Positions 1 to 45,187 of a DNA stretch of 45,187 bases are shown piece after piece. The position numbers were made by a program, and so were the translations under genes. The stretch is from Candidatus Thorarchaeota archaeon (lineage in GTDB: Archaea > Asgardarchaeota > Thorarchaeia > Thorarchaeales > Thorarchaeaceae), in NCBI GenBank assembly GCA_003345595.1, contig PRDI01000117.1, positions 1-45,187 of the forward strand, in the 5' to 3' direction. The notes under the pieces are model-generated. The model did no database searches and had not been told where the DNA came from. It was given only the letters and a program-made list of their open reading frames with translations. Numbering within the stretch: the first letter of the stretch is position 1; the number at the start of each line of letters is the position of its first letter.

Positions 1-1268
1 CTGCTGGTAGAATAATGACCAAGCACTCCGACAAAAAACATCATACCCAGAGGTATGGCAAGCATCAGCAGAGTCCATGTTGTGGGACCAATCAGCCCAC
101 CATTGTTCTGGGCCCACACGGTCAACCAGCCTATCACATTTTGCGCGACTTGGTCGGGATAGAAGAAAGGCGCACCCATCGTGCGAAATGCGTAGCTAAG
201 AGTAACACCCATGATGGCACCCACGAATGCTGCCGTGGCCACTGCGCCGGTGGTCAAGGAGGATATGAAGTTCACAAGAGCGTTGCGCCAGTTGATGCCA
301 GTCAGCTTTGCACGCGGTCGAGCGATACCCTCGAACACTCGCTTGTACAGCACTTCTGAGAAGCTCTCAGTCATGGGTAGCAGTAGCACCGCAAACAGGA
401 TGGGAGGGGCCGCGAGGATGAGGCCGCTGATGTAGTAGAGACCGAGCTGGTCAAGAGTGCCGCTCTGAATGCGCTCCCATGCGTTGAGTGCAATCGTGAC
501 CAGCGTCAGAAGGATGTTGAACCTAAAGAACCACCCGAGCACACCTCTCATCATCTCGGCGCCGAGGTCCTTCTCACCCAGCTTGATTCCTGCACCCTTG
601 GCAATACGGTTTGACGCGGGGTAACCAAATCGATAGATCCAGGTGAGGAATATGAGGACACCAATAATGTAGTTGTCCCCTTGAGCCATGTACACATCTA
701 TAGACGGCAACAGTGTGGCCAGTCCGATTATCAGATAGTCTTTCCATGCGCTTGCCCATGCCTTGGAAACGACTTTCGGATCAAGCGGTTGGGATTCGAC
801 ACCAGAGAATGACACATGATTCAATCGGTCTTTGAGGCCGGAGTATCCATCGCTTTCAGGCTTCTTTCCAGTCATTCGGAGTATGACATTGTTAAATCGC
901 ATTCTCACGGGCTCTTGAAGAGCGAGCTTCAGCAACAAGACCAGTTGCCCAAACAGCACGGCCACAAAAGACACCATAACCCAGGTGAAGAACTCCTGAA
1001 GGCTGTAAGAGAACTGGAACAGGAAGTCAGTAAGAAGAATCCAGTACAGGTCGCCTCCCTCGACTTGACTATTGAATCCGGGAGGCACCGCTTCGGGATA
1101 CTTCCAGATGTAGTACAGGAAGAACGATATGACCTTGATCACCATCAGGAGGAGAAATGCTTCTATGAACCGGTTCCTGCGATGGCGAAAGAACAACAGG
1201 TATGCGAGTGCCACAATGATCGTGGGGACGAACTGCACGAGTAGTGTCATGAGAGTAAGGTCAGACAT
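1..1268 (-). CDS. Large polytopic membrane protein, C-terminus cut by window edge
   Basis: Reading the minus strand from an ATG at 1268 gives an uninterrupted frame of about 422 codons with no stop before base 1, so the C-terminus lies outside. The product has many long hydrophobic stretches (about 8-28, 36-54, 74-118, 200-213, 240-262, 275-300, 330-355 and 405-420), separated by a charged cytosolic-looking segment near 120-170 that contains the KKPESDGYSGLKDR stretch. A GGTGAGG ribosome-binding sequence lies about 10 bases before the ATG. I do not recognise the family; no transporter or enzyme motif was evident. It is divergent from the peptidase gene that starts at 1449. The coding call is firm, the function unknown. 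Confidence 0.8.
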   Translation of the reverse strand, partial: MSDLTLMTLLVQFVPTIIVALAYLLFFRHRRNRFIEAFLLLMVIKVISFFLYYIWKYPEAVPPGFNSQVEGGDLYWILLTDFLFQFSYSLQEFFTWVMVSFVAVLFGQLVLLLKLALQEPVRMRFNNVILRMTGKKPESDGYSGLKDRLNHVSFSGVESQPLDPKVVSKAWASAWKDYLIIGLATLLPSIDVYMAQGDNYIIGVLIFLTWIYRFGYPASNRIAKGAGIKLGEKDLGAEMMRGVLGWFFRFNILLTLVTIALNAWERIQSGTLDQLGLYYISGLILAAPPILFAVLLLPMTESFSEVLYKRVFEGIARPRAKLTGINWRNALVNFISSLTTGAVATAAFVGAIMGVTLSYAFRTMGAPFFYPDQVAQNVIGWLTVWAQNNGGLIGPTTWTLLMLAIPLGMMFFVGVLGHYSTS

Positions 1269-1314
1269 AGCCTTGGTCCTCACCTAGCGCTAACAGAGCC
1301 GTGCAGTTTCGCCG

Positions 1315-1325
1315 AGTAAAAAAGG
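1315..1325 (-). promoter_or_regulatory. TATA-like box for the membrane protein gene
   Basis: Minus-strand CCTTTTTTACT lies about 47-57 bases before the ATG at 1268. This would place transcription start near 1290, leaving a leader long enough to hold the GGTGAGG site. Confidence 0.4.
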
Positions 1326-1399
1326 TTCGTCGGACAGACCTCGTGATTGCCACTGTTTGTGAAGTCAACCCAGACTAAGACTGGAGGGCGATAGTAGTA

Positions 1400-1410
1400 G
1401 ATTACTTATG
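1400..1410 (+). promoter_or_regulatory. TATA-like box for the M28-type peptidase gene
   Basis: GATTACTTATG lies about 40-50 bases before the ATG at 1449, a normal archaeal promoter spacing for a gene with a short leader. Confidence 0.4.
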
Positions 1411-1448
1411 GGGGCTGTCTCACTGACCTGTTGTGGTGAATAGTACAA

Positions 1449-3440
1449 ATGCTACCTGAAGAGGTCGTTGAGGCGGTCGCTGATACTGCATCAGGCCTGC
1501 ATGCAGTGGACTACGTAAGAGACCTCACCCGCTTTCATAGGATCCAGGCAAGCCCAGGCATTCATGATGCCGTGGAGTATCTCAAGAACGAGATAGCCAG
1601 AGTGTCAAAAGCGGAGCTGAAGGTCTTCGAGTACCCTGCAACCGGACAAGGCTCCATCGAAACGTGGGAAGATATCTATGGTTGGTTCCCGAAATCTGGA
1701 AGACTGGAGCTAACGGAGCCAGAGCAACGGACACTTGCAGATTTCGACGTTGAACCGATTTCTCTGGTAGCGCAGTCGTGCTCAGCTGACGTCGAGGCCG
1801 AGGTTGTGTACGTCGGCAAGGGAGTGAAGCCAAACGATTTCGAGAACAGAGAAGTAGCGGGCAAGATTGTACTTGCAGAGGGTCGAGCTTCGTATGTGCA
1901 TAGGAGTGCCTGTATTCAGAGGAATGCAGCTGGCGTGCTCATATACGCGGCACCTTCAGGCTCAGATGAGATTGGCAACCTAAGGCCGTATAGCGCAATA
2001 TGGCCGAGACCGGGCGAAGCGAGCAAGACTCGTTTCGGCTTTTCGTTAGCGCAATCGGACGCGGTGAAAATCAAGAGGTGGCTTGATGAAGGCAAAAGGG
2101 TGAAAGTCAAGGCGAAGGTAGATGCCAAGCTTGGGACGGGCAAGATCGAGATCGTGTCTGCGCTCATTAAGGGAAAGGAAACAACGGACGAGGTTTGGTT
2201 TGTGGCTCACATCTGCCACCCCCACCCAAGCGCAAATGACAACGCGTCGGGCGCTGCTGTGCTTCTTGAGTCTCTCAGAGTGATATCGAAACTGATTGCC
2301 GAAGGGGTCGTGCCTGAGCCCAGCCGGTCTATCAGGTTCCTTTGGTTGCCTGAGTGGAGTGGAACGGTCAAGCTTGTACACAATGAGAAAGAACTCACAT
2401 CTAGATGCAAGGCTATGGTGAACGTCGACATGGTGGGAGCCGATCCGGCGAAGTCTGGGTCTCTCCTGCACTTGTACAGAACGCCTCATTCACTGCCAAC
2501 GACCCTCAATAATCTGATTCGTTACTGGTTGAACAGAGAAGTTGCTAGAAAACCGAAGCACCCACTTGGCGGCACCGCCTGCCCAATCAAGTGGACCTAC
2601 GACGTATATTCTGCAGGCAGCGATCACCTGTTCTTTGTTGACGCCACGCTAGGTATCCCCGCAGTAATGATCAACCAGTTCCCTGACAGATTCTACCACA
2701 CATCGACTGATACACCCGATAAGATTGACCCGGTCCAGATGGAATTCATAACCAGAACCGTCATTCTGAGTGCCCTGTCCTTGGGACTCCCCAAGCGTGT
2801 GATGAGAGAGTTGATTCTGATAGCCGCAAGAAACGAGGCAGTCGAGCTCCTCCACAGGGTTGGTGAAAGGGCTGTCACCGATTTGTCCGCCTGCGTTGAC
2901 AACCCAGAAACTCTCTACCCAAGGTATCTCAAGTGGCTGGGATTGGCACACGAGCTCGGGCAGGCCACCCTCAATGCCGCCTCTAGCGAGTGGCCGCTCA
3001 TTGAGGAACAGGAGGCCCTCAGACAGTCCGTGAGAGCAGGTCTTGAGATGACATATGCCGCTGAGATGGTAGTTGCTAGAAGGGCATACGAGGGAGCGTG
3101 TGCTGAAGCCGGTCTAGAGGCAAAGGAGGAAGAGCATTTCCAGATAGGCAAGGAGAACCTTGATGTCGAAGTGAAACGCCACCTGAGGTATGCCCTCGAT
3201 CCGAGTTATCTAGCGAGATCAAGTGACGAGATGCTCATCAAGTACATGGAAATCCGAGAGTCTGACACACAGATCTCCGAACGGATTGATGAGATCCTCA
3301 ATTTCTCAGTTGAGTGGAGGCCACTGACTGACATATGGAACCGCATCTGTATGCAGTTCGGACCCATGGATCAGAAGATGCTCCTCGGAATCGTTGAAGA
3401 CCTAAAGAGGCTCGGTCTCGTAGAAACGAGGGAGGCCTGA
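1449..3440 (+). CDS. M28-family/DUF4910-type zinc aminopeptidase-like protein
   Basis: A 663-residue protein. An N-terminal segment leads into a PA-like insert (about 100-210). A peptidase-like core follows, with HICHPHPSANDNASG at 254-268, where His and Asp residues occupy the position of the first metal ligands in M28 enzymes. Further family-like segments are VNVDMVGAD and SAGSDHLFF, and His in FYHTSTDTPDKID. A helical region and a winged-helix-like C-terminus (about 600-660) follow, the latter perhaps binding nucleic acid or protein. No signal peptide is seen, so it is probably cytoplasmic. It is followed by coaD with a 36-base gap and probably shares its transcript. The M28-like fold is well supported; the substrate is unknown. 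Confidence 0.8.
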   Translation: MLPEEVVEAVADTASGLHAVDYVRDLTRFHRIQASPGIHDAVEYLKNEIARVSKAELKVFEYPATGQGSIETWEDIYGWFPKSGRLELTEPEQRTLADFDVEPISLVAQSCSADVEAEVVYVGKGVKPNDFENREVAGKIVLAEGRASYVHRSACIQRNAAGVLIYAAPSGSDEIGNLRPYSAIWPRPGEASKTRFGFSLAQSDAVKIKRWLDEGKRVKVKAKVDAKLGTGKIEIVSALIKGKETTDEVWFVAHICHPHPSANDNASGAAVLLESLRVISKLIAEGVVPEPSRSIRFLWLPEWSGTVKLVHNEKELTSRCKAMVNVDMVGADPAKSGSLLHLYRTPHSLPTTLNNLIRYWLNREVARKPKHPLGGTACPIKWTYDVYSAGSDHLFFVDATLGIPAVMINQFPDRFYHTSTDTPDKIDPVQMEFITRTVILSALSLGLPKRVMRELILIAARNEAVELLHRVGERAVTDLSACVDNPETLYPRYLKWLGLAHELGQATLNAASSEWPLIEEQEALRQSVRAGLEMTYAAEMVVARRAYEGACAEAGLEAKEEEHFQIGKENLDVEVKRHLRYALDPSYLARSSDEMLIKYMEIRESDTQISERIDEILNFSVEWRPLTDIWNRICMQFGPMDQKMLLGIVEDLKRLGLVETREA

Positions 3441-3476
3441 GAGTCGAAGAAGCAGATCTGTCCCTACAAGAAGGTC

Positions 3477-3932
3477 GTGTTCGCGGGTACTTTTGACCAT
3501 CTTCATGATGGACACAAACACTTGCTCCGGAGGGCTTTCCAGCTTGGTTCTTGGGTCGGCATTGGACTGACAACCAACGAGATGCTGAGTGACAAGACTG
3601 AAGCAGACAAGATACAGAGCTTCGAAGAACGCAAGCGGGCCTTGATGAGTTTCATAAAATCGGAGGGCCAGTCATCGAGATGCACTGTATTCGCCATCAA
3701 AACCCGAGAGGGCGGTGCTGAATCGATGGAGGACCTTGAGGCATTGATAGTGTCAGATGAGATCGGTGTGGTTGCCAACGCGTTCCAGATAAACGAGATG
3801 CGAGCAAGGAATGGCCTACGCCGTTTCGACATCATTGTTGTACCCCGGGTTAGGACAGAAGATGGTGTCCCCTTATCATCTTCAAGAATAAGACGCGGCG
3901 AAACCCTAGACCACAGGAGATTAACCTATTGA
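3477..3932 (+). CDS. coaD: Phosphopantetheine adenylyltransferase, archaeal type
   Basis: Transfers AMP from ATP to 4'-phosphopantetheine to make dephospho-CoA in coenzyme A synthesis. The nucleotidyltransferase motif GTFDHLHDGH is at the N-terminus and the SSSRIRRGE signature near the C-terminus, as in the archaeal/eukaryotic PPAT family (COG1019 type). At 151 residues from the GTG at 3477 it is close to family length, but this start cuts into the first beta strand (KKVVFAGTF). The same frame is open back to 3441 without any ATG, GTG or TTG, while a GGGAGG sequence sits at 3430-3435. The true start is therefore unclear. The 3' end overlaps the convergent ASKHA gene by 7 bases. Confidence 0.85.
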   Translation: MFAGTFDHLHDGHKHLLRRAFQLGSWVGIGLTTNEMLSDKTEADKIQSFEERKRALMSFIKSEGQSSRCTVFAIKTREGGAESMEDLEALIVSDEIGVVANAFQINEMRARNGLRRFDIIVVPRVRTEDGVPLSSSRIRRGETLDHRRLTY

Positions 3933-5200
3933 CCACCGGGTGGGAAGAATTGGGCCTCGGCATATCTAGTCTGAAACAGAGGGTTATCGACCAGCTCCAC
4001 ATATCGTGTTGAGGCCGCCAGATAATCGGCCTCACGTTTTCGTAGCAGGTCTGCTGCAATCATATCGGCTCCGATGCTAGCGGCACCCAACACTTGATTG
4101 ACGTGGGCGCCACTGAACCGCGGCAGAACTCCGACGCGATAGGCATCTTCAAGATTGAGACCGTGGCCAAACGAGCCCGTTAGGTACACCTTGCGCAGAT
4201 CCTCTGCACTAATGCGCGCATAGTCCATAAGCACGCTGACAGCGGCAAGGACTGCAGCCTTCGATTGTTGAACTAAACGCAAGTCGAACTGTGAGATGTA
4301 GATTGGTTTCCCGGTCTGCGACTGAGTTGCGGGACAGACTGTATAGCTGATCACATCCCTGTACTTCGACAGCCACACTGACTCAATCTCCCGGTTCATG
4401 GAACCCTTTGAATCGACAATGCCAGCGTCCAGCATCCCCGCCAGTGCAGATATGACGCCTGTGCCACATATTCCGGATGGTGAGCCATGACCGAATACTT
4501 CGAAAGTTGGTTTCAGATTCGTTGGGTCTATCGAAACCTCGCGAATCGCCCCCTCAGCGGCCGCCATACCGCAGTCCAGTGACATGCCCTCGAAGGCTGG
4601 GCCCGAAGCGGCCGACGCCACCCATGTCGCTCCCGCTGAGCCTAGTGCTATCTCTGTGTTGGTGCCGAGGTCAATAGCAATCGCTGGCTCATCCTGTTGG
4701 GCAAGACCGGAAGCCATCATCAGAGCTATAGCATCCGGTCCCACATATGACTCGATGACAGGTGGTGAATAGCATTGTGTGGTTTCGCCGAGCTCTAGAC
4801 CCACACTTGCACATGGGACTGTGATTGCCTCCTTGTGGTCTGCCACGTAGGGAGGGGTCAACAGGTGACCGACAGGGAAACCGAAGAACAGGTGGTGCAT
4901 GACAGTGTTACCAACCACGACAACATCTGCAATCGACCCCGGCCTCAGACTGCGCTCTCGTAGGATTTGTCTGACTCCCTCATCGATGCATGTTCTGATT
5001 GACGAAGTCAGCCACCTGAATCTGGAATCATCACGCTGAGAGAATCTAATGCGGGAAACAACATCCAGACCAGCCGATTGTTGCGGGTTATGGAGAATAC
5101 TCTGGAGAAGACACTTCCGATTCGCCAAGTCAACGAGGTGTAAAGTCACCCAGGTTGTTCCGATATCTACAGTGAGTCCGAATCTCGCTTGATTGTTCAA
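3926..5200 (-). CDS. ASKHA-domain ATPase, RACo/RamA-like, without ferredoxin domains
   Basis: A 424-residue protein of the acetate/sugar kinase-Hsc70-actin fold. VDIGTTWVT (about 11-19) is phosphate motif 1, IDLGTNTEIAL phosphate motif 2, and TGSFGHGLN the adenosine-site motif, as in the C-terminal (DUF4445-type) domain of corrinoid-protein reductive activators RACo and RamA. Those proteins carry an N-terminal 2Fe-2S or C-terminal 4Fe-4S domain. Neither is present here, so an electron donor would have to be a separate protein. The first possible start after the upstream stop is a TTG at 5200, which is used here. It lies 63 bases after the UspA gene on the same strand and is probably cotranscribed with it. 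No corrinoid methyltransferase gene is nearby, so the activation target is unknown. Confidence 0.75.
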   Translation of the reverse strand: MNNQARFGLTVDIGTTWVTLHLVDLANRKCLLQSILHNPQQSAGLDVVSRIRFSQRDDSRFRWLTSSIRTCIDEGVRQILRERSLRPGSIADVVVVGNTVMHHLFFGFPVGHLLTPPYVADHKEAITVPCASVGLELGETTQCYSPPVIESYVGPDAIALMMASGLAQQDEPAIAIDLGTNTEIALGSAGATWVASAASGPAFEGMSLDCGMAAAEGAIREVSIDPTNLKPTFEVFGHGSPSGICGTGVISALAGMLDAGIVDSKGSMNREIESVWLSKYRDVISYTVCPATQSQTGKPIYISQFDLRLVQQSKAAVLAAVSVLMDYARISAEDLRKVYLTGSFGHGLNLEDAYRVGVLPRFSGAHVNQVLGAASIGADMIAADLLRKREADYLAASTRYVELVDNPLFQTRYAEAQFFPPGGQ

Positions 5201-5263
5201 GGGTTTCTCGCTCTTGGGATCTTATCCTGCTTCATGATTCATAGACTGGAGTCCAGAAGGACA

Positions 5264-5716
5264 CTATCGTACAATCAGTACAGGACAGGGGGCGCTCTTG
5301 GCGACCTTATCGCTGGTGGTCCCTACGAAGAGACGCCTGATTCCACTGACTCCCCGGGAACCAACCATTATCAGATCGACCTTCTTCTCTTCAGCTACTT
5401 CGATGATTCTACTGGCAGGGTCGCCGTGGGATAGCAGGTCAATGACTTTGCAGCCATCCGAGGAGGCGACTGCCTTGGCACGCGCAAGGATGTCTTCACC
5501 TACCTGCTGAAGCGCGAGGAAGGGCTGATCCGATACTGTGTCATGATAGGGCGTAGCGGAGGGCAGCATCGGAACAACGTGAAGAAGGAGAATCTCTGCT
5601 CCGACGGCCGGCCCAATCAAACATGCATAGTGGACAGCCTTGTAGGAATACTCAGAACCGTCAACAGCGACCAAGATGGCCTTCAGCCTGACGCCTCCCG
5701 CATCCTTACTGCTCAT
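5264..5716 (-). CDS. Universal stress protein, UspA family, ATP-binding type
   Basis: A 150-residue single Usp domain: ILVAVDGSEYS at the first strand, LLHVVP at the second, and a C-terminal GSRG-9 residues-GTT pattern that fits the G-2x-G-9x-G(S/T) signature of ATP-binding Usp proteins. The C-terminus CPVLIVR is typical. GAGAGGT lies about 6 bases before the ATG at 5716. Usp proteins act as cytoplasmic nucleotide-binding stress or energy sensors; the precise role here is unknown. It probably leads an operon with the ASKHA ATPase downstream. Confidence 0.9.
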   Translation of the reverse strand: MSSKDAGGVRLKAILVAVDGSEYSYKAVHYACLIGPAVGAEILLLHVVPMLPSATPYHDTVSDQPFLALQQVGEDILARAKAVASSDGCKVIDLLSHGDPASRIIEVAEEKKVDLIMVGSRGVSGIRRLFVGTTSDKVAKSAPCPVLIVR

Positions 5717-5843
5717 GGGCGACCTCTCGGACCCGTTGAGTTGAGCAGCTTATGACTCTTTCTGAATTGCGCAACCAGCCACAATGTAGTTATATCGCGA
5801 CCACACTATTGAATGGGCAACTCCGTTCGTTCCGGTGGTCAAC

Positions 5844-6077
5844 ATGAGAATCACAGGCACAAAGTTCACAATCGAGAAAAGGGAATCTGCTATCGAGCTG
5901 AAGGACCAAGGCAGGCTCGTTGAAACCTTCCAGTTCCAGGGCAAGAACCTCGTTGAGATGACAGACACAGTCTGGGATGCTTTGAAGCGCAAGGGTGTAG
6001 TAGTACAAAAAGCAGCCCTCAAGGATGACTTGGCAGGTCTGTTTCCAGGCGCGCGTCCCACAGGACCACTGAAATAG
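5844..6077 (+). CDS. Small conserved-looking protein of unknown function
   Basis: A 77-residue soluble protein (MRITGTKFTIEKRES...). It has alternating charged and hydrophobic residues suggesting a mixed alpha/beta fold and a Gly/Pro-rich tail. The ATG at 5844 has GGTGG five bases upstream; a GTG at 5835 in frame overlaps that site and is less likely. A TATA-like GTTATATC is near 5787-5794. The family is not recognised. It stands alone between the UspA gene and the convergent GlyRS gene and ends before a hairpin. Confidence 0.6.
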   Translation: MRITGTKFTIEKRESAIELKDQGRLVETFQFQGKNLVEMTDTVWDALKRKGVVVQKAALKDDLAGLFPGARPTGPLK

Positions 6078-6143
6078 ACTCAAGCAGAACCACAAGCAGT
6101 CGGGCAATAACCATGCTGTGAACTGCCTGTAATGCATGAGAAC

Positions 6144-6169
6144 GCCTGCGATCCTAGATTGTCGCAGGC
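6144..6169. terminator. Hairpin between convergent genes, spanning the GlyRS stop codon
   Basis: GCCTGCGA (6144-6151) and TCGCAGGC (6162-6169) form a perfect 8-bp stem with a 10-base loop. It overlaps the last codons of the GlyRS gene and lies after the small gene that ends at 6077, a position suited to a two-way transcription stop. No strong T-run follows. Confidence 0.4.
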
Positions 6170-7683
6170 TGACCCTCTTTCAGTGCTGCAATAGTTGCCT
6201 TTCCTTTAACCAGTTTCAGCAGGATACCAACAAGTTCGGGGCGGGAAATGCGGACCTGTTCCATTGTATCTCTGTCACGCACAGTCACGGTGTTGTCTCT
6301 GAGTGAGTCATAGTCAACTGTCACGCAGAACGGCGTCCCAATCTCGTCTTGGCGCCTGTACCGTCTGCCTATCGAACCCGTTGAATCAAGGTAGGTCGTG
6401 AGTCCGCTGTCTAGGACCTCGTCGTAGATTTCCTGCGATGGACCCACTAGTTCGGGCTTGCCCATGAGTGGAAACACACCCACTTGAACTGGCGCGATGT
6501 GAGGTGGAAATCTCAGCCACACTCGTTCGGAGTCTTCAGCGTAAGCATTGTCGATATGGCAGAACAGAGGCCGCTCAACGCCAAACGCAATCTCAAGAAC
6601 GTTGGGCACGACTGATTCATTGCCGTCCTTGACACTCAAGTTCTCCTTCGAGTATTGCTGGTGCCGGCCCAAATCGTAGTTTCCTCTGTCATGTACCCCG
6701 CAGCACTCGACCCATCCAAAGCTCTTTGTTTGTACTTCTACGTCCCATGCGTCAGCTGCATAGTGTGCCCGTTCCGTGGGCAGGTGTTGCCGTAGTCGAA
6801 GCGATTCCGGTCGGAAGCCCATGCTCCTGAATACTTGATAGGCAAGATTCACGCACCAAGCGTAGGCCTTTGTCTTGAAGTGACCTTGCCGCAGGGCGTC
6901 AGACACTCTGAATGTGGTGACCTCATGTGATCCGCTCTCCTGTATCTTGTACGGCAGGAGAGGAAGTTCATAGGACTTGATGTCGTCAAATGCGCGCCAG
7001 TCGGTTTCGTCCTTATGCAGAATGAAGAGCTGTGCCTCGACCTGAGTGAATTCCCGAAGTCTCAGTATGCCCTGTCGTGGGGAGATCTCATTCCTGTACG
7101 CCTTACCAATCTGGAACACTGCTGCCGGAAGCTTGTCCCTGAAGAATGTCAATAATCTCTTGAATATCAGGTAAGTCGTCGTGGCGGTTTCCGGACGCAT
7201 GTAGGCATCTTGGTCGAGACCAAGACGGGTCTTAAGCATGAGATTGAATCGCTCCACTGGACCCAGTTGCCCCTTGCACGCAGGACATTTTACACCCAAT
7301 TCCCGTATTTTCTCTGCCAGTCTGTCCAGAGAGAGACCCTTGATGTCGGCATCAGGAACCTCCTCCTCGATCAAATTGTCAGCACGATAAGCTTGACCGC
7401 ACTTCGTGCATCGGGTGATGGGATCGACAAAACCCTCGAGGTGTCCAGATGCCTTCCAGACTATTTCCGGAGAAACAGTGGGGCATTCAACTTCCCAGAA
7501 GTTGGCCCTTACGAAAGAGGAACGAATCTCTGATTCAAGCCTATTCTTCAGTAGCTTGCCAAGAGGGCCGAGGTCATAAAGTCCCGAGCTGCCGCCATAG
7601 ATTTCAGGTGATGGCCCCCAAAAGAATCCGCGTTTCTTACAGAGTCCGACGACTGTTTCGGCAAAGTCTCTCTCAGAAGTCAT
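6154..7683 (-). CDS. glyS: Glycyl-tRNA synthetase, archaeal/eukaryotic alpha2 type
   Basis: Charges tRNA-Gly; a class II enzyme. The N-terminus has the usual KKRGFFWGPSPEIYGG segment, then a cysteine-bearing insert (CTKCGQ and CPACKG) that may bind zinc. Motif 2 is in FQIGKAYRNEISPRQG, motif 3 in LEIAFGVERPLF, followed by an anticodon-binding domain with VGVFPLMGK and TVTVRDRDTMEQ. The product is 509 residues. A longer frame opens at 7716, but a minus-strand GGTTTAAGTC box at 7717-7726 would start transcription near 7693, so the ATG at 7683 is chosen. It is divergent from HMG-CoA reductase. Confidence 0.95.
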   Translation of the reverse strand: MTSERDFAETVVGLCKKRGFFWGPSPEIYGGSSGLYDLGPLGKLLKNRLESEIRSSFVRANFWEVECPTVSPEIVWKASGHLEGFVDPITRCTKCGQAYRADNLIEEEVPDADIKGLSLDRLAEKIRELGVKCPACKGQLGPVERFNLMLKTRLGLDQDAYMRPETATTTYLIFKRLLTFFRDKLPAAVFQIGKAYRNEISPRQGILRLREFTQVEAQLFILHKDETDWRAFDDIKSYELPLLPYKIQESGSHEVTTFRVSDALRQGHFKTKAYAWCVNLAYQVFRSMGFRPESLRLRQHLPTERAHYAADAWDVEVQTKSFGWVECCGVHDRGNYDLGRHQQYSKENLSVKDGNESVVPNVLEIAFGVERPLFCHIDNAYAEDSERVWLRFPPHIAPVQVGVFPLMGKPELVGPSQEIYDEVLDSGLTTYLDSTGSIGRRYRRQDEIGTPFCVTVDYDSLRDNTVTVRDRDTMEQVRISRPELVGILLKLVKGKATIAALKEGQPATI

Positions 7684-7716
7684 GACCAAGACCAGAGCGC
7701 ACGCACTAGAGTCCAT

Positions 7717-7726
7717 GACTTAAACC
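7717..7726 (-). promoter_or_regulatory. glyS: TATA-like box for GlyRS
   Basis: Minus-strand GGTTTAAGTC is 34-43 bases before the ATG at 7683, giving a leader of only about 10 bases. It rules against the longer start at 7716. Confidence 0.5.
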
Positions 7727-7764
7727 TATGGTCACAACAGTCACAGGCGGCGAAACCTCCGCCA

Positions 7765-7774
7765 TTCTTATTAG
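7765..7774 (+). promoter_or_regulatory. hmgA: TATA-like box for HMG-CoA reductase
   Basis: TTCTTATTAG lies 32-41 bases before the ATG at 7806. This supports 7806 over an in-frame ATG at 7728, which would fall upstream of the transcript. Confidence 0.45.
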
Positions 7775-7805
7775 GGCTGGAAGGGGGTTGGAATGGAAGG
7801 TGCTA

Positions 7806-9071
7806 ATGGTGGTGGATTCGCGGATCTCAGGCTTCTACAAACTGACGAGGGAACAGCGGGCGAGGAAGCTGGCAGAGCTGGCAGGTCTCAGTGATGATGA
7901 GATTGGAGCCCTTGCGAACCCGGGACGGGTCGACATGGAGATCCTCGACCACATGATTGAGAATGTCGTTGGGGCCATGACCCTGCCTATTGGCATCGCA
8001 ACGAACTTCCTGGTCGATGGCAAAGACTACCTCATTCCAATGGCCATTGAAGAGCCGTCTGTCGTCGCAGCGGCAAGTAACGCCGCACGAATGGCGAGAG
8101 ACCTAGGAGGCTTCACAGCCACTGACACAGGTCCTCTCATGATAGCACAAGTCCAAGCCGTGGGTGTGCCAACACCATTTGCTGCGAAACAACAAGTCTT
8201 GAAGGCGAGGGACGAAATCCTCAGCCTTGCCAACGCACAAGACCCAGTTCTGGTGCGATTCGGTGGAGGGGCAAAAGACCTCAGAGTCAGAGTGATTGAC
8301 AGCCATATCGGGCCGATGCTGATCACCGAGCTCATTGTAGATGTGAGAGACGCGATGGGGGCGAATGCGGTCAACACAATGGCTGAGGCGGTGGCACCTC
8401 TCGTCGAAAGACTCACCGGCGGCAAGGTTCTGCTGCGCATCCTCTCCAATCTGGCAGACCTCAGAATCGTCCGGGCCACCGCGACTTTTGACAAGGAGCT
8501 GCTAGGTGGCGACGAGATCGTCGATGGCATCATCGCTGCTTGGGCCTTTGCTGAAGCTGACCCATACAGGTGCGCGACCCACAACAAAGGCATCATGAAC
8601 GGTGTGGACGCGGTCGTCATAGCCACAGGAAACGACTTCCGTGCCATCGAGGCGGGGGCTCACAGCTATGCTGCTGTCGGGGGCTACTCCTCGCTCACGA
8701 AGTATGAGAAGAGAAAGGACGGCCATATCATTGGTACTATTGAGATTCCTATGGCGGTGGGGCTTGTTGGCGGGGCGACCAAGATTCATCCTACTGCCAG
8801 AACTTGTGTCAGAATCCTTGGTGTGAAGACCGCCCTCGAATTGGGGCATGTCATCGCCAGCGTGGGTCTGGCTCAGAACCTAGCAGCTTTGAGGGCTCTC
8901 GTCGCAGAAGGCATACAGAAAGGGCACATGGCGCTACACGCTCGAAATGTCGCTGCGACAGCAGGAGCCAAAGGAGAGCTAATCGATGTCATCGCGGACC
9001 GTCTTGTGAAGGAGAAGAACGTGAGAGTCGAGAGGGCAAAAGAGATACTGGCGGAACTGAAACGGGATTAG
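7806..9071 (+). CDS. hmgA: HMG-CoA reductase, class II
   Basis: Reduces HMG-CoA to mevalonate, the committed step to archaeal isoprenoid lipids. The 421-residue protein starts SRISGFYKLTREQ, as class II (Pseudomonas mevalonii/Archaeoglobus type) enzymes do. Catalytic Glu is in EEPSVVAAASN, Lys in THNKGIMNG, Asp in the NDFRAIEAG region, and His in GHMALHARNVA. The DAMGANAVNTM motif forms the nucleotide site. There are no membrane segments, so it is cytoplasmic. GGAAGG lies five bases before the ATG at 7806. An upstream in-frame ATG (7728) would add 26 residues unlike the family. Confidence 0.95.
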   Translation: MVVDSRISGFYKLTREQRARKLAELAGLSDDEIGALANPGRVDMEILDHMIENVVGAMTLPIGIATNFLVDGKDYLIPMAIEEPSVVAAASNAARMARDLGGFTATDTGPLMIAQVQAVGVPTPFAAKQQVLKARDEILSLANAQDPVLVRFGGGAKDLRVRVIDSHIGPMLITELIVDVRDAMGANAVNTMAEAVAPLVERLTGGKVLLRILSNLADLRIVRATATFDKELLGGDEIVDGIIAAWAFAEADPYRCATHNKGIMNGVDAVVIATGNDFRAIEAGAHSYAAVGGYSSLTKYEKRKDGHIIGTIEIPMAVGLVGGATKIHPTARTCVRILGVKTALELGHVIASVGLAQNLAALRALVAEGIQKGHMALHARNVAATAGAKGELIDVIADRLVKEKNVRVERAKEILAELKRD

Positions 9072-9246
9072 AAGTGTCTTGCAGCACTGAAGGGGCAGTA
9101 TCAAAGACGCGCAAGCCCTGCAGCCTTCGTTTTATCGACATCCGGTATGTAGGCGCAATGTATTTTTGTGTCACAACTCTAAACACGAGCCTGACTAGGC
9201 CATTCCTCCGGTTAGGTGACAAACAGCCCTTGGGAGTCTGAATCGA

Positions 9247-9996
9247 ATGGACGACGAATGCGGTCAATGGGAGCGGCTTGCTGGTGAGTTCGCAGAAACC
9301 GAGAAGTACTTTCAGGCTGCGAAGCAGTACAAGCAGGCTGCAAGCTGTTATCTTGAGAGAGTCGTAGAAATGACCAGAAAGGCAGCCGAGTACTTCCATC
9401 TTCATGCAGAGGATAGCCTTGAGAAGGACGATCACAAGGCAGCTGCACTAGCTTACTTCGAGGCCGCGACTCAATACAAGGAGCTGAGTGACTTCGCCAC
9501 AGCTCTGACTTTGTTCGAGAACGCTGCCAGAGAGGCCCTTGAGGGAAGAATGACTGAGACTGCGGCCCAATCCTACCTCTGGGCTGCTCATTCTTGTCAC
9601 AAGCTTGGCAACAGCGAGTACTTCCTCACATGTGCCGACAATATGGGTCAACTCTATGATAAGGCCGCAGACGAAGCTCTTCAGGAGGGCAAGGCTGAGC
9701 GAGCTGTGATAGACCTTTCACTGGCCGCGATGGGTCTTGCCACAATCGAGAAGACCATCGAGGCAAAGAAGCGCATTGACAAGGCCAAACGTATCGTCGA
9801 CAAGACTCCATGGGATTGGCTCAAGAGCCTTCTCACCTTCAGCCAAGCGCTCACTGAGAACAGACTTGAGGAAGCAGAGGATCTGCTGAGGACCTTCAAA
9901 CAAGAAGAAACCATCCAAGAAGTCATGGACGCTTGCCTTAGCATCCTCGAAGAGCGCGAGAAGAAGAGAAAGAAGCCGGAAAAGAAAGTGAGCTAG
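9247..9996 (+). CDS. Alpha-SNAP/TPR-like helical repeat protein
   Basis: A 249-residue, almost wholly helical protein. Repeats of about 35-40 residues carry Ala/Tyr-rich helices: AAKQYKQAASCYLER, AALAYFEAATQYKE, ALTLFENAAREA, AAQSYLWAAHSCHKLG. This spacing is like TPR and alpha-SNAP-type solenoids. The C-terminus is charged (EEREKKRKKPEKK). There are no membrane or catalytic motifs, so a scaffold or adaptor role is inferred. The gene is convergent with a second repeat protein, overlapping it by 4 bases at the stops. I cannot distinguish a true SNAP relative from a generic TPR protein by eye. Confidence 0.75.
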   Translation: MDDECGQWERLAGEFAETEKYFQAAKQYKQAASCYLERVVEMTRKAAEYFHLHAEDSLEKDDHKAAALAYFEAATQYKELSDFATALTLFENAAREALEGRMTETAAQSYLWAAHSCHKLGNSEYFLTCADNMGQLYDKAADEALQEGKAERAVIDLSLAAMGLATIEKTIEAKKRIDKAKRIVDKTPWDWLKSLLTFSQALTENRLEEAEDLLRTFKQEETIQEVMDACLSILEEREKKRKKPEKKVS

Positions 9997-11243
9997 CCGA
10001 CTCTCACGAGCGCTGTCTTGACAATCTCATCAGCCTGATTCTGTTCCCTTACCTTCACCGTCACGAGGGACTCACCCGCCTTAACAGATCGCATGTACAA
10101 CTGGAATCTCATGTGTTCGCCAGTTCCGATGAACTGTATGGTCTTCTGTCCACTTCCCATCGCGAGTTCGAGACCTGGTGAGAACTCAGTGTTCACATCG
10201 ATGTTGTTTGCCGGACCATCACCACGGTTCATGAGGATAACATCCAAGACGACCTCATCACCAAGTCCGCAACTGATTCTCTGGGGAGACAGATCAACCT
10301 GTAGGAGGGCGGGCGCTGGGGCGACCTCAAAGGCGACCGAGTCACTGTGTTTGTTCACCAGCACCTTGTCCCCCTCAAGCGTCAGCTTCAGGGGGCCAAC
10401 GACTGCACTACCATTCAGGATGGGGTTCACTTCTATGAGCCATGACTCTTCCTTTGCGTTGGCTCCCGTGATCTTCGGAGCCTTCGTGAGGGTCAGGTTG
10501 CTGGATAGCGCGATGCGATGATCGATGACACGAACAGGCACCGGGCACTTGTAGCGAAGCTCAAACTCTATCGGTGTCTTCACTCTGATTATGTCATCCT
10601 TGCGGCCAGCCCACTCTAGAGAGACCTCGGTTTCCAGGGCAAGCCGCAGCGATGACGCAACAAAGGTGACTAGGGTCGATTCAACTGACTTTGTCTTAAA
10701 CTGCTCCACAATCTTTGCCAGCTCGCGAGCGTCTGCAGCCTCGCCTTCGCATAGAATCTTGACACCCATCGTGGCCAAATCGTAGGCTGAAACCCTTGGA
10801 GATGCTGCCCCCGTGAACCGCTTCTCAGCCTTTCTGAACAGGTTCGTTGCCGTGTCGAAATTGCGAGCGGCCAGATAGCAGAGAATCGACATAGACAAGG
10901 CACGCGCGGATTCATTGATCTTTTTCTCCCGATGGTAGTGGTCAGATGCCTCTGAGAAAATGGCGCCGCCTTCGTCAAAGCGCCCGTCCGCAATCAGCGC
11001 CTCTGCAGCATCTGTCTTCATGGCAGCCGCACGTAAATGGTCGTCCTTCTCCAATGCGCAATAGGCTGCTTCACGGAAGTACTTGACAGCAAAGTCTACC
11101 TCTTCGGCCTCAACGAATAGCCTCGCTGCCTTTTCGTACTCCTCGCTGGCATAGTCAGGATAGCCGGCTTCCATCTCGGAAAGGGCCTTCTCAATATGCT
11201 TCTTCGCCTTTGATTGTGGATCTCTTTTCAGGAATCTGACCAT
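9993..11243 (-). CDS. SNAP/TPR-like solenoid fused to a C-terminal beta-sandwich
   Basis: A 416-residue protein. Residues about 10-190 are helical repeats (KAKKHIEKALSEME, YASEEYEKAARLFVEA, FAVKYFREAAYCALEKDDH) resembling the convergent neighbour. Residues about 200-415 are beta-rich, with two Ig-like or appendage-like segments (LRLALETEVSLEW, LLQVDLSPQRISCGLGDEVVLDVILMNRG is one long strand-rich stretch of which the pattern, not identity, matters). The 'NRGDGPANNI' type turn is typical of CARDB/Ig-like modules. No signal peptide or membrane anchor is seen, so it is probably cytoplasmic. A longer start at 11264 is possible; MVRFLKRD at 11243 is preferred because the repeat begins just after it. 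The function is unknown; an adaptor role is inferred. Confidence 0.7.
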   Translation of the reverse strand: MVRFLKRDPQSKAKKHIEKALSEMEAGYPDYASEEYEKAARLFVEAEEVDFAVKYFREAAYCALEKDDHLRAAAMKTDAAEALIADGRFDEGGAIFSEASDHYHREKKINESARALSMSILCYLAARNFDTATNLFRKAEKRFTGAASPRVSAYDLATMGVKILCEGEAADARELAKIVEQFKTKSVESTLVTFVASSLRLALETEVSLEWAGRKDDIIRVKTPIEFELRYKCPVPVRVIDHRIALSSNLTLTKAPKITGANAKEESWLIEVNPILNGSAVVGPLKLTLEGDKVLVNKHSDSVAFEVAPAPALLQVDLSPQRISCGLGDEVVLDVILMNRGDGPANNIDVNTEFSPGLELAMGSGQKTIQFIGTGEHMRFQLYMRSVKAGESLVTVKVREQNQADEIVKTALVRVG

Positions 11244-11323
11244 CTGTACGTGCCCCTGTATCATCCGTTAGTTTCGAATAGGGCTTTGCTCTGAGTTTTG
11301 TGTGTTTCGGCGGAGATGAAAGG

Positions 11324-12532
11324 ATGCCAAACCAACCATCATACTGGAGCAATCCAACTTTGAAGGAGCACCCAGTCACTGTGACTCGATGTCGAGCGGC
11401 TGGCGAAGTGTTCGAAGTCGGTATAAAGGAGAATGTTGTGCGACCTGAGGGCGGAGGTCAGGCCGGGGATCAGGGAACGCTCCTCGTGCAGGGCAAACGT
11501 GTTCGATTCATCGACACAGTTCTGAGGGATGGAGAAACCACTCTGGTCGCAGAGCAGCCCGTTCAGGTGGTAGGGGCAACCACACTAGAGGTTGATATGG
11601 AGTGGCGAAAGGCCATGATGCGCAATCACACTGCCGAGCACATATTCGTGGGCAGCCTCAGAAGAATGGTCCCGGATCTTCAGCCGGGCTACATCTGGAT
11701 TGACGGCAGGCACGGCACAGTGGAGGTGACTGGCCGCGCAGTCACAATCGAGCAGATGATTACTGCTGAAGCAGAAGTTCAACGTGTCGTGAGCCTTAAT
11801 GTTCCAGTAACAAGCGATGTTGTGAGCTCGGACAGCCTTGACCCGTCTGTCAGAACGAGGGAAGGGGTAACCTCGAAACACGATATGCTCAGGGTTGTGA
11901 GAGTAGGCGAGTTTGACAGCTCAGCGTGCTCCGGCACTCACGTGCTGAATTCAGGAGATATCGGTTTCTTCAAGGTCATTGACTACAAGCTTGAGGAGTC
12001 TGGCGCTCGGTTTGAGTTCATGGCTGGCGACGGAGCCACTGAGTTGGCATCGAGGTTGCTCAACATGGTCCTGATGAGGAAGCATGACTTTCCATTCGAG
12101 TACGATCAGCTTGGAGCGGTCCTCGATCGTGCGAAGACTCTTTTGGCTGAGCGGAATGAGCTTCTGGAAGGATTCGAGCAGATAATGACTGAGCGGCCCT
12201 TGGCCGAAGATGTCAAAGGCATTGCCTTCTTCCACGAGTACCTGCCGGGTTTCGACACAGGTAGGATGAAACACGTAGTCAAGAAGATATCACTGAAGGG
12301 TCCGACAGCGATGCTGCTCTTCTCACCTGGTGAGAAATGTAATATTGTGTTTGCCATAAATGAGCTGCGGGTAACCGCTGAGGAGATTGCGGGTCAGCTG
12401 ATCAGAGCATTGCATGGAAAAGGAGGAGGAAGCCGAGATCTCTACACGGGTGGGCTGACAGGCGTGCGTCAACCTCGTGAGACCTACGAACAGCTCGTAG
12501 GCAGTCTCAGGCAGCTACTATCAGGGCTTTGA
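11324..12532 (+). CDS. alaX: Alanyl-tRNA editing protein, AlaX long type with DHHA1-like tail
   Basis: Free-standing editing factor that hydrolyses mischarged tRNA-Ala (Ser- or Gly-tRNA-Ala). The zinc-site motifs of the AlaRS editing domain are present: H102-TAE-H106 and C202-SGT-H206. A GGGQ segment (RPEGGGQAGDQG) sits near the N-terminus, as in AlaX. The C-terminal third is DHHA1-like, with GGGSRDLYTGG. At 402 residues it matches the long AlaX class. The ATG at 11324 has GGAG nearby; an in-frame GTG at 11300 lacks support. It almost touches the convergent gene at 12535. Confidence 0.9.
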   Translation: MPNQPSYWSNPTLKEHPVTVTRCRAAGEVFEVGIKENVVRPEGGGQAGDQGTLLVQGKRVRFIDTVLRDGETTLVAEQPVQVVGATTLEVDMEWRKAMMRNHTAEHIFVGSLRRMVPDLQPGYIWIDGRHGTVEVTGRAVTIEQMITAEAEVQRVVSLNVPVTSDVVSSDSLDPSVRTREGVTSKHDMLRVVRVGEFDSSACSGTHVLNSGDIGFFKVIDYKLEESGARFEFMAGDGATELASRLLNMVLMRKHDFPFEYDQLGAVLDRAKTLLAERNELLEGFEQIMTERPLAEDVKGIAFFHEYLPGFDTGRMKHVVKKISLKGPTAMLLFSPGEKCNIVFAINELRVTAEEIAGQLIRALHGKGGGSRDLYTGGLTGVRQPRETYEQLVGSLRQLLSGL

Positions 12533-12534
12533 GT

Positions 12535-12990
12535 TCACTTCAGGTCGTGCTTCTTGGCAACCTCAGCCCAGAACTTCTTGACAGCCCATGGTACCGCAAA
12601 GAACTCCTCTCTGAATTCGTCGAAGTTGAGTCCCTGTGTCATCATCTCCTGCGATGTCCCCAACATTCCTCTCTCCTCATCGAAGTCGAAACACACCTCC
12701 GCATACTTCCTGTTGCATGCGAGCAGGTCCTGCAACAGATCGGTCTTCTTCTCGGGAGGAACACTCTTGACAGGGTAGATGTCAGAACTCACTTGCACCC
12801 ACTTCGCGGTCGGCTTGATCCTTATGACATATCGGAAGTAACCCTCCTCGTCTAGGCGAGCAGCAGAGGCCGGACGGTCGTCCTTTCGCTCACTGAAAAC
12901 AAGCTCGAAGTAGCCCTCTTTTTCTTTCCAGGCATACTTCATCTTCAGAAGGTCGAGATACTCTGCCACTTGCGCTTTTACTTCTACCAA
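12535..12990 (-). CDS. Small alpha/beta protein, possibly YbjN/CesT-chaperone-like fold
   Basis: A 151-residue soluble protein with alternating strands and helices (YFELVFSER, YFRYVIRIKPTAKWVQVSSDI, LLQDLLACNRKYAEVCFDF). The pattern recalls YbjN or type III chaperone-like folds, but that is a weak match made by eye. The start chosen is a TTG at 12990, because AAGGAGG lies about 9 bases upstream and a TATA-like box at 13026-13037 would start the transcript near 13003. An ATG at 13023 would then be outside the mRNA. The function is unknown. Confidence 0.6.
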   Translation of the reverse strand: MVEVKAQVAEYLDLLKMKYAWKEKEGYFELVFSERKDDRPASAARLDEEGYFRYVIRIKPTAKWVQVSSDIYPVKSVPPEKKTDLLQDLLACNRKYAEVCFDFDEERGMLGTSQEMMTQGLNFDEFREEFFAVPWAVKKFWAEVAKKHDLK

Positions 12991-13025
12991 TGGACTCTCC
13001 CTCCTTGTCGAGGGTGCTCGCATCT

Positions 13026-13037
13026 CATAAGCTTATT
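13026..13037 (-). promoter_or_regulatory. TATA-like box deciding the TTG start at 12990
   Basis: The minus strand reads AATAAGCTTATGA here, about 36-47 bases before the TTG at 12990. Confidence 0.4.
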
Positions 13038-13071
13038 CGTCTTCAACCGATTGGAACACCACAAAGACTCA

Positions 13072-14658
13072 CTAGTAGGAGGTCTCAGTCCAGTTCACAA
13101 AGAATACCGACATGGTATCCCTTCCACTGATGACATTGTCCTCAAGATGAACAGTGTAGATCTTCTCATACGCTCCAGCTAGGAAGAATCTGTAGAAGAA
13201 TAGCTCGTCGAAGAATACAAAGTAGTCGCAGCCTTGATTTCGCAGATAGACAAGGGTTTCAATCGTGGTCATATTTCCGTGAGTGATGGCAGGCGTGATC
13301 AGCCCTGCTAGGTCAATGACAGAGCGATTGGAGAAGAATCGAAGCGCCCCTGCGTCATGAATGGCGAGGACTGCATCCTCAGGTGTGTTTTCCCTCAGCC
13401 ACAGGCCTATGTGGACCTGCTGCTCGTTTATGTTCTTGACCGCATTCCCAAAGAAAGGAGCTTGAGCCAGGTACCCGGGGACAAGTGGGATCACTACCAG
13501 AGCAATGACGACAGCATGTGTCAGTATCTTCAAGTCGATTCTCGCCTTTGGTCGCTCTGGCAAGGGCAAGATTCTACGCAGGGTGAGAACAAGCCCAGGC
13601 ACGGAGGTGATTACAAGCAAGTCGAAGACAGGAACCAGATACCGGGCGTTATTGATGAGCGCAATGTAGGGGGCATTTAGCCTGTAGAACAGGAGGAGCG
13701 AAACAGCAAGTAGCCAAGGATATGGCCTACCCTTGGCCGCAAGGTAGACTCCAGTAATAGCCGCTATCGTGATAAATGGAAACTCGAGCAACCATACGTT
13801 CCACCAGAAGGACCAGACATCTATTTCGTACTGAGTCGGCGTGTGGACCTTCGCGTAGAATGTGTCTGGAAACGGGAGTCCAGTCACACTCAGACAATAC
13901 GCAATCCAAGGGGCCGCGACAAGGAATGCTACGGCTCCAATCGACAAGAAGGATGCCAACCGCCGGAGACTAAGGTCTCTACGGAACCCAAGGATAACAA
14001 ACCTCATCGGGACACAAAGGACCAGTATCAGTACTCCCTCCGGTCTCGACAGGTACGCCAAGCCTGCTACCAGCCCTATCGCTGGATCGAATTTCATCTG
14101 GGGTTTGTCAAGCAGGTATACGGCGAGCAGAATCATGAACATGAACAGAGGCGTTTCCATGCCGGAGAGCATCAGCCAAGTGTTGCGTGGGAACAACACA
14201 AACCCTAGGACTGCAAGACATCCGACAGTCGTTTCCTGAGTGTAGATCCGTACAATCAACGCCACCAAGCATGAGGAGGCACAGTACAAGACTGTTGCCA
14301 CGATATACGTGCCCCAGACCAAGCCAACTGGGTCCCGCGTGAAGAGAAACAGAAACGAAAGCACAATCGACCACAGGGGGCTAGTGGAACCTGTTGACGG
14401 AATCCCTGGGGAGTACTCCCAAGGATGACCCTCGTAGATAGTACGGGCGAATTGTAGGTGTATCCACGAGTCATCCAGTGTGAAACCGGGCTGTGTCCAT
14501 TGTAGCATTGTGGCCAAGTAGTGGACGCATGATGCAACAGTCGCAGCTATTGAGAAAGCAAGAAGAGCTGAGGTATCACGGTCTGGTGGCAGGGAACCTA
14601 GAAAGCGATGAATCGTTCTTCGGCCGCTTTGAGAGAGGACTCCCTCACTGCTGTTCAT
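13072..14658 (-). CDS. Multi-pass GT-C-type glycosyltransferase
   Basis: A membrane protein with about ten hydrophobic segments. An acidic motif, FTLDDSWIHLQFARTI, lies after the first membrane helix, the position of the catalytic aspartates in GT-C enzymes that use lipid-phosphate sugars (PMT/ArnT/arabinofuranosyltransferase-like). The LSGMETPLF segment is common in this group. A soluble C-terminal region (HDAGALRFFSNR, IDLAGL) probably faces outside. The role inferred is extracytoplasmic protein or lipid glycosylation. The frame extends up to 14922, but those first 88 residues look non-coding and a TATA-like box at 14703-14715 lies inside them. The ATG at 14658 (528 residues) is preferred; 14706 is the alternative. 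Confidence 0.75.
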   Translation of the reverse strand: MNSSEGVLSQSGRRTIHRFLGSLPPDRDTSALLAFSIAATVASCVHYLATMLQWTQPGFTLDDSWIHLQFARTIYEGHPWEYSPGIPSTGSTSPLWSIVLSFLFLFTRDPVGLVWGTYIVATVLYCASSCLVALIVRIYTQETTVGCLAVLGFVLFPRNTWLMLSGMETPLFMFMILLAVYLLDKPQMKFDPAIGLVAGLAYLSRPEGVLILVLCVPMRFVILGFRRDLSLRRLASFLSIGAVAFLVAAPWIAYCLSVTGLPFPDTFYAKVHTPTQYEIDVWSFWWNVWLLEFPFITIAAITGVYLAAKGRPYPWLLAVSLLLFYRLNAPYIALINNARYLVPVFDLLVITSVPGLVLTLRRILPLPERPKARIDLKILTHAVVIALVVIPLVPGYLAQAPFFGNAVKNINEQQVHIGLWLRENTPEDAVLAIHDAGALRFFSNRSVIDLAGLITPAITHGNMTTIETLVYLRNQGCDYFVFFDELFFYRFFLAGAYEKIYTVHLEDNVISGRDTMSVFFVNWTETSY

Positions 14659-14702
14659 CACTGCTGGCGCTCCCGCCTGATTGTCAGACACATCATGCCA
14701 TG

Positions 14703-14715
14703 ACATAAAGCTTGA
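14703..14715 (-). promoter_or_regulatory. TATA-like box for the glycosyltransferase
   Basis: Minus-strand CAAGCTTTATGTC is 45-57 bases before the ATG at 14658. The 350-base stretch 14659-15010 otherwise holds only this and a weak GATTCAATAGG box (near 14955, plus strand) for the Nre-like gene; no RNA gene was seen there. Confidence 0.35.
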
Positions 14716-15010
14716 GGCCACAGTAGCCTGCTTGAAAGAACAAGCGGGACCTACTAGTGAGGAACCCACAAGGAATCCGCCTGTTACAAGATCTGCACTT
14801 CTGTTGTATACTCCTCCAGTCACACTCCCCCTGAAATCGGCCTTCCATGCGAGCGTCAGGCGAAATGGGTAGTTTCGGGCATCTCCCCCTAGGCCAGAGT
14901 CGTAGGTTCGATTGAACTCCACAACTGAGGAATAGACTTGGCAGACCGATATCCCGATTCAATAGGTCTACACTCAATCAGAGGGAGAACATACGTACGT
15001 CAGTCAGGCG

Positions 15011-16156
15011 ATGACTACTCAGGTCCGACTGGCTCGGGAACCCACGAGGAGAACTCTTACTGTATTCAGTCCTCCGGGTGTTTCCGTAGATACAGCAAGA
15101 TATCCTTTTCTCAGAGCTGGCGTCCTAGCTTCCACCGAACCATCAGAGTACCTATCGATACACGACCACCCTGAGTCTTGGGAAGGTCTAGACAGAGAAA
15201 CAGTGGCCGCAATGAGGCGTGGCCTCTACCGGTTTGTTATGCCAGTCAATGGCCGTGACATGGATCCGAGTGACGTGGTTGAAACCCTTCAGACCATCGC
15301 TCTGTCGGTCAGCCCAGTCGCCGTGAAAGTGAAGGTCGAAAGTCTTCCCAGCCGTCAGCTCCAGTCGCAGCTCGGACAGCTCCCTTCAGGTCCCGACGTC
15401 CTGGTAGAGTCTATCGAACTACTCTCAGAACCCGAGGTCAGTAAGGTCGCCGAGAAGATCACGCAGAAAGACATCCCAGCTTCTGATGGGATTTGTCAGC
15501 TCCTCGAGTATGACTACACGATTGACCAAGTGGCGCGCATCATGGCCGTCGGTCTTTTGGGAAGACTTCACAATCGTCGGTTTGTCCCAATGAGAGGTGC
15601 CTACAAAGCCGTCATCGACGCTTTCATCAACTCTGCTCTCATGCAGCTCGTTGAGAAACCCGAGTCCAGGCTATACCAGATTTGGGTCGGAAGGATGTAT
15701 GGTGACTCCTTCACAGTACTATCGCTCCCGGGCGAACCCAGAGTCGACTATTTGAGAAGCGAAACCTACGCGGGAGTGCGTTCCCAGGGATACAGTCTTG
15801 AGGATCCGCGGCACCCAACAACGGACCCTAAGACTTCCGTATACGCCGATTATGCGAGGTTCGCTGTCTACGCACACCTTGCCAGACAGAAGGAAACATC
15901 ACATGTTATCGTGCTCCACGAGTCGCTCAGCGCCGCGAATCAGGCGTTCGGGCCATGGATCGTGAGAGCAGGAGTCCTAGATGCACTCAACTCCACGCCT
16001 GTCACGCTTGACAACAAGCTGGATGTCGGAGTGGTTGTTGATTCCATTCTTAGCCCGAACATGAAGGCCGCACTCCGCGAGTCACCACTGCTTTCCAAGA
16101 CTGGACTCAGTGACGAGCATTCAGCCGCATTTGCGATTGCCCGTTCCAAGACCTGA
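15011..16156 (+). CDS. Divergent Nre-family (archaeal DNA repair) protein
   Basis: A 381-residue protein that follows the plan of archaeal Nre proteins. FSPPGVSVDTARYPFLRAG near the N-terminus resembles the SPPS-x-F-V-G-R-x-GYP-x-V-x-V-G segment. HDHPESWEGLDRETVAAMRR then follows the 'D-x-P-x-x-W...R-x-x-L' part, and GRLHNRRFVPMRG the 'R-x-L-V-P-T-R-W' motif before a helix. The N-terminal cysteine zinc motif of many Nre proteins is absent, and I see no clear PCNA-binding motif at the C-terminus (AFAIARSKT). It is probably a divergent paralogue. Family membership is judged by motif order only. Confidence 0.6.
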   Translation: MTTQVRLAREPTRRTLTVFSPPGVSVDTARYPFLRAGVLASTEPSEYLSIHDHPESWEGLDRETVAAMRRGLYRFVMPVNGRDMDPSDVVETLQTIALSVSPVAVKVKVESLPSRQLQSQLGQLPSGPDVLVESIELLSEPEVSKVAEKITQKDIPASDGICQLLEYDYTIDQVARIMAVGLLGRLHNRRFVPMRGAYKAVIDAFINSALMQLVEKPESRLYQIWVGRMYGDSFTVLSLPGEPRVDYLRSETYAGVRSQGYSLEDPRHPTTDPKTSVYADYARFAVYAHLARQKETSHVIVLHESLSAANQAFGPWIVRAGVLDALNSTPVTLDNKLDVGVVVDSILSPNMKAALRESPLLSKTGLSDEHSAAFAIARSKT

Positions 16157-16162
16157 GAAAAA

Positions 16163-16200
16163 GGGAAGAAAGGGATAGGACAGGAGTCCTATACCTTCTC
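16163..16200. terminator. Imperfect hairpin between convergent genes
   Basis: ATAGGAC-AGGA-GTCCTAT, extended by AGAA.GG/CCTTCT pairing on the outside, lies between the Nre-like gene and the zinc-ribbon gene that ends at 16189. It is a likely two-way terminator. Confidence 0.5.
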
Positions 16201-17157
16201 CTTGGCTTCCTTTCGTGATGCGCCTTTGTACATGAACAAGAGGCCCATAATCACGAGCAGGCCGCCAGACACCAAGCCCCCGCCAGTGAGCAGTTGGATG
16301 CCCAGAACACCCGTGGCTAGGGCCAATAGACCTGCGCCCACGAGGAATAGGATGAAACCGACTCCGATTCCTGCAGCCCTGAACGCCGCTGACCGAGGAT
16401 ACTTGCTTTCTATGACATAGCCTGTAGATGCCGCCACAGACGCCTTGTACTTCTTGTTGCCGTAGCGATACTCCAACTCCCACACGGGAACATGAACAAG
16501 GAAGGTTTCTCCGACATCTATCTTGTCCTGTCTTGTATCAATCTTGGAAACCTCTTGCATGATCAGTGCAGTCTGCTTCTCCAACGCCATCTGCTTGGCA
16601 GCGGCCTTAGCCTGCTCTTCGGACATCTGACTGTGGAGGACTTTGCCGTCATACTCCTCAGCATGGGCATGGCTGAAGTACTCCTTGGCCTTCGTTGGGA
16701 TGGGTTGGTTCTTGACATCCTCGTCAAGACCTTGCACACCTGGTATCTTTATTTCGTGCCGACGCACGAACTCGCCCGACTCGGGTTTGAGAAAGAAGCT
16801 GATTCTCTTGTAGGCGCCTCGCTTCTGTGGCCACTCATCGTAGAAGTTGGCGTCACGCCCGGATCCACTGTATGTCGATTGGGCATCCACACGTGACACC
16901 CAGAACGGGTACCAGATCTGTTCAGCCTTCACAAAACGAGCAACAGAACCGAGGTCACCAGGCGCTCCAAGCTGTTTCGAAACCCAGTCTAGTAGCGTTG
17001 TTTCTGCCTCAGTCGTGTCAAAATGAACACGGATCATATAGTGTTCTTTGTACTTCGTGCCTTGGGTAGTCTGCGCAGTCCCACAGAAGGGACAGACCAA
17101 CAAGACATCACCTGGACCGGTGTTGAAATCTGCATCACAAAACGCACACTTCGCCAT
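16189..17157 (-). CDS. Zinc-ribbon protein with two C-terminal membrane segments (paralogue 2)
   Basis: A 322-residue protein. The N-terminal ribbon has C4-x2-C7 and C22-x2-C25. A mostly soluble middle region (VDAQSTYSGSGRD, KRISFFLKPESGEF) follows, then two adjacent hydrophobic segments near 265-310 and a basic tail (KGASRKEAKEKV). The ribbon and the 'IW/FxPxW' segment match the upstream neighbour, so the two are tandem paralogues 5 bases apart. GGGTGAGAG directly precedes the ATG at 17157; a longer frame to 17424 only overlaps the neighbour. The layout is ribbon-cytosolic domain-membrane anchor, similar in plan to bacterial YdjG-like membrane-stress proteins. The function is unknown. Confidence 0.7.
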   Translation of the reverse strand: MAKCAFCDADFNTGPGDVLLVCPFCGTAQTTQGTKYKEHYMIRVHFDTTEAETTLLDWVSKQLGAPGDLGSVARFVKAEQIWYPFWVSRVDAQSTYSGSGRDANFYDEWPQKRGAYKRISFFLKPESGEFVRRHEIKIPGVQGLDEDVKNQPIPTKAKEYFSHAHAEEYDGKVLHSQMSEEQAKAAAKQMALEKQTALIMQEVSKIDTRQDKIDVGETFLVHVPVWELEYRYGNKKYKASVAASTGYVIESKYPRSAAFRAAGIGVGFILFLVGAGLLALATGVLGIQLLTGGGLVSGGLLVIMGLLFMYKGASRKEAKEKV

Positions 17158-17162
17158 CTCTC

Positions 17163-18194
17163 TCACCCCTTCTTCTCCCGCTGAGTCATCAGCAACACCC
17201 TGAGCCCCAGAAAGGTCAACGCTACCCCTACTATCGCCGCTATGGCTCCACCAATCATGACTGCAGTCCCATCCGTCAACGTCGTCCCCAAGTAGGCAAA
17301 CTCTCCACCCACACCAGCCAGAAAGATGCCGAAGAAGCCCATGATTCCCCACATCATCCTCTGACTCTTTGTTACGGGTATCTCTCCCAAGACAACCTTG
17401 CCTGTGCTGCCGTCCAGAGCGCACTTGTACAGCTCGCCTTGGAACTTGTAGCGAACAAGCGAGAACGGTGCCTGCAGATATGTCGTTCCTCGAACGTTCG
17501 TCGTCGTCCTACAGTCGAAGAGCTCAGTGAGGCCGCTCTTAGCCTGGCTTCTATGTTTGTCAGCAACGCGACCGTGCACCGTTTTTTCAAACTCCTCTGC
17601 GCCAATCTCTGCGTTGAGCATCGTCGGCTGCATGTCTTTGACCTTCTCGAAGCTGTATGGGACTGTGTCCTTCAGGTCAATCGTCTGAAGGTACTCATCT
17701 AGACCATAGAAGCGAGACCCTTTTCTTGCCAGAAGCCGTTCATCAGTGTCTGTGTGAATCTCAGACTGGACAGGTTCATACCCTGGTTCGTAGTCAGTAT
17801 AGTTCTCGGTGCGACTATTCCCTTGTGAGTCCTTGACTGTCCTCGTCTTCTGAACAGGCACCTGAACGGTTCTGTAGCCCTTGTACCATGAATCGGCTTT
17901 CACCTTCGCGGTCCAGACCGGGACGAAGATCAGGTTGTTCTCGACCACCTGAGCCCCCTGCACGAGAGACTTGTTCATGCCCTTGTTCTTGTCGAGGAAC
18001 TTGCGAAATCCATCGACGCGCTCTTGGGCATCCTTGGCCATCTCCATCAGGTGGTCCCCGATCGCCTTCCCTTCAATCGTGGTCGTATTGCCACAGTACG
18101 TGCAGGTGATGACCACGTCGTCGGGACCCGTCCGGACATTGCCATTGCAGACCGGACACTTGAACATGTCCGCTGCCTGTCCTTCCTTTGACAT
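17163..18194 (-). CDS. Zinc-ribbon protein with two C-terminal membrane segments (paralogue 1)
   Basis: A 343-residue protein with C13-x2-C16 and C31-x2-C34 forming a zinc ribbon. A charged middle domain (FVPVWTAKVKADSWYKGYR, DSQGNSRTENYTDYEPGYEP) follows, then a conserved-looking RYKFQGELYKCALDGSTG strand pair and two hydrophobic segments near 290-335. GGAG lies about 10 bases before the ATG at 18194; the upstream extension to 18323 lacks support. It probably heads a two-gene operon with its paralogue. No enzyme motif is seen. Confidence 0.75.
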   Translation of the reverse strand: MSKEGQAADMFKCPVCNGNVRTGPDDVVITCTYCGNTTTIEGKAIGDHLMEMAKDAQERVDGFRKFLDKNKGMNKSLVQGAQVVENNLIFVPVWTAKVKADSWYKGYRTVQVPVQKTRTVKDSQGNSRTENYTDYEPGYEPVQSEIHTDTDERLLARKGSRFYGLDEYLQTIDLKDTVPYSFEKVKDMQPTMLNAEIGAEEFEKTVHGRVADKHRSQAKSGLTELFDCRTTTNVRGTTYLQAPFSLVRYKFQGELYKCALDGSTGKVVLGEIPVTKSQRMMWGIMGFFGIFLAGVGGEFAYLGTTLTDGTAVMIGGAIAAIVGVALTFLGLRVLLMTQREKKG

Positions 18195-18379
18195 TGTCAG
18201 ACTCTCCAAATCCAATGAGTTGAAGCATAATGTCTTGCCTCCTCTATTATGACTTGTGGTGATGAAGGCCCATTCAGCCGCCCAGTATTTCAATGACGCT
18301 TGCCCCAGGGCCGGCATGCTCACTGCGGCTGATCGAATGCTGCTGAGAACCTCACACAGGACGCAGTTCTAGTTTGGAG

Positions 18380-19528
18380 CTATCTTTTGATCTCATCCAT
18401 GAGTCGCGACGCTGAGAACTCATCAACCCGGTCCTTGACCTCTTCGCGAGCAGACTGGTGACGTTCAAGAAAGTCCAAAACCCTTGGGACCAGTATCTGC
18501 TTGCATTCGCCGCAGAGCATCTCTCCACTTCTGCACTTCCTTTCTATGTCGGCCAACTCCTTGTTGTCTGGCACGAAGATGAAGTTGTAGTACTTGAAGA
18601 CCGAACAGATATCGGGGTTCGCTCCAAGCCTTCGCTGCTCTTCAGCCGTGGATCGGCCACCGGTGAAAGCGTTCATCACCTTCTTCTTTGCGAGCTTCGG
18701 CTTGTCGGTCATGAAGATCGCAGACATAGGATCAGATGCGGACATCTTTCCTCCCTCTGCCAAACCCGGCACGAATCGGTTCTGGATAGAAGCGGGCTTG
18801 TAGTAACCCAGCTTATCGGCCACATCGCGTGTCACTCTCCAATGAGGGTCTTGGTCGATGGCACACGGAATGAGGCAAGGTGTGTTGGTGCCCGTAATCT
18901 CAGAGTGAAGAAACGCAAGTACGGCCTGCATAGCGGGATACCAGATGCCGCCTATGTTCATGGAGTTCTCGAAACCAAACACGGCCTTTGCAGTTGAGAA
19001 CGTTACTTTCTTCGCGACCCTCACAGCAATCTCGTAAAGGAGGCTGATGTCTTTGATGTCGTCTACGAGGAAAGTGTTCTCAGGTTCAAAGCCAAGTGCC
19101 AACAGGTCAATCGCATTCTCACGGGTGAAGCGATGGACATCCTCTATCGTGAGTTCCTCGTTGAACCAAAACTTCTCATCGTTCGTCAGCTGGAAGTAAA
19201 GACGCGTTTTGAATCTCTTCTGCAGCCACTTGGTGAATATCCACGGCACGATGTGACCAATGTGTACCGGACCACTTGGCCCACGGCCTGTGTAGATGAC
19301 GAACTTATCCCCCTTCTCGTATTCATCGAGAAGCCAATCGAGGTCTCTGTGGGAGAAGAACAGGTCTCTCTCGAGGTACATATGCTTCTCTCCGGCCACA
19401 CGATAGATGCGCTCTTTCAGCTTCTGGTCTATTCTCTGCGTGCCGAAGAGCTCTATGAGTCGATCGTAGTCTATCTTGCCCCTGACCTCCCAGGGTGTCA
19501 CGATCATCTCATCATTCTTGTCAGCCAT
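18380..19528 (-). CDS. trpS: Tryptophanyl-tRNA synthetase, archaeal/eukaryotic type
   Basis: Class I synthetase that charges tRNA-Trp. The HIGH-type motif is PVHIGH (87-92) after the GRGPSG loop; the KMSKS-type motif is K261-M-S-A-S265. The N-terminal extension YRVAGEKHMYLERDLFFSHRD is typical of archaeal and human enzymes. The sequence CGECKQILVPRVLDFL near the C-terminus is also familiar. The 382-residue length is normal. The ATG at 19528 has possible boxes (GCTTATTCGC, CCTTAATTGAG) 40-70 bases upstream. Confidence 0.95.
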   Translation of the reverse strand: MADKNDEMIVTPWEVRGKIDYDRLIELFGTQRIDQKLKERIYRVAGEKHMYLERDLFFSHRDLDWLLDEYEKGDKFVIYTGRGPSGPVHIGHIVPWIFTKWLQKRFKTRLYFQLTNDEKFWFNEELTIEDVHRFTRENAIDLLALGFEPENTFLVDDIKDISLLYEIAVRVAKKVTFSTAKAVFGFENSMNIGGIWYPAMQAVLAFLHSEITGTNTPCLIPCAIDQDPHWRVTRDVADKLGYYKPASIQNRFVPGLAEGGKMSASDPMSAIFMTDKPKLAKKKVMNAFTGGRSTAEEQRRLGANPDICSVFKYYNFIFVPDNKELADIERKCRSGEMLCGECKQILVPRVLDFLERHQSAREEVKDRVDEFSASRLMDEIKR

Positions 19529-19852
19529 GCGCTAATCCACTCGATATCTGGCTTAGGTGCGAATAAGCGGCCGGCAGGCGTGTTTCTCAATTAAGGGTAT
19601 GCAATAGCTGCGTAGAAGTCGGACAATCTTGAACGTTTTCGATAGGGGCTCAAATATCTCGAACCAGACCTCTCTTTGAGGCTGACTCGACACAATCCAG
19701 CCTCAAGGAGTACGACCCTAGTGCCGTTTCTGGGAGGACAAAGACTCCTGTGTCCAACTTCGTCCAACTTACAATGAACGGTAGTGGTGCCAAGATGGTT
19801 CTCTTGGCTTTTCCCGAAACCCGGGAAAGATCTCGGGCAGAAACAGGTGATA
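19529..19852. other. 324-base intergenic stretch with one clear inverted repeat
   Basis: This stretch lies upstream of TrpRS. Apart from TrpRS promoter-like A/T boxes near 19565-19600, it holds a 9-bp perfect inverted repeat, TTGAGGCTG (19676-19684) and CAGCCTCAA (19698-19706) with a 13-base loop. It also holds a short direct repeat GTCCAACTT near 19760-19780. No tRNA cloverleaf was found. The minus-strand frame that crosses it reads as non-coding (many Cys, Arg and Ser, no domain). Confidence 0.4.
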
Positions 19853-20509
19853 CTAGAACGACACGTTGCGATAGATGTCGGGCAGTCTGATACCAGTCTT
19901 CCCCTGAAAGACATCTCTTAGAAGCTCGAAGTGTTCGTCCAAGTCCTTCAGTAGCTTCTCCAGCGCATGCGGCTCGATATTGGGTTCAGCGGTCCATATA
20001 GTCAGATAGTTGCTGACAACGCCAATGTCCGCAGCGTCTTCTTCGATGTCTTTGTAGATTGTAATCTTCACGAGAAACTCAGCTTCAAACATGTTGAGGA
20101 TGTCGTGCACACTCATCACAATGAGGTCGAGGAATCCAATGAAGTCCTCAAGCTCTGGTGTATCATCGACATTGTTCCTCAGCGACTCAGCGAAGGTCTG
20201 GATGCTCGATGCCCTCTGCCTCAGAGTCTCGAACATCTTCATGAGCTTCGTGAACTCCTTTATCGATGCCTCAAGGGCAGGCACTAGCTTGTCGAAAAGC
20301 GTCACCAAGAGCTTCCCACGGGTGTTGTCCCGGATGTCCTTGAAGCCATCCAGCTTCCCCATTGGACCATCAAGATGCTCGATCTGGGCAAGCGTGTTCG
20401 TGACAGCCTGTATGGCCTTCATCGAATTACGCTGAATCTTGGACCACCGCTCGACGAAGGAGTCAATGCCCTCACGCAGGTCCTCCAGGACTTCGAGTTC
20501 TTGAGCCAA
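19853..20509 (-). CDS. All-helical protein of unknown function
   Basis: A 218-residue protein predicted to be long amphipathic helices throughout (LEVLEDLREGIDSFVERWSKI, LVPALEASIKEFTKLMKMFETL, ELEDFIGFLDLIVMSVHDIL). It has no cysteine motif, membrane segment or catalytic signature. The start is a TTG at 20509 with GGAGA about 6 bases upstream, and a TATA-like GTTATAAGCC at 20540-20549 gives a leader of about 5-10 bases. The family is not recognised. Its neighbours suggest nothing specific. Confidence 0.65.
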   Translation of the reverse strand: MAQELEVLEDLREGIDSFVERWSKIQRNSMKAIQAVTNTLAQIEHLDGPMGKLDGFKDIRDNTRGKLLVTLFDKLVPALEASIKEFTKLMKMFETLRQRASSIQTFAESLRNNVDDTPELEDFIGFLDLIVMSVHDILNMFEAEFLVKITIYKDIEEDAADIGVVSNYLTIWTAEPNIEPHALEKLLKDLDEHFELLRDVFQGKTGIRLPDIYRNVSF

Positions 20510-20539
20510 GGTTGTCTCCGAAGAGTCTTCCCTACTAAT

Positions 20540-20549
20540 GGCTTATAAC
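20540..20549 (-). promoter_or_regulatory. TATA-like box for the helical protein
   Basis: Minus-strand GTTATAAGCC is 31-40 bases before the TTG start at 20509, supporting that start. Confidence 0.5.
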
Positions 20550-20575
20550 TACTTCTGCGAGGACATGGGCGTAAA

Positions 20576-21133
20576 CTAGGATTTTGACGGCTCAGGCCTC
20601 ATCGCAGACTTCAGTGCGTCCGCCCGGGTCACGACACCAGTGAGCCGTCCCTGTTTTTGAACCAAGACAGCTTGGAAGGAATCGAAGAGAGTGAGGATTG
20701 ATTTGAGAGGAGTCTTTTCGTCAAACATCGGTGGTGAAACCGGATCCATGATTGTCTGGACAGAGATCTGCGTGAGGTCCCTACCAAGGTGACGAATGAT
20801 ATCTCGTTCGGTCACTATTCCTACAACTCTGCCGCTCCTGACAACTGGAAGTTGCGAGAATCCGCGTCTTCTCATTATCGGTATCGCTGTCGACACCGAG
20901 TCACGAGCATCGACTGACACCGGGTCTGGCGTCATGATGTCGCCACACGTGAAACCCTTGCGCTTGCTGAGAGTTTCGACGATTCTGTTCACAACTGACA
21001 ACTTTGGATCGAGTGTACCCGACTCAATCCGAGCTATGTACGACTGTGAAACCCCCACCGCCTTGGCGAGCTCTCCCTGAGTCATCCCATTCTCACGTCT
21101 CATAGTAGTCAGCTGTCCAGATGTCATCATCAT
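20576..21133 (-). CDS. HTH (XRE-type) transcription regulator with paired CBS domains
   Basis: A 185-residue protein. An N-terminal helix-turn-helix (LTTMRRENGMTQGELAKAVG, VSQSYIARIESG) is followed by two CBS motifs (DIMTPDPVSVDARDSV... with GFSQLPVV, and TIMDPVSPPMFDEKTPL... with LTGVVTRAD). This is the COG3620-type architecture. CBS pairs bind adenosyl ligands, so a nucleotide- or AdoMet-responsive DNA-binding role is inferred. It is divergent from AdoMet synthetase, and a palindrome sits at its promoter. The start is one of three ATGs at 21133, 21130 or 21127. Confidence 0.9.
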   Translation of the reverse strand: MMMTSGQLTTMRRENGMTQGELAKAVGVSQSYIARIESGTLDPKLSVVNRIVETLSKRKGFTCGDIMTPDPVSVDARDSVSTAIPIMRRRGFSQLPVVRSGRVVGIVTERDIIRHLGRDLTQISVQTIMDPVSPPMFDEKTPLKSILTLFDSFQAVLVQKQGRLTGVVTRADALKSAMRPEPSKS

Positions 21134-21181
21134 AAGCCACTGGCTCCATCATTCCTGTCGGTCATCACTGGGGCGTTTATG

Positions 21182-21196
21182 ATTACCCTTGGTAAT
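21182..21196. promoter_or_regulatory. Palindrome between HTH-CBS regulator and AdoMet synthetase
   Basis: ATTACC-CTT-GGTAAT is a perfect 6-bp inverted repeat in the 139-base divergent intergenic region. It abuts a minus-strand TATA-like AATCATAAACG of the regulator gene and lies 24 bases before the TATA box of AdoMet synthetase. That position suits an operator acting on one or both promoters. Binding is inferred only. Confidence 0.45.
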
Positions 21197-21219
21197 AGAA
21201 AAGCTCACAGAATGAGAAG

Positions 21220-21228
21220 CTATTTAAG
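21220..21228 (+). promoter_or_regulatory. TATA box for AdoMet synthetase
   Basis: CTATTTAAG preceded by purine-rich GAGAAG (BRE-like) lies 45-53 bases before the ATG at 21273. Confidence 0.6.
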
Positions 21229-21272
21229 ACCTTTCATCGGCCAGACGCGGAAAAGCAATTGAGTTGAGAAAT

Positions 21273-22478
21273 ATGGGACTGAACCTTGAAGTCACTAAGG
21301 GAGAAGGCCTCTGCGTACCGGACCGACGCGTAGAGATTGTTGAAAGAAAGGGCAAGGGTCACCCTGACACTTTATGTGATAAGGCGGCTGAGGAGCTGTC
21401 GATACGCCTCAGTGAGTACTATCTTGAAACGTTTGGCAGAGTGCAGCATCACAACGTCGACAAGGTTCTGCTTGCCGGTGGTCTGTCGAACGTCCGGTTC
21501 GGCTGCGGAGATGTCATTGAACCAATATACATTCTGATGAGTGGTCGTGCCGTCGATGTGGTCGGGAAGGACTACACACGACAGGTACCCGTGGGTAAGT
21601 TTGCCATCGAACACACACGTGAATGGATGAGCAAGGACTTGCCCCATCTTGATGTGAATTCTGATCTGATTATCGACTACAAGATACGTGCTGGTAGCAC
21701 GGACCTTGTTGGCAATTTCGATGCAGGCGTAGAGGTGCCAAGATCGAATGACACAAGCTTTGGTGTTGGATATGCACCATTGTCAGCGACTGAGAAGCTG
21801 GTTCTGGAGGCTGAGCACTTGCTGAACGCCCCAGCAACCAAGAAGAAGTGGCCCCAGATTGGAGAAGACATCAAGGTCATGGGCACAAGAGTTGGAAAGG
21901 ACATTCACCTTCAGGTCGCAGTCGCAGTGATCTCGACAGAAACGCGCGACGCGAATGAGTACGCGAATGTGATGAATGCTATCAAGGACATGCTCTTGGA
22001 TCTAGGCGCCAAGACCACAGACATGCCCGTGACTGTCAGTGTCAACACCGCAGACGACCCATCAAAGGGGTTATACTACCTCACAGTTACAGGCACTTCT
22101 GCTGAGCACGGAGACGACGGGCAGGTGGGCCGAGGAAACAGAGCGAACGGCCTAATCACACCTTACAGGCCGATGACACTTGAAGCGGCCGCTGGCAAGA
22201 ACCCGGTTTCACATGTGGGAAAGACATACAACGTGGCGGCCAGGGAGATTGTCGAACGAATAACAGAGGAACATCCTGACCTGAAACAGGTATACTGTTA
22301 CCTTGTGAGCCAGATAGGTGCGCCGATAACTGAGCCCAGAGCAGTGAACGTCGAGCTATTCGGAAACGTGAATCTGAGCTCCATCAAAGGTTCTGTCAAG
22401 AGCATCTGTGAGGAAGTCATCGCCAAGCTGCCTCATGTCTGGAAAGGTTTCGTAAAACGGGAGTATCAGCTCTGGTAG
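21273..22478 (+). CDS. mat: S-adenosylmethionine synthetase, archaeal type
   Basis: Makes AdoMet from methionine and ATP. The sequence is of the archaeal family, distinct from bacterial MetK: GKGHPDTLCDKAAEE near the N-terminus, then GDDGQVGRGNRANGLITPYRP and GKNPVSHVGKTYNV. The C-terminus contains SQIGAPITEPRAVNVEL. The 401-residue length is normal. The ATG at 21273 is preferred over an in-frame TTG at 21264. Divergent from the HTH-CBS gene, which may control it. Confidence 0.95.
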   Translation: MGLNLEVTKGEGLCVPDRRVEIVERKGKGHPDTLCDKAAEELSIRLSEYYLETFGRVQHHNVDKVLLAGGLSNVRFGCGDVIEPIYILMSGRAVDVVGKDYTRQVPVGKFAIEHTREWMSKDLPHLDVNSDLIIDYKIRAGSTDLVGNFDAGVEVPRSNDTSFGVGYAPLSATEKLVLEAEHLLNAPATKKKWPQIGEDIKVMGTRVGKDIHLQVAVAVISTETRDANEYANVMNAIKDMLLDLGAKTTDMPVTVSVNTADDPSKGLYYLTVTGTSAEHGDDGQVGRGNRANGLITPYRPMTLEAAAGKNPVSHVGKTYNVAAREIVERITEEHPDLKQVYCYLVSQIGAPITEPRAVNVELFGNVNLSSIKGSVKSICEEVIAKLPHVWKGFVKREYQLW

Positions 22479-22499
22479 AGTCACACTCTGATTGGCCTA

Positions 22500-22524
22500 G
22501 CGAGGCGTCTTTGCTACGCCTCGC
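22500..22524 (+). terminator. Perfect 9-bp hairpin after AdoMet synthetase
   Basis: GCGAGGCGT (22500-22508) and ACGCCTCGC (22516-22524) pair with a 7-base loop, 21 bases after the stop codon. No T-run follows, so it may be a 3'-end stabiliser rather than a terminator. Confidence 0.45.
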
Positions 22525-22611
22525 ATACACCATCTCCTTTTGCAGTGCACTTAGAACCGTGCCTTCTTCTTTCAGTCAGAAACCATGATTCAGAGGAGAC
22601 TAGAGAGAGAT

Positions 22612-22622
22612 TGTTTTTAAGG
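22612..22622 (+). promoter_or_regulatory. TATA-like box upstream of the helical protein at 22704
   Basis: TGTTTTTAAGG is about 85-90 bases before the TTG start at 22704, allowing a leader of about 55 bases. Confidence 0.35.
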
Positions 22623-22703
22623 AGTCGTTGTTAGCTTTTACCAAGGTCAACCCCTGGTCATGTGCCGTAGAGGGGTTGTTCAACGCATGAGGAGAAAGCA
22701 CAG

Positions 22704-23264
22704 TTGGGCAAGATAACCGACCCCATTGCTGAACGAATTCGGAAGAAAGCAGGCAAGGACATCAAGGGTGGCGTAATGGGAAAGATCACCCACTACATCC
22801 CTGGATGGCATGGATACCAGGAGAAGGAAGAACGCCGCTCCGCTGACAAGGTCCTTCGAGAATTCCTAGCTGATCAGCTTCGGTTGGTCAAGCAGGACAT
22901 TGAGAAGCTCCAGGCAATGATGGTTGACTACAACCTTACAAAGACCTGGGAAACGTTCGATAGAATGCTGGCTCTAACCGACAAGATCGAGTCTGCGATG
23001 CGATACGCTGACTACGGATACGCGGGATGGGGCTCCAAGGAGAAGATCAACGAGAAGGAACTTGACAAGATGTACCAGTTCGACTCCGTGCTCATCGACG
23101 ATATCGGTGCAATCAACGATGTTGTTGAAGAGTTCACAGAGAAGATGAACGAAGGCAAGTTCGACGATGCATGGAACTACACGTACAGACTGTGGCAGAT
23201 CATGCAGCGCCTCGAAGAGAAATGGAACCAGCGCGAAGGTTTCATGAAGGGCTACCAAGAGTGA
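22704..23264 (+). CDS. Helical protein with an IPGWHGYQEKEERR motif
   Basis: A 186-residue helical protein. The segment HYIPGWHGYQEKEERRSAD followed by a long helix recalls an 'IPGYxGYxxKExRRxAD' protein that I have seen beside SPFH-domain genes in bacteria; this is memory, not a search. There is no membrane segment. The start is a TTG at 22704 with GAGGAGAAAG about 7 bases before it; the upstream frame is closed by a TGA. It ends before a strong terminator. The function is unknown. Confidence 0.7.
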   Translation: MGKITDPIAERIRKKAGKDIKGGVMGKITHYIPGWHGYQEKEERRSADKVLREFLADQLRLVKQDIEKLQAMMVDYNLTKTWETFDRMLALTDKIESAMRYADYGYAGWGSKEKINEKELDKMYQFDSVLIDDIGAINDVVEEFTEKMNEGKFDDAWNYTYRLWQIMQRLEEKWNQREGFMKGYQE

Positions 23265-23295
23265 GTCCTGTTCAGGCTGGATACTGCAACTGAAG

Positions 23296-23340
23296 AGAAC
23301 GGGTTCCTACCCGTTCTTCCTAGTTTTCTTTTCCCTCTTT
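23296..23340 (+). terminator. Hairpin plus T-rich tract
   Basis: AGAACGGGT-TCCT-ACCCGTTCT is a perfect 9-bp stem (23296-23317) followed by a pyrimidine-rich TTCCTAGTTTTCTTTTCC run. It ends the helical protein gene. Confidence 0.7.
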
Positions 23341-23357
23341 CTGACGCGGGTGGCAAG

Positions 23358-23858
23358 ATGACATCAGGCATCCAGGTGAGAGATTATACCCCAACAGACT
23401 TGAAGCAGGTCGAAGAAATCATCTTAACCGCAGAGAACTTCGGTCGTGACTTCCTTGACCACGAGAGAAGAGTAGTGCGCTTTCTCCATGAGTCTCCTGA
23501 CACGGGGAGGATTCTCGTCGCATCTGAGAAGGCAACGGCAGAGATTGTCGGGTACGCAGCAATCAGATACGGTTGGAGAACGCTCATTATCGAGTCAATC
23601 ATCACAGAGCACAATCATCTGAGGCTAGGGATTGGCAGACTCATGATGGACTACATTAAGCAAATCGGAGAAGATCACCCGGACATGGAGATCATTCGTG
23701 TGGATACTGGCGACTTCATGGATTATGCTCAAACATTCTATTTGGCATGTGGTTTTCAAATCAGTGGTTTCGCATCCCACTACCTAGGCTGGCACAACAA
23801 TCAAGTCATCTTTGTCTACCGCCTCAAACAAGCTCACTCCATCAAAGAGGGTGACTAG
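23358..23858 (+). CDS. GNAT-family N-acetyltransferase
   Basis: A 166-residue protein with the GNAT fold order: an N-terminal IQVRDYTPTDLKQVEEI helix, a central strand VGYAAIRYG, the acetyl-CoA loop HNHLRLGIGRLMM (R/Q-x-x-G-x-G/A form), and a C-terminal AQTFYLACGFQISG segment. The substrate cannot be told from sequence. The ATG at 23358 follows GGTGGC. It sits directly behind the terminator of the preceding gene. Confidence 0.85.
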   Translation: MTSGIQVRDYTPTDLKQVEEIILTAENFGRDFLDHERRVVRFLHESPDTGRILVASEKATAEIVGYAAIRYGWRTLIIESIITEHNHLRLGIGRLMMDYIKQIGEDHPDMEIIRVDTGDFMDYAQTFYLACGFQISGFASHYLGWHNNQVIFVYRLKQAHSIKEGD

Positions 23859-23889
23859 CCCTCGTTCGTTGACTGCATTGCAGGGCGGG

Positions 23890-23898
23890 GTTAAATAC
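23890..23898 (+). promoter_or_regulatory. TATA box for the gene at 23928
   Basis: GTTAAATAC lies 30-38 bases before the GTG start, implying a nearly leaderless transcript. Confidence 0.5.
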
Positions 23899-23927
23899 CA
23901 CAATGCAATCTAGAGTGGTGACAGACG

Positions 23928-24323
23928 GTGGCAACTCCGCACATTCTGAACTTGTCCAAGGGCGAGCACACTCATCGTGTCCCCTACTGCTATACGCAGG
24001 CTCGGAAGACTCTGGTTGAGATGCAGAGGCTTGTCGATGAGGACATGCGTACCGGCATAGAGCGACCCCTCTTGCTGGATCATCTCGGAGCCCTGATTGA
24101 TTCTGTCGATGACCTCTGGAGAAGTGTTCAACAGGGTGCGGTGTCTGTCGATTCAATATCACTGCTCAGGGTGCTCAAGTACATCAGCTGCTGGGACCTC
24201 CGTCAGAGGTTGAGAGAACCAAACCTCCAGCATGCCAAGATTCTGCGCGATCTCAGACTTTTCGTCAATACAATGGACTATCTGATTGTCCCCAGAGTAA
24301 CAGGTCGTGTGGTCAATGACTGA
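23928..24323 (+). CDS. Small soluble protein of unknown function
   Basis: A 131-residue protein starting at a GTG placed by the TATA box at 23890-23898. It is mostly helical (ARKTLVEMQRLVDEDMRTG, LLDHLGALIDSVDDLW) with a possible His/Cys-bearing N-terminus (GEHTHRVPYCYTQ). No known motif was recognised. Nearby genes do not suggest a function. Confidence 0.55.
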   Translation: MATPHILNLSKGEHTHRVPYCYTQARKTLVEMQRLVDEDMRTGIERPLLLDHLGALIDSVDDLWRSVQQGAVSVDSISLLRVLKYISCWDLRQRLREPNLQHAKILRDLRLFVNTMDYLIVPRVTGRVVND

Positions 24324-24458
24324 CTGCATGAGATCGCGCAAAGGATGGCATCGGTGACTGAGAAACAAAGGCACCTCTCCACTTGCGAGTCACGTTTCCT
24401 CAGAGCTTGGGCGGGAGAAGACTGATTAGCTCTCTGACCCAAGGGCCAGACGATAATC

Positions 24459-25214
24459 ATGAAAATCACGCTGCTTGGAACAGGCACATCATACCCGGAC
24501 CCAGAACGAGTTCAATCAGGCATCTTGGTAGAGCAGGATGGAAGGCTCATGATTCTGGATATAGGATCCGGCGTGCTCCACAGGTTGGTGCAGACCGGAG
24601 CCGACGTGAAGTCGATTGATTCTGTCTTCATTAGCCACTTTCATGTCGATCACTGCTCTGACTTCATGCCTCTGTACCAGACCCTTATGATGTCCGGGTA
24701 CGACAGGAGCCTTCACCTGTTCGGACCACTAACTGTGAATGAGTGGTTTAACACGCTGAATGACAGAATCTACCCATACCTAAAGGGTAGAGTGCCAGTA
24801 GAAGTCACACCGTTGAAAGAACTGGACACTGTGCAGGTCGGATCACTCACAATCAGATGCTGCAAGAGCAAGCATGGGACCGTGGATGGTCGAGCAGTCA
24901 GAGTTGAACACAAGGACCACTCGTTCGTGTACTCATCCGATACTGCTCCGAGCAGTGATGTGTTAGGGCTCGCCAAGGGTACCGATGTTCTCATCCATGA
25001 GTGCATGTGGCTTGATGGAAAACACCCCGAAGGCGTTCACACGGCACCCAGCGAGCTTGCCCGGATTGTAGAGCTGGCTAGGCCGAAGAGGATCATAGCA
25101 TCCCATCTCTCTCCAGAGGTGGTGTCCAATGGTAGCAGGGTCGCTACAATCATTGGCCAGAACACGGGCACTGATGTGGCCATGGGCCGGGACCTCATGA
25201 CCTTCATGATATGA
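24459..25214 (+). CDS. Metallo-beta-lactamase-fold hydrolase, RNase Z/PqqB-like
   Basis: A 251-residue protein starting MKITLLGTGTSYPDP, as ribonuclease Z and related hydrolases do. Metal site: H60-F-H62-V-D64-H65, then the GTVDGRAVRVEH, YSSDTAPSS and ASHLSPEV segments that supply further His/Asp ligands. No tRNA-binding exosite arm is evident and the length is short for RNase Z, so a general phosphodiesterase-like hydrolase is the safer call. Confidence 0.85.
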   Translation: MKITLLGTGTSYPDPERVQSGILVEQDGRLMILDIGSGVLHRLVQTGADVKSIDSVFISHFHVDHCSDFMPLYQTLMMSGYDRSLHLFGPLTVNEWFNTLNDRIYPYLKGRVPVEVTPLKELDTVQVGSLTIRCCKSKHGTVDGRAVRVEHKDHSFVYSSDTAPSSDVLGLAKGTDVLIHECMWLDGKHPEGVHTAPSELARIVELARPKRIIASHLSPEVVSNGSRVATIIGQNTGTDVAMGRDLMTFMI

Positions 25215-25240
25215 GCAGGGATTGATCTACCGCGCAACCG

Positions 25241-25696
25241 TCATGGCTGCGACGGTGGGACTGGAACATACATCGACCTTATGTTTCTACATCCCAGAAG
25301 AGCCATCATAATGAATAGCGGGCAAACCAGTGTCAGACCGCCAATCTCTGGAAGGATGAGCGGAACGCCGTATTGGACTATCGTGTAGCCATTGAGTGTC
25401 AAGATACCGAAGAAAATGGCGGAATGACCTGCATTGAAATAGGCCGCTGTCCGCGGGAAGCCGTAATTGAACGAGGCAAGAATGAAGGAAACCTCTCTGA
25501 AGATGCTCACTTGGAAGTAGAGCATGACGACAATCAGTATCAGGTACCCGAAGGCGTAGAACATGGCATAAGCCGCGATGGTCAGGCCTATAATGTAGAA
25601 ATACGACCCTATTGGGTTGAACTGCCTCTTGGCTGGCGCACTTCTCTCCTCTGCCCGTTGGCCCTCGCCAGTGGACTGCGGCTGGTCTTCTGACAA
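25241..25696 (-). CDS. Small membrane protein with four hydrophobic segments
   Basis: A 151-residue protein. A Gln/Glu-rich cytosolic N-terminus (about 1-28) precedes hydrophobic segments near 30-52, 55-72, 88-105 and 112-133, and the C-terminus is Pro-rich (VPVPPSQP). A clear TATA element at 25727-25737 supports the ATG at 25696. The family is unknown. It is convergent with the metallo-hydrolase gene. Confidence 0.65.
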   Translation of the reverse strand: MSEDQPQSTGEGQRAEERSAPAKRQFNPIGSYFYIIGLTIAAYAMFYAFGYLILIVVMLYFQVSIFREVSFILASFNYGFPRTAAYFNAGHSAIFFGILTLNGYTIVQYGVPLILPEIGGLTLVCPLFIMMALLGCRNIRSMYVPVPPSQP

Positions 25697-25726
25697 CGTT
25701 CTTTCAACTTCCCGTGCGCGACCTTC

Positions 25727-25737
25727 CTTTTATATAG
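25727..25737 (-). promoter_or_regulatory. Strong TATA box for the small membrane protein
   Basis: Minus-strand CTATATAAAAG lies 31-41 bases before the ATG at 25696; it is among the best TATA matches in the window. Confidence 0.65.
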
Positions 25738-25804
25738 TGGGCTCTACACGCAATAGAGTGTCGACCTCGTGGTTGACTAAGACGAGTGCGGGCCAGAACA
25801 TGTC

Positions 25805-25816
25805 AATCTTTAAAAC
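25805..25816 (+). promoter_or_regulatory. TATA-like box for the SPFH gene
   Basis: AATCTTTAAAAC lies 53-64 bases before the ATG at 25869. The start is preceded by GGGTG about 9 bases upstream. Confidence 0.45.
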
Positions 25817-25868
25817 GGATTACAGCGAATAGGCCGCAATACTCGAACACACTACGGGTGTAAAAAGC

Positions 25869-26750
25869 ATGGCTGATAGTATAGAGTGGACAAATGCAAG
25901 CCCGGACGATATCGTCTGGCGCTTCCCCGACAACAGGGTCAAGTGGGGCAGTCAGCTAACTGTCATGGAGAATCAGGTTGCTATATTCTACAGAGACGGT
26001 AAGGCGCTCGACACTTTCATTGCAGGGCGTCACAAGCTGACTACCAGCAGTATGCCTGGAATGGTCGGCTGGTTGCAGAAGAAGATCAAGGGAGATGTCT
26101 TTGAAGCAACCTGCATCTTCGTCTCACGCTCCCAGTTCCAAGGCAAGTTCGGGGGCAGGGGACAGACAAGCGACTTGGCTCCATTGATGTTTCACGGAAA
26201 CTTCTGGTTCAAGATCAAGGAGCCGAAGATCTTCACGAATGAGGTCGTGGGTAACCAGAATGCGTTCACAACTGCAAAGGTCAACGACTATCTGCGGTCG
26301 TTCATGAACGAACGAATCATTGACGAGTTCGCTCACTATGACATGCAGACTGTCTTCACGCAACTCGATGAGACCTCGCTCAAGGTCAAGACAAATGTCC
26401 GCATGAACTTTGAGAGACTTGGACTCGAGCTCGTGGACGTCAAGTTTGAAGGCATGGACACGACCGAGCAGTACCGTGAGCGACTCTTCTGGCTCAAGAC
26501 CGGCAAGGTCGAGGGCTCTCATCTGGCTGGCATGGAAACCATGAAGAGTGCAGCTGAGTCACTCGGCAAGAGTCCGGGTGCCGGTTTCGGTGCAGGCATG
26601 GGTTTTATGGGTGCTGTAAGCGGAGCCGTTTCAGGTGGACAGCAGAGCGGGCAAGCCGGAGCTGCGGCAGGAACCAAGTTCTGCCCGAATTGCGGTACGG
26701 CCCTCCAAGGTGCAAAGTTCTGCCCCAATTGCGGCACTAAAGTAGGATAG
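25869..26750 (+). CDS. SPFH-domain protein with C-terminal double zinc ribbon
   Basis: A 293-residue protein of the SPFH (stomatin/prohibitin/flotillin-like) type resembling the YdjI/virion-core-like group. The N-terminal region includes WRFPDNRVKWGSQLTVMENQVAIFYRDGK and the SPFH core includes LAPLMFHGNFWFKIKEPK. A helical stretch (RLGLELVDVKFEGMDTTEQY) follows, then a Gly-rich linker and two tandem CPNCG ribbons (FCPNCGTALQG, FCPNCGTKVG). It has no long membrane helix, so it is probably peripheral. In Bacillus, YdjI-type proteins work with PspA-like proteins and zinc-ribbon membrane partners. A terminator follows. Confidence 0.85.
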   Translation: MADSIEWTNASPDDIVWRFPDNRVKWGSQLTVMENQVAIFYRDGKALDTFIAGRHKLTTSSMPGMVGWLQKKIKGDVFEATCIFVSRSQFQGKFGGRGQTSDLAPLMFHGNFWFKIKEPKIFTNEVVGNQNAFTTAKVNDYLRSFMNERIIDEFAHYDMQTVFTQLDETSLKVKTNVRMNFERLGLELVDVKFEGMDTTEQYRERLFWLKTGKVEGSHLAGMETMKSAAESLGKSPGAGFGAGMGFMGAVSGAVSGGQQSGQAGAAAGTKFCPNCGTALQGAKFCPNCGTKVG

Positions 26751-26760
26751 ACACAGCAGG

Positions 26761-26800
26761 AAGGGAGAACCCGCGGTTCTGCCCTTCTCTTCTTCTTTTC
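26761..26800 (+). terminator. Hairpin plus T-rich tract after the SPFH gene
   Basis: AAGGGAGAACC-CGC-GGTTCTGCCCTT forms a stem with one bulged G, followed by CTCTTCTTCTTTTC. Confidence 0.65.
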
Positions 26801-26936
26801 ATTTGCATACTGGCAGAGGTGTCATTCGGCGAAGTGAGCCAACGTCATAGCCCTAGACCCCTAGATTACCATCGGTTTCGTTTGGTCTCGTTGAGATGGA
26901 CTGCTTGTGGCAATGGCCCAAGCAAGACAGGCTTGC

Positions 26937-27482
26937 TCAACTACTATCCATAGTCACAGAGAACTCTCCGGTTTTGAGGTCAGCATGCAGTAGTTTCCAT
27001 CTCGGTTTCTTGCCGGCTTTCTTCAGCGCCTCGTAGGCATGTACCAAGTTCAAGCCAGGGCACCTCTCAAGAATCGACGGGTCTAACTCAATTGCTCTCT
27101 TCCATGCATCACATGCCTTATCGATGTCCTTCTTTTGAGCGAGGTAGAGCAGTCCAAGTTGACGCCATAGATCGGGTTTGCGCTCATTGTCTAGATAGTG
27201 GATTGCTCTCTCCAAGAAGGGCAGCATACGGTCGTGGTGACCCAGTAATTCCATGCAGTTGAAAATGAACGCGTTCAGGCCCATATCAAGATCTTCGAAC
27301 TGGTCGATCTCGTTCTGCATCTCTGAAGTGTCATTGATATCCAAGAACTCGCGGATCTCAAGAGCGATCTTCAGAGCTTCTTCCAGAGCAGAAGAGTCAT
27401 GGCTTGCCTGCCCTTCCGTGAACAGCTCCCTTGCCTGTCTTACTTTAATCAGCAATCCCGAAGCGTCCATCGGGACGCTCAT
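26937..27482 (-). CDS. TPR-repeat protein
   Basis: A 181-residue helical protein. Near residues 105-145 there is a clear TPR-type segment (LWRQLGLLYLAQKKDIDKACDAWKRAIELDP), with a second, weaker repeat before it (FLERAIHYLDNERKPD is the linker region). It probably binds partner proteins. The ATG at 27482 (MSVPMDASG) is chosen. The longer frame to 28073 lies inside the convergent-strand flavoprotein gene and reads as shadow sequence. A GGATAAATGC box near 27540-27550 fits this start. Confidence 0.8.
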   Translation of the reverse strand: MSVPMDASGLLIKVRQARELFTEGQASHDSSALEEALKIALEIREFLDINDTSEMQNEIDQFEDLDMGLNAFIFNCMELLGHHDRMLPFLERAIHYLDNERKPDLWRQLGLLYLAQKKDIDKACDAWKRAIELDPSILERCPGLNLVHAYEALKKAGKKPRWKLLHADLKTGEFSVTMDSS

Positions 27483-27539
27483 CTTCGAATGGCATATGAA
27501 TGCTTCCCACGTGTTTGTGAACAGCACGGAGTGCAGACA

Positions 27540-27550
27540 GGCATTTATCC
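27540..27550 (-). promoter_or_regulatory. TATA-like box for the TPR gene
   Basis: Minus-strand GGATAAATGC is 58-68 bases before the ATG at 27482, giving a leader of about 30 bases. Confidence 0.4.
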
Positions 27551-27590
27551 TTCCCAAGACGGGAAGGCACTTGTTGGGTGACGTGATACT

Positions 27591-28184
27591 ATGGCTGAAC
27601 GAACCGTTTCTGTCAGAGTGCTGGGGATTGTTGGCAGCCCGAGGAGAGGAGGAAACACGGAGGCCCTCGTCGATGAGGTGTTGGCAGGAGCGGAAGAGAA
27701 GGGTGCGGCAACAGAGAAAGTGATACTGAGCGAACTGGACATCTCTCCTTGCAAGGCCTGTGACAGATGCCTCAAAGGAGTGTGTGCTCAAAAGGACGAC
27801 ATGAAGGGACTTCTGGATCGAATGCAGAAGAGCCATGTCTGGGTTCTGGGCACGCCGGTATATTGGTGGGGTCCAACTGCCCAGTTCAAGGCCTTTCTGG
27901 ATCGATGGTATGGGGCGAAGAAAGTCAAGTTCAAAGGGCGACCAGTCGTAGTCACAATCGCATTGGGTGCGACCAGTAGTGAGGTAGCTCGCCACACGAT
28001 AGGTATGCTGACTGATTCTCTGAACTATCTTGCGATGAACATAGTTGACACGATAGTGGCCGCGGGAGTACAAGAGAGAGGTGAAGTGCGGTCACTTCCA
28101 AGGGTCTTGGCGAGAGCTCGTCGTGCGGGCACCAAGGCGGCCGCAATCGGCCAAGCGGCAGCCGCCACCACGTCGTCGGATTGA
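27591..28184 (+). CDS. Iron-sulfur flavoprotein / NAD(P)H-dependent FMN reductase family
   Basis: A 197-residue flavodoxin-fold protein. GIVGSPRRGGNT is the FMN phosphate loop, and PVYWWGPTAQFKAFLDR the flavin-side segment. A compact cysteine motif C54-x2-C57-x2-C60-x4-C65 is like that of methanogen iron-sulfur flavoproteins that bind a 4Fe-4S cluster. It acts in cytoplasmic electron transfer; the partner is unknown. It lies just before the hydrogenase operon and may supply or take electrons in the same metabolism, which is an inference from position. The C-terminus is Ala-rich. Confidence 0.85.
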   Translation: MAERTVSVRVLGIVGSPRRGGNTEALVDEVLAGAEEKGAATEKVILSELDISPCKACDRCLKGVCAQKDDMKGLLDRMQKSHVWVLGTPVYWWGPTAQFKAFLDRWYGAKKVKFKGRPVVVTIALGATSSEVARHTIGMLTDSLNYLAMNIVDTIVAAGVQERGEVRSLPRVLARARRAGTKAAAIGQAAAATTSSD

Positions 28185-28324
28185 ACTAGTCCAATAAAGT
28201 ATAGAAGAACATCTGCAACAAAAGATCCTTCGAACGCCGGCCAGAACAGTTTCACAACGATTTGTGCCTGCTGAACGGATAGAAGACCGAGTTCGGGTCC
28301 GTCAGGCAGTCAGAATCAACACTT

Positions 28325-28335
28325 GATTTAATAAG
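28325..28335 (+). promoter_or_regulatory. hydB: TATA-like box for the hydrogenase operon
   Basis: GATTTAATAAG lies 56-66 bases before the GTG at 28391, giving a leader of about 30-35 bases. Confidence 0.55.
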
Positions 28336-28390
28336 GCACGAAGTTCCGCCGGCCAGTCAATCTCGTGCACAAACGGTCAGGTGTCGTCAC

Positions 28391-29422
28391 GTGCGAATAA
28401 TGAAGATGCAGCATAAGTTTCTCGAGGTCTTCCTCGAGAGCACAGCCAAGTACGGAGCGCCCTATGGCCCCGTCAGAAGGAATGGCGTGCTAACGTATGA
28501 CAGGGTCGAGAAGATTAGCGACCTTGTCTTGAGCGGCGAGAAGACGATGATTCCTGCCAAGAAGCTGTTTCACCCCATGAGGTTTGACGTATTCAAGTTC
28601 AATGAGGATGGCTTCACTCCTGATTACTCTTCTATCGAGAAGAGGGTCATCATCGGCCTACACCCCTGCGAGATTCATGGGTTGCTCAAACTTGACAGGA
28701 TATTCGATAACCCGCCGGCTGATCCATACTATATGGGGCAGCGCAAGAACTCGATCATCATCGGATGGTCATGTGCCGTGTGTCAGAACGGACTCTGTAA
28801 GAGTACAGGCACAGACATCGTCGAGGAGGGCTTCGACCTGTTCTTTGTCGATGTCGGAGAATTCTACTTGGTCTGGATTGGCTCAAGCATTGGATACGAC
28901 ATGATCCACGACAAGGAGGAGTTCTTCGAGAGCACAGTTACGCGTGATGACCTCGATGCGTATGTCGACTGGCGCGCGAGGCGCGATTCCAGTTTCATGA
29001 AGTCCTTCAACTTCCGAAACATGCCGGACATCATGGATATGAGCTACCAGAGCCCAATCTGGGAATACTTCGCTAACAAGTGCATATCCTGCGGTCAGTG
29101 TTCAATGGTCTGCCCAACATGCAACTGCTACAACATCACAGACCACTTCGATGTCAGCAACGCTAACACCGGAAGGCGTGAGAGGTACTGGGATAGCTGC
29201 ATGTTCATGGAGTATAGTCTAGTAGCAGGGGGGCACAACTTCCGTGGCGCTCGTGCGGACAGACTGAAGCTATGGTATACTCACAAGCTAAAGACTTTCG
29301 GCAGTCAATATGCGAAACCGGGCTGCGTGGGATGCGGTAGGTGTGTCGAAACCTGTCCTGTCGACATCAACGTTCTCACCATCTCAGAAGCTCTGACAAC
29401 CGGGGAGGTGCCCAAGAAATGA
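28391..29422 (+). CDS. hydB: [NiFe] (sulf)hydrogenase beta subunit, 4Fe-4S protein
   Basis: First gene of a hydBGDA operon. The 343-residue electron-transfer subunit has a conserved GLHPCEIHGLLKLDRIF segment, a SCAVCQNGLCKSTGTD segment, and two C-terminal ferredoxin-type motifs: C231-x2-C-x2-C-x3-C (CISCGQCSMVCPTCNC) and C312-x2-C-x2-C-x3-C (CVGCGRCVETCP). It carries electrons between the flavin subunit and the catalytic dimer. The start is either GTG 28391 (AGGTG 8 bases upstream) or ATG 28400. Its TGA overlaps the next ATG (ATGA). Confidence 0.93.
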   Translation: MRIMKMQHKFLEVFLESTAKYGAPYGPVRRNGVLTYDRVEKISDLVLSGEKTMIPAKKLFHPMRFDVFKFNEDGFTPDYSSIEKRVIIGLHPCEIHGLLKLDRIFDNPPADPYYMGQRKNSIIIGWSCAVCQNGLCKSTGTDIVEEGFDLFFVDVGEFYLVWIGSSIGYDMIHDKEEFFESTVTRDDLDAYVDWRARRDSSFMKSFNFRNMPDIMDMSYQSPIWEYFANKCISCGQCSMVCPTCNCYNITDHFDVSNANTGRRERYWDSCMFMEYSLVAGGHNFRGARADRLKLWYTHKLKTFGSQYAKPGCVGCGRCVETCPVDINVLTISEALTTGEVPKK

Positions 29423-30270
29423 GCGTAGAGCTTTCATACACTAATCCTTTCCAGCCAGAACCTGCCAGGATTGTACGCCAGTACGACCTCATCGAGAACC
29501 ACAGGTTTCTGCAGGTGCGACATCTTGACATGAAGAAGGCAATGTCCTTCACCTATAATCCTGGGCAGTTCATGATGGTGTCCATGCCAGGTGTTGGTGA
29601 AGCTCCGTTCTCAATCTCGTCAACTCCCAGTCGTCCGGGCATAATTGAATTCGGCATCCGGCGTGTCGGGAAGGTAACGACAGTTCTGCACCAGAAGAAA
29701 GACAACGATACAATCTATGTTCGAGGGCCTTACGGTGATGGTTTTGCACTTGACGATATGTACGGGAAGGACATTCTCATTGTGGCCGGTGGACTCGGTG
29801 TCATTCCATTGCGTTCAATACTCTACTATGTCCTAGACAACCGAGACAAGTTCGGCAGGCTCTTCTTCCTATATGGTGCTAGAACCCCCGGGGAGATTCT
29901 GTTCAGGTCAGAGTTCTTCCAGCTGAAGGACCGGGAGGACGTCGAGTGCTACTTCACCGTTGACAAGGACCCTACGGGTCAGTGGAAAGAGAACGTTGGT
30001 GTTGTCACGACCCTCTTCTCCAAGCTGCCAAAGATCGACCCAATGAACGTCAACGCTGTAGTTTGCGGACCTCCAGTCATGTACAGGTTTGTGATTGAGA
30101 AGTTCCTCGGCCTCAAGATTCCGAAAACACAGATACAGATGTCGCTTGAGCGGCGAATGCATTGCGGAGTAGGGAAGTGTGGCCACTGCGTGCTGGACTA
30201 CCTATACACCTGCCTGGATGGACCCATCTTCACATACTGGGACACGCTTCACTTCAGGGAGTTGATCTAG
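29419..30270 (+). CDS. hydG: [NiFe] (sulf)hydrogenase gamma subunit, FAD/NAD(P)-binding
   Basis: A 283-residue diaphorase subunit. The FAD site is in APFSISSTPSRPG and YNPGQFMMV, the NAD(P) loop in VAGGLGVIPLRSI, and a C-terminal 2Fe-2S motif in HCGVGKCGHCV...C. It exchanges electrons with NAD(P)(H). GGGGAGG lies about 10 bases before the ATG at 29419, which overlaps the hydB stop as ATGA; this indicates translational coupling. Confidence 0.93.
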   Translation: MSVELSYTNPFQPEPARIVRQYDLIENHRFLQVRHLDMKKAMSFTYNPGQFMMVSMPGVGEAPFSISSTPSRPGIIEFGIRRVGKVTTVLHQKKDNDTIYVRGPYGDGFALDDMYGKDILIVAGGLGVIPLRSILYYVLDNRDKFGRLFFLYGARTPGEILFRSEFFQLKDREDVECYFTVDKDPTGQWKENVGVVTTLFSKLPKIDPMNVNAVVCGPPVMYRFVIEKFLGLKIPKTQIQMSLERRMHCGVGKCGHCVLDYLYTCLDGPIFTYWDTLHFRELI

Positions 30271-31068
30271 ATGACAGAACGTATGAAACACAAAACAGTG
30301 ACAAAGCCCAAAGTGGGGGTCTACGGTTTCACTGGCTGCGCTGGCGACCAGCTTCTGATAATCCATAGTGAGGATCAGCTTCTGAACCTCTTCAATGCGG
30401 CCGACATAAGGTCGTTTGTCATGGCATCCAGCAATCCTATAGAAGAGGACATAGATGTTGCACTTATCGAGGGTAGCATTAGTACGGAAGAGGAGAAGGA
30501 GCGTATCAAGGAGATTCGCAAACGCGCGAAAATCGTTGTCGCGATAGGCAACTGCGCGGTCAGTGGCGGGCCACAGGCAATGTTCGCCAATGACGGAGAG
30601 TTCGCCAAGCGTCTCAAGCAGGTCTATGGTGAGATCAAATTCATCACAGACCCAGTTGAGGCCACCCCGATTGATGCTCACATAACAGTGGACTACTATC
30701 TGCCAGGCTGCCCAATCGGCCAACCGCAGACATTCGCACTCCTCTCAAGACTCATCCACGGGGCCTCTCCTGATGAGTGCACACGTCCAGTGTGCCATGA
30801 GTGCAAACTGAATGAGAACCATTGCCTGTTGCTTGATAAGAAGTTCTGCCTCGGATCATTGACAATCGGGGGCTGCGGAGCGGTATGCCCAACCTATGGG
30901 CTGTCATGTGTTGGTTGTTGGGGACCTAGCAAGGACGGCAACTTCGCTCAAATTGTAAAGAGCTTTGAGGAATTCGGGATAGGGCGGGAAGACATCAAAC
31001 GACGGCTGCACAATTATGGAGGGCACAAGATCCTGCAGTACATCAAGGATCTGGAGATAATGAGGTGA
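30271..31068 (+). CDS. hydD: [NiFe] (sulf)hydrogenase delta (small) subunit
   Basis: A 265-residue small subunit. The proximal 4Fe-4S cluster cysteines are at GFTGC23AGDQ, GNC95AVSGG and PGC147PIG. Further cysteine motifs toward the C-terminus (CHECKLNENHC, GGCGAVCPTYGLSCVGC) hold the medial/distal clusters, as in group 3 enzymes. It starts directly after the hydG stop, with AGGGAG nearby. No twin-arginine signal, so the enzyme is cytoplasmic. Confidence 0.93.
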   Translation: MTERMKHKTVTKPKVGVYGFTGCAGDQLLIIHSEDQLLNLFNAADIRSFVMASSNPIEEDIDVALIEGSISTEEEKERIKEIRKRAKIVVAIGNCAVSGGPQAMFANDGEFAKRLKQVYGEIKFITDPVEATPIDAHITVDYYLPGCPIGQPQTFALLSRLIHGASPDECTRPVCHECKLNENHCLLLDKKFCLGSLTIGGCGAVCPTYGLSCVGCWGPSKDGNFAQIVKSFEEFGIGREDIKRRLHNYGGHKILQYIKDLEIMR

Positions 31069-31076
31069 TATGACCG

Positions 31077-32369
31077 ATGGCGACAAAGAGCACCATAATG
31101 ATTGAGCCCTTGGCGAGAGTTGAGGGCCACGGAGGCATCAAGGTCGAGATTAAGGACAACAAGATCAAGAATGTCGAGGTGCAAGTTCTTGAGGGGCCAC
31201 GCATGTTCGAGGCGATGGCAATCGGCAAGACTCCGGAGGAGGACATCAGCATTGCTCCAAGAATCTGTGCGATCTGCAACCTCTCCCACAAGTACTCAGC
31301 GCTCAGAGGACTCGAAAAAGCACTCGGCATACAAGTGCCCGAAATCATCAACACCTACCGCCATCTGATGCATCATGGAGAGATGATAGAGAGTCACAGC
31401 CTTCATGTCTTCTTCCTTGCCCTCCCTGATTTTCTTGGCTACCCCAATGCTGTCGCCATGGCTGACAAGTATGGGAAGGTCGTGACGAATGCACTCAGAC
31501 TGAAGAAGTTCGGGAACATGGTCATGAAGACAATGGGCGGCAGGATGATTCACGGCGAGAATCCGATACTGGGAGGGTTTGGAAAGCTCCCCGATGAGAA
31601 GACCCTGCTCACCATAAAACAAGAGGCCTCTGCACTCATGCCGTTTGCCCTTGAAACCATTGATCTGTTGTCGACACTTCAGGTTCCAGACTTCATGGAA
31701 CGTGACACGCAATACCTCTGCTGCAAGCCCCCACATGCGGGTTACGACTACTACGGTGACATCTTGATGACCTCAGACGGCAAGGAGTACCCGCTCGACA
31801 GTTACAAGAGTGTCATAACCGAGAGAGTTGTGCCACACAGCTTTGCCAAGCGTTGCTCCTATCTTGGAAAGCCGTACTCTGTCGGTGCACTCGCCAGGGT
31901 GCTTCTGATTGGCTCTCGCCTGAAGGGTGAGGCCAAGACGAGCTACAAGAAGCTATACAGCAAGCGATGGCCGAGAAACCCGCTGTACAACAACTTCGCT
32001 CAGGCCATCGAGATGGTCTACTCGCTAGACGAAATCAAGTCAACAGTGGACAAGCTCCTTGGTCAACAGTCGCCGAGTGTAGTGAAACCGACAAGATTGA
32101 CTGGCACGGGCACCGGTGGCGTTGAAGCACCACGCGGTACACTCATCCACCACTATGAGCTAAAGGATGGGAAGACAACTGCAGCTGACATCATCACACC
32201 TACTGCAATGTTCCTCGATGATATCGAGGCTTTCATTCGTAGGGGTGGCGAAGAGCTGCTTGCCAAGGGTCAGACCAGTAATCTCGAGCTCCAGTTCGAG
32301 ATGATTGCCCGATCCTATGACCCCTGCATCAGCTGTAGTGCTCACATGGTATTACTTGAGTTCAAGTAA
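31077..32369 (+). CDS. hydA: [NiFe] (sulf)hydrogenase alpha (large) catalytic subunit
   Basis: A 430-residue subunit with the two Ni-Fe ligand pairs: RIC64AIC67NLSH71 (L1) and DPC417ISC420SAH423 (L2). Seven residues (MVLLEFK) remain after His423, the usual peptide that a maturation endopeptidase removes. RVEGHGG near the N-terminus is conserved. Together with hydB, hydG and hydD it gives the group 3b NAD(P)-linked enzyme pattern of Pyrococcus (sulf)hydrogenase I. GAGGTGAT lies before the ATG. No Hyp maturation or endopeptidase gene is in this window. Confidence 0.95.
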   Translation: MATKSTIMIEPLARVEGHGGIKVEIKDNKIKNVEVQVLEGPRMFEAMAIGKTPEEDISIAPRICAICNLSHKYSALRGLEKALGIQVPEIINTYRHLMHHGEMIESHSLHVFFLALPDFLGYPNAVAMADKYGKVVTNALRLKKFGNMVMKTMGGRMIHGENPILGGFGKLPDEKTLLTIKQEASALMPFALETIDLLSTLQVPDFMERDTQYLCCKPPHAGYDYYGDILMTSDGKEYPLDSYKSVITERVVPHSFAKRCSYLGKPYSVGALARVLLIGSRLKGEAKTSYKKLYSKRWPRNPLYNNFAQAIEMVYSLDEIKSTVDKLLGQQSPSVVKPTRLTGTGTGGVEAPRGTLIHHYELKDGKTTAADIITPTAMFLDDIEAFIRRGGEELLAKGQTSNLELQFEMIARSYDPCISCSAHMVLLEFK

Positions 32370-32410
32370 AGGACTCTTGCCATGTAGTGGCGCAGATGTT
32401 GTGCTCGGCA

Positions 32411-32437
32411 CCCAGTCGGAGTGAACCTCCGGCTGGG
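32411..32437 (+). terminator. Hairpin after the hydrogenase operon
   Basis: CCCAGTCGGAG and CTCCGGCTGGG pair over 11 positions (one T-G) with a 5-base loop, 42 bases after the hydA stop. No T-run follows, so readthrough into the methyltransferase gene is possible. Confidence 0.45.
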
Positions 32438-32523
32438 GCTGAGCCCATGATTTCTTCCTGCAGAGAGGAGGTCTGGCCTAGGACTAGAGAGTCTAGCAGG
32501 CACTCTTCGGGGCGCGATGCTAC

Positions 32524-35058
32524 ATGGATGCGGACATTCGGTTTCTGCAAAGCAAGGGAATCATGAGTGACGCAGTTCACGTGACCGTCCGGACCGGGAG
32601 TAAGCCTCTTGACTTGCAGTATAGCCCGACGCTTCGCATGGCCTACCTCGAGAGTGATGCGTCCGTTGACGCCGATGCTGTTGCCGCACAAGTAAGCTCG
32701 ACTTTGATGCTTGATTATCTTTGGCTTGTCAATGGACACACTAGAGTCTACAGGTACTTCGGCGAGAAAACATGTGTAGACTTCCCAGACACAAAGGCTC
32801 TGGAAGACACGCTCAGCGTTGTTGGATGCTCAGGCTTGCGGCCGACTACACTACACCGAATGTTCGAGGACCGCACTGCCTTCAAGAAACTCAATGACAG
32901 GCTTTGGGTCACGAGGATGAAGATGGCTGAGTGCATGGATGAGCACAAGCCCCTCAGGGAAAGACTGCTTGAGGCCCAGCATATCATAGACGAAGTGATT
33001 GTGGCAAAGCTCTTGGGAGATTCATGCAACCCAATCATATCTGAAGAAGAGGCTACACGAGTCCTCGATGAAGAGCTCGAGGACTGTGCTTGGAGTCTGA
33101 GCCCGGTCAAATGCAACTCTCCGTCCATGACACCAAGCATCTTGGAATGGATCTACGAGAACTTCACATCAGCCCTGATAAGCATGCCCGATAGTTCAGA
33201 TGATTCTGAGCTCCGGCGTACTGCTCTCAAGCGGAACAACCGGAAGACCGGCACCTATTACACGCCTGAATACATCGCTCGGTACATTGTCGGCAACGCG
33301 CTCTCAACGTGGCTCAGGCGCAGAACGGGACTGGACGTGACAGACCCTCACCAGCTTGTGGGTGCCACGGAAGAGCTGAAACGCAGAGCACTTGACCAGC
33401 TCAAGAACGTCACAATCATTGACCCTGCTGTCGGTGGCGGAGCATTCCTTCTTGCGGCAGGTGGGTGGCTTGAGAATTGCAGAATCGCACTTGACGATAG
33501 GGACCCCAGGAATGCGATGCGCGAATGGATCATCAATCACAATCTACACGGCGTAGACCTGAATCCCAGAACCGTGGAATTGTGCAGACTAAGGCTACGA
33601 CTGTGGTATCTCTCATCGTTCGACCCTCTGGGTAAGTCAGAAGTCCTGCAGACTGACCGGAACATAAGATGTGGCAACAGTCTGGTGGGGCCCACAGCCG
33701 GATATCGCGACAAAGTATATCCTGCGCTGCCAACAGATGCTGAAGATTCCCAGTTCGATTGGACCAAGGAATTCCCTCACGTCATGTCTGGCGGAGAGAA
33801 AGGATTTGATGTCGCAGTCGGAAACCCGCCGTATGGAAACATCCTTTCGGAACGTGAGAGAAGGCTCATCTCATACTCATACGAACATATAGTGAGCGGT
33901 AGCCCCGGAGGTACCTGGAACAGCGCCGCGTTCTTCGTCGTACGCAGCCGCATGATCGTAAAAGAGGGAGGCGAGATTGGCTTCATCATTCCGAACAGCA
34001 TTCTAAGAGTCGGTCAGTTCTCAAAGACGCGACAATTCCTCCTCCATCATACGCGGCTATGGGAGATCGTGGATGAAGGGAGCCCGTTCAACGATGTCAC
34101 GCTGGAAATGGTCAGCGTGTTCTTCACAGCCGAGAATGATACAGGCGGACATTGTGTACGCATAGTATCGAGGAGGCCAGGGGTGGAAACCGGGCATGAC
34201 ACCTCATGGGAGTCACTGCGGTCTGGCAAAGTCTTCGTGCTCTACGGCGACGACATCCTCGAAAGGGCGTTGAACCGAGGGGTCAGAGGACTGATCACGG
34301 GCACGCGCGGCAGAGACATACCCACTGAGCACGTACGAAATAAAGTCAGCGGACCATTCAAGATTCCGTATGCTACGAGTGGCCACAGTGTGAAACGTTA
34401 CACATTGGACCGTAGGCATTTGATACATGCTGACAGATGGTTTGAGCATGATGCCGCGTTGCTAGACTCCTTTTCAAACAGCTTTCTCATAGCCACAAAG
34501 AACTACCCCTACCCCAGATGCGTAATGAAACCGAGAGGAGTCATCCACGGAGGTGGGGCAGTGAGAATCAAGGCTTTGGGCGACAATCTTGATCCTGAAA
34601 CTCTTGGTGCCATACTGAACTCGCGCGTGGTCAGGTATCTATGTCGTCGTTATCTCACTAATTACTCCCAGCTCACAACGTGCATGAACACAGGAATTCT
34701 GGAGGATCTACCTGTTGCATACCCCAAGGCCAGCAAACCCTTCAAACTCTTGTTCAGAGCTCTGAGCGAGCTCCATCAGACAGGTGAGTCCTCACATGAC
34801 AATAGGGCTGCTCAAGTGTATCTGGAAACACTCGCAGACGCTCTTGCGTATTCATTGTACTTTGGCGAAGGCGATGATCTCTTACAGGCTGTAGATCTGG
34901 CTCTCAGTTCAGCTAACTCCCGCATCACTGCTAGTGACCTCTACAAGGTTCTGAATACCGAGCATCTGGGCGCCTTAGTGGATGAGGTGCTAGAGAACCC
35001 CATTGTCAAAAGAATCGAATCATCTCCCTTCATGGGGCAGCCCTCTCCGGCGGCTTAG
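32524..35058 (+). CDS. Solitary N6-adenine DNA methyltransferase (Eco57I/TaqI-like)
   Basis: An 844-residue protein. Residues about 240-260 (GTYYTPEYIARYIV) and D300-P-A-V-G-G-G (AdoMet motif I, a variant of DPACGSG) begin the methyltransferase core. N434-P-P-Y437 is the catalytic motif, followed by GEIGFIIPNSIL. The C-terminal 250 residues look like a target-recognition region (ILNSRVVRYLCRRYL, GILEDLPVAYPK). The N-terminal 230 residues are of unknown fold; I see no clear endonuclease motif (PD-ExK). No restriction or helicase gene flanks it. It could be a type IIG-like enzyme, an orphan methylase, or part of a defence system elsewhere. Confidence 0.85.
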   Translation: MDADIRFLQSKGIMSDAVHVTVRTGSKPLDLQYSPTLRMAYLESDASVDADAVAAQVSSTLMLDYLWLVNGHTRVYRYFGEKTCVDFPDTKALEDTLSVVGCSGLRPTTLHRMFEDRTAFKKLNDRLWVTRMKMAECMDEHKPLRERLLEAQHIIDEVIVAKLLGDSCNPIISEEEATRVLDEELEDCAWSLSPVKCNSPSMTPSILEWIYENFTSALISMPDSSDDSELRRTALKRNNRKTGTYYTPEYIARYIVGNALSTWLRRRTGLDVTDPHQLVGATEELKRRALDQLKNVTIIDPAVGGGAFLLAAGGWLENCRIALDDRDPRNAMREWIINHNLHGVDLNPRTVELCRLRLRLWYLSSFDPLGKSEVLQTDRNIRCGNSLVGPTAGYRDKVYPALPTDAEDSQFDWTKEFPHVMSGGEKGFDVAVGNPPYGNILSERERRLISYSYEHIVSGSPGGTWNSAAFFVVRSRMIVKEGGEIGFIIPNSILRVGQFSKTRQFLLHHTRLWEIVDEGSPFNDVTLEMVSVFFTAENDTGGHCVRIVSRRPGVETGHDTSWESLRSGKVFVLYGDDILERALNRGVRGLITGTRGRDIPTEHVRNKVSGPFKIPYATSGHSVKRYTLDRRHLIHADRWFEHDAALLDSFSNSFLIATKNYPYPRCVMKPRGVIHGGGAVRIKALGDNLDPETLGAILNSRVVRYLCRRYLTNYSQLTTCMNTGILEDLPVAYPKASKPFKLLFRALSELHQTGESSHDNRAAQVYLETLADALAYSLYFGEGDDLLQAVDLALSSANSRITASDLYKVLNTEHLGALVDEVLENPIVKRIESSPFMGQPSPAA

Positions 35059-35066
35059 ACACTGAT

Positions 35067-35077
35067 GCTTAAATAAG
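35067..35077 (+). promoter_or_regulatory. TATA box for the membrane protein at 35105
   Basis: GCTTAAATAAG lies 28-38 bases before the ATG, implying a leader of fewer than 10 bases. It overlaps the short gap after the methyltransferase gene. Confidence 0.6.
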
Positions 35078-35104
35078 AGACCGAAGAAACAGACCCAGAA
35101 CGCA

Positions 35105-35713
35105 ATGGCAGAAGACAAAGACAAGGCGGCCGCGGTCCCGGATGAGTCCTCCCAAATGGCAGAAGAGATCGCCCATTCGGTGGAACCGGAAACGGCGATT
35201 GAAGATGATGGATTGACGCGTCGGGAGCGCGTCATCGTGAAGAGCAAAGAAGAGGAAAGGATTCGCAAGGCCCGGGAACTGAAGAAACAACTTCGAAAGA
35301 GAGAGCTGGGCATCGTCAGGTACAGGTGGCCGGCGCTCACTCTTATCTTGAGCGGCGTGCTCTCGATTTGGACAGAATTTCTAGCAGTCATGGTACATCC
35401 ACCGGACGCCGGATTCGACAGCTTCTTCGAGGCAACGTTCTCACAATACGGGGGCGGTTTCTTCTTGTTTCCCGCAATTGCAGGTGCAATCATGGTTGTG
35501 TGTGGCGTCCTTGCCTACACGAAACCCAAGACCACCTTCTTGTCAGTCATTCCGGCAATGATGATGGCTATGGCAGGCATGTACGTCTTCTTTCTGATCT
35601 CAATAGGGCAGCAGCTCGATCCCACAGGTTACTCGGTGACAGCGACTCCTTTCACGATGCTCTTGATAGCTCTTATATCGCTCATCTCAATCATGCTTCG
35701 TGAGAAGGAGTGA
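35105..35713 (+). CDS. Membrane protein with acidic and coiled-coil N-terminal region
   Basis: A 202-residue protein. Residues 1-40 are acidic, and 40-70 form a strongly charged helix (RRERVIVKSKEEERIRKAR). Four hydrophobic segments follow, near 78-98, 115-135, 142-165 and 178-197. It probably lies in the cytoplasmic membrane with a cytosolic N-terminus. The family is not recognised. Confidence 0.65.
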   Translation: MAEDKDKAAAVPDESSQMAEEIAHSVEPETAIEDDGLTRRERVIVKSKEEERIRKARELKKQLRKRELGIVRYRWPALTLILSGVLSIWTEFLAVMVHPPDAGFDSFFEATFSQYGGGFFLFPAIAGAIMVVCGVLAYTKPKTTFLSVIPAMMMAMAGMYVFFLISIGQQLDPTGYSVTATPFTMLLIALISLISIMLREKE

Positions 35714-35752
35714 CTTCACTCTGTAGATGCTTTCCAGGGAAGACAAGTCGTT

Positions 35753-36319
35753 CTAGCTTAGGAACTCGTCTAGCCGTCCTTCGTTCTCTAGTAGTTCCAT
35801 CCAGTCGTACCTAGGCGAGTGTGCAGGCGACTTAAGAAACTCGACAATCACATCGGCGACTTGAAGCGGATTGAGGTCAGTTGTGTCAATCTCGAAAACC
35901 TTGTCCTCCCCGAACGCTTCAATGGCGTCCATCTGACACACCCCTATGACCTCTGCCTCCACATTTTCGAGGATCTTTTCCTTCGAGTAGCCCCGGGCGA
36001 GCAACCGCTCTCTCAGAGTATCAGGATGAGTCCTCAGAATGAATGCATGTTCCATTGAGCTGTATGGTACTAAGTCAATGTAGTGGCCCTCGACTATGAT
36101 GCGGTGACGTTTGGTCTCGACTTCGTCCATTATCGCACCGACGAGACAGTCTTCGTCGATTATGTCAGTGTCACGAGCATCGTCCCTAGCCGAAATGCAG
36201 CCGTTGCGTCTGGCTAGATCACTCATGGAGATGACTTCTGCTTTGAGTCGTATGCCCAGAACCTCCGCGACCTCGGACTTCCCGGTGCCTGGAGAGCCTC
36301 CAATCAGAATCGCGGTCAT
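35753..36319 (-). CDS. AK6/Fap7-type adenylate kinase
   Basis: A 188-residue P-loop kinase. Walker A is G8-SPGTGKS15; IIVEGHYIDLVP follows as in AK6/Fap7 proteins. ARGYSKEKILENVEAEVIGVC is the characteristic helical segment of that family. Archaeal and eukaryotic Fap7 acts in late small-subunit ribosome assembly. A longer start (36379) is rejected: the minus-strand TATA at 341-352 (36341-36352) puts transcription start at or next to the ATG at 36319, which is probably leaderless. Confidence 0.85.
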   Translation of the reverse strand: MTAILIGGSPGTGKSEVAEVLGIRLKAEVISMSDLARRNGCISARDDARDTDIIDEDCLVGAIMDEVETKRHRIIVEGHYIDLVPYSSMEHAFILRTHPDTLRERLLARGYSKEKILENVEAEVIGVCQMDAIEAFGEDKVFEIDTTDLNPLQVADVIVEFLKSPAHSPRYDWMELLENEGRLDEFLS

Positions 36320-36340
36320 TGATGGAGTACCAAGACATAA

Positions 36341-36352
36341 CTCATAAAAAGC
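36341..36352 (-). promoter_or_regulatory. TATA box for the AK6 gene
   Basis: Minus-strand GCTTTTTATGAG ends 22 bases before the ATG at 36319, supporting a leaderless start there. Confidence 0.6.
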
Positions 36353-36409
36353 CGACCCATAGCTGTCACCATTGAGCAACAGAGCCTTTTGCGCAATGGA
36401 GCGACAACC

Positions 36410-36913
36410 ATGGCATGGACGATCCGGCAGTTTGAACGCAGCGACATAGAGTCGGTCGTCGAGATCAACAGGACATGTCTCCCTGAGAACTACCCAGAAC
36501 AGTTCTTCCTAGGGCTTTACTACCACGCACCGAAGGCGTTTCTAGTCGCACTTGTTGATGATGTGGTTGTGGGCTACATCATGTGCAGGATTGAGAGAGG
36601 TATGTCCACCTATGGGCGATCTCCTGTGAAGAAGGGCCACATCGTGTCGGTCGCCGTAGCAAATGGACAACGTCATCAAGGGATAGGGTCAGACCTCGTA
36701 AAGGCCGCAATGATGGCAATGATAGGCTACGGTGCTTCAGAGTGCTTCCTTGAAGTACGCAAGTCGAATGAGGCGGCGATTTCCATCTACGAGAACCTGG
36801 CCTTCGAGATAAAGCGTCTTCTGAAAGGATACTACAGAGATGGAGAAGATGCCTACTTGATGACAAAGAAGCTCGACGCCGCGCCGGAGGCGAGCATTGA
36901 TGCTGGCGGATGA
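36410..36913 (+). CDS. rimI: RimI/Ard1-like N-terminal protein acetyltransferase
   Basis: A 167-residue GNAT protein. SVAVANGQRHQGIGSDLV is the acetyl-CoA loop, preceded by a strand with VGYIMCRIERG. ECFLEVRKSNEAAISIYENLAFE matches the 'LEVRxSNxxAxxLYxxxGF' end segment of RimI/Naa10 enzymes, which acetylate protein N-termini. The ATG at 36410 is preferred (MAWTIRQFER); a TTG at 36389 is possible. The last 14 bases overlap the DUF89 gene. Confidence 0.88.
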   Translation: MAWTIRQFERSDIESVVEINRTCLPENYPEQFFLGLYYHAPKAFLVALVDDVVVGYIMCRIERGMSTYGRSPVKKGHIVSVAVANGQRHQGIGSDLVKAAMMAMIGYGASECFLEVRKSNEAAISIYENLAFEIKRLLKGYYRDGEDAYLMTKKLDAAPEASIDAGG

Positions 36914-37832
36914 CATTGTCGTGCCCCTCATACCTGAGTGTTCAGCATGTATCGTAGACAGTCTGGAAACCCTCATTCCTCTACTTGCAGAAAACAAAGA
37001 AGAACAGTTCGAGCTTTTCAGACTAGCTTACAGGCGGTTGTCTGAGGGCTGCAAACAGGGAGTTGAGCCCGTCATTCTCTCCATCTTGCTATACAGGGAG
37101 CTGTATTCTCTCAAGGGTGTTGAGAACCCTTTGAGGGAAATCAAGCGAATGAGCATCAAGGCTGCACAGAGAGCCCTGCCAGAGGTTGAGAGGGAAGTGT
37201 CCTCACAGACAGATTACGAGAAGCTGAGAGCCGCACTGGCTGCATCGATCGCTGGTAACCTTATTGACTACAACACATCTAGTCACAGGCCAGACCTAGA
37301 TAAGCTAGTGGTCTCATACAGAGCATTGCTGTCCGAGGGGTTCGCCATCGACGACTCTCGGAGCATGTGGGAGTCACTGACCCATAGAAAAGGAACACTG
37401 GTCTTTCTAGCAGATAACGCAGGCGAAACTCTCTTCGACACACCCTTGGTCCGACTTACCAGAGAACTGGGATGGAACATAGACTATGTGGTCAAGGCCA
37501 GAGCCATGGTTAATGATGCGACAGAGGAGGATGTGAGGGGGACCGAAATAGAGGGCCTCGCGAGAATCATCACGACCGGCGCATGGGCACACGGCGTTCC
37601 CAAGCGATGGGTCAGTCAAGAATTCCTAGACACAGTGGCAAGGTCAGATATGGTGATATCAAAAGGGCAGGCGAACATCGAAACCTTTCCAGAGATACAA
37701 AAGGACAGCGGCATTGAAACCTACTATGTGCTGAAAGCGAAGTGTCCTCACATCGCTCAGGCAATCAACGCCAAGAAAGGTGACAACGTCGTCCTGCGCA
37801 GACCACTGAAGGTGGGATGGACTGGCCCCTAA
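36900..37832 (+). CDS. DUF89/ARMT1-type damage-control phosphatase
   Basis: A 310-residue protein of the DUF89 family (COG1578 type), metal-dependent enzymes that remove phosphate from damaged sugar-phosphates and cofactors. Conserved motifs: PECSACIVDSLETL near the N-terminus, SIAGNLIDY, FLADNAGETLFD (acidic metal residues), KGQANIET and KAKCPHIA. GGAGG lies about 9 bases before the ATG at 36900, within the end of rimI, so translation is probably coupled. The actual substrate is unknown. Confidence 0.88.
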   Translation: MLADDIVVPLIPECSACIVDSLETLIPLLAENKEEQFELFRLAYRRLSEGCKQGVEPVILSILLYRELYSLKGVENPLREIKRMSIKAAQRALPEVEREVSSQTDYEKLRAALAASIAGNLIDYNTSSHRPDLDKLVVSYRALLSEGFAIDDSRSMWESLTHRKGTLVFLADNAGETLFDTPLVRLTRELGWNIDYVVKARAMVNDATEEDVRGTEIEGLARIITTGAWAHGVPKRWVSQEFLDTVARSDMVISKGQANIETFPEIQKDSGIETYYVLKAKCPHIAQAINAKKGDNVVLRRPLKVGWTGP

Positions 37833-37903
37833 CCTCGAAACATGCCGACAACCTTTTTAGCTCACAGGAGCCAGCGGCGCCGTCAGAGATGGGTTCGGAA
37901 GAT

Positions 37904-37915
37904 AATCTTTAAATG
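37904..37915 (+). promoter_or_regulatory. thsA: TATA box for the thermosome gene
   Basis: ATCTTTAAATGC lies 80-91 bases before the ATG at 37995. A second candidate, GTTTTATGAG near 37938, is closer. The longer option gives a leader of about 55-60 bases. Confidence 0.5.
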
Positions 37916-37950
37916 CTAAACGCGAAGTCCATGTACAGTTTTATGAGCTG

Positions 37951-37975
37951 GTCTGGCCGGCAGTTGCGGCTAGAC
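37951..37975 (+). other. Hairpin in the thermosome leader
   Basis: GTCTGGCCG (37951-37959) and CGGCTAGAC (37967-37975) pair over 9 positions with one G-T and a 7-base loop, 20 bases before the ATG. The GGTTGGAGGCG ribosome-binding sequence follows it at once. Confidence 0.4.
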
Positions 37976-37994
37976 TAGGTTGGAGGCGCTAGCG

Positions 37995-39644
37995 ATGAGC
38001 CAGCAGCAGATACCAGTAATCGTACTCAAAGAAGGCACAGAAAGGAGCACTGGTCGCGATGCCCAGAGGAACAACATCATGGCAGCTATTGTGATCGCCG
38101 AAGCGGTCAAGTCTGCTCTTGGTCCGAAAGGTATGGACAAGATGCTCGTGGATTCCTTTGGTGATGTCACCGTGACCAATGACGGTGCAACAATCCTCAA
38201 GGAGATGGACGTCGCACACCCAGCGGCGAAGATGGTCATTGAGGTCAGCAAGACAGTCGACTCCGAAGTCGGCGATGGCACGACATCCGCGGCCGTCCTG
38301 ACGGGCGAGCTTCTGAAGCAAGCGGAAACTCTTCTGGATCAGAAGATCCATCCGACAACAATCATAACGGGCTACAGGAAAGCAGCCGCAAAGGCGCTTG
38401 AGGTAGTAGATTCGGTGGCAGAGCCTGTCGACCCGGCAAGCCCGGCATTCAAAAAGCTTCTTGTCGATGTTGCCAAGACAGCCATGTGCAGCAAATTCGT
38501 GTCTTCGGCAAAGGAAGGTCTAGCCGACGTTGTGGTGGAAGCAATCTTGGCCGTGAGCAAAGACCTTGCGCCTGACACGGAGATTGACATGGACAACATC
38601 CAGCGGCAGAAGCAGCATGGAATGTCTGTCGCCGCAACAGAGCTTGTGAGAGGCATCGTTCTTGACAAGGAGGTTGTTCACTCAGGCATGCCTCTGAAAG
38701 TAGAGAATGCTCGGATTGCTCTCTTGGAGTGCGCTCTCGAGATCACAAAGACTGAGATGACAGCAAAAATCGCGATTCATGACCCCGAGTCCATGCAGGG
38801 CTTCCTCAATGAGGAGGAGAGGATGCTGAAGAGCATGGTCGACAAAGTCATTGAATCTGGTGCTAATGTTGTGATCTGTCAGAAAGGCATTGACGATGTG
38901 GCACAACACTTCCTCGCTAAGAGCGGCATTCTCGCAGTGAGGAGGATCAAGAAGTCGGACGTTGAGCGACTCCACAAGGCCACTGGAGCTACGATTGTAT
39001 CCAAGATCCACAACCTCACAAAGGCGGACCTCGGCAAGGCGAAGCTAGTCGAGCAAAGGAAAGTCGGTAACGACAAGATGCTGTTTGTCGAAGGCACGCC
39101 CAAGTCAGCTGCCGTCACTATGTTGATCAGAGGTAGTACTGAACACGTGGTGGACGAGGTCGACCGCGCTGTGAATGATGCGCTGTACGTCGTGCGTGAT
39201 GTCATCATGCACCCCAAGATCAACTACGGAGGCGGTGCAATAGAGGCTGAAGTAGCAGTCAAGCTGAGAGACTTCGCATCGACTCTGGAGGGACGTGAAC
39301 AGTACGCTGTGAGGGCATTCGCTGATGCAATTGAGGTCATTCCCATAACTCTCGCAGAGAACGCAGGTCTTGACCCAGTCGACGTCTTGGTTGACCTCCG
39401 GACGGCCCACACCGAGGGTAAGACCACGTTCGGCATCGACATCGAGAAGGGCAAGGTAGCCGACATGAAGAGGACCCGCGTTGTCGAACCCACTCTCGTG
39501 AAGAAGCAGGTGATTTCCTCAGCAGCTGAGGCCTCTCAGATGATCCTGAAGATCGATGATGTCATCAGCTCAAAGGGTAAGGGTGGACTTGGCGGTGCAG
39601 GCGAAAAGGGCAAGAAGCCGGACCGCGAAATGGACGAGGACTAG
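37995..39644 (+). CDS. thsA: Thermosome (group II chaperonin) subunit
   Basis: Folds proteins in a double-ring ATP-driven complex. The 549-residue protein has the conserved [26 protein letters not shown] and [18 protein letters not shown]-site motifs. [13 protein letters not shown] and [10 protein letters not shown] follow near the end, and the Gly/Lys-rich tail ends EMDED. It carries the group II apical domain insert. TGGAGG lies about 9 bases before the ATG at 37995; the in-frame TTG at 37980 is less likely. It is followed after 24 bases by rpoK, probably on the same transcript. Confidence 0.97.
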
Positions 39645-39668
39645 AATACCAGCAGCAAGGTGCAACTC

Positions 39669-40334
39669 ATGTCAGACGACTTCGACAAGGACGAGCCAGG
39701 TCCTGACGAATATGAAGAGGAACAAGAACCTGCCTTTGTCCTGACACGTATTCCCGGCGTCGGGCCAAAGACAGCTGAAAAGCTTGTTGCCTCAGGCTAC
39801 GGCGAAATCGAGAAGATTGCAGCAGTAGATGCTGAAACTCTCGTGAATGCAGTGCCAGGTCTCAGCAAGGCAAAAGCCGAGGCCATCGTCAGCGAAGCGC
39901 AAGGACTTGTCGAAGCAGCTTCTGAGGCTGCGGAGGTTGGCGAGAAGGGCAAGAAGACCAAACGGAAGAAGGTCACCGAGATCGAGCCTCAGAAAGTTGA
40001 ACTCCCCCCAGCGACGGAGATTGCTCCGGATGAGCAGCCAAAATCACTGGACACAGGATACGACAAGGAGAAGGTCGAGATGGGCATTGGCACCGGGCTG
40101 AAGTGGCTTTCGAAGTATGAGAAGGCCCGGGTCATTGGTGCCCGTGCACTGCAGATATCCATGGGTGCCCCCGTCCTAATCGACATGAGCACTGCACCCA
40201 AAGGGCTGTTTGCTCTGGCTGAAGCCGAGCTGAGTGCAGGAGTCCTGCCGATGACGGTCAGGCGCACTCTACCGACAGGAGAGTATTTCGACATCCCGCT
40301 GTCGATTCTTCTCAAGAGCACGAGGCTGAGCTGA
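39669..40334 (+). CDS. rpoK: RNA polymerase subunit K (Rpb6) with an added helix-hairpin-helix domain
   Basis: A 221-residue protein. An acidic start (about 1-20) precedes a helix-hairpin-helix pair at about 23-85 (RIPGVGPKTAEKL and AVPGLSKAKAEAI), then a Lys-rich linker (KGKKTKRKKV). Residues 145-221 form a full Rpb6/RpoK domain: SKYEKARVIGARALQI fits the RPB6 signature, followed by ELSAGVLPMTVRRTLP. RpoK holds the polymerase clamp region. Archaeal RpoK is normally 60-100 residues, so the HhH part is unusual. AAGGTG lies before the ATG. Probably cotranscribed with the thermosome gene. Confidence 0.85.
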   Translation: MSDDFDKDEPGPDEYEEEQEPAFVLTRIPGVGPKTAEKLVASGYGEIEKIAAVDAETLVNAVPGLSKAKAEAIVSEAQGLVEAASEAAEVGEKGKKTKRKKVTEIEPQKVELPPATEIAPDEQPKSLDTGYDKEKVEMGIGTGLKWLSKYEKARVIGARALQISMGAPVLIDMSTAPKGLFALAEAELSAGVLPMTVRRTLPTGEYFDIPLSILLKSTRLS

Positions 40335-40361
40335 TTCTCAGCCTCTGCCCTATTCTTTTTC
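40322..40361 (+). terminator. Hairpin plus T-rich tract after rpoK
   Basis: GAGGCTGAG-CTGATT-CTCAGCCTC is a perfect 9-bp stem overlapping the rpoK stop codon, followed by TATTCTTTTTCG. Confidence 0.7.
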
Positions 40362-40402
40362 GTGTTATTCCCACAATAGACCAAAAGAGGAGATAACAAA
40401 AC

Positions 40403-40412
40403 GCCTTAAGAG
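40403..40412 (+). promoter_or_regulatory. TATA-like box for the MgtC/DUF4010 gene
   Basis: GCCTTAAGAG lies 40-49 bases before the ATG at 40452. Confidence 0.4.
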
Positions 40413-40451
40413 CCATTGAGTCAGGCTCATAGGTCCGGATAGTGGTACTAC

Positions 40452-41792
40452 ATGCAGGGACTCTTCCTTCCCGAAGACCTCGTCATCAGATGCTTGATCG
40501 GTTTTGCTGTTGGGGCACTCATTGGGCTAGAGAGACAGAAACGCATGACCGAGGAGCTGTCCCTAGGTGTGAGATCTTTCGGACTGCACAGTCTTCTGGG
40601 TACACTGTCAGCCTACGTCTTCACAGTCTCTGGAAACCCCTATGTGCTCATATATGCAGTCTGCATTTCCGTTGTTCTGACAACGGTGCAAGTCGTATTC
40701 AAGCTGTTCAGGACAATGCGCAAGGGCTTGACCACGTCCTTGGCGTTTGCCATGTCGTTTGTGCTTGGAACTCTCGTAGGCCTTGACACAACTCCATCAT
40801 CTGCCCAGCTGATCGGGGTTCTGGAACTGTTAGCGATGACCGTCGCCTTCCTTGTGTTCCTAGTCCTCAGCTTCAAAGAAGAGCTGACTGCTGCCATAGC
40901 ATCAATCAGTCATGAAGAGATGATAAGTGCAGCAGAGTTTGGAGTACTCGTACTCTTTCTCTGGCCAATCATGTTGCCAATCCAGACAGTTCAGATCGGG
41001 CCAGTTGCCTTCCCCCTGTTTCAGACATACATAATCATAGTGATCCTGTTGTCCATTCGGTTCACCAACTATATAGTCGTGAAGAAATACAAGAGCCGGG
41101 GCCCGTACTTCTTTGGCTTCTTCGGTGGCTTCGCGAACAGTGAGGCAACAGCTTCAAGCATCACGGACTTCCACAATGCGACCCAAGAGAAGTTCCCGGG
41201 CAGGATGTCTCTAGCCATCATGCTCGACAACATCGCGATGGTGGTGAGAAATGGTATTCTGGTCGTCATCCTTGACCCGAGTCTGATGATATTCAGGTTG
41301 TACATTGGCCCATTGGCCATTTTTACAGTGATCGGGACAATCAGGATAATCCATGAGAGGACGAAGAGAGTGAAGCCCGAGTCAGAGGACATCGGTGTTG
41401 GGTTCGCGTCCCCATTCTCTCTGCATGTGGCGCTGCGGTTTGCCCTCGTCTTTTCAGTAGTCACATTCCTGGCCCTGTTCTTGGAGAAGTCCATTGCTGA
41501 CTGGGGCATCATCTTTGCAGCAGTTGTCGGGGGCTTCGCCACTGCTGGAGCAATTGTCACCGTCGCGTGTGCCTCATACGCTGTGGGCGCTCTGGCTCTG
41601 GACACTGCGGTGCTCGCAGTCATCATTGCCACTACTACGTCAGTGCTGAACAAGGTCATCTATGTCTTTGTCGGAGACTACAATGGTGACCGAACGCTCA
41701 CTTGGTACGTCGCAAAGGACTCGTTCGTGATGGTTGTAGGTGTGGTCATCTACATCCTATTGCTCCAGACGGGTTTCATCCCAATCACGTGA
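40452..41792 (+). CDS. MgtC/SapB-DUF4010 family membrane protein
   Basis: A 446-residue protein with about twelve hydrophobic segments. The N-terminal 130 residues are MgtC/SapB-like (GFAVGALIGLERQKR, GVRSFGLHSLLG). The rest is DUF4010-like with FGFFGGFANSEATASSI and GGFATAGAIVTVA repeats of similar plan. It is probably a membrane protein for ion handling, but transport has not been shown for the family in general. It starts behind the rpoK terminator. Confidence 0.85.
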   Translation: MQGLFLPEDLVIRCLIGFAVGALIGLERQKRMTEELSLGVRSFGLHSLLGTLSAYVFTVSGNPYVLIYAVCISVVLTTVQVVFKLFRTMRKGLTTSLAFAMSFVLGTLVGLDTTPSSAQLIGVLELLAMTVAFLVFLVLSFKEELTAAIASISHEEMISAAEFGVLVLFLWPIMLPIQTVQIGPVAFPLFQTYIIIVILLSIRFTNYIVVKKYKSRGPYFFGFFGGFANSEATASSITDFHNATQEKFPGRMSLAIMLDNIAMVVRNGILVVILDPSLMIFRLYIGPLAIFTVIGTIRIIHERTKRVKPESEDIGVGFASPFSLHVALRFALVFSVVTFLALFLEKSIADWGIIFAAVVGGFATAGAIVTVACASYAVGALALDTAVLAVIIATTTSVLNKVIYVFVGDYNGDRTLTWYVAKDSFVMVVGVVIYILLLQTGFIPIT

Positions 41793-41813
41793 CCTTCCTC
41801 AAGCCAAGCGGAA

Positions 41814-41823
41814 GGCTTAAAGA
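41814..41823 (+). promoter_or_regulatory. hisS: TATA-like box for HisRS
   Basis: GGCTTAAAGA lies about 130 bases before the start at 41951. It would give a leader of about 105 bases, so a nearer, weaker promoter cannot be excluded. Confidence 0.3.
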
Positions 41824-41950
41824 AGCAATGAGTGACGGTCAGCCTGGTGACAACAGTGATCGGTCGTGGATCTGTTCATACTGGATTCTGAATACCTTAG
41901 GACAGACCAGACCTCACTTGATTTCGTCAACACTTCTGGAGGACAATGGT

Positions 41951-43255
41951 TTGAGTGAGATGAGAGTAGTTCGCGGTATGAGGGACCTGATGGGTCCCGA
42001 GATGTACATCAGCGACTATCTGATTGAAACGGCGATCAAGGTGTTCCGCCTGTTCAACTATGAGCCTCTGGACTCCCCCGTGCTTGAGCTTTGGGAAACG
42101 CTCGCGGCCAAGGGAGGCGAGGAAGTTGAGTCTGACACGTTCAAGTTCACAGACAAGGGCGGACGCGAAGTAGGCCTAAGGTTTGACCTCACAGTCCCGC
42201 TAGCGCGGATTGTTGCGACAAGTCCCCATCTCCTGAAACCATTCAAGAGATACGCTATTGGCAAGGCGTGGCGATACGACAGGCCTCAGGCAGGTCGTTA
42301 CAGGGAGTTCACTCAAGCGGACGTGGATATCATTGGTGCGAGCAGTTCCGCAGCTGATGCCGAGGTGGTCCTGGTGGCGTTGGAGTTCTTCAGGAGAATA
42401 CTCGGGAAGGACTATGTGGTTCGAATCAACAACAGGAAAGTGCTCAAGGGCTTGACTGAGAAAGCCAGCATTCCCGATTCGCTCGCATACGAGTGCTTCA
42501 GAGCGATTGACAAGCTGGACAAGATAGGAAGGGACGGAGTGCTTGAGGAACTAAGAAACCGGGGGATTGATGCAGAGCAAAGTGGCTTCCTTCTGGACAA
42601 CATAGCACTTAGAGGCAAGGGCACTGACATCCTTGAGGAGTTCAGAGAGCTCCTGAAAGGATCCGAGATTGGCCTACGCGGAGTTGATGAACTGCGCACC
42701 ATGTCCGACATATTCGAGGCTGCCAATGCGACCGACGTCACCGAATTCGACATGTCACTCGCTCGAGGTCTCGACTACTACACCGGGCCTGTCTTCGAGG
42801 GTCAATACCTTGGAGAACCACATGTAGGTTCGGTGGCCGGTGGTGGCCGCTATGACAATCTTATCGAGAAGCTAGGTGGAGTACCGACTCCTGCGACCGG
42901 CCTATCACTTGGGATTGGCAGACTCATCGATATCATGCTTGCCAAAGGACTCGGAGAGACTCTCGCCCCGAGGCTCGATGCGCTCATCGCACCGGTCACA
43001 ACCTCTGTGTTGGCGAGTGGCATGAAAATCATGGGTGACCTCGTGAGAGCAGGCATCTCATGTGAGATTGACCTCATGGAGAGAAACCTCAAGAAGCTCC
43101 TCGAACAGGCTGACTCGAAAAGGGCGAGGTATGTCGTAATAGTGGGCGAACGCGACCTCAAGAAAGGAGAGGTCAGTCTACGTGACATGACAACCAAGGC
43201 AACCCGACAGGTCAAACTCGATGGCCTCGTGGAAACGTTTGGAGAGAAGAGCTAG
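41951..43255 (+). CDS. hisS: Histidyl-tRNA synthetase
   Basis: Class II synthetase that charges tRNA-His. Motif 2 region: LRFDLTVPLARIVA and KAWRYDRPQAGRYREFTQADVD. Histidine-specific motifs: ARGLDYYTGPVFE and GGRYDNLIEKLGG. Motif 3: SLGIGRLIDIM. The anticodon-binding C-terminus includes VIVGERDLKKGEV. The start is a TTG at 41951 with GGAGG 8 bases upstream, or the ATG at 41960 (MRVVRGMRDL). A frame opening at 41702 overlaps the previous gene and reads as non-coding there. About 434 residues. Confidence 0.95.
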   Translation: MSEMRVVRGMRDLMGPEMYISDYLIETAIKVFRLFNYEPLDSPVLELWETLAAKGGEEVESDTFKFTDKGGREVGLRFDLTVPLARIVATSPHLLKPFKRYAIGKAWRYDRPQAGRYREFTQADVDIIGASSSAADAEVVLVALEFFRRILGKDYVVRINNRKVLKGLTEKASIPDSLAYECFRAIDKLDKIGRDGVLEELRNRGIDAEQSGFLLDNIALRGKGTDILEEFRELLKGSEIGLRGVDELRTMSDIFEAANATDVTEFDMSLARGLDYYTGPVFEGQYLGEPHVGSVAGGGRYDNLIEKLGGVPTPATGLSLGIGRLIDIMLAKGLGETLAPRLDALIAPVTTSVLASGMKIMGDLVRAGISCEIDLMERNLKKLLEQADSKRARYVVIVGERDLKKGEVSLRDMTTKATRQVKLDGLVETFGEKS

Positions 43256-43360
43256 GCTTTTGGTTCTGACAGTGGACTACTTGGTGAAGGCAGTCTTGCC
43301 TCTGTCCGGCCACCAATGCATTTTTCTCATACAATGCAGCTGGAATATGAGGGCCTGTCT

Positions 43361-44200
43361 ATGACACGCATACCGGTTGTTGCAGGGTCTTTCTACGAGG
43401 GACAGTCAGACATACTCCTCAAGCGCTTAGCGAACTCTTTCCTGAAGGGTCTCGGACCAGGGAAGCTTCCCGAAGGCGAGCCGGGCAATTCGAGGAAACT
43501 CAGGGCGCTCGTTTCTCCTCATGCCGGCTACATGTACTCAGGAATGCCTGCAGCTCACAGCTACCTCAGGCTCTTCGAGGACGGAAAACCTGAGCACATC
43601 GTCATCCTCGGACCGAATCATACTGGGAGGGGAGGTCGACTGGCAGTCTGCGACGAGGACTGGGAAACACCACTTGGCACTGTCAAATACGACAGGCAGC
43701 TCGGACAACAAATCGTAGACCAGAACAAGACCGCCATGATAGACTGCGTTGCACACAGCGCTGAGCATTCGATAGAGGTTCAGCTACCGTTTCTCCAGTT
43801 CATATTCAGGAAGGGGCTTAGCTTCGTACCCGTGTGCATAAGTGATCAGAGCTATGAAGTGTGCGAGTCGATTGGCAACACCTTGGCGAAGCTCGGCGAA
43901 AAGATGGACATTCTGGTGATAGCAAGCTCTGACTTCACTCATTTCGAAACCGCCGAGAGTGCCAAGAAGAAGGACAACCAAGCGCTAGAGTATCTTGAGA
44001 ATATGGACCCCGAGGGGTTCCTTCGGTTTGTCAGGGGTCATGGCCTCAGCATCTGCGGCGCAGGTCCGATTGCTGCGGCCATGATATTCGCCATTCAGCG
44101 AGGGGCCACTGAGTTCAAAGTGCTGAAGTACACAAACTCGGGTGAAGTCACCGGGGACAAGGGTCATGTTGTAGCCTATTGCGCCGCTGAGATCCTTTAG
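43361..44200 (+). CDS. MEMO1-family protein
   Basis: A 279-residue protein of the AmmeMemoRadiSam/MEMO family related to nonheme dioxygenase folds. The metal-site residues of human MEMO1 have counterparts: H54 (LVSPHAGYMYSG), H87 (GPNHTGRGG) and C232 (ICGAGPIAA). AEHSIEVQLPFLQ and ASSDFTHFE are conserved too. The ATG at 43361 has GAGGG 8 bases upstream; an in-frame ATG at 43316 is less likely. The stop abuts the convergent MFS stop as TAGCTA. The biochemical role in archaea is unknown. Confidence 0.9.
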   Translation: MTRIPVVAGSFYEGQSDILLKRLANSFLKGLGPGKLPEGEPGNSRKLRALVSPHAGYMYSGMPAAHSYLRLFEDGKPEHIVILGPNHTGRGGRLAVCDEDWETPLGTVKYDRQLGQQIVDQNKTAMIDCVAHSAEHSIEVQLPFLQFIFRKGLSFVPVCISDQSYEVCESIGNTLAKLGEKMDILVIASSDFTHFETAESAKKKDNQALEYLENMDPEGFLRFVRGHGLSICGAGPIAAAMIFAIQRGATEFKVLKYTNSGEVTGDKGHVVAYCAAEIL

Positions 44201-45187
44201 CTAGTTGACGACGGCGTCCGAGCGTCCTTCGCCCTGACCGCCTTCCTCGGCTCCTCTCGCCTGTCTGATGACCCTATCTGGAAGCAAGGCCGCACCAGAT
44301 AGTGCACCAATTAGTGACACAAGGTATCCTAAGGCAAGACTCTCAGTGGCGACGCCGCTGCTCTCGTACAAGAACCCACCAAGCAGAGGAGCCACAACAT
44401 ATCCACTGTTGCTGACGGCACCAAAGACCCCCATGACAGAGCCATAGACACGCTTGTCCGTAAGGTCCGCAATCATGGCCTGCGTGGTGGGACCTCTCAT
44501 TGATACTGCCAGACCCAAGACCGCGCCGCCTCCAACGAAGCTGATAATGTCTGATCCTATCATGAACATAAAGAGTGACAATGCCCCCAACAATGATCCA
44601 AGGACTATCAACCACTTCCGTCCCACGCGGTCCGAAATCATTCCAAACCCGATGTTACCTACGATTATGACCAAGCCAATAACTCCAAAGAAGAGCCCTA
44701 TGGTCAGCGGTGTCACATTGAACCGGGATACTACATCTAGTATGAAGGCGACTTCAAGGATTCCAATCGCGAAGACATTGGCGAAGACTGACAGACCCAG
44801 CGCGACATACGCTTTCGGTTTCAGTGAGAGGACCTGCATGATAGAGAGATGGTCGCTGCTGTCCGCCAGATGCCCAAGACGTGTTTCTGGTTCAGTCACA
44901 AGAGTCTGCAGAGAAACGAGAGTTACCAAGGCCAACAACGCCGTGATGATGAAAGGAAGCCTGATACCCAAGAACTCTGCCAGCACGCCGCCCACGGTGG
45001 GACCAATGATGAAACCAACCATGTTACCTATGCCCAAGTAGCCCATCGCCTTTCCTCGGTTGGTGGGTATCGTCACGTCCGCAACGAATGCGTTTGCGGC
45101 AGGGAAGAACCCGGCAGACACGGCCCCCTCGCCGAAACGCGCCACGGTCATTATGATCACATCGCCTGCAAAAGCGTAGACCACATT
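44201..45187 (-). CDS. MFS transporter, N-terminus cut by window edge
   Basis: A frame of about 328 codons running off the right edge on the minus strand, so the start and the first two or so helices are missing. It begins within TM3-4 (VYAFAGDVIIMTVARFGEGA). It shows MFS-typical motifs: GYLGIGNMVGFIIGPTVGG and the cytoplasmic loop GMISDRVGRKW (motif A form D-x-x-G-R-K), and about ten membrane segments remain. The C-terminus is soluble and Gly/Glu-rich. The substrate is unknown; drug/H+ antiporter-like sequences share this pattern. Confidence 0.9.
   Translation of the reverse strand, partial: NVVYAFAGDVIIMTVARFGEGAVSAGFFPAANAFVADVTIPTNRGKAMGYLGIGNMVGFIIGPTVGGVLAEFLGIRLPFIITALLALVTLVSLQTLVTEPETRLGHLADSSDHLSIMQVLSLKPKAYVALGLSVFANVFAIGILEVAFILDVVSRFNVTPLTIGLFFGVIGLVIIVGNIGFGMISDRVGRKWLIVLGSLLGALSLFMFMIGSDIISFVGGGAVLGLAVSMRGPTTQAMIADLTDKRVYGSVMGVFGAVSNSGYVVAPLLGGFLYESSGVATESLALGYLVSLIGALSGAALLPDRVIRQARGAEEGGQGEGRSDAVVN

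Follow-up and report, generated by a model that had tools for sequence, protein, structure and literature searches.

Position, reading frames and predicted fold of the gene pair

The window, a stretch of 45,187 nucleotides from a Thorarchaeota genome, contained two adjacent convergent genes whose stop codons overlapped tail to tail at 9993-9996. Gene B (9247-9996, + strand) encodes a protein of 249 aa, a SNAP/TPR-like solenoid made up of helices alone whose C-terminal tail is basic, and gene A (9993-11243, - strand) encodes a protein of 416 aa composed of a solenoid and two Ig-like domains. The longest open reading frame of A opened at 11264, but the conserved start was an internal ATG at 11243 carrying the conserved motif MxxFLxxDP. 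The convergent pair, its end at 11243 and the Asgard setting had been proposed in a sequence-only reading, and all three were confirmed.

Full-length alignments were obtained for 28 A and 27 B sequences of Thorarchaeota. The identity to the window copy was 46-62% for the 27 other A sequences and 61-80% for the 26 other B sequences, and the median dN/dS of close pairs was 0.088 and 0.098, respectively. Given the low dN/dS and the full-length alignment of relatives, A and B are real genes, and they are under purifying selection. No transmembrane stretch was found in A or B (the highest mean hydropathy over 19 residues was 1.3 and 1.2), and secreted or membrane proteins were ruled out by the lack of a hydrophobic segment. 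For the window copy of A, neither Pfam nor NCBIfam supplied a name above cut-off. Of the 28 Thorarchaeota A sequences, 22 matched Pfam DUF6435, whose function is unknown (best E 3e-4); since the FLKKDP-type start is shared, this match appears to fall on the N-terminus of A (11160-11243, - strand).

AlphaFold2 models were built from six sequences each for A and B. The model of B was all helix and of good confidence (pLDDT 87.6, pTM 0.75). In the model of A, which was of moderate confidence (pLDDT 76.1, pTM 0.62), helices occupied residues 2-204 and strands occupied residues 206-307 and 314-415 in two sandwiches, in agreement with the beta-rich, Ig-like tail that had been read on one of the two genes. 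The conserved N-terminus, M-x-x-F-L-x-x-D-P (11217-11243, - strand), is short, hydrophobic and basic; it was kept in several other Asgard families and absent from some Asgard lineages. It is followed by the solenoid domain (helices 9-204; 10632-11219, - strand), predicted to contain 11 helices, by Ig-like domain 1 (residues 206-307; 10323-10628, - strand) with the invariant GP motif G283-P284, and by the DUF11/CARDB/TRAPPC13_C-like Ig-like domain 2 (residues 314-415; 9999-10304, - strand).

Both solenoids were helical in the models, as similar helical repeats in the two genes had been claimed, but judged from the profiles the likeness between them is weak and of superfamily level only. Profile-profile comparison of the A and B solenoids gave a probability of 58% (E 1e-4) with Thorarchaeota-only profiles and 96.6% (E 5e-10) with an Asgard-wide A profile, which matched an unrelated TPR protein of the same genome as well as it matched B. 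The B profile failed to find A (5.9 bits), and close paralogy of A and B was left without support by these comparisons.

Linkage of the pair and distribution of each gene

Both genes were present in 43 of the 47 genomes of the host family, and the 4 genomes with neither were incomplete assemblies. Wherever A and B were measurable on one contig (29 pairs, window included), they were always convergent, with a stop-to-stop spacing of -7 to +10 bp. The order in the window, namely GlyRS, HMG-CoA reductase, B, A and a tRNA_SAD/DHHA1 editing-type protein, was kept in the Thorarchaeota relatives that were read. Outside Thorarchaeota, the neighbours of A varied and included AMP phosphorylase-like, HdrA-like and nucleotidyltransferase-like genes, named by eye from their sequences. 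Because the neighbours were housekeeping genes in Thorarchaeota and differed in other lineages, the genomic context yielded no function, and an operon or context reading was set aside. An anti-phage system was also discarded, with no PADLOC match. Elsewhere in the window, an Eco57I-type restriction-modification methylase of 844 aa was observed at 32524-35058.

The two genes differed in their spread. Profile A5, built from 31 members, detected A in 136 of the 228 Asgard genomes searched (E<1e-40), spread over at least ten families and normally as a single copy. Homologues of similar length, mostly 412-466 aa, were also retrieved from other Asgard families by the Thorarchaeota profile. In an alignment of 19 homologues from these families the solenoid and both Ig domains could be traced, the profile match of 3 of them, from one family, being secure over the Ig region alone. 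B was nearly restricted to Thorarchaeota, with weak matches in 3 other genomes in the Asgard search; its nearest relative outside was a tandem B-like pair in another Asgard family (locus L118, 2636-4236). The pair is conserved in the host family; beyond it, A was widespread and B nearly absent. The strong conservation of B and its fixed place beside A suggest that the two may have a joint function, although convergent neighbours need not work together and the adjacency does not count as proof of joint action.

Resemblance of the solenoids to SNAP and to TPR proteins

Pfam SNAP (PF14938), named for an adaptor of membrane fusion in eukaryotes, was the commonest match, found in 28/28 A and 27/27 B sequences of Thorarchaeota, mostly near or below cut-off. 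In the window, A scored 24.5 bits and B 21.7 bits against a cut-off of 25, with partial coverage of the model, and some relatives exceeded the cut-off. The same model was triggered by bacterial and other archaeal controls, and two other proteins of the host genome scored above A and B; the label alone was discarded as evidence because controls triggered it too. In searches against PDB sequences, gamma-SNAP was the sole significant match of profile A3 of A (9e-5), and with profile A5 Sec17 (3e-11) and gamma-SNAP (5e-10) preceded a consensus TPR (3e-5). The B profile matched alpha-SNAP (7e-4), ranked after a designed repeat protein. An ordinary TPR protein encoded by the host genome, which also triggers Pfam SNAP, served as control; it matched LGN and kinesin light chain (KLC), and SNAP was absent from the best 60 PDB matches listed for it. 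In the Foldseek comparison of B, the first 11 matches were Sec17/gamma-SNAP over nearly the whole length (E 3e-4 to 1e-3). Their TM-scores were low (0.30-0.38), and HAP40, LGN and KLC equalled or surpassed them. Among named families, SNAP (Sec17/alpha-SNAP and gamma-SNAP), an all-helical solenoid, came closest to the solenoids of A and B in sequence and fold, in line with the likeness that had been noticed from the letters. The exclusive matching to generic bacterial TPR proteins and the unconserved pair, which that reading had named as speaking against it, did not occur.

Such results would fit A and/or B being archaeal relatives, by descent, of the adaptors that serve trafficking in eukaryotes (SNAP, or the large TRAPP/appendage proteins), with a part in membrane remodelling. 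This kinship, advanced in the sequence-only reading, was not supported and is considered improbable: the PDB profile search and Foldseek favoured a SNAP-type over a generic TPR solenoid, but the reverse searches did not reciprocate. A profile of three SNAP sequences (alpha-SNAP confirmed, Sec17 partly confirmed, and both Sec17 and gamma-SNAP entered as what we take to be their sequences) scored the ordinary TPR of the host genome at 43.5 bits, A at 18 and B at 11, the query sequences being partly approximate. The C-terminal tail of SNAP, acidic and with an NSF-activating Leu, had no recognisable counterpart in A or B. Alpha-SNAP ends in IKKTIQGDEEDLR, and this C-terminus is reported to bind Sec18/NSF (PMC8143792); B ends in the basic tail KKRKKPEKKVS in place of the acidic end, and the solenoid of A, unlike SNAP, runs on into Ig domain 1. 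As for the N-terminal apolar loop of SNAP, A had an MFxFLKxDP-type start in several lineages and none in others, and B had none.

A second explanation, possible but clearly less probable than the one favoured below, takes A and B as plain archaeal TPR proteins, A having gained CARDB/DUF11-type Ig-like domains independently, so that the eukaryotic likeness would be convergent. TPR models of Pfam matched too, weakly (TPR_12 17.3 bits against a cut-off of 30.1 in the window copy of A; few weak TPR matches in B), and the solenoid profile of A scored the ordinary TPR of the same genome as high as gamma-SNAP. On the other hand, the PDB comparison of A placed SNAPs about six orders of magnitude above generic TPRs, and the TPR control turned to LGN and KLC instead of SNAP. 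Because the reverse test failed, controls triggered SNAP and the C-terminal tail was missing, A and B were not called SNAP; they are SNAP-flavoured solenoids, not demonstrable SNAP or TRAPP subunits.

The Ig-like tail and the proposed role of A and B

The order of a solenoid followed by Ig-like domains, as predicted for A, recalls the large TRAPP subunits (TRAPPC8-C11/Trs130 type) and TRAPPC13, a parallel that the sequence-only reading had drawn and that the layout of A upheld. TRAPPC8 and TRAPPC11 carry Ig-like tails. Their alpha-solenoids have been described (PMC8204870). When the model of A was submitted to Foldseek, a large yeast TRAPPII chain ranked second, with 421 columns aligned and a TM-score of 0.23; ciliary, transglutaminase and integrin chains scored nearly equal to it. 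The large TRAPP subunits have about 1100 aa compared with 416 aa in A, and no Foie-gras/Gryzun model was among the Pfam matches listed for A. From the predicted model, the resemblance of A to these subunits is one of architecture only.

The Ig matches were unspecific. TRAPPC13_C was found in 5 and the adaptin ear in 1 of the 31 A members, all weakly; DUF11 in the window copy reached 13.8 bits (cut-off 24.6), and CARDB/DUF11 was matched by 13 of the 31 at E<=0.05. The Ig-like sandwich fold is common to A and to adaptin appendage, CARDB and DUF11 domains, but the matches of A were below cut-off and scattered over several families. The weak TRAPPC13_C and adaptin ear matches and the rank of the TRAPPII chain would accord with descent from trafficking adaptors, as would the Bet3-like TRAPP genes of Thorarchaeota, usually two. 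Against it, transglutaminase and integrin matched the Ig part as well, and TRAPP-domain (Bet3-type) proteins were largely limited to Thorarchaeota among 59 genomes, whereas A was widespread and also occurred in genomes where no Bet3-type domain was detected. Since the distributions differ, A was not tied to TRAPP-domain proteins. Membership of the pair in a TRAPP locus was likewise rejected, the two TRAPP-domain genes of the host genome lying on another contig beside other genes. A conserved Thorarchaeota TRAPP locus (L123 = G000:C44, L124 and L125) was observed, in which two TRAPP-domain genes lie about 3 kb apart and each adjoins a protein of about 300-330 aa of one common type and lies near a small protein with hydrophobic stretches. 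On the whole, the genes, the fold and the SNAP likeness that had been read from the letters stood, and the pair was conserved; that A and B descend from trafficking adaptors or belong to them was not supported.

Asgard ESCRT-associated proteins have been reported to mix TPR, IG-like, longin and Vps28-C domains, which were proposed as interaction modules (PMC10936438). TPR and IG-like domains are common to them and A, but no longin, Vps28-C or other ESCRT module was seen in A, and those proteins were described as patchy while A is widespread and keeps one and the same layout. A second Asgard type, distinct from A, has a helical N-terminus, one CARDB-like Ig domain and a helical or coiled-coil tail (L107 1470-3245, L108 1337-3088, L109 1332-3035, L115, L116 and L117). 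The existence of such TPR-plus-single-Ig proteins (463-591 aa), like DUF11/CARDB among the Ig matches of A, would suit the plain TPR origin.

On balance, with a little better than even chances, A and B both act as scaffolds for protein interactions in the cytosol, most likely as adaptors that bridge partners as alpha-SNAP and the large TRAPP subunits do. The Asgard-wide single-copy occurrence of A, purifying selection, a solenoid with two Ig domains and no transmembrane segment, the SNAP-led PDB matches, the Foldseek matches of B, and the co-presence and convergence of the pair argue for these scaffolds; the uninformative housekeeping neighbours and the N-terminal motif missing in some lineages argue against them. 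The solenoid of A would offer a concave surface to a partner, either helical or a peptide, a second binding surface may be formed by the pair of Ig-like domains of A, and we infer that its hydrophobic-basic N-terminus could contact a membrane in the lineages keeping the motif. A counts among the core proteins of many Asgard lineages. B is the more strongly conserved of the two, a solenoid specific to Thorarchaeota that falls in the same broad superfamily and stays immediately beside A. A trafficking role of A and B is possible. The most far-reaching view, which we regard as very unlikely, is that A is an ancient core membrane-associated adaptor of Asgard archaea whose SNAP-like solenoid and Ig-Ig tail preserve an ancestor of SNAP and/or TRAPP-type adaptors, with B as its Thorarchaeota-specific partner.

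No description of A was found in the literature on Asgard SNAP or solenoid-Ig proteins, a search that covered mostly journals outside subscription, and the family is apparently undescribed so far. With its TRAPP-like solenoid-Ig layout, A forms a widespread Asgard family that lacks a name, and it would remain an unassigned core family even if it is not an adaptor. If it is one, A would provide a small, soluble-looking target for direct tests of archaeal precursors of the trafficking machinery.
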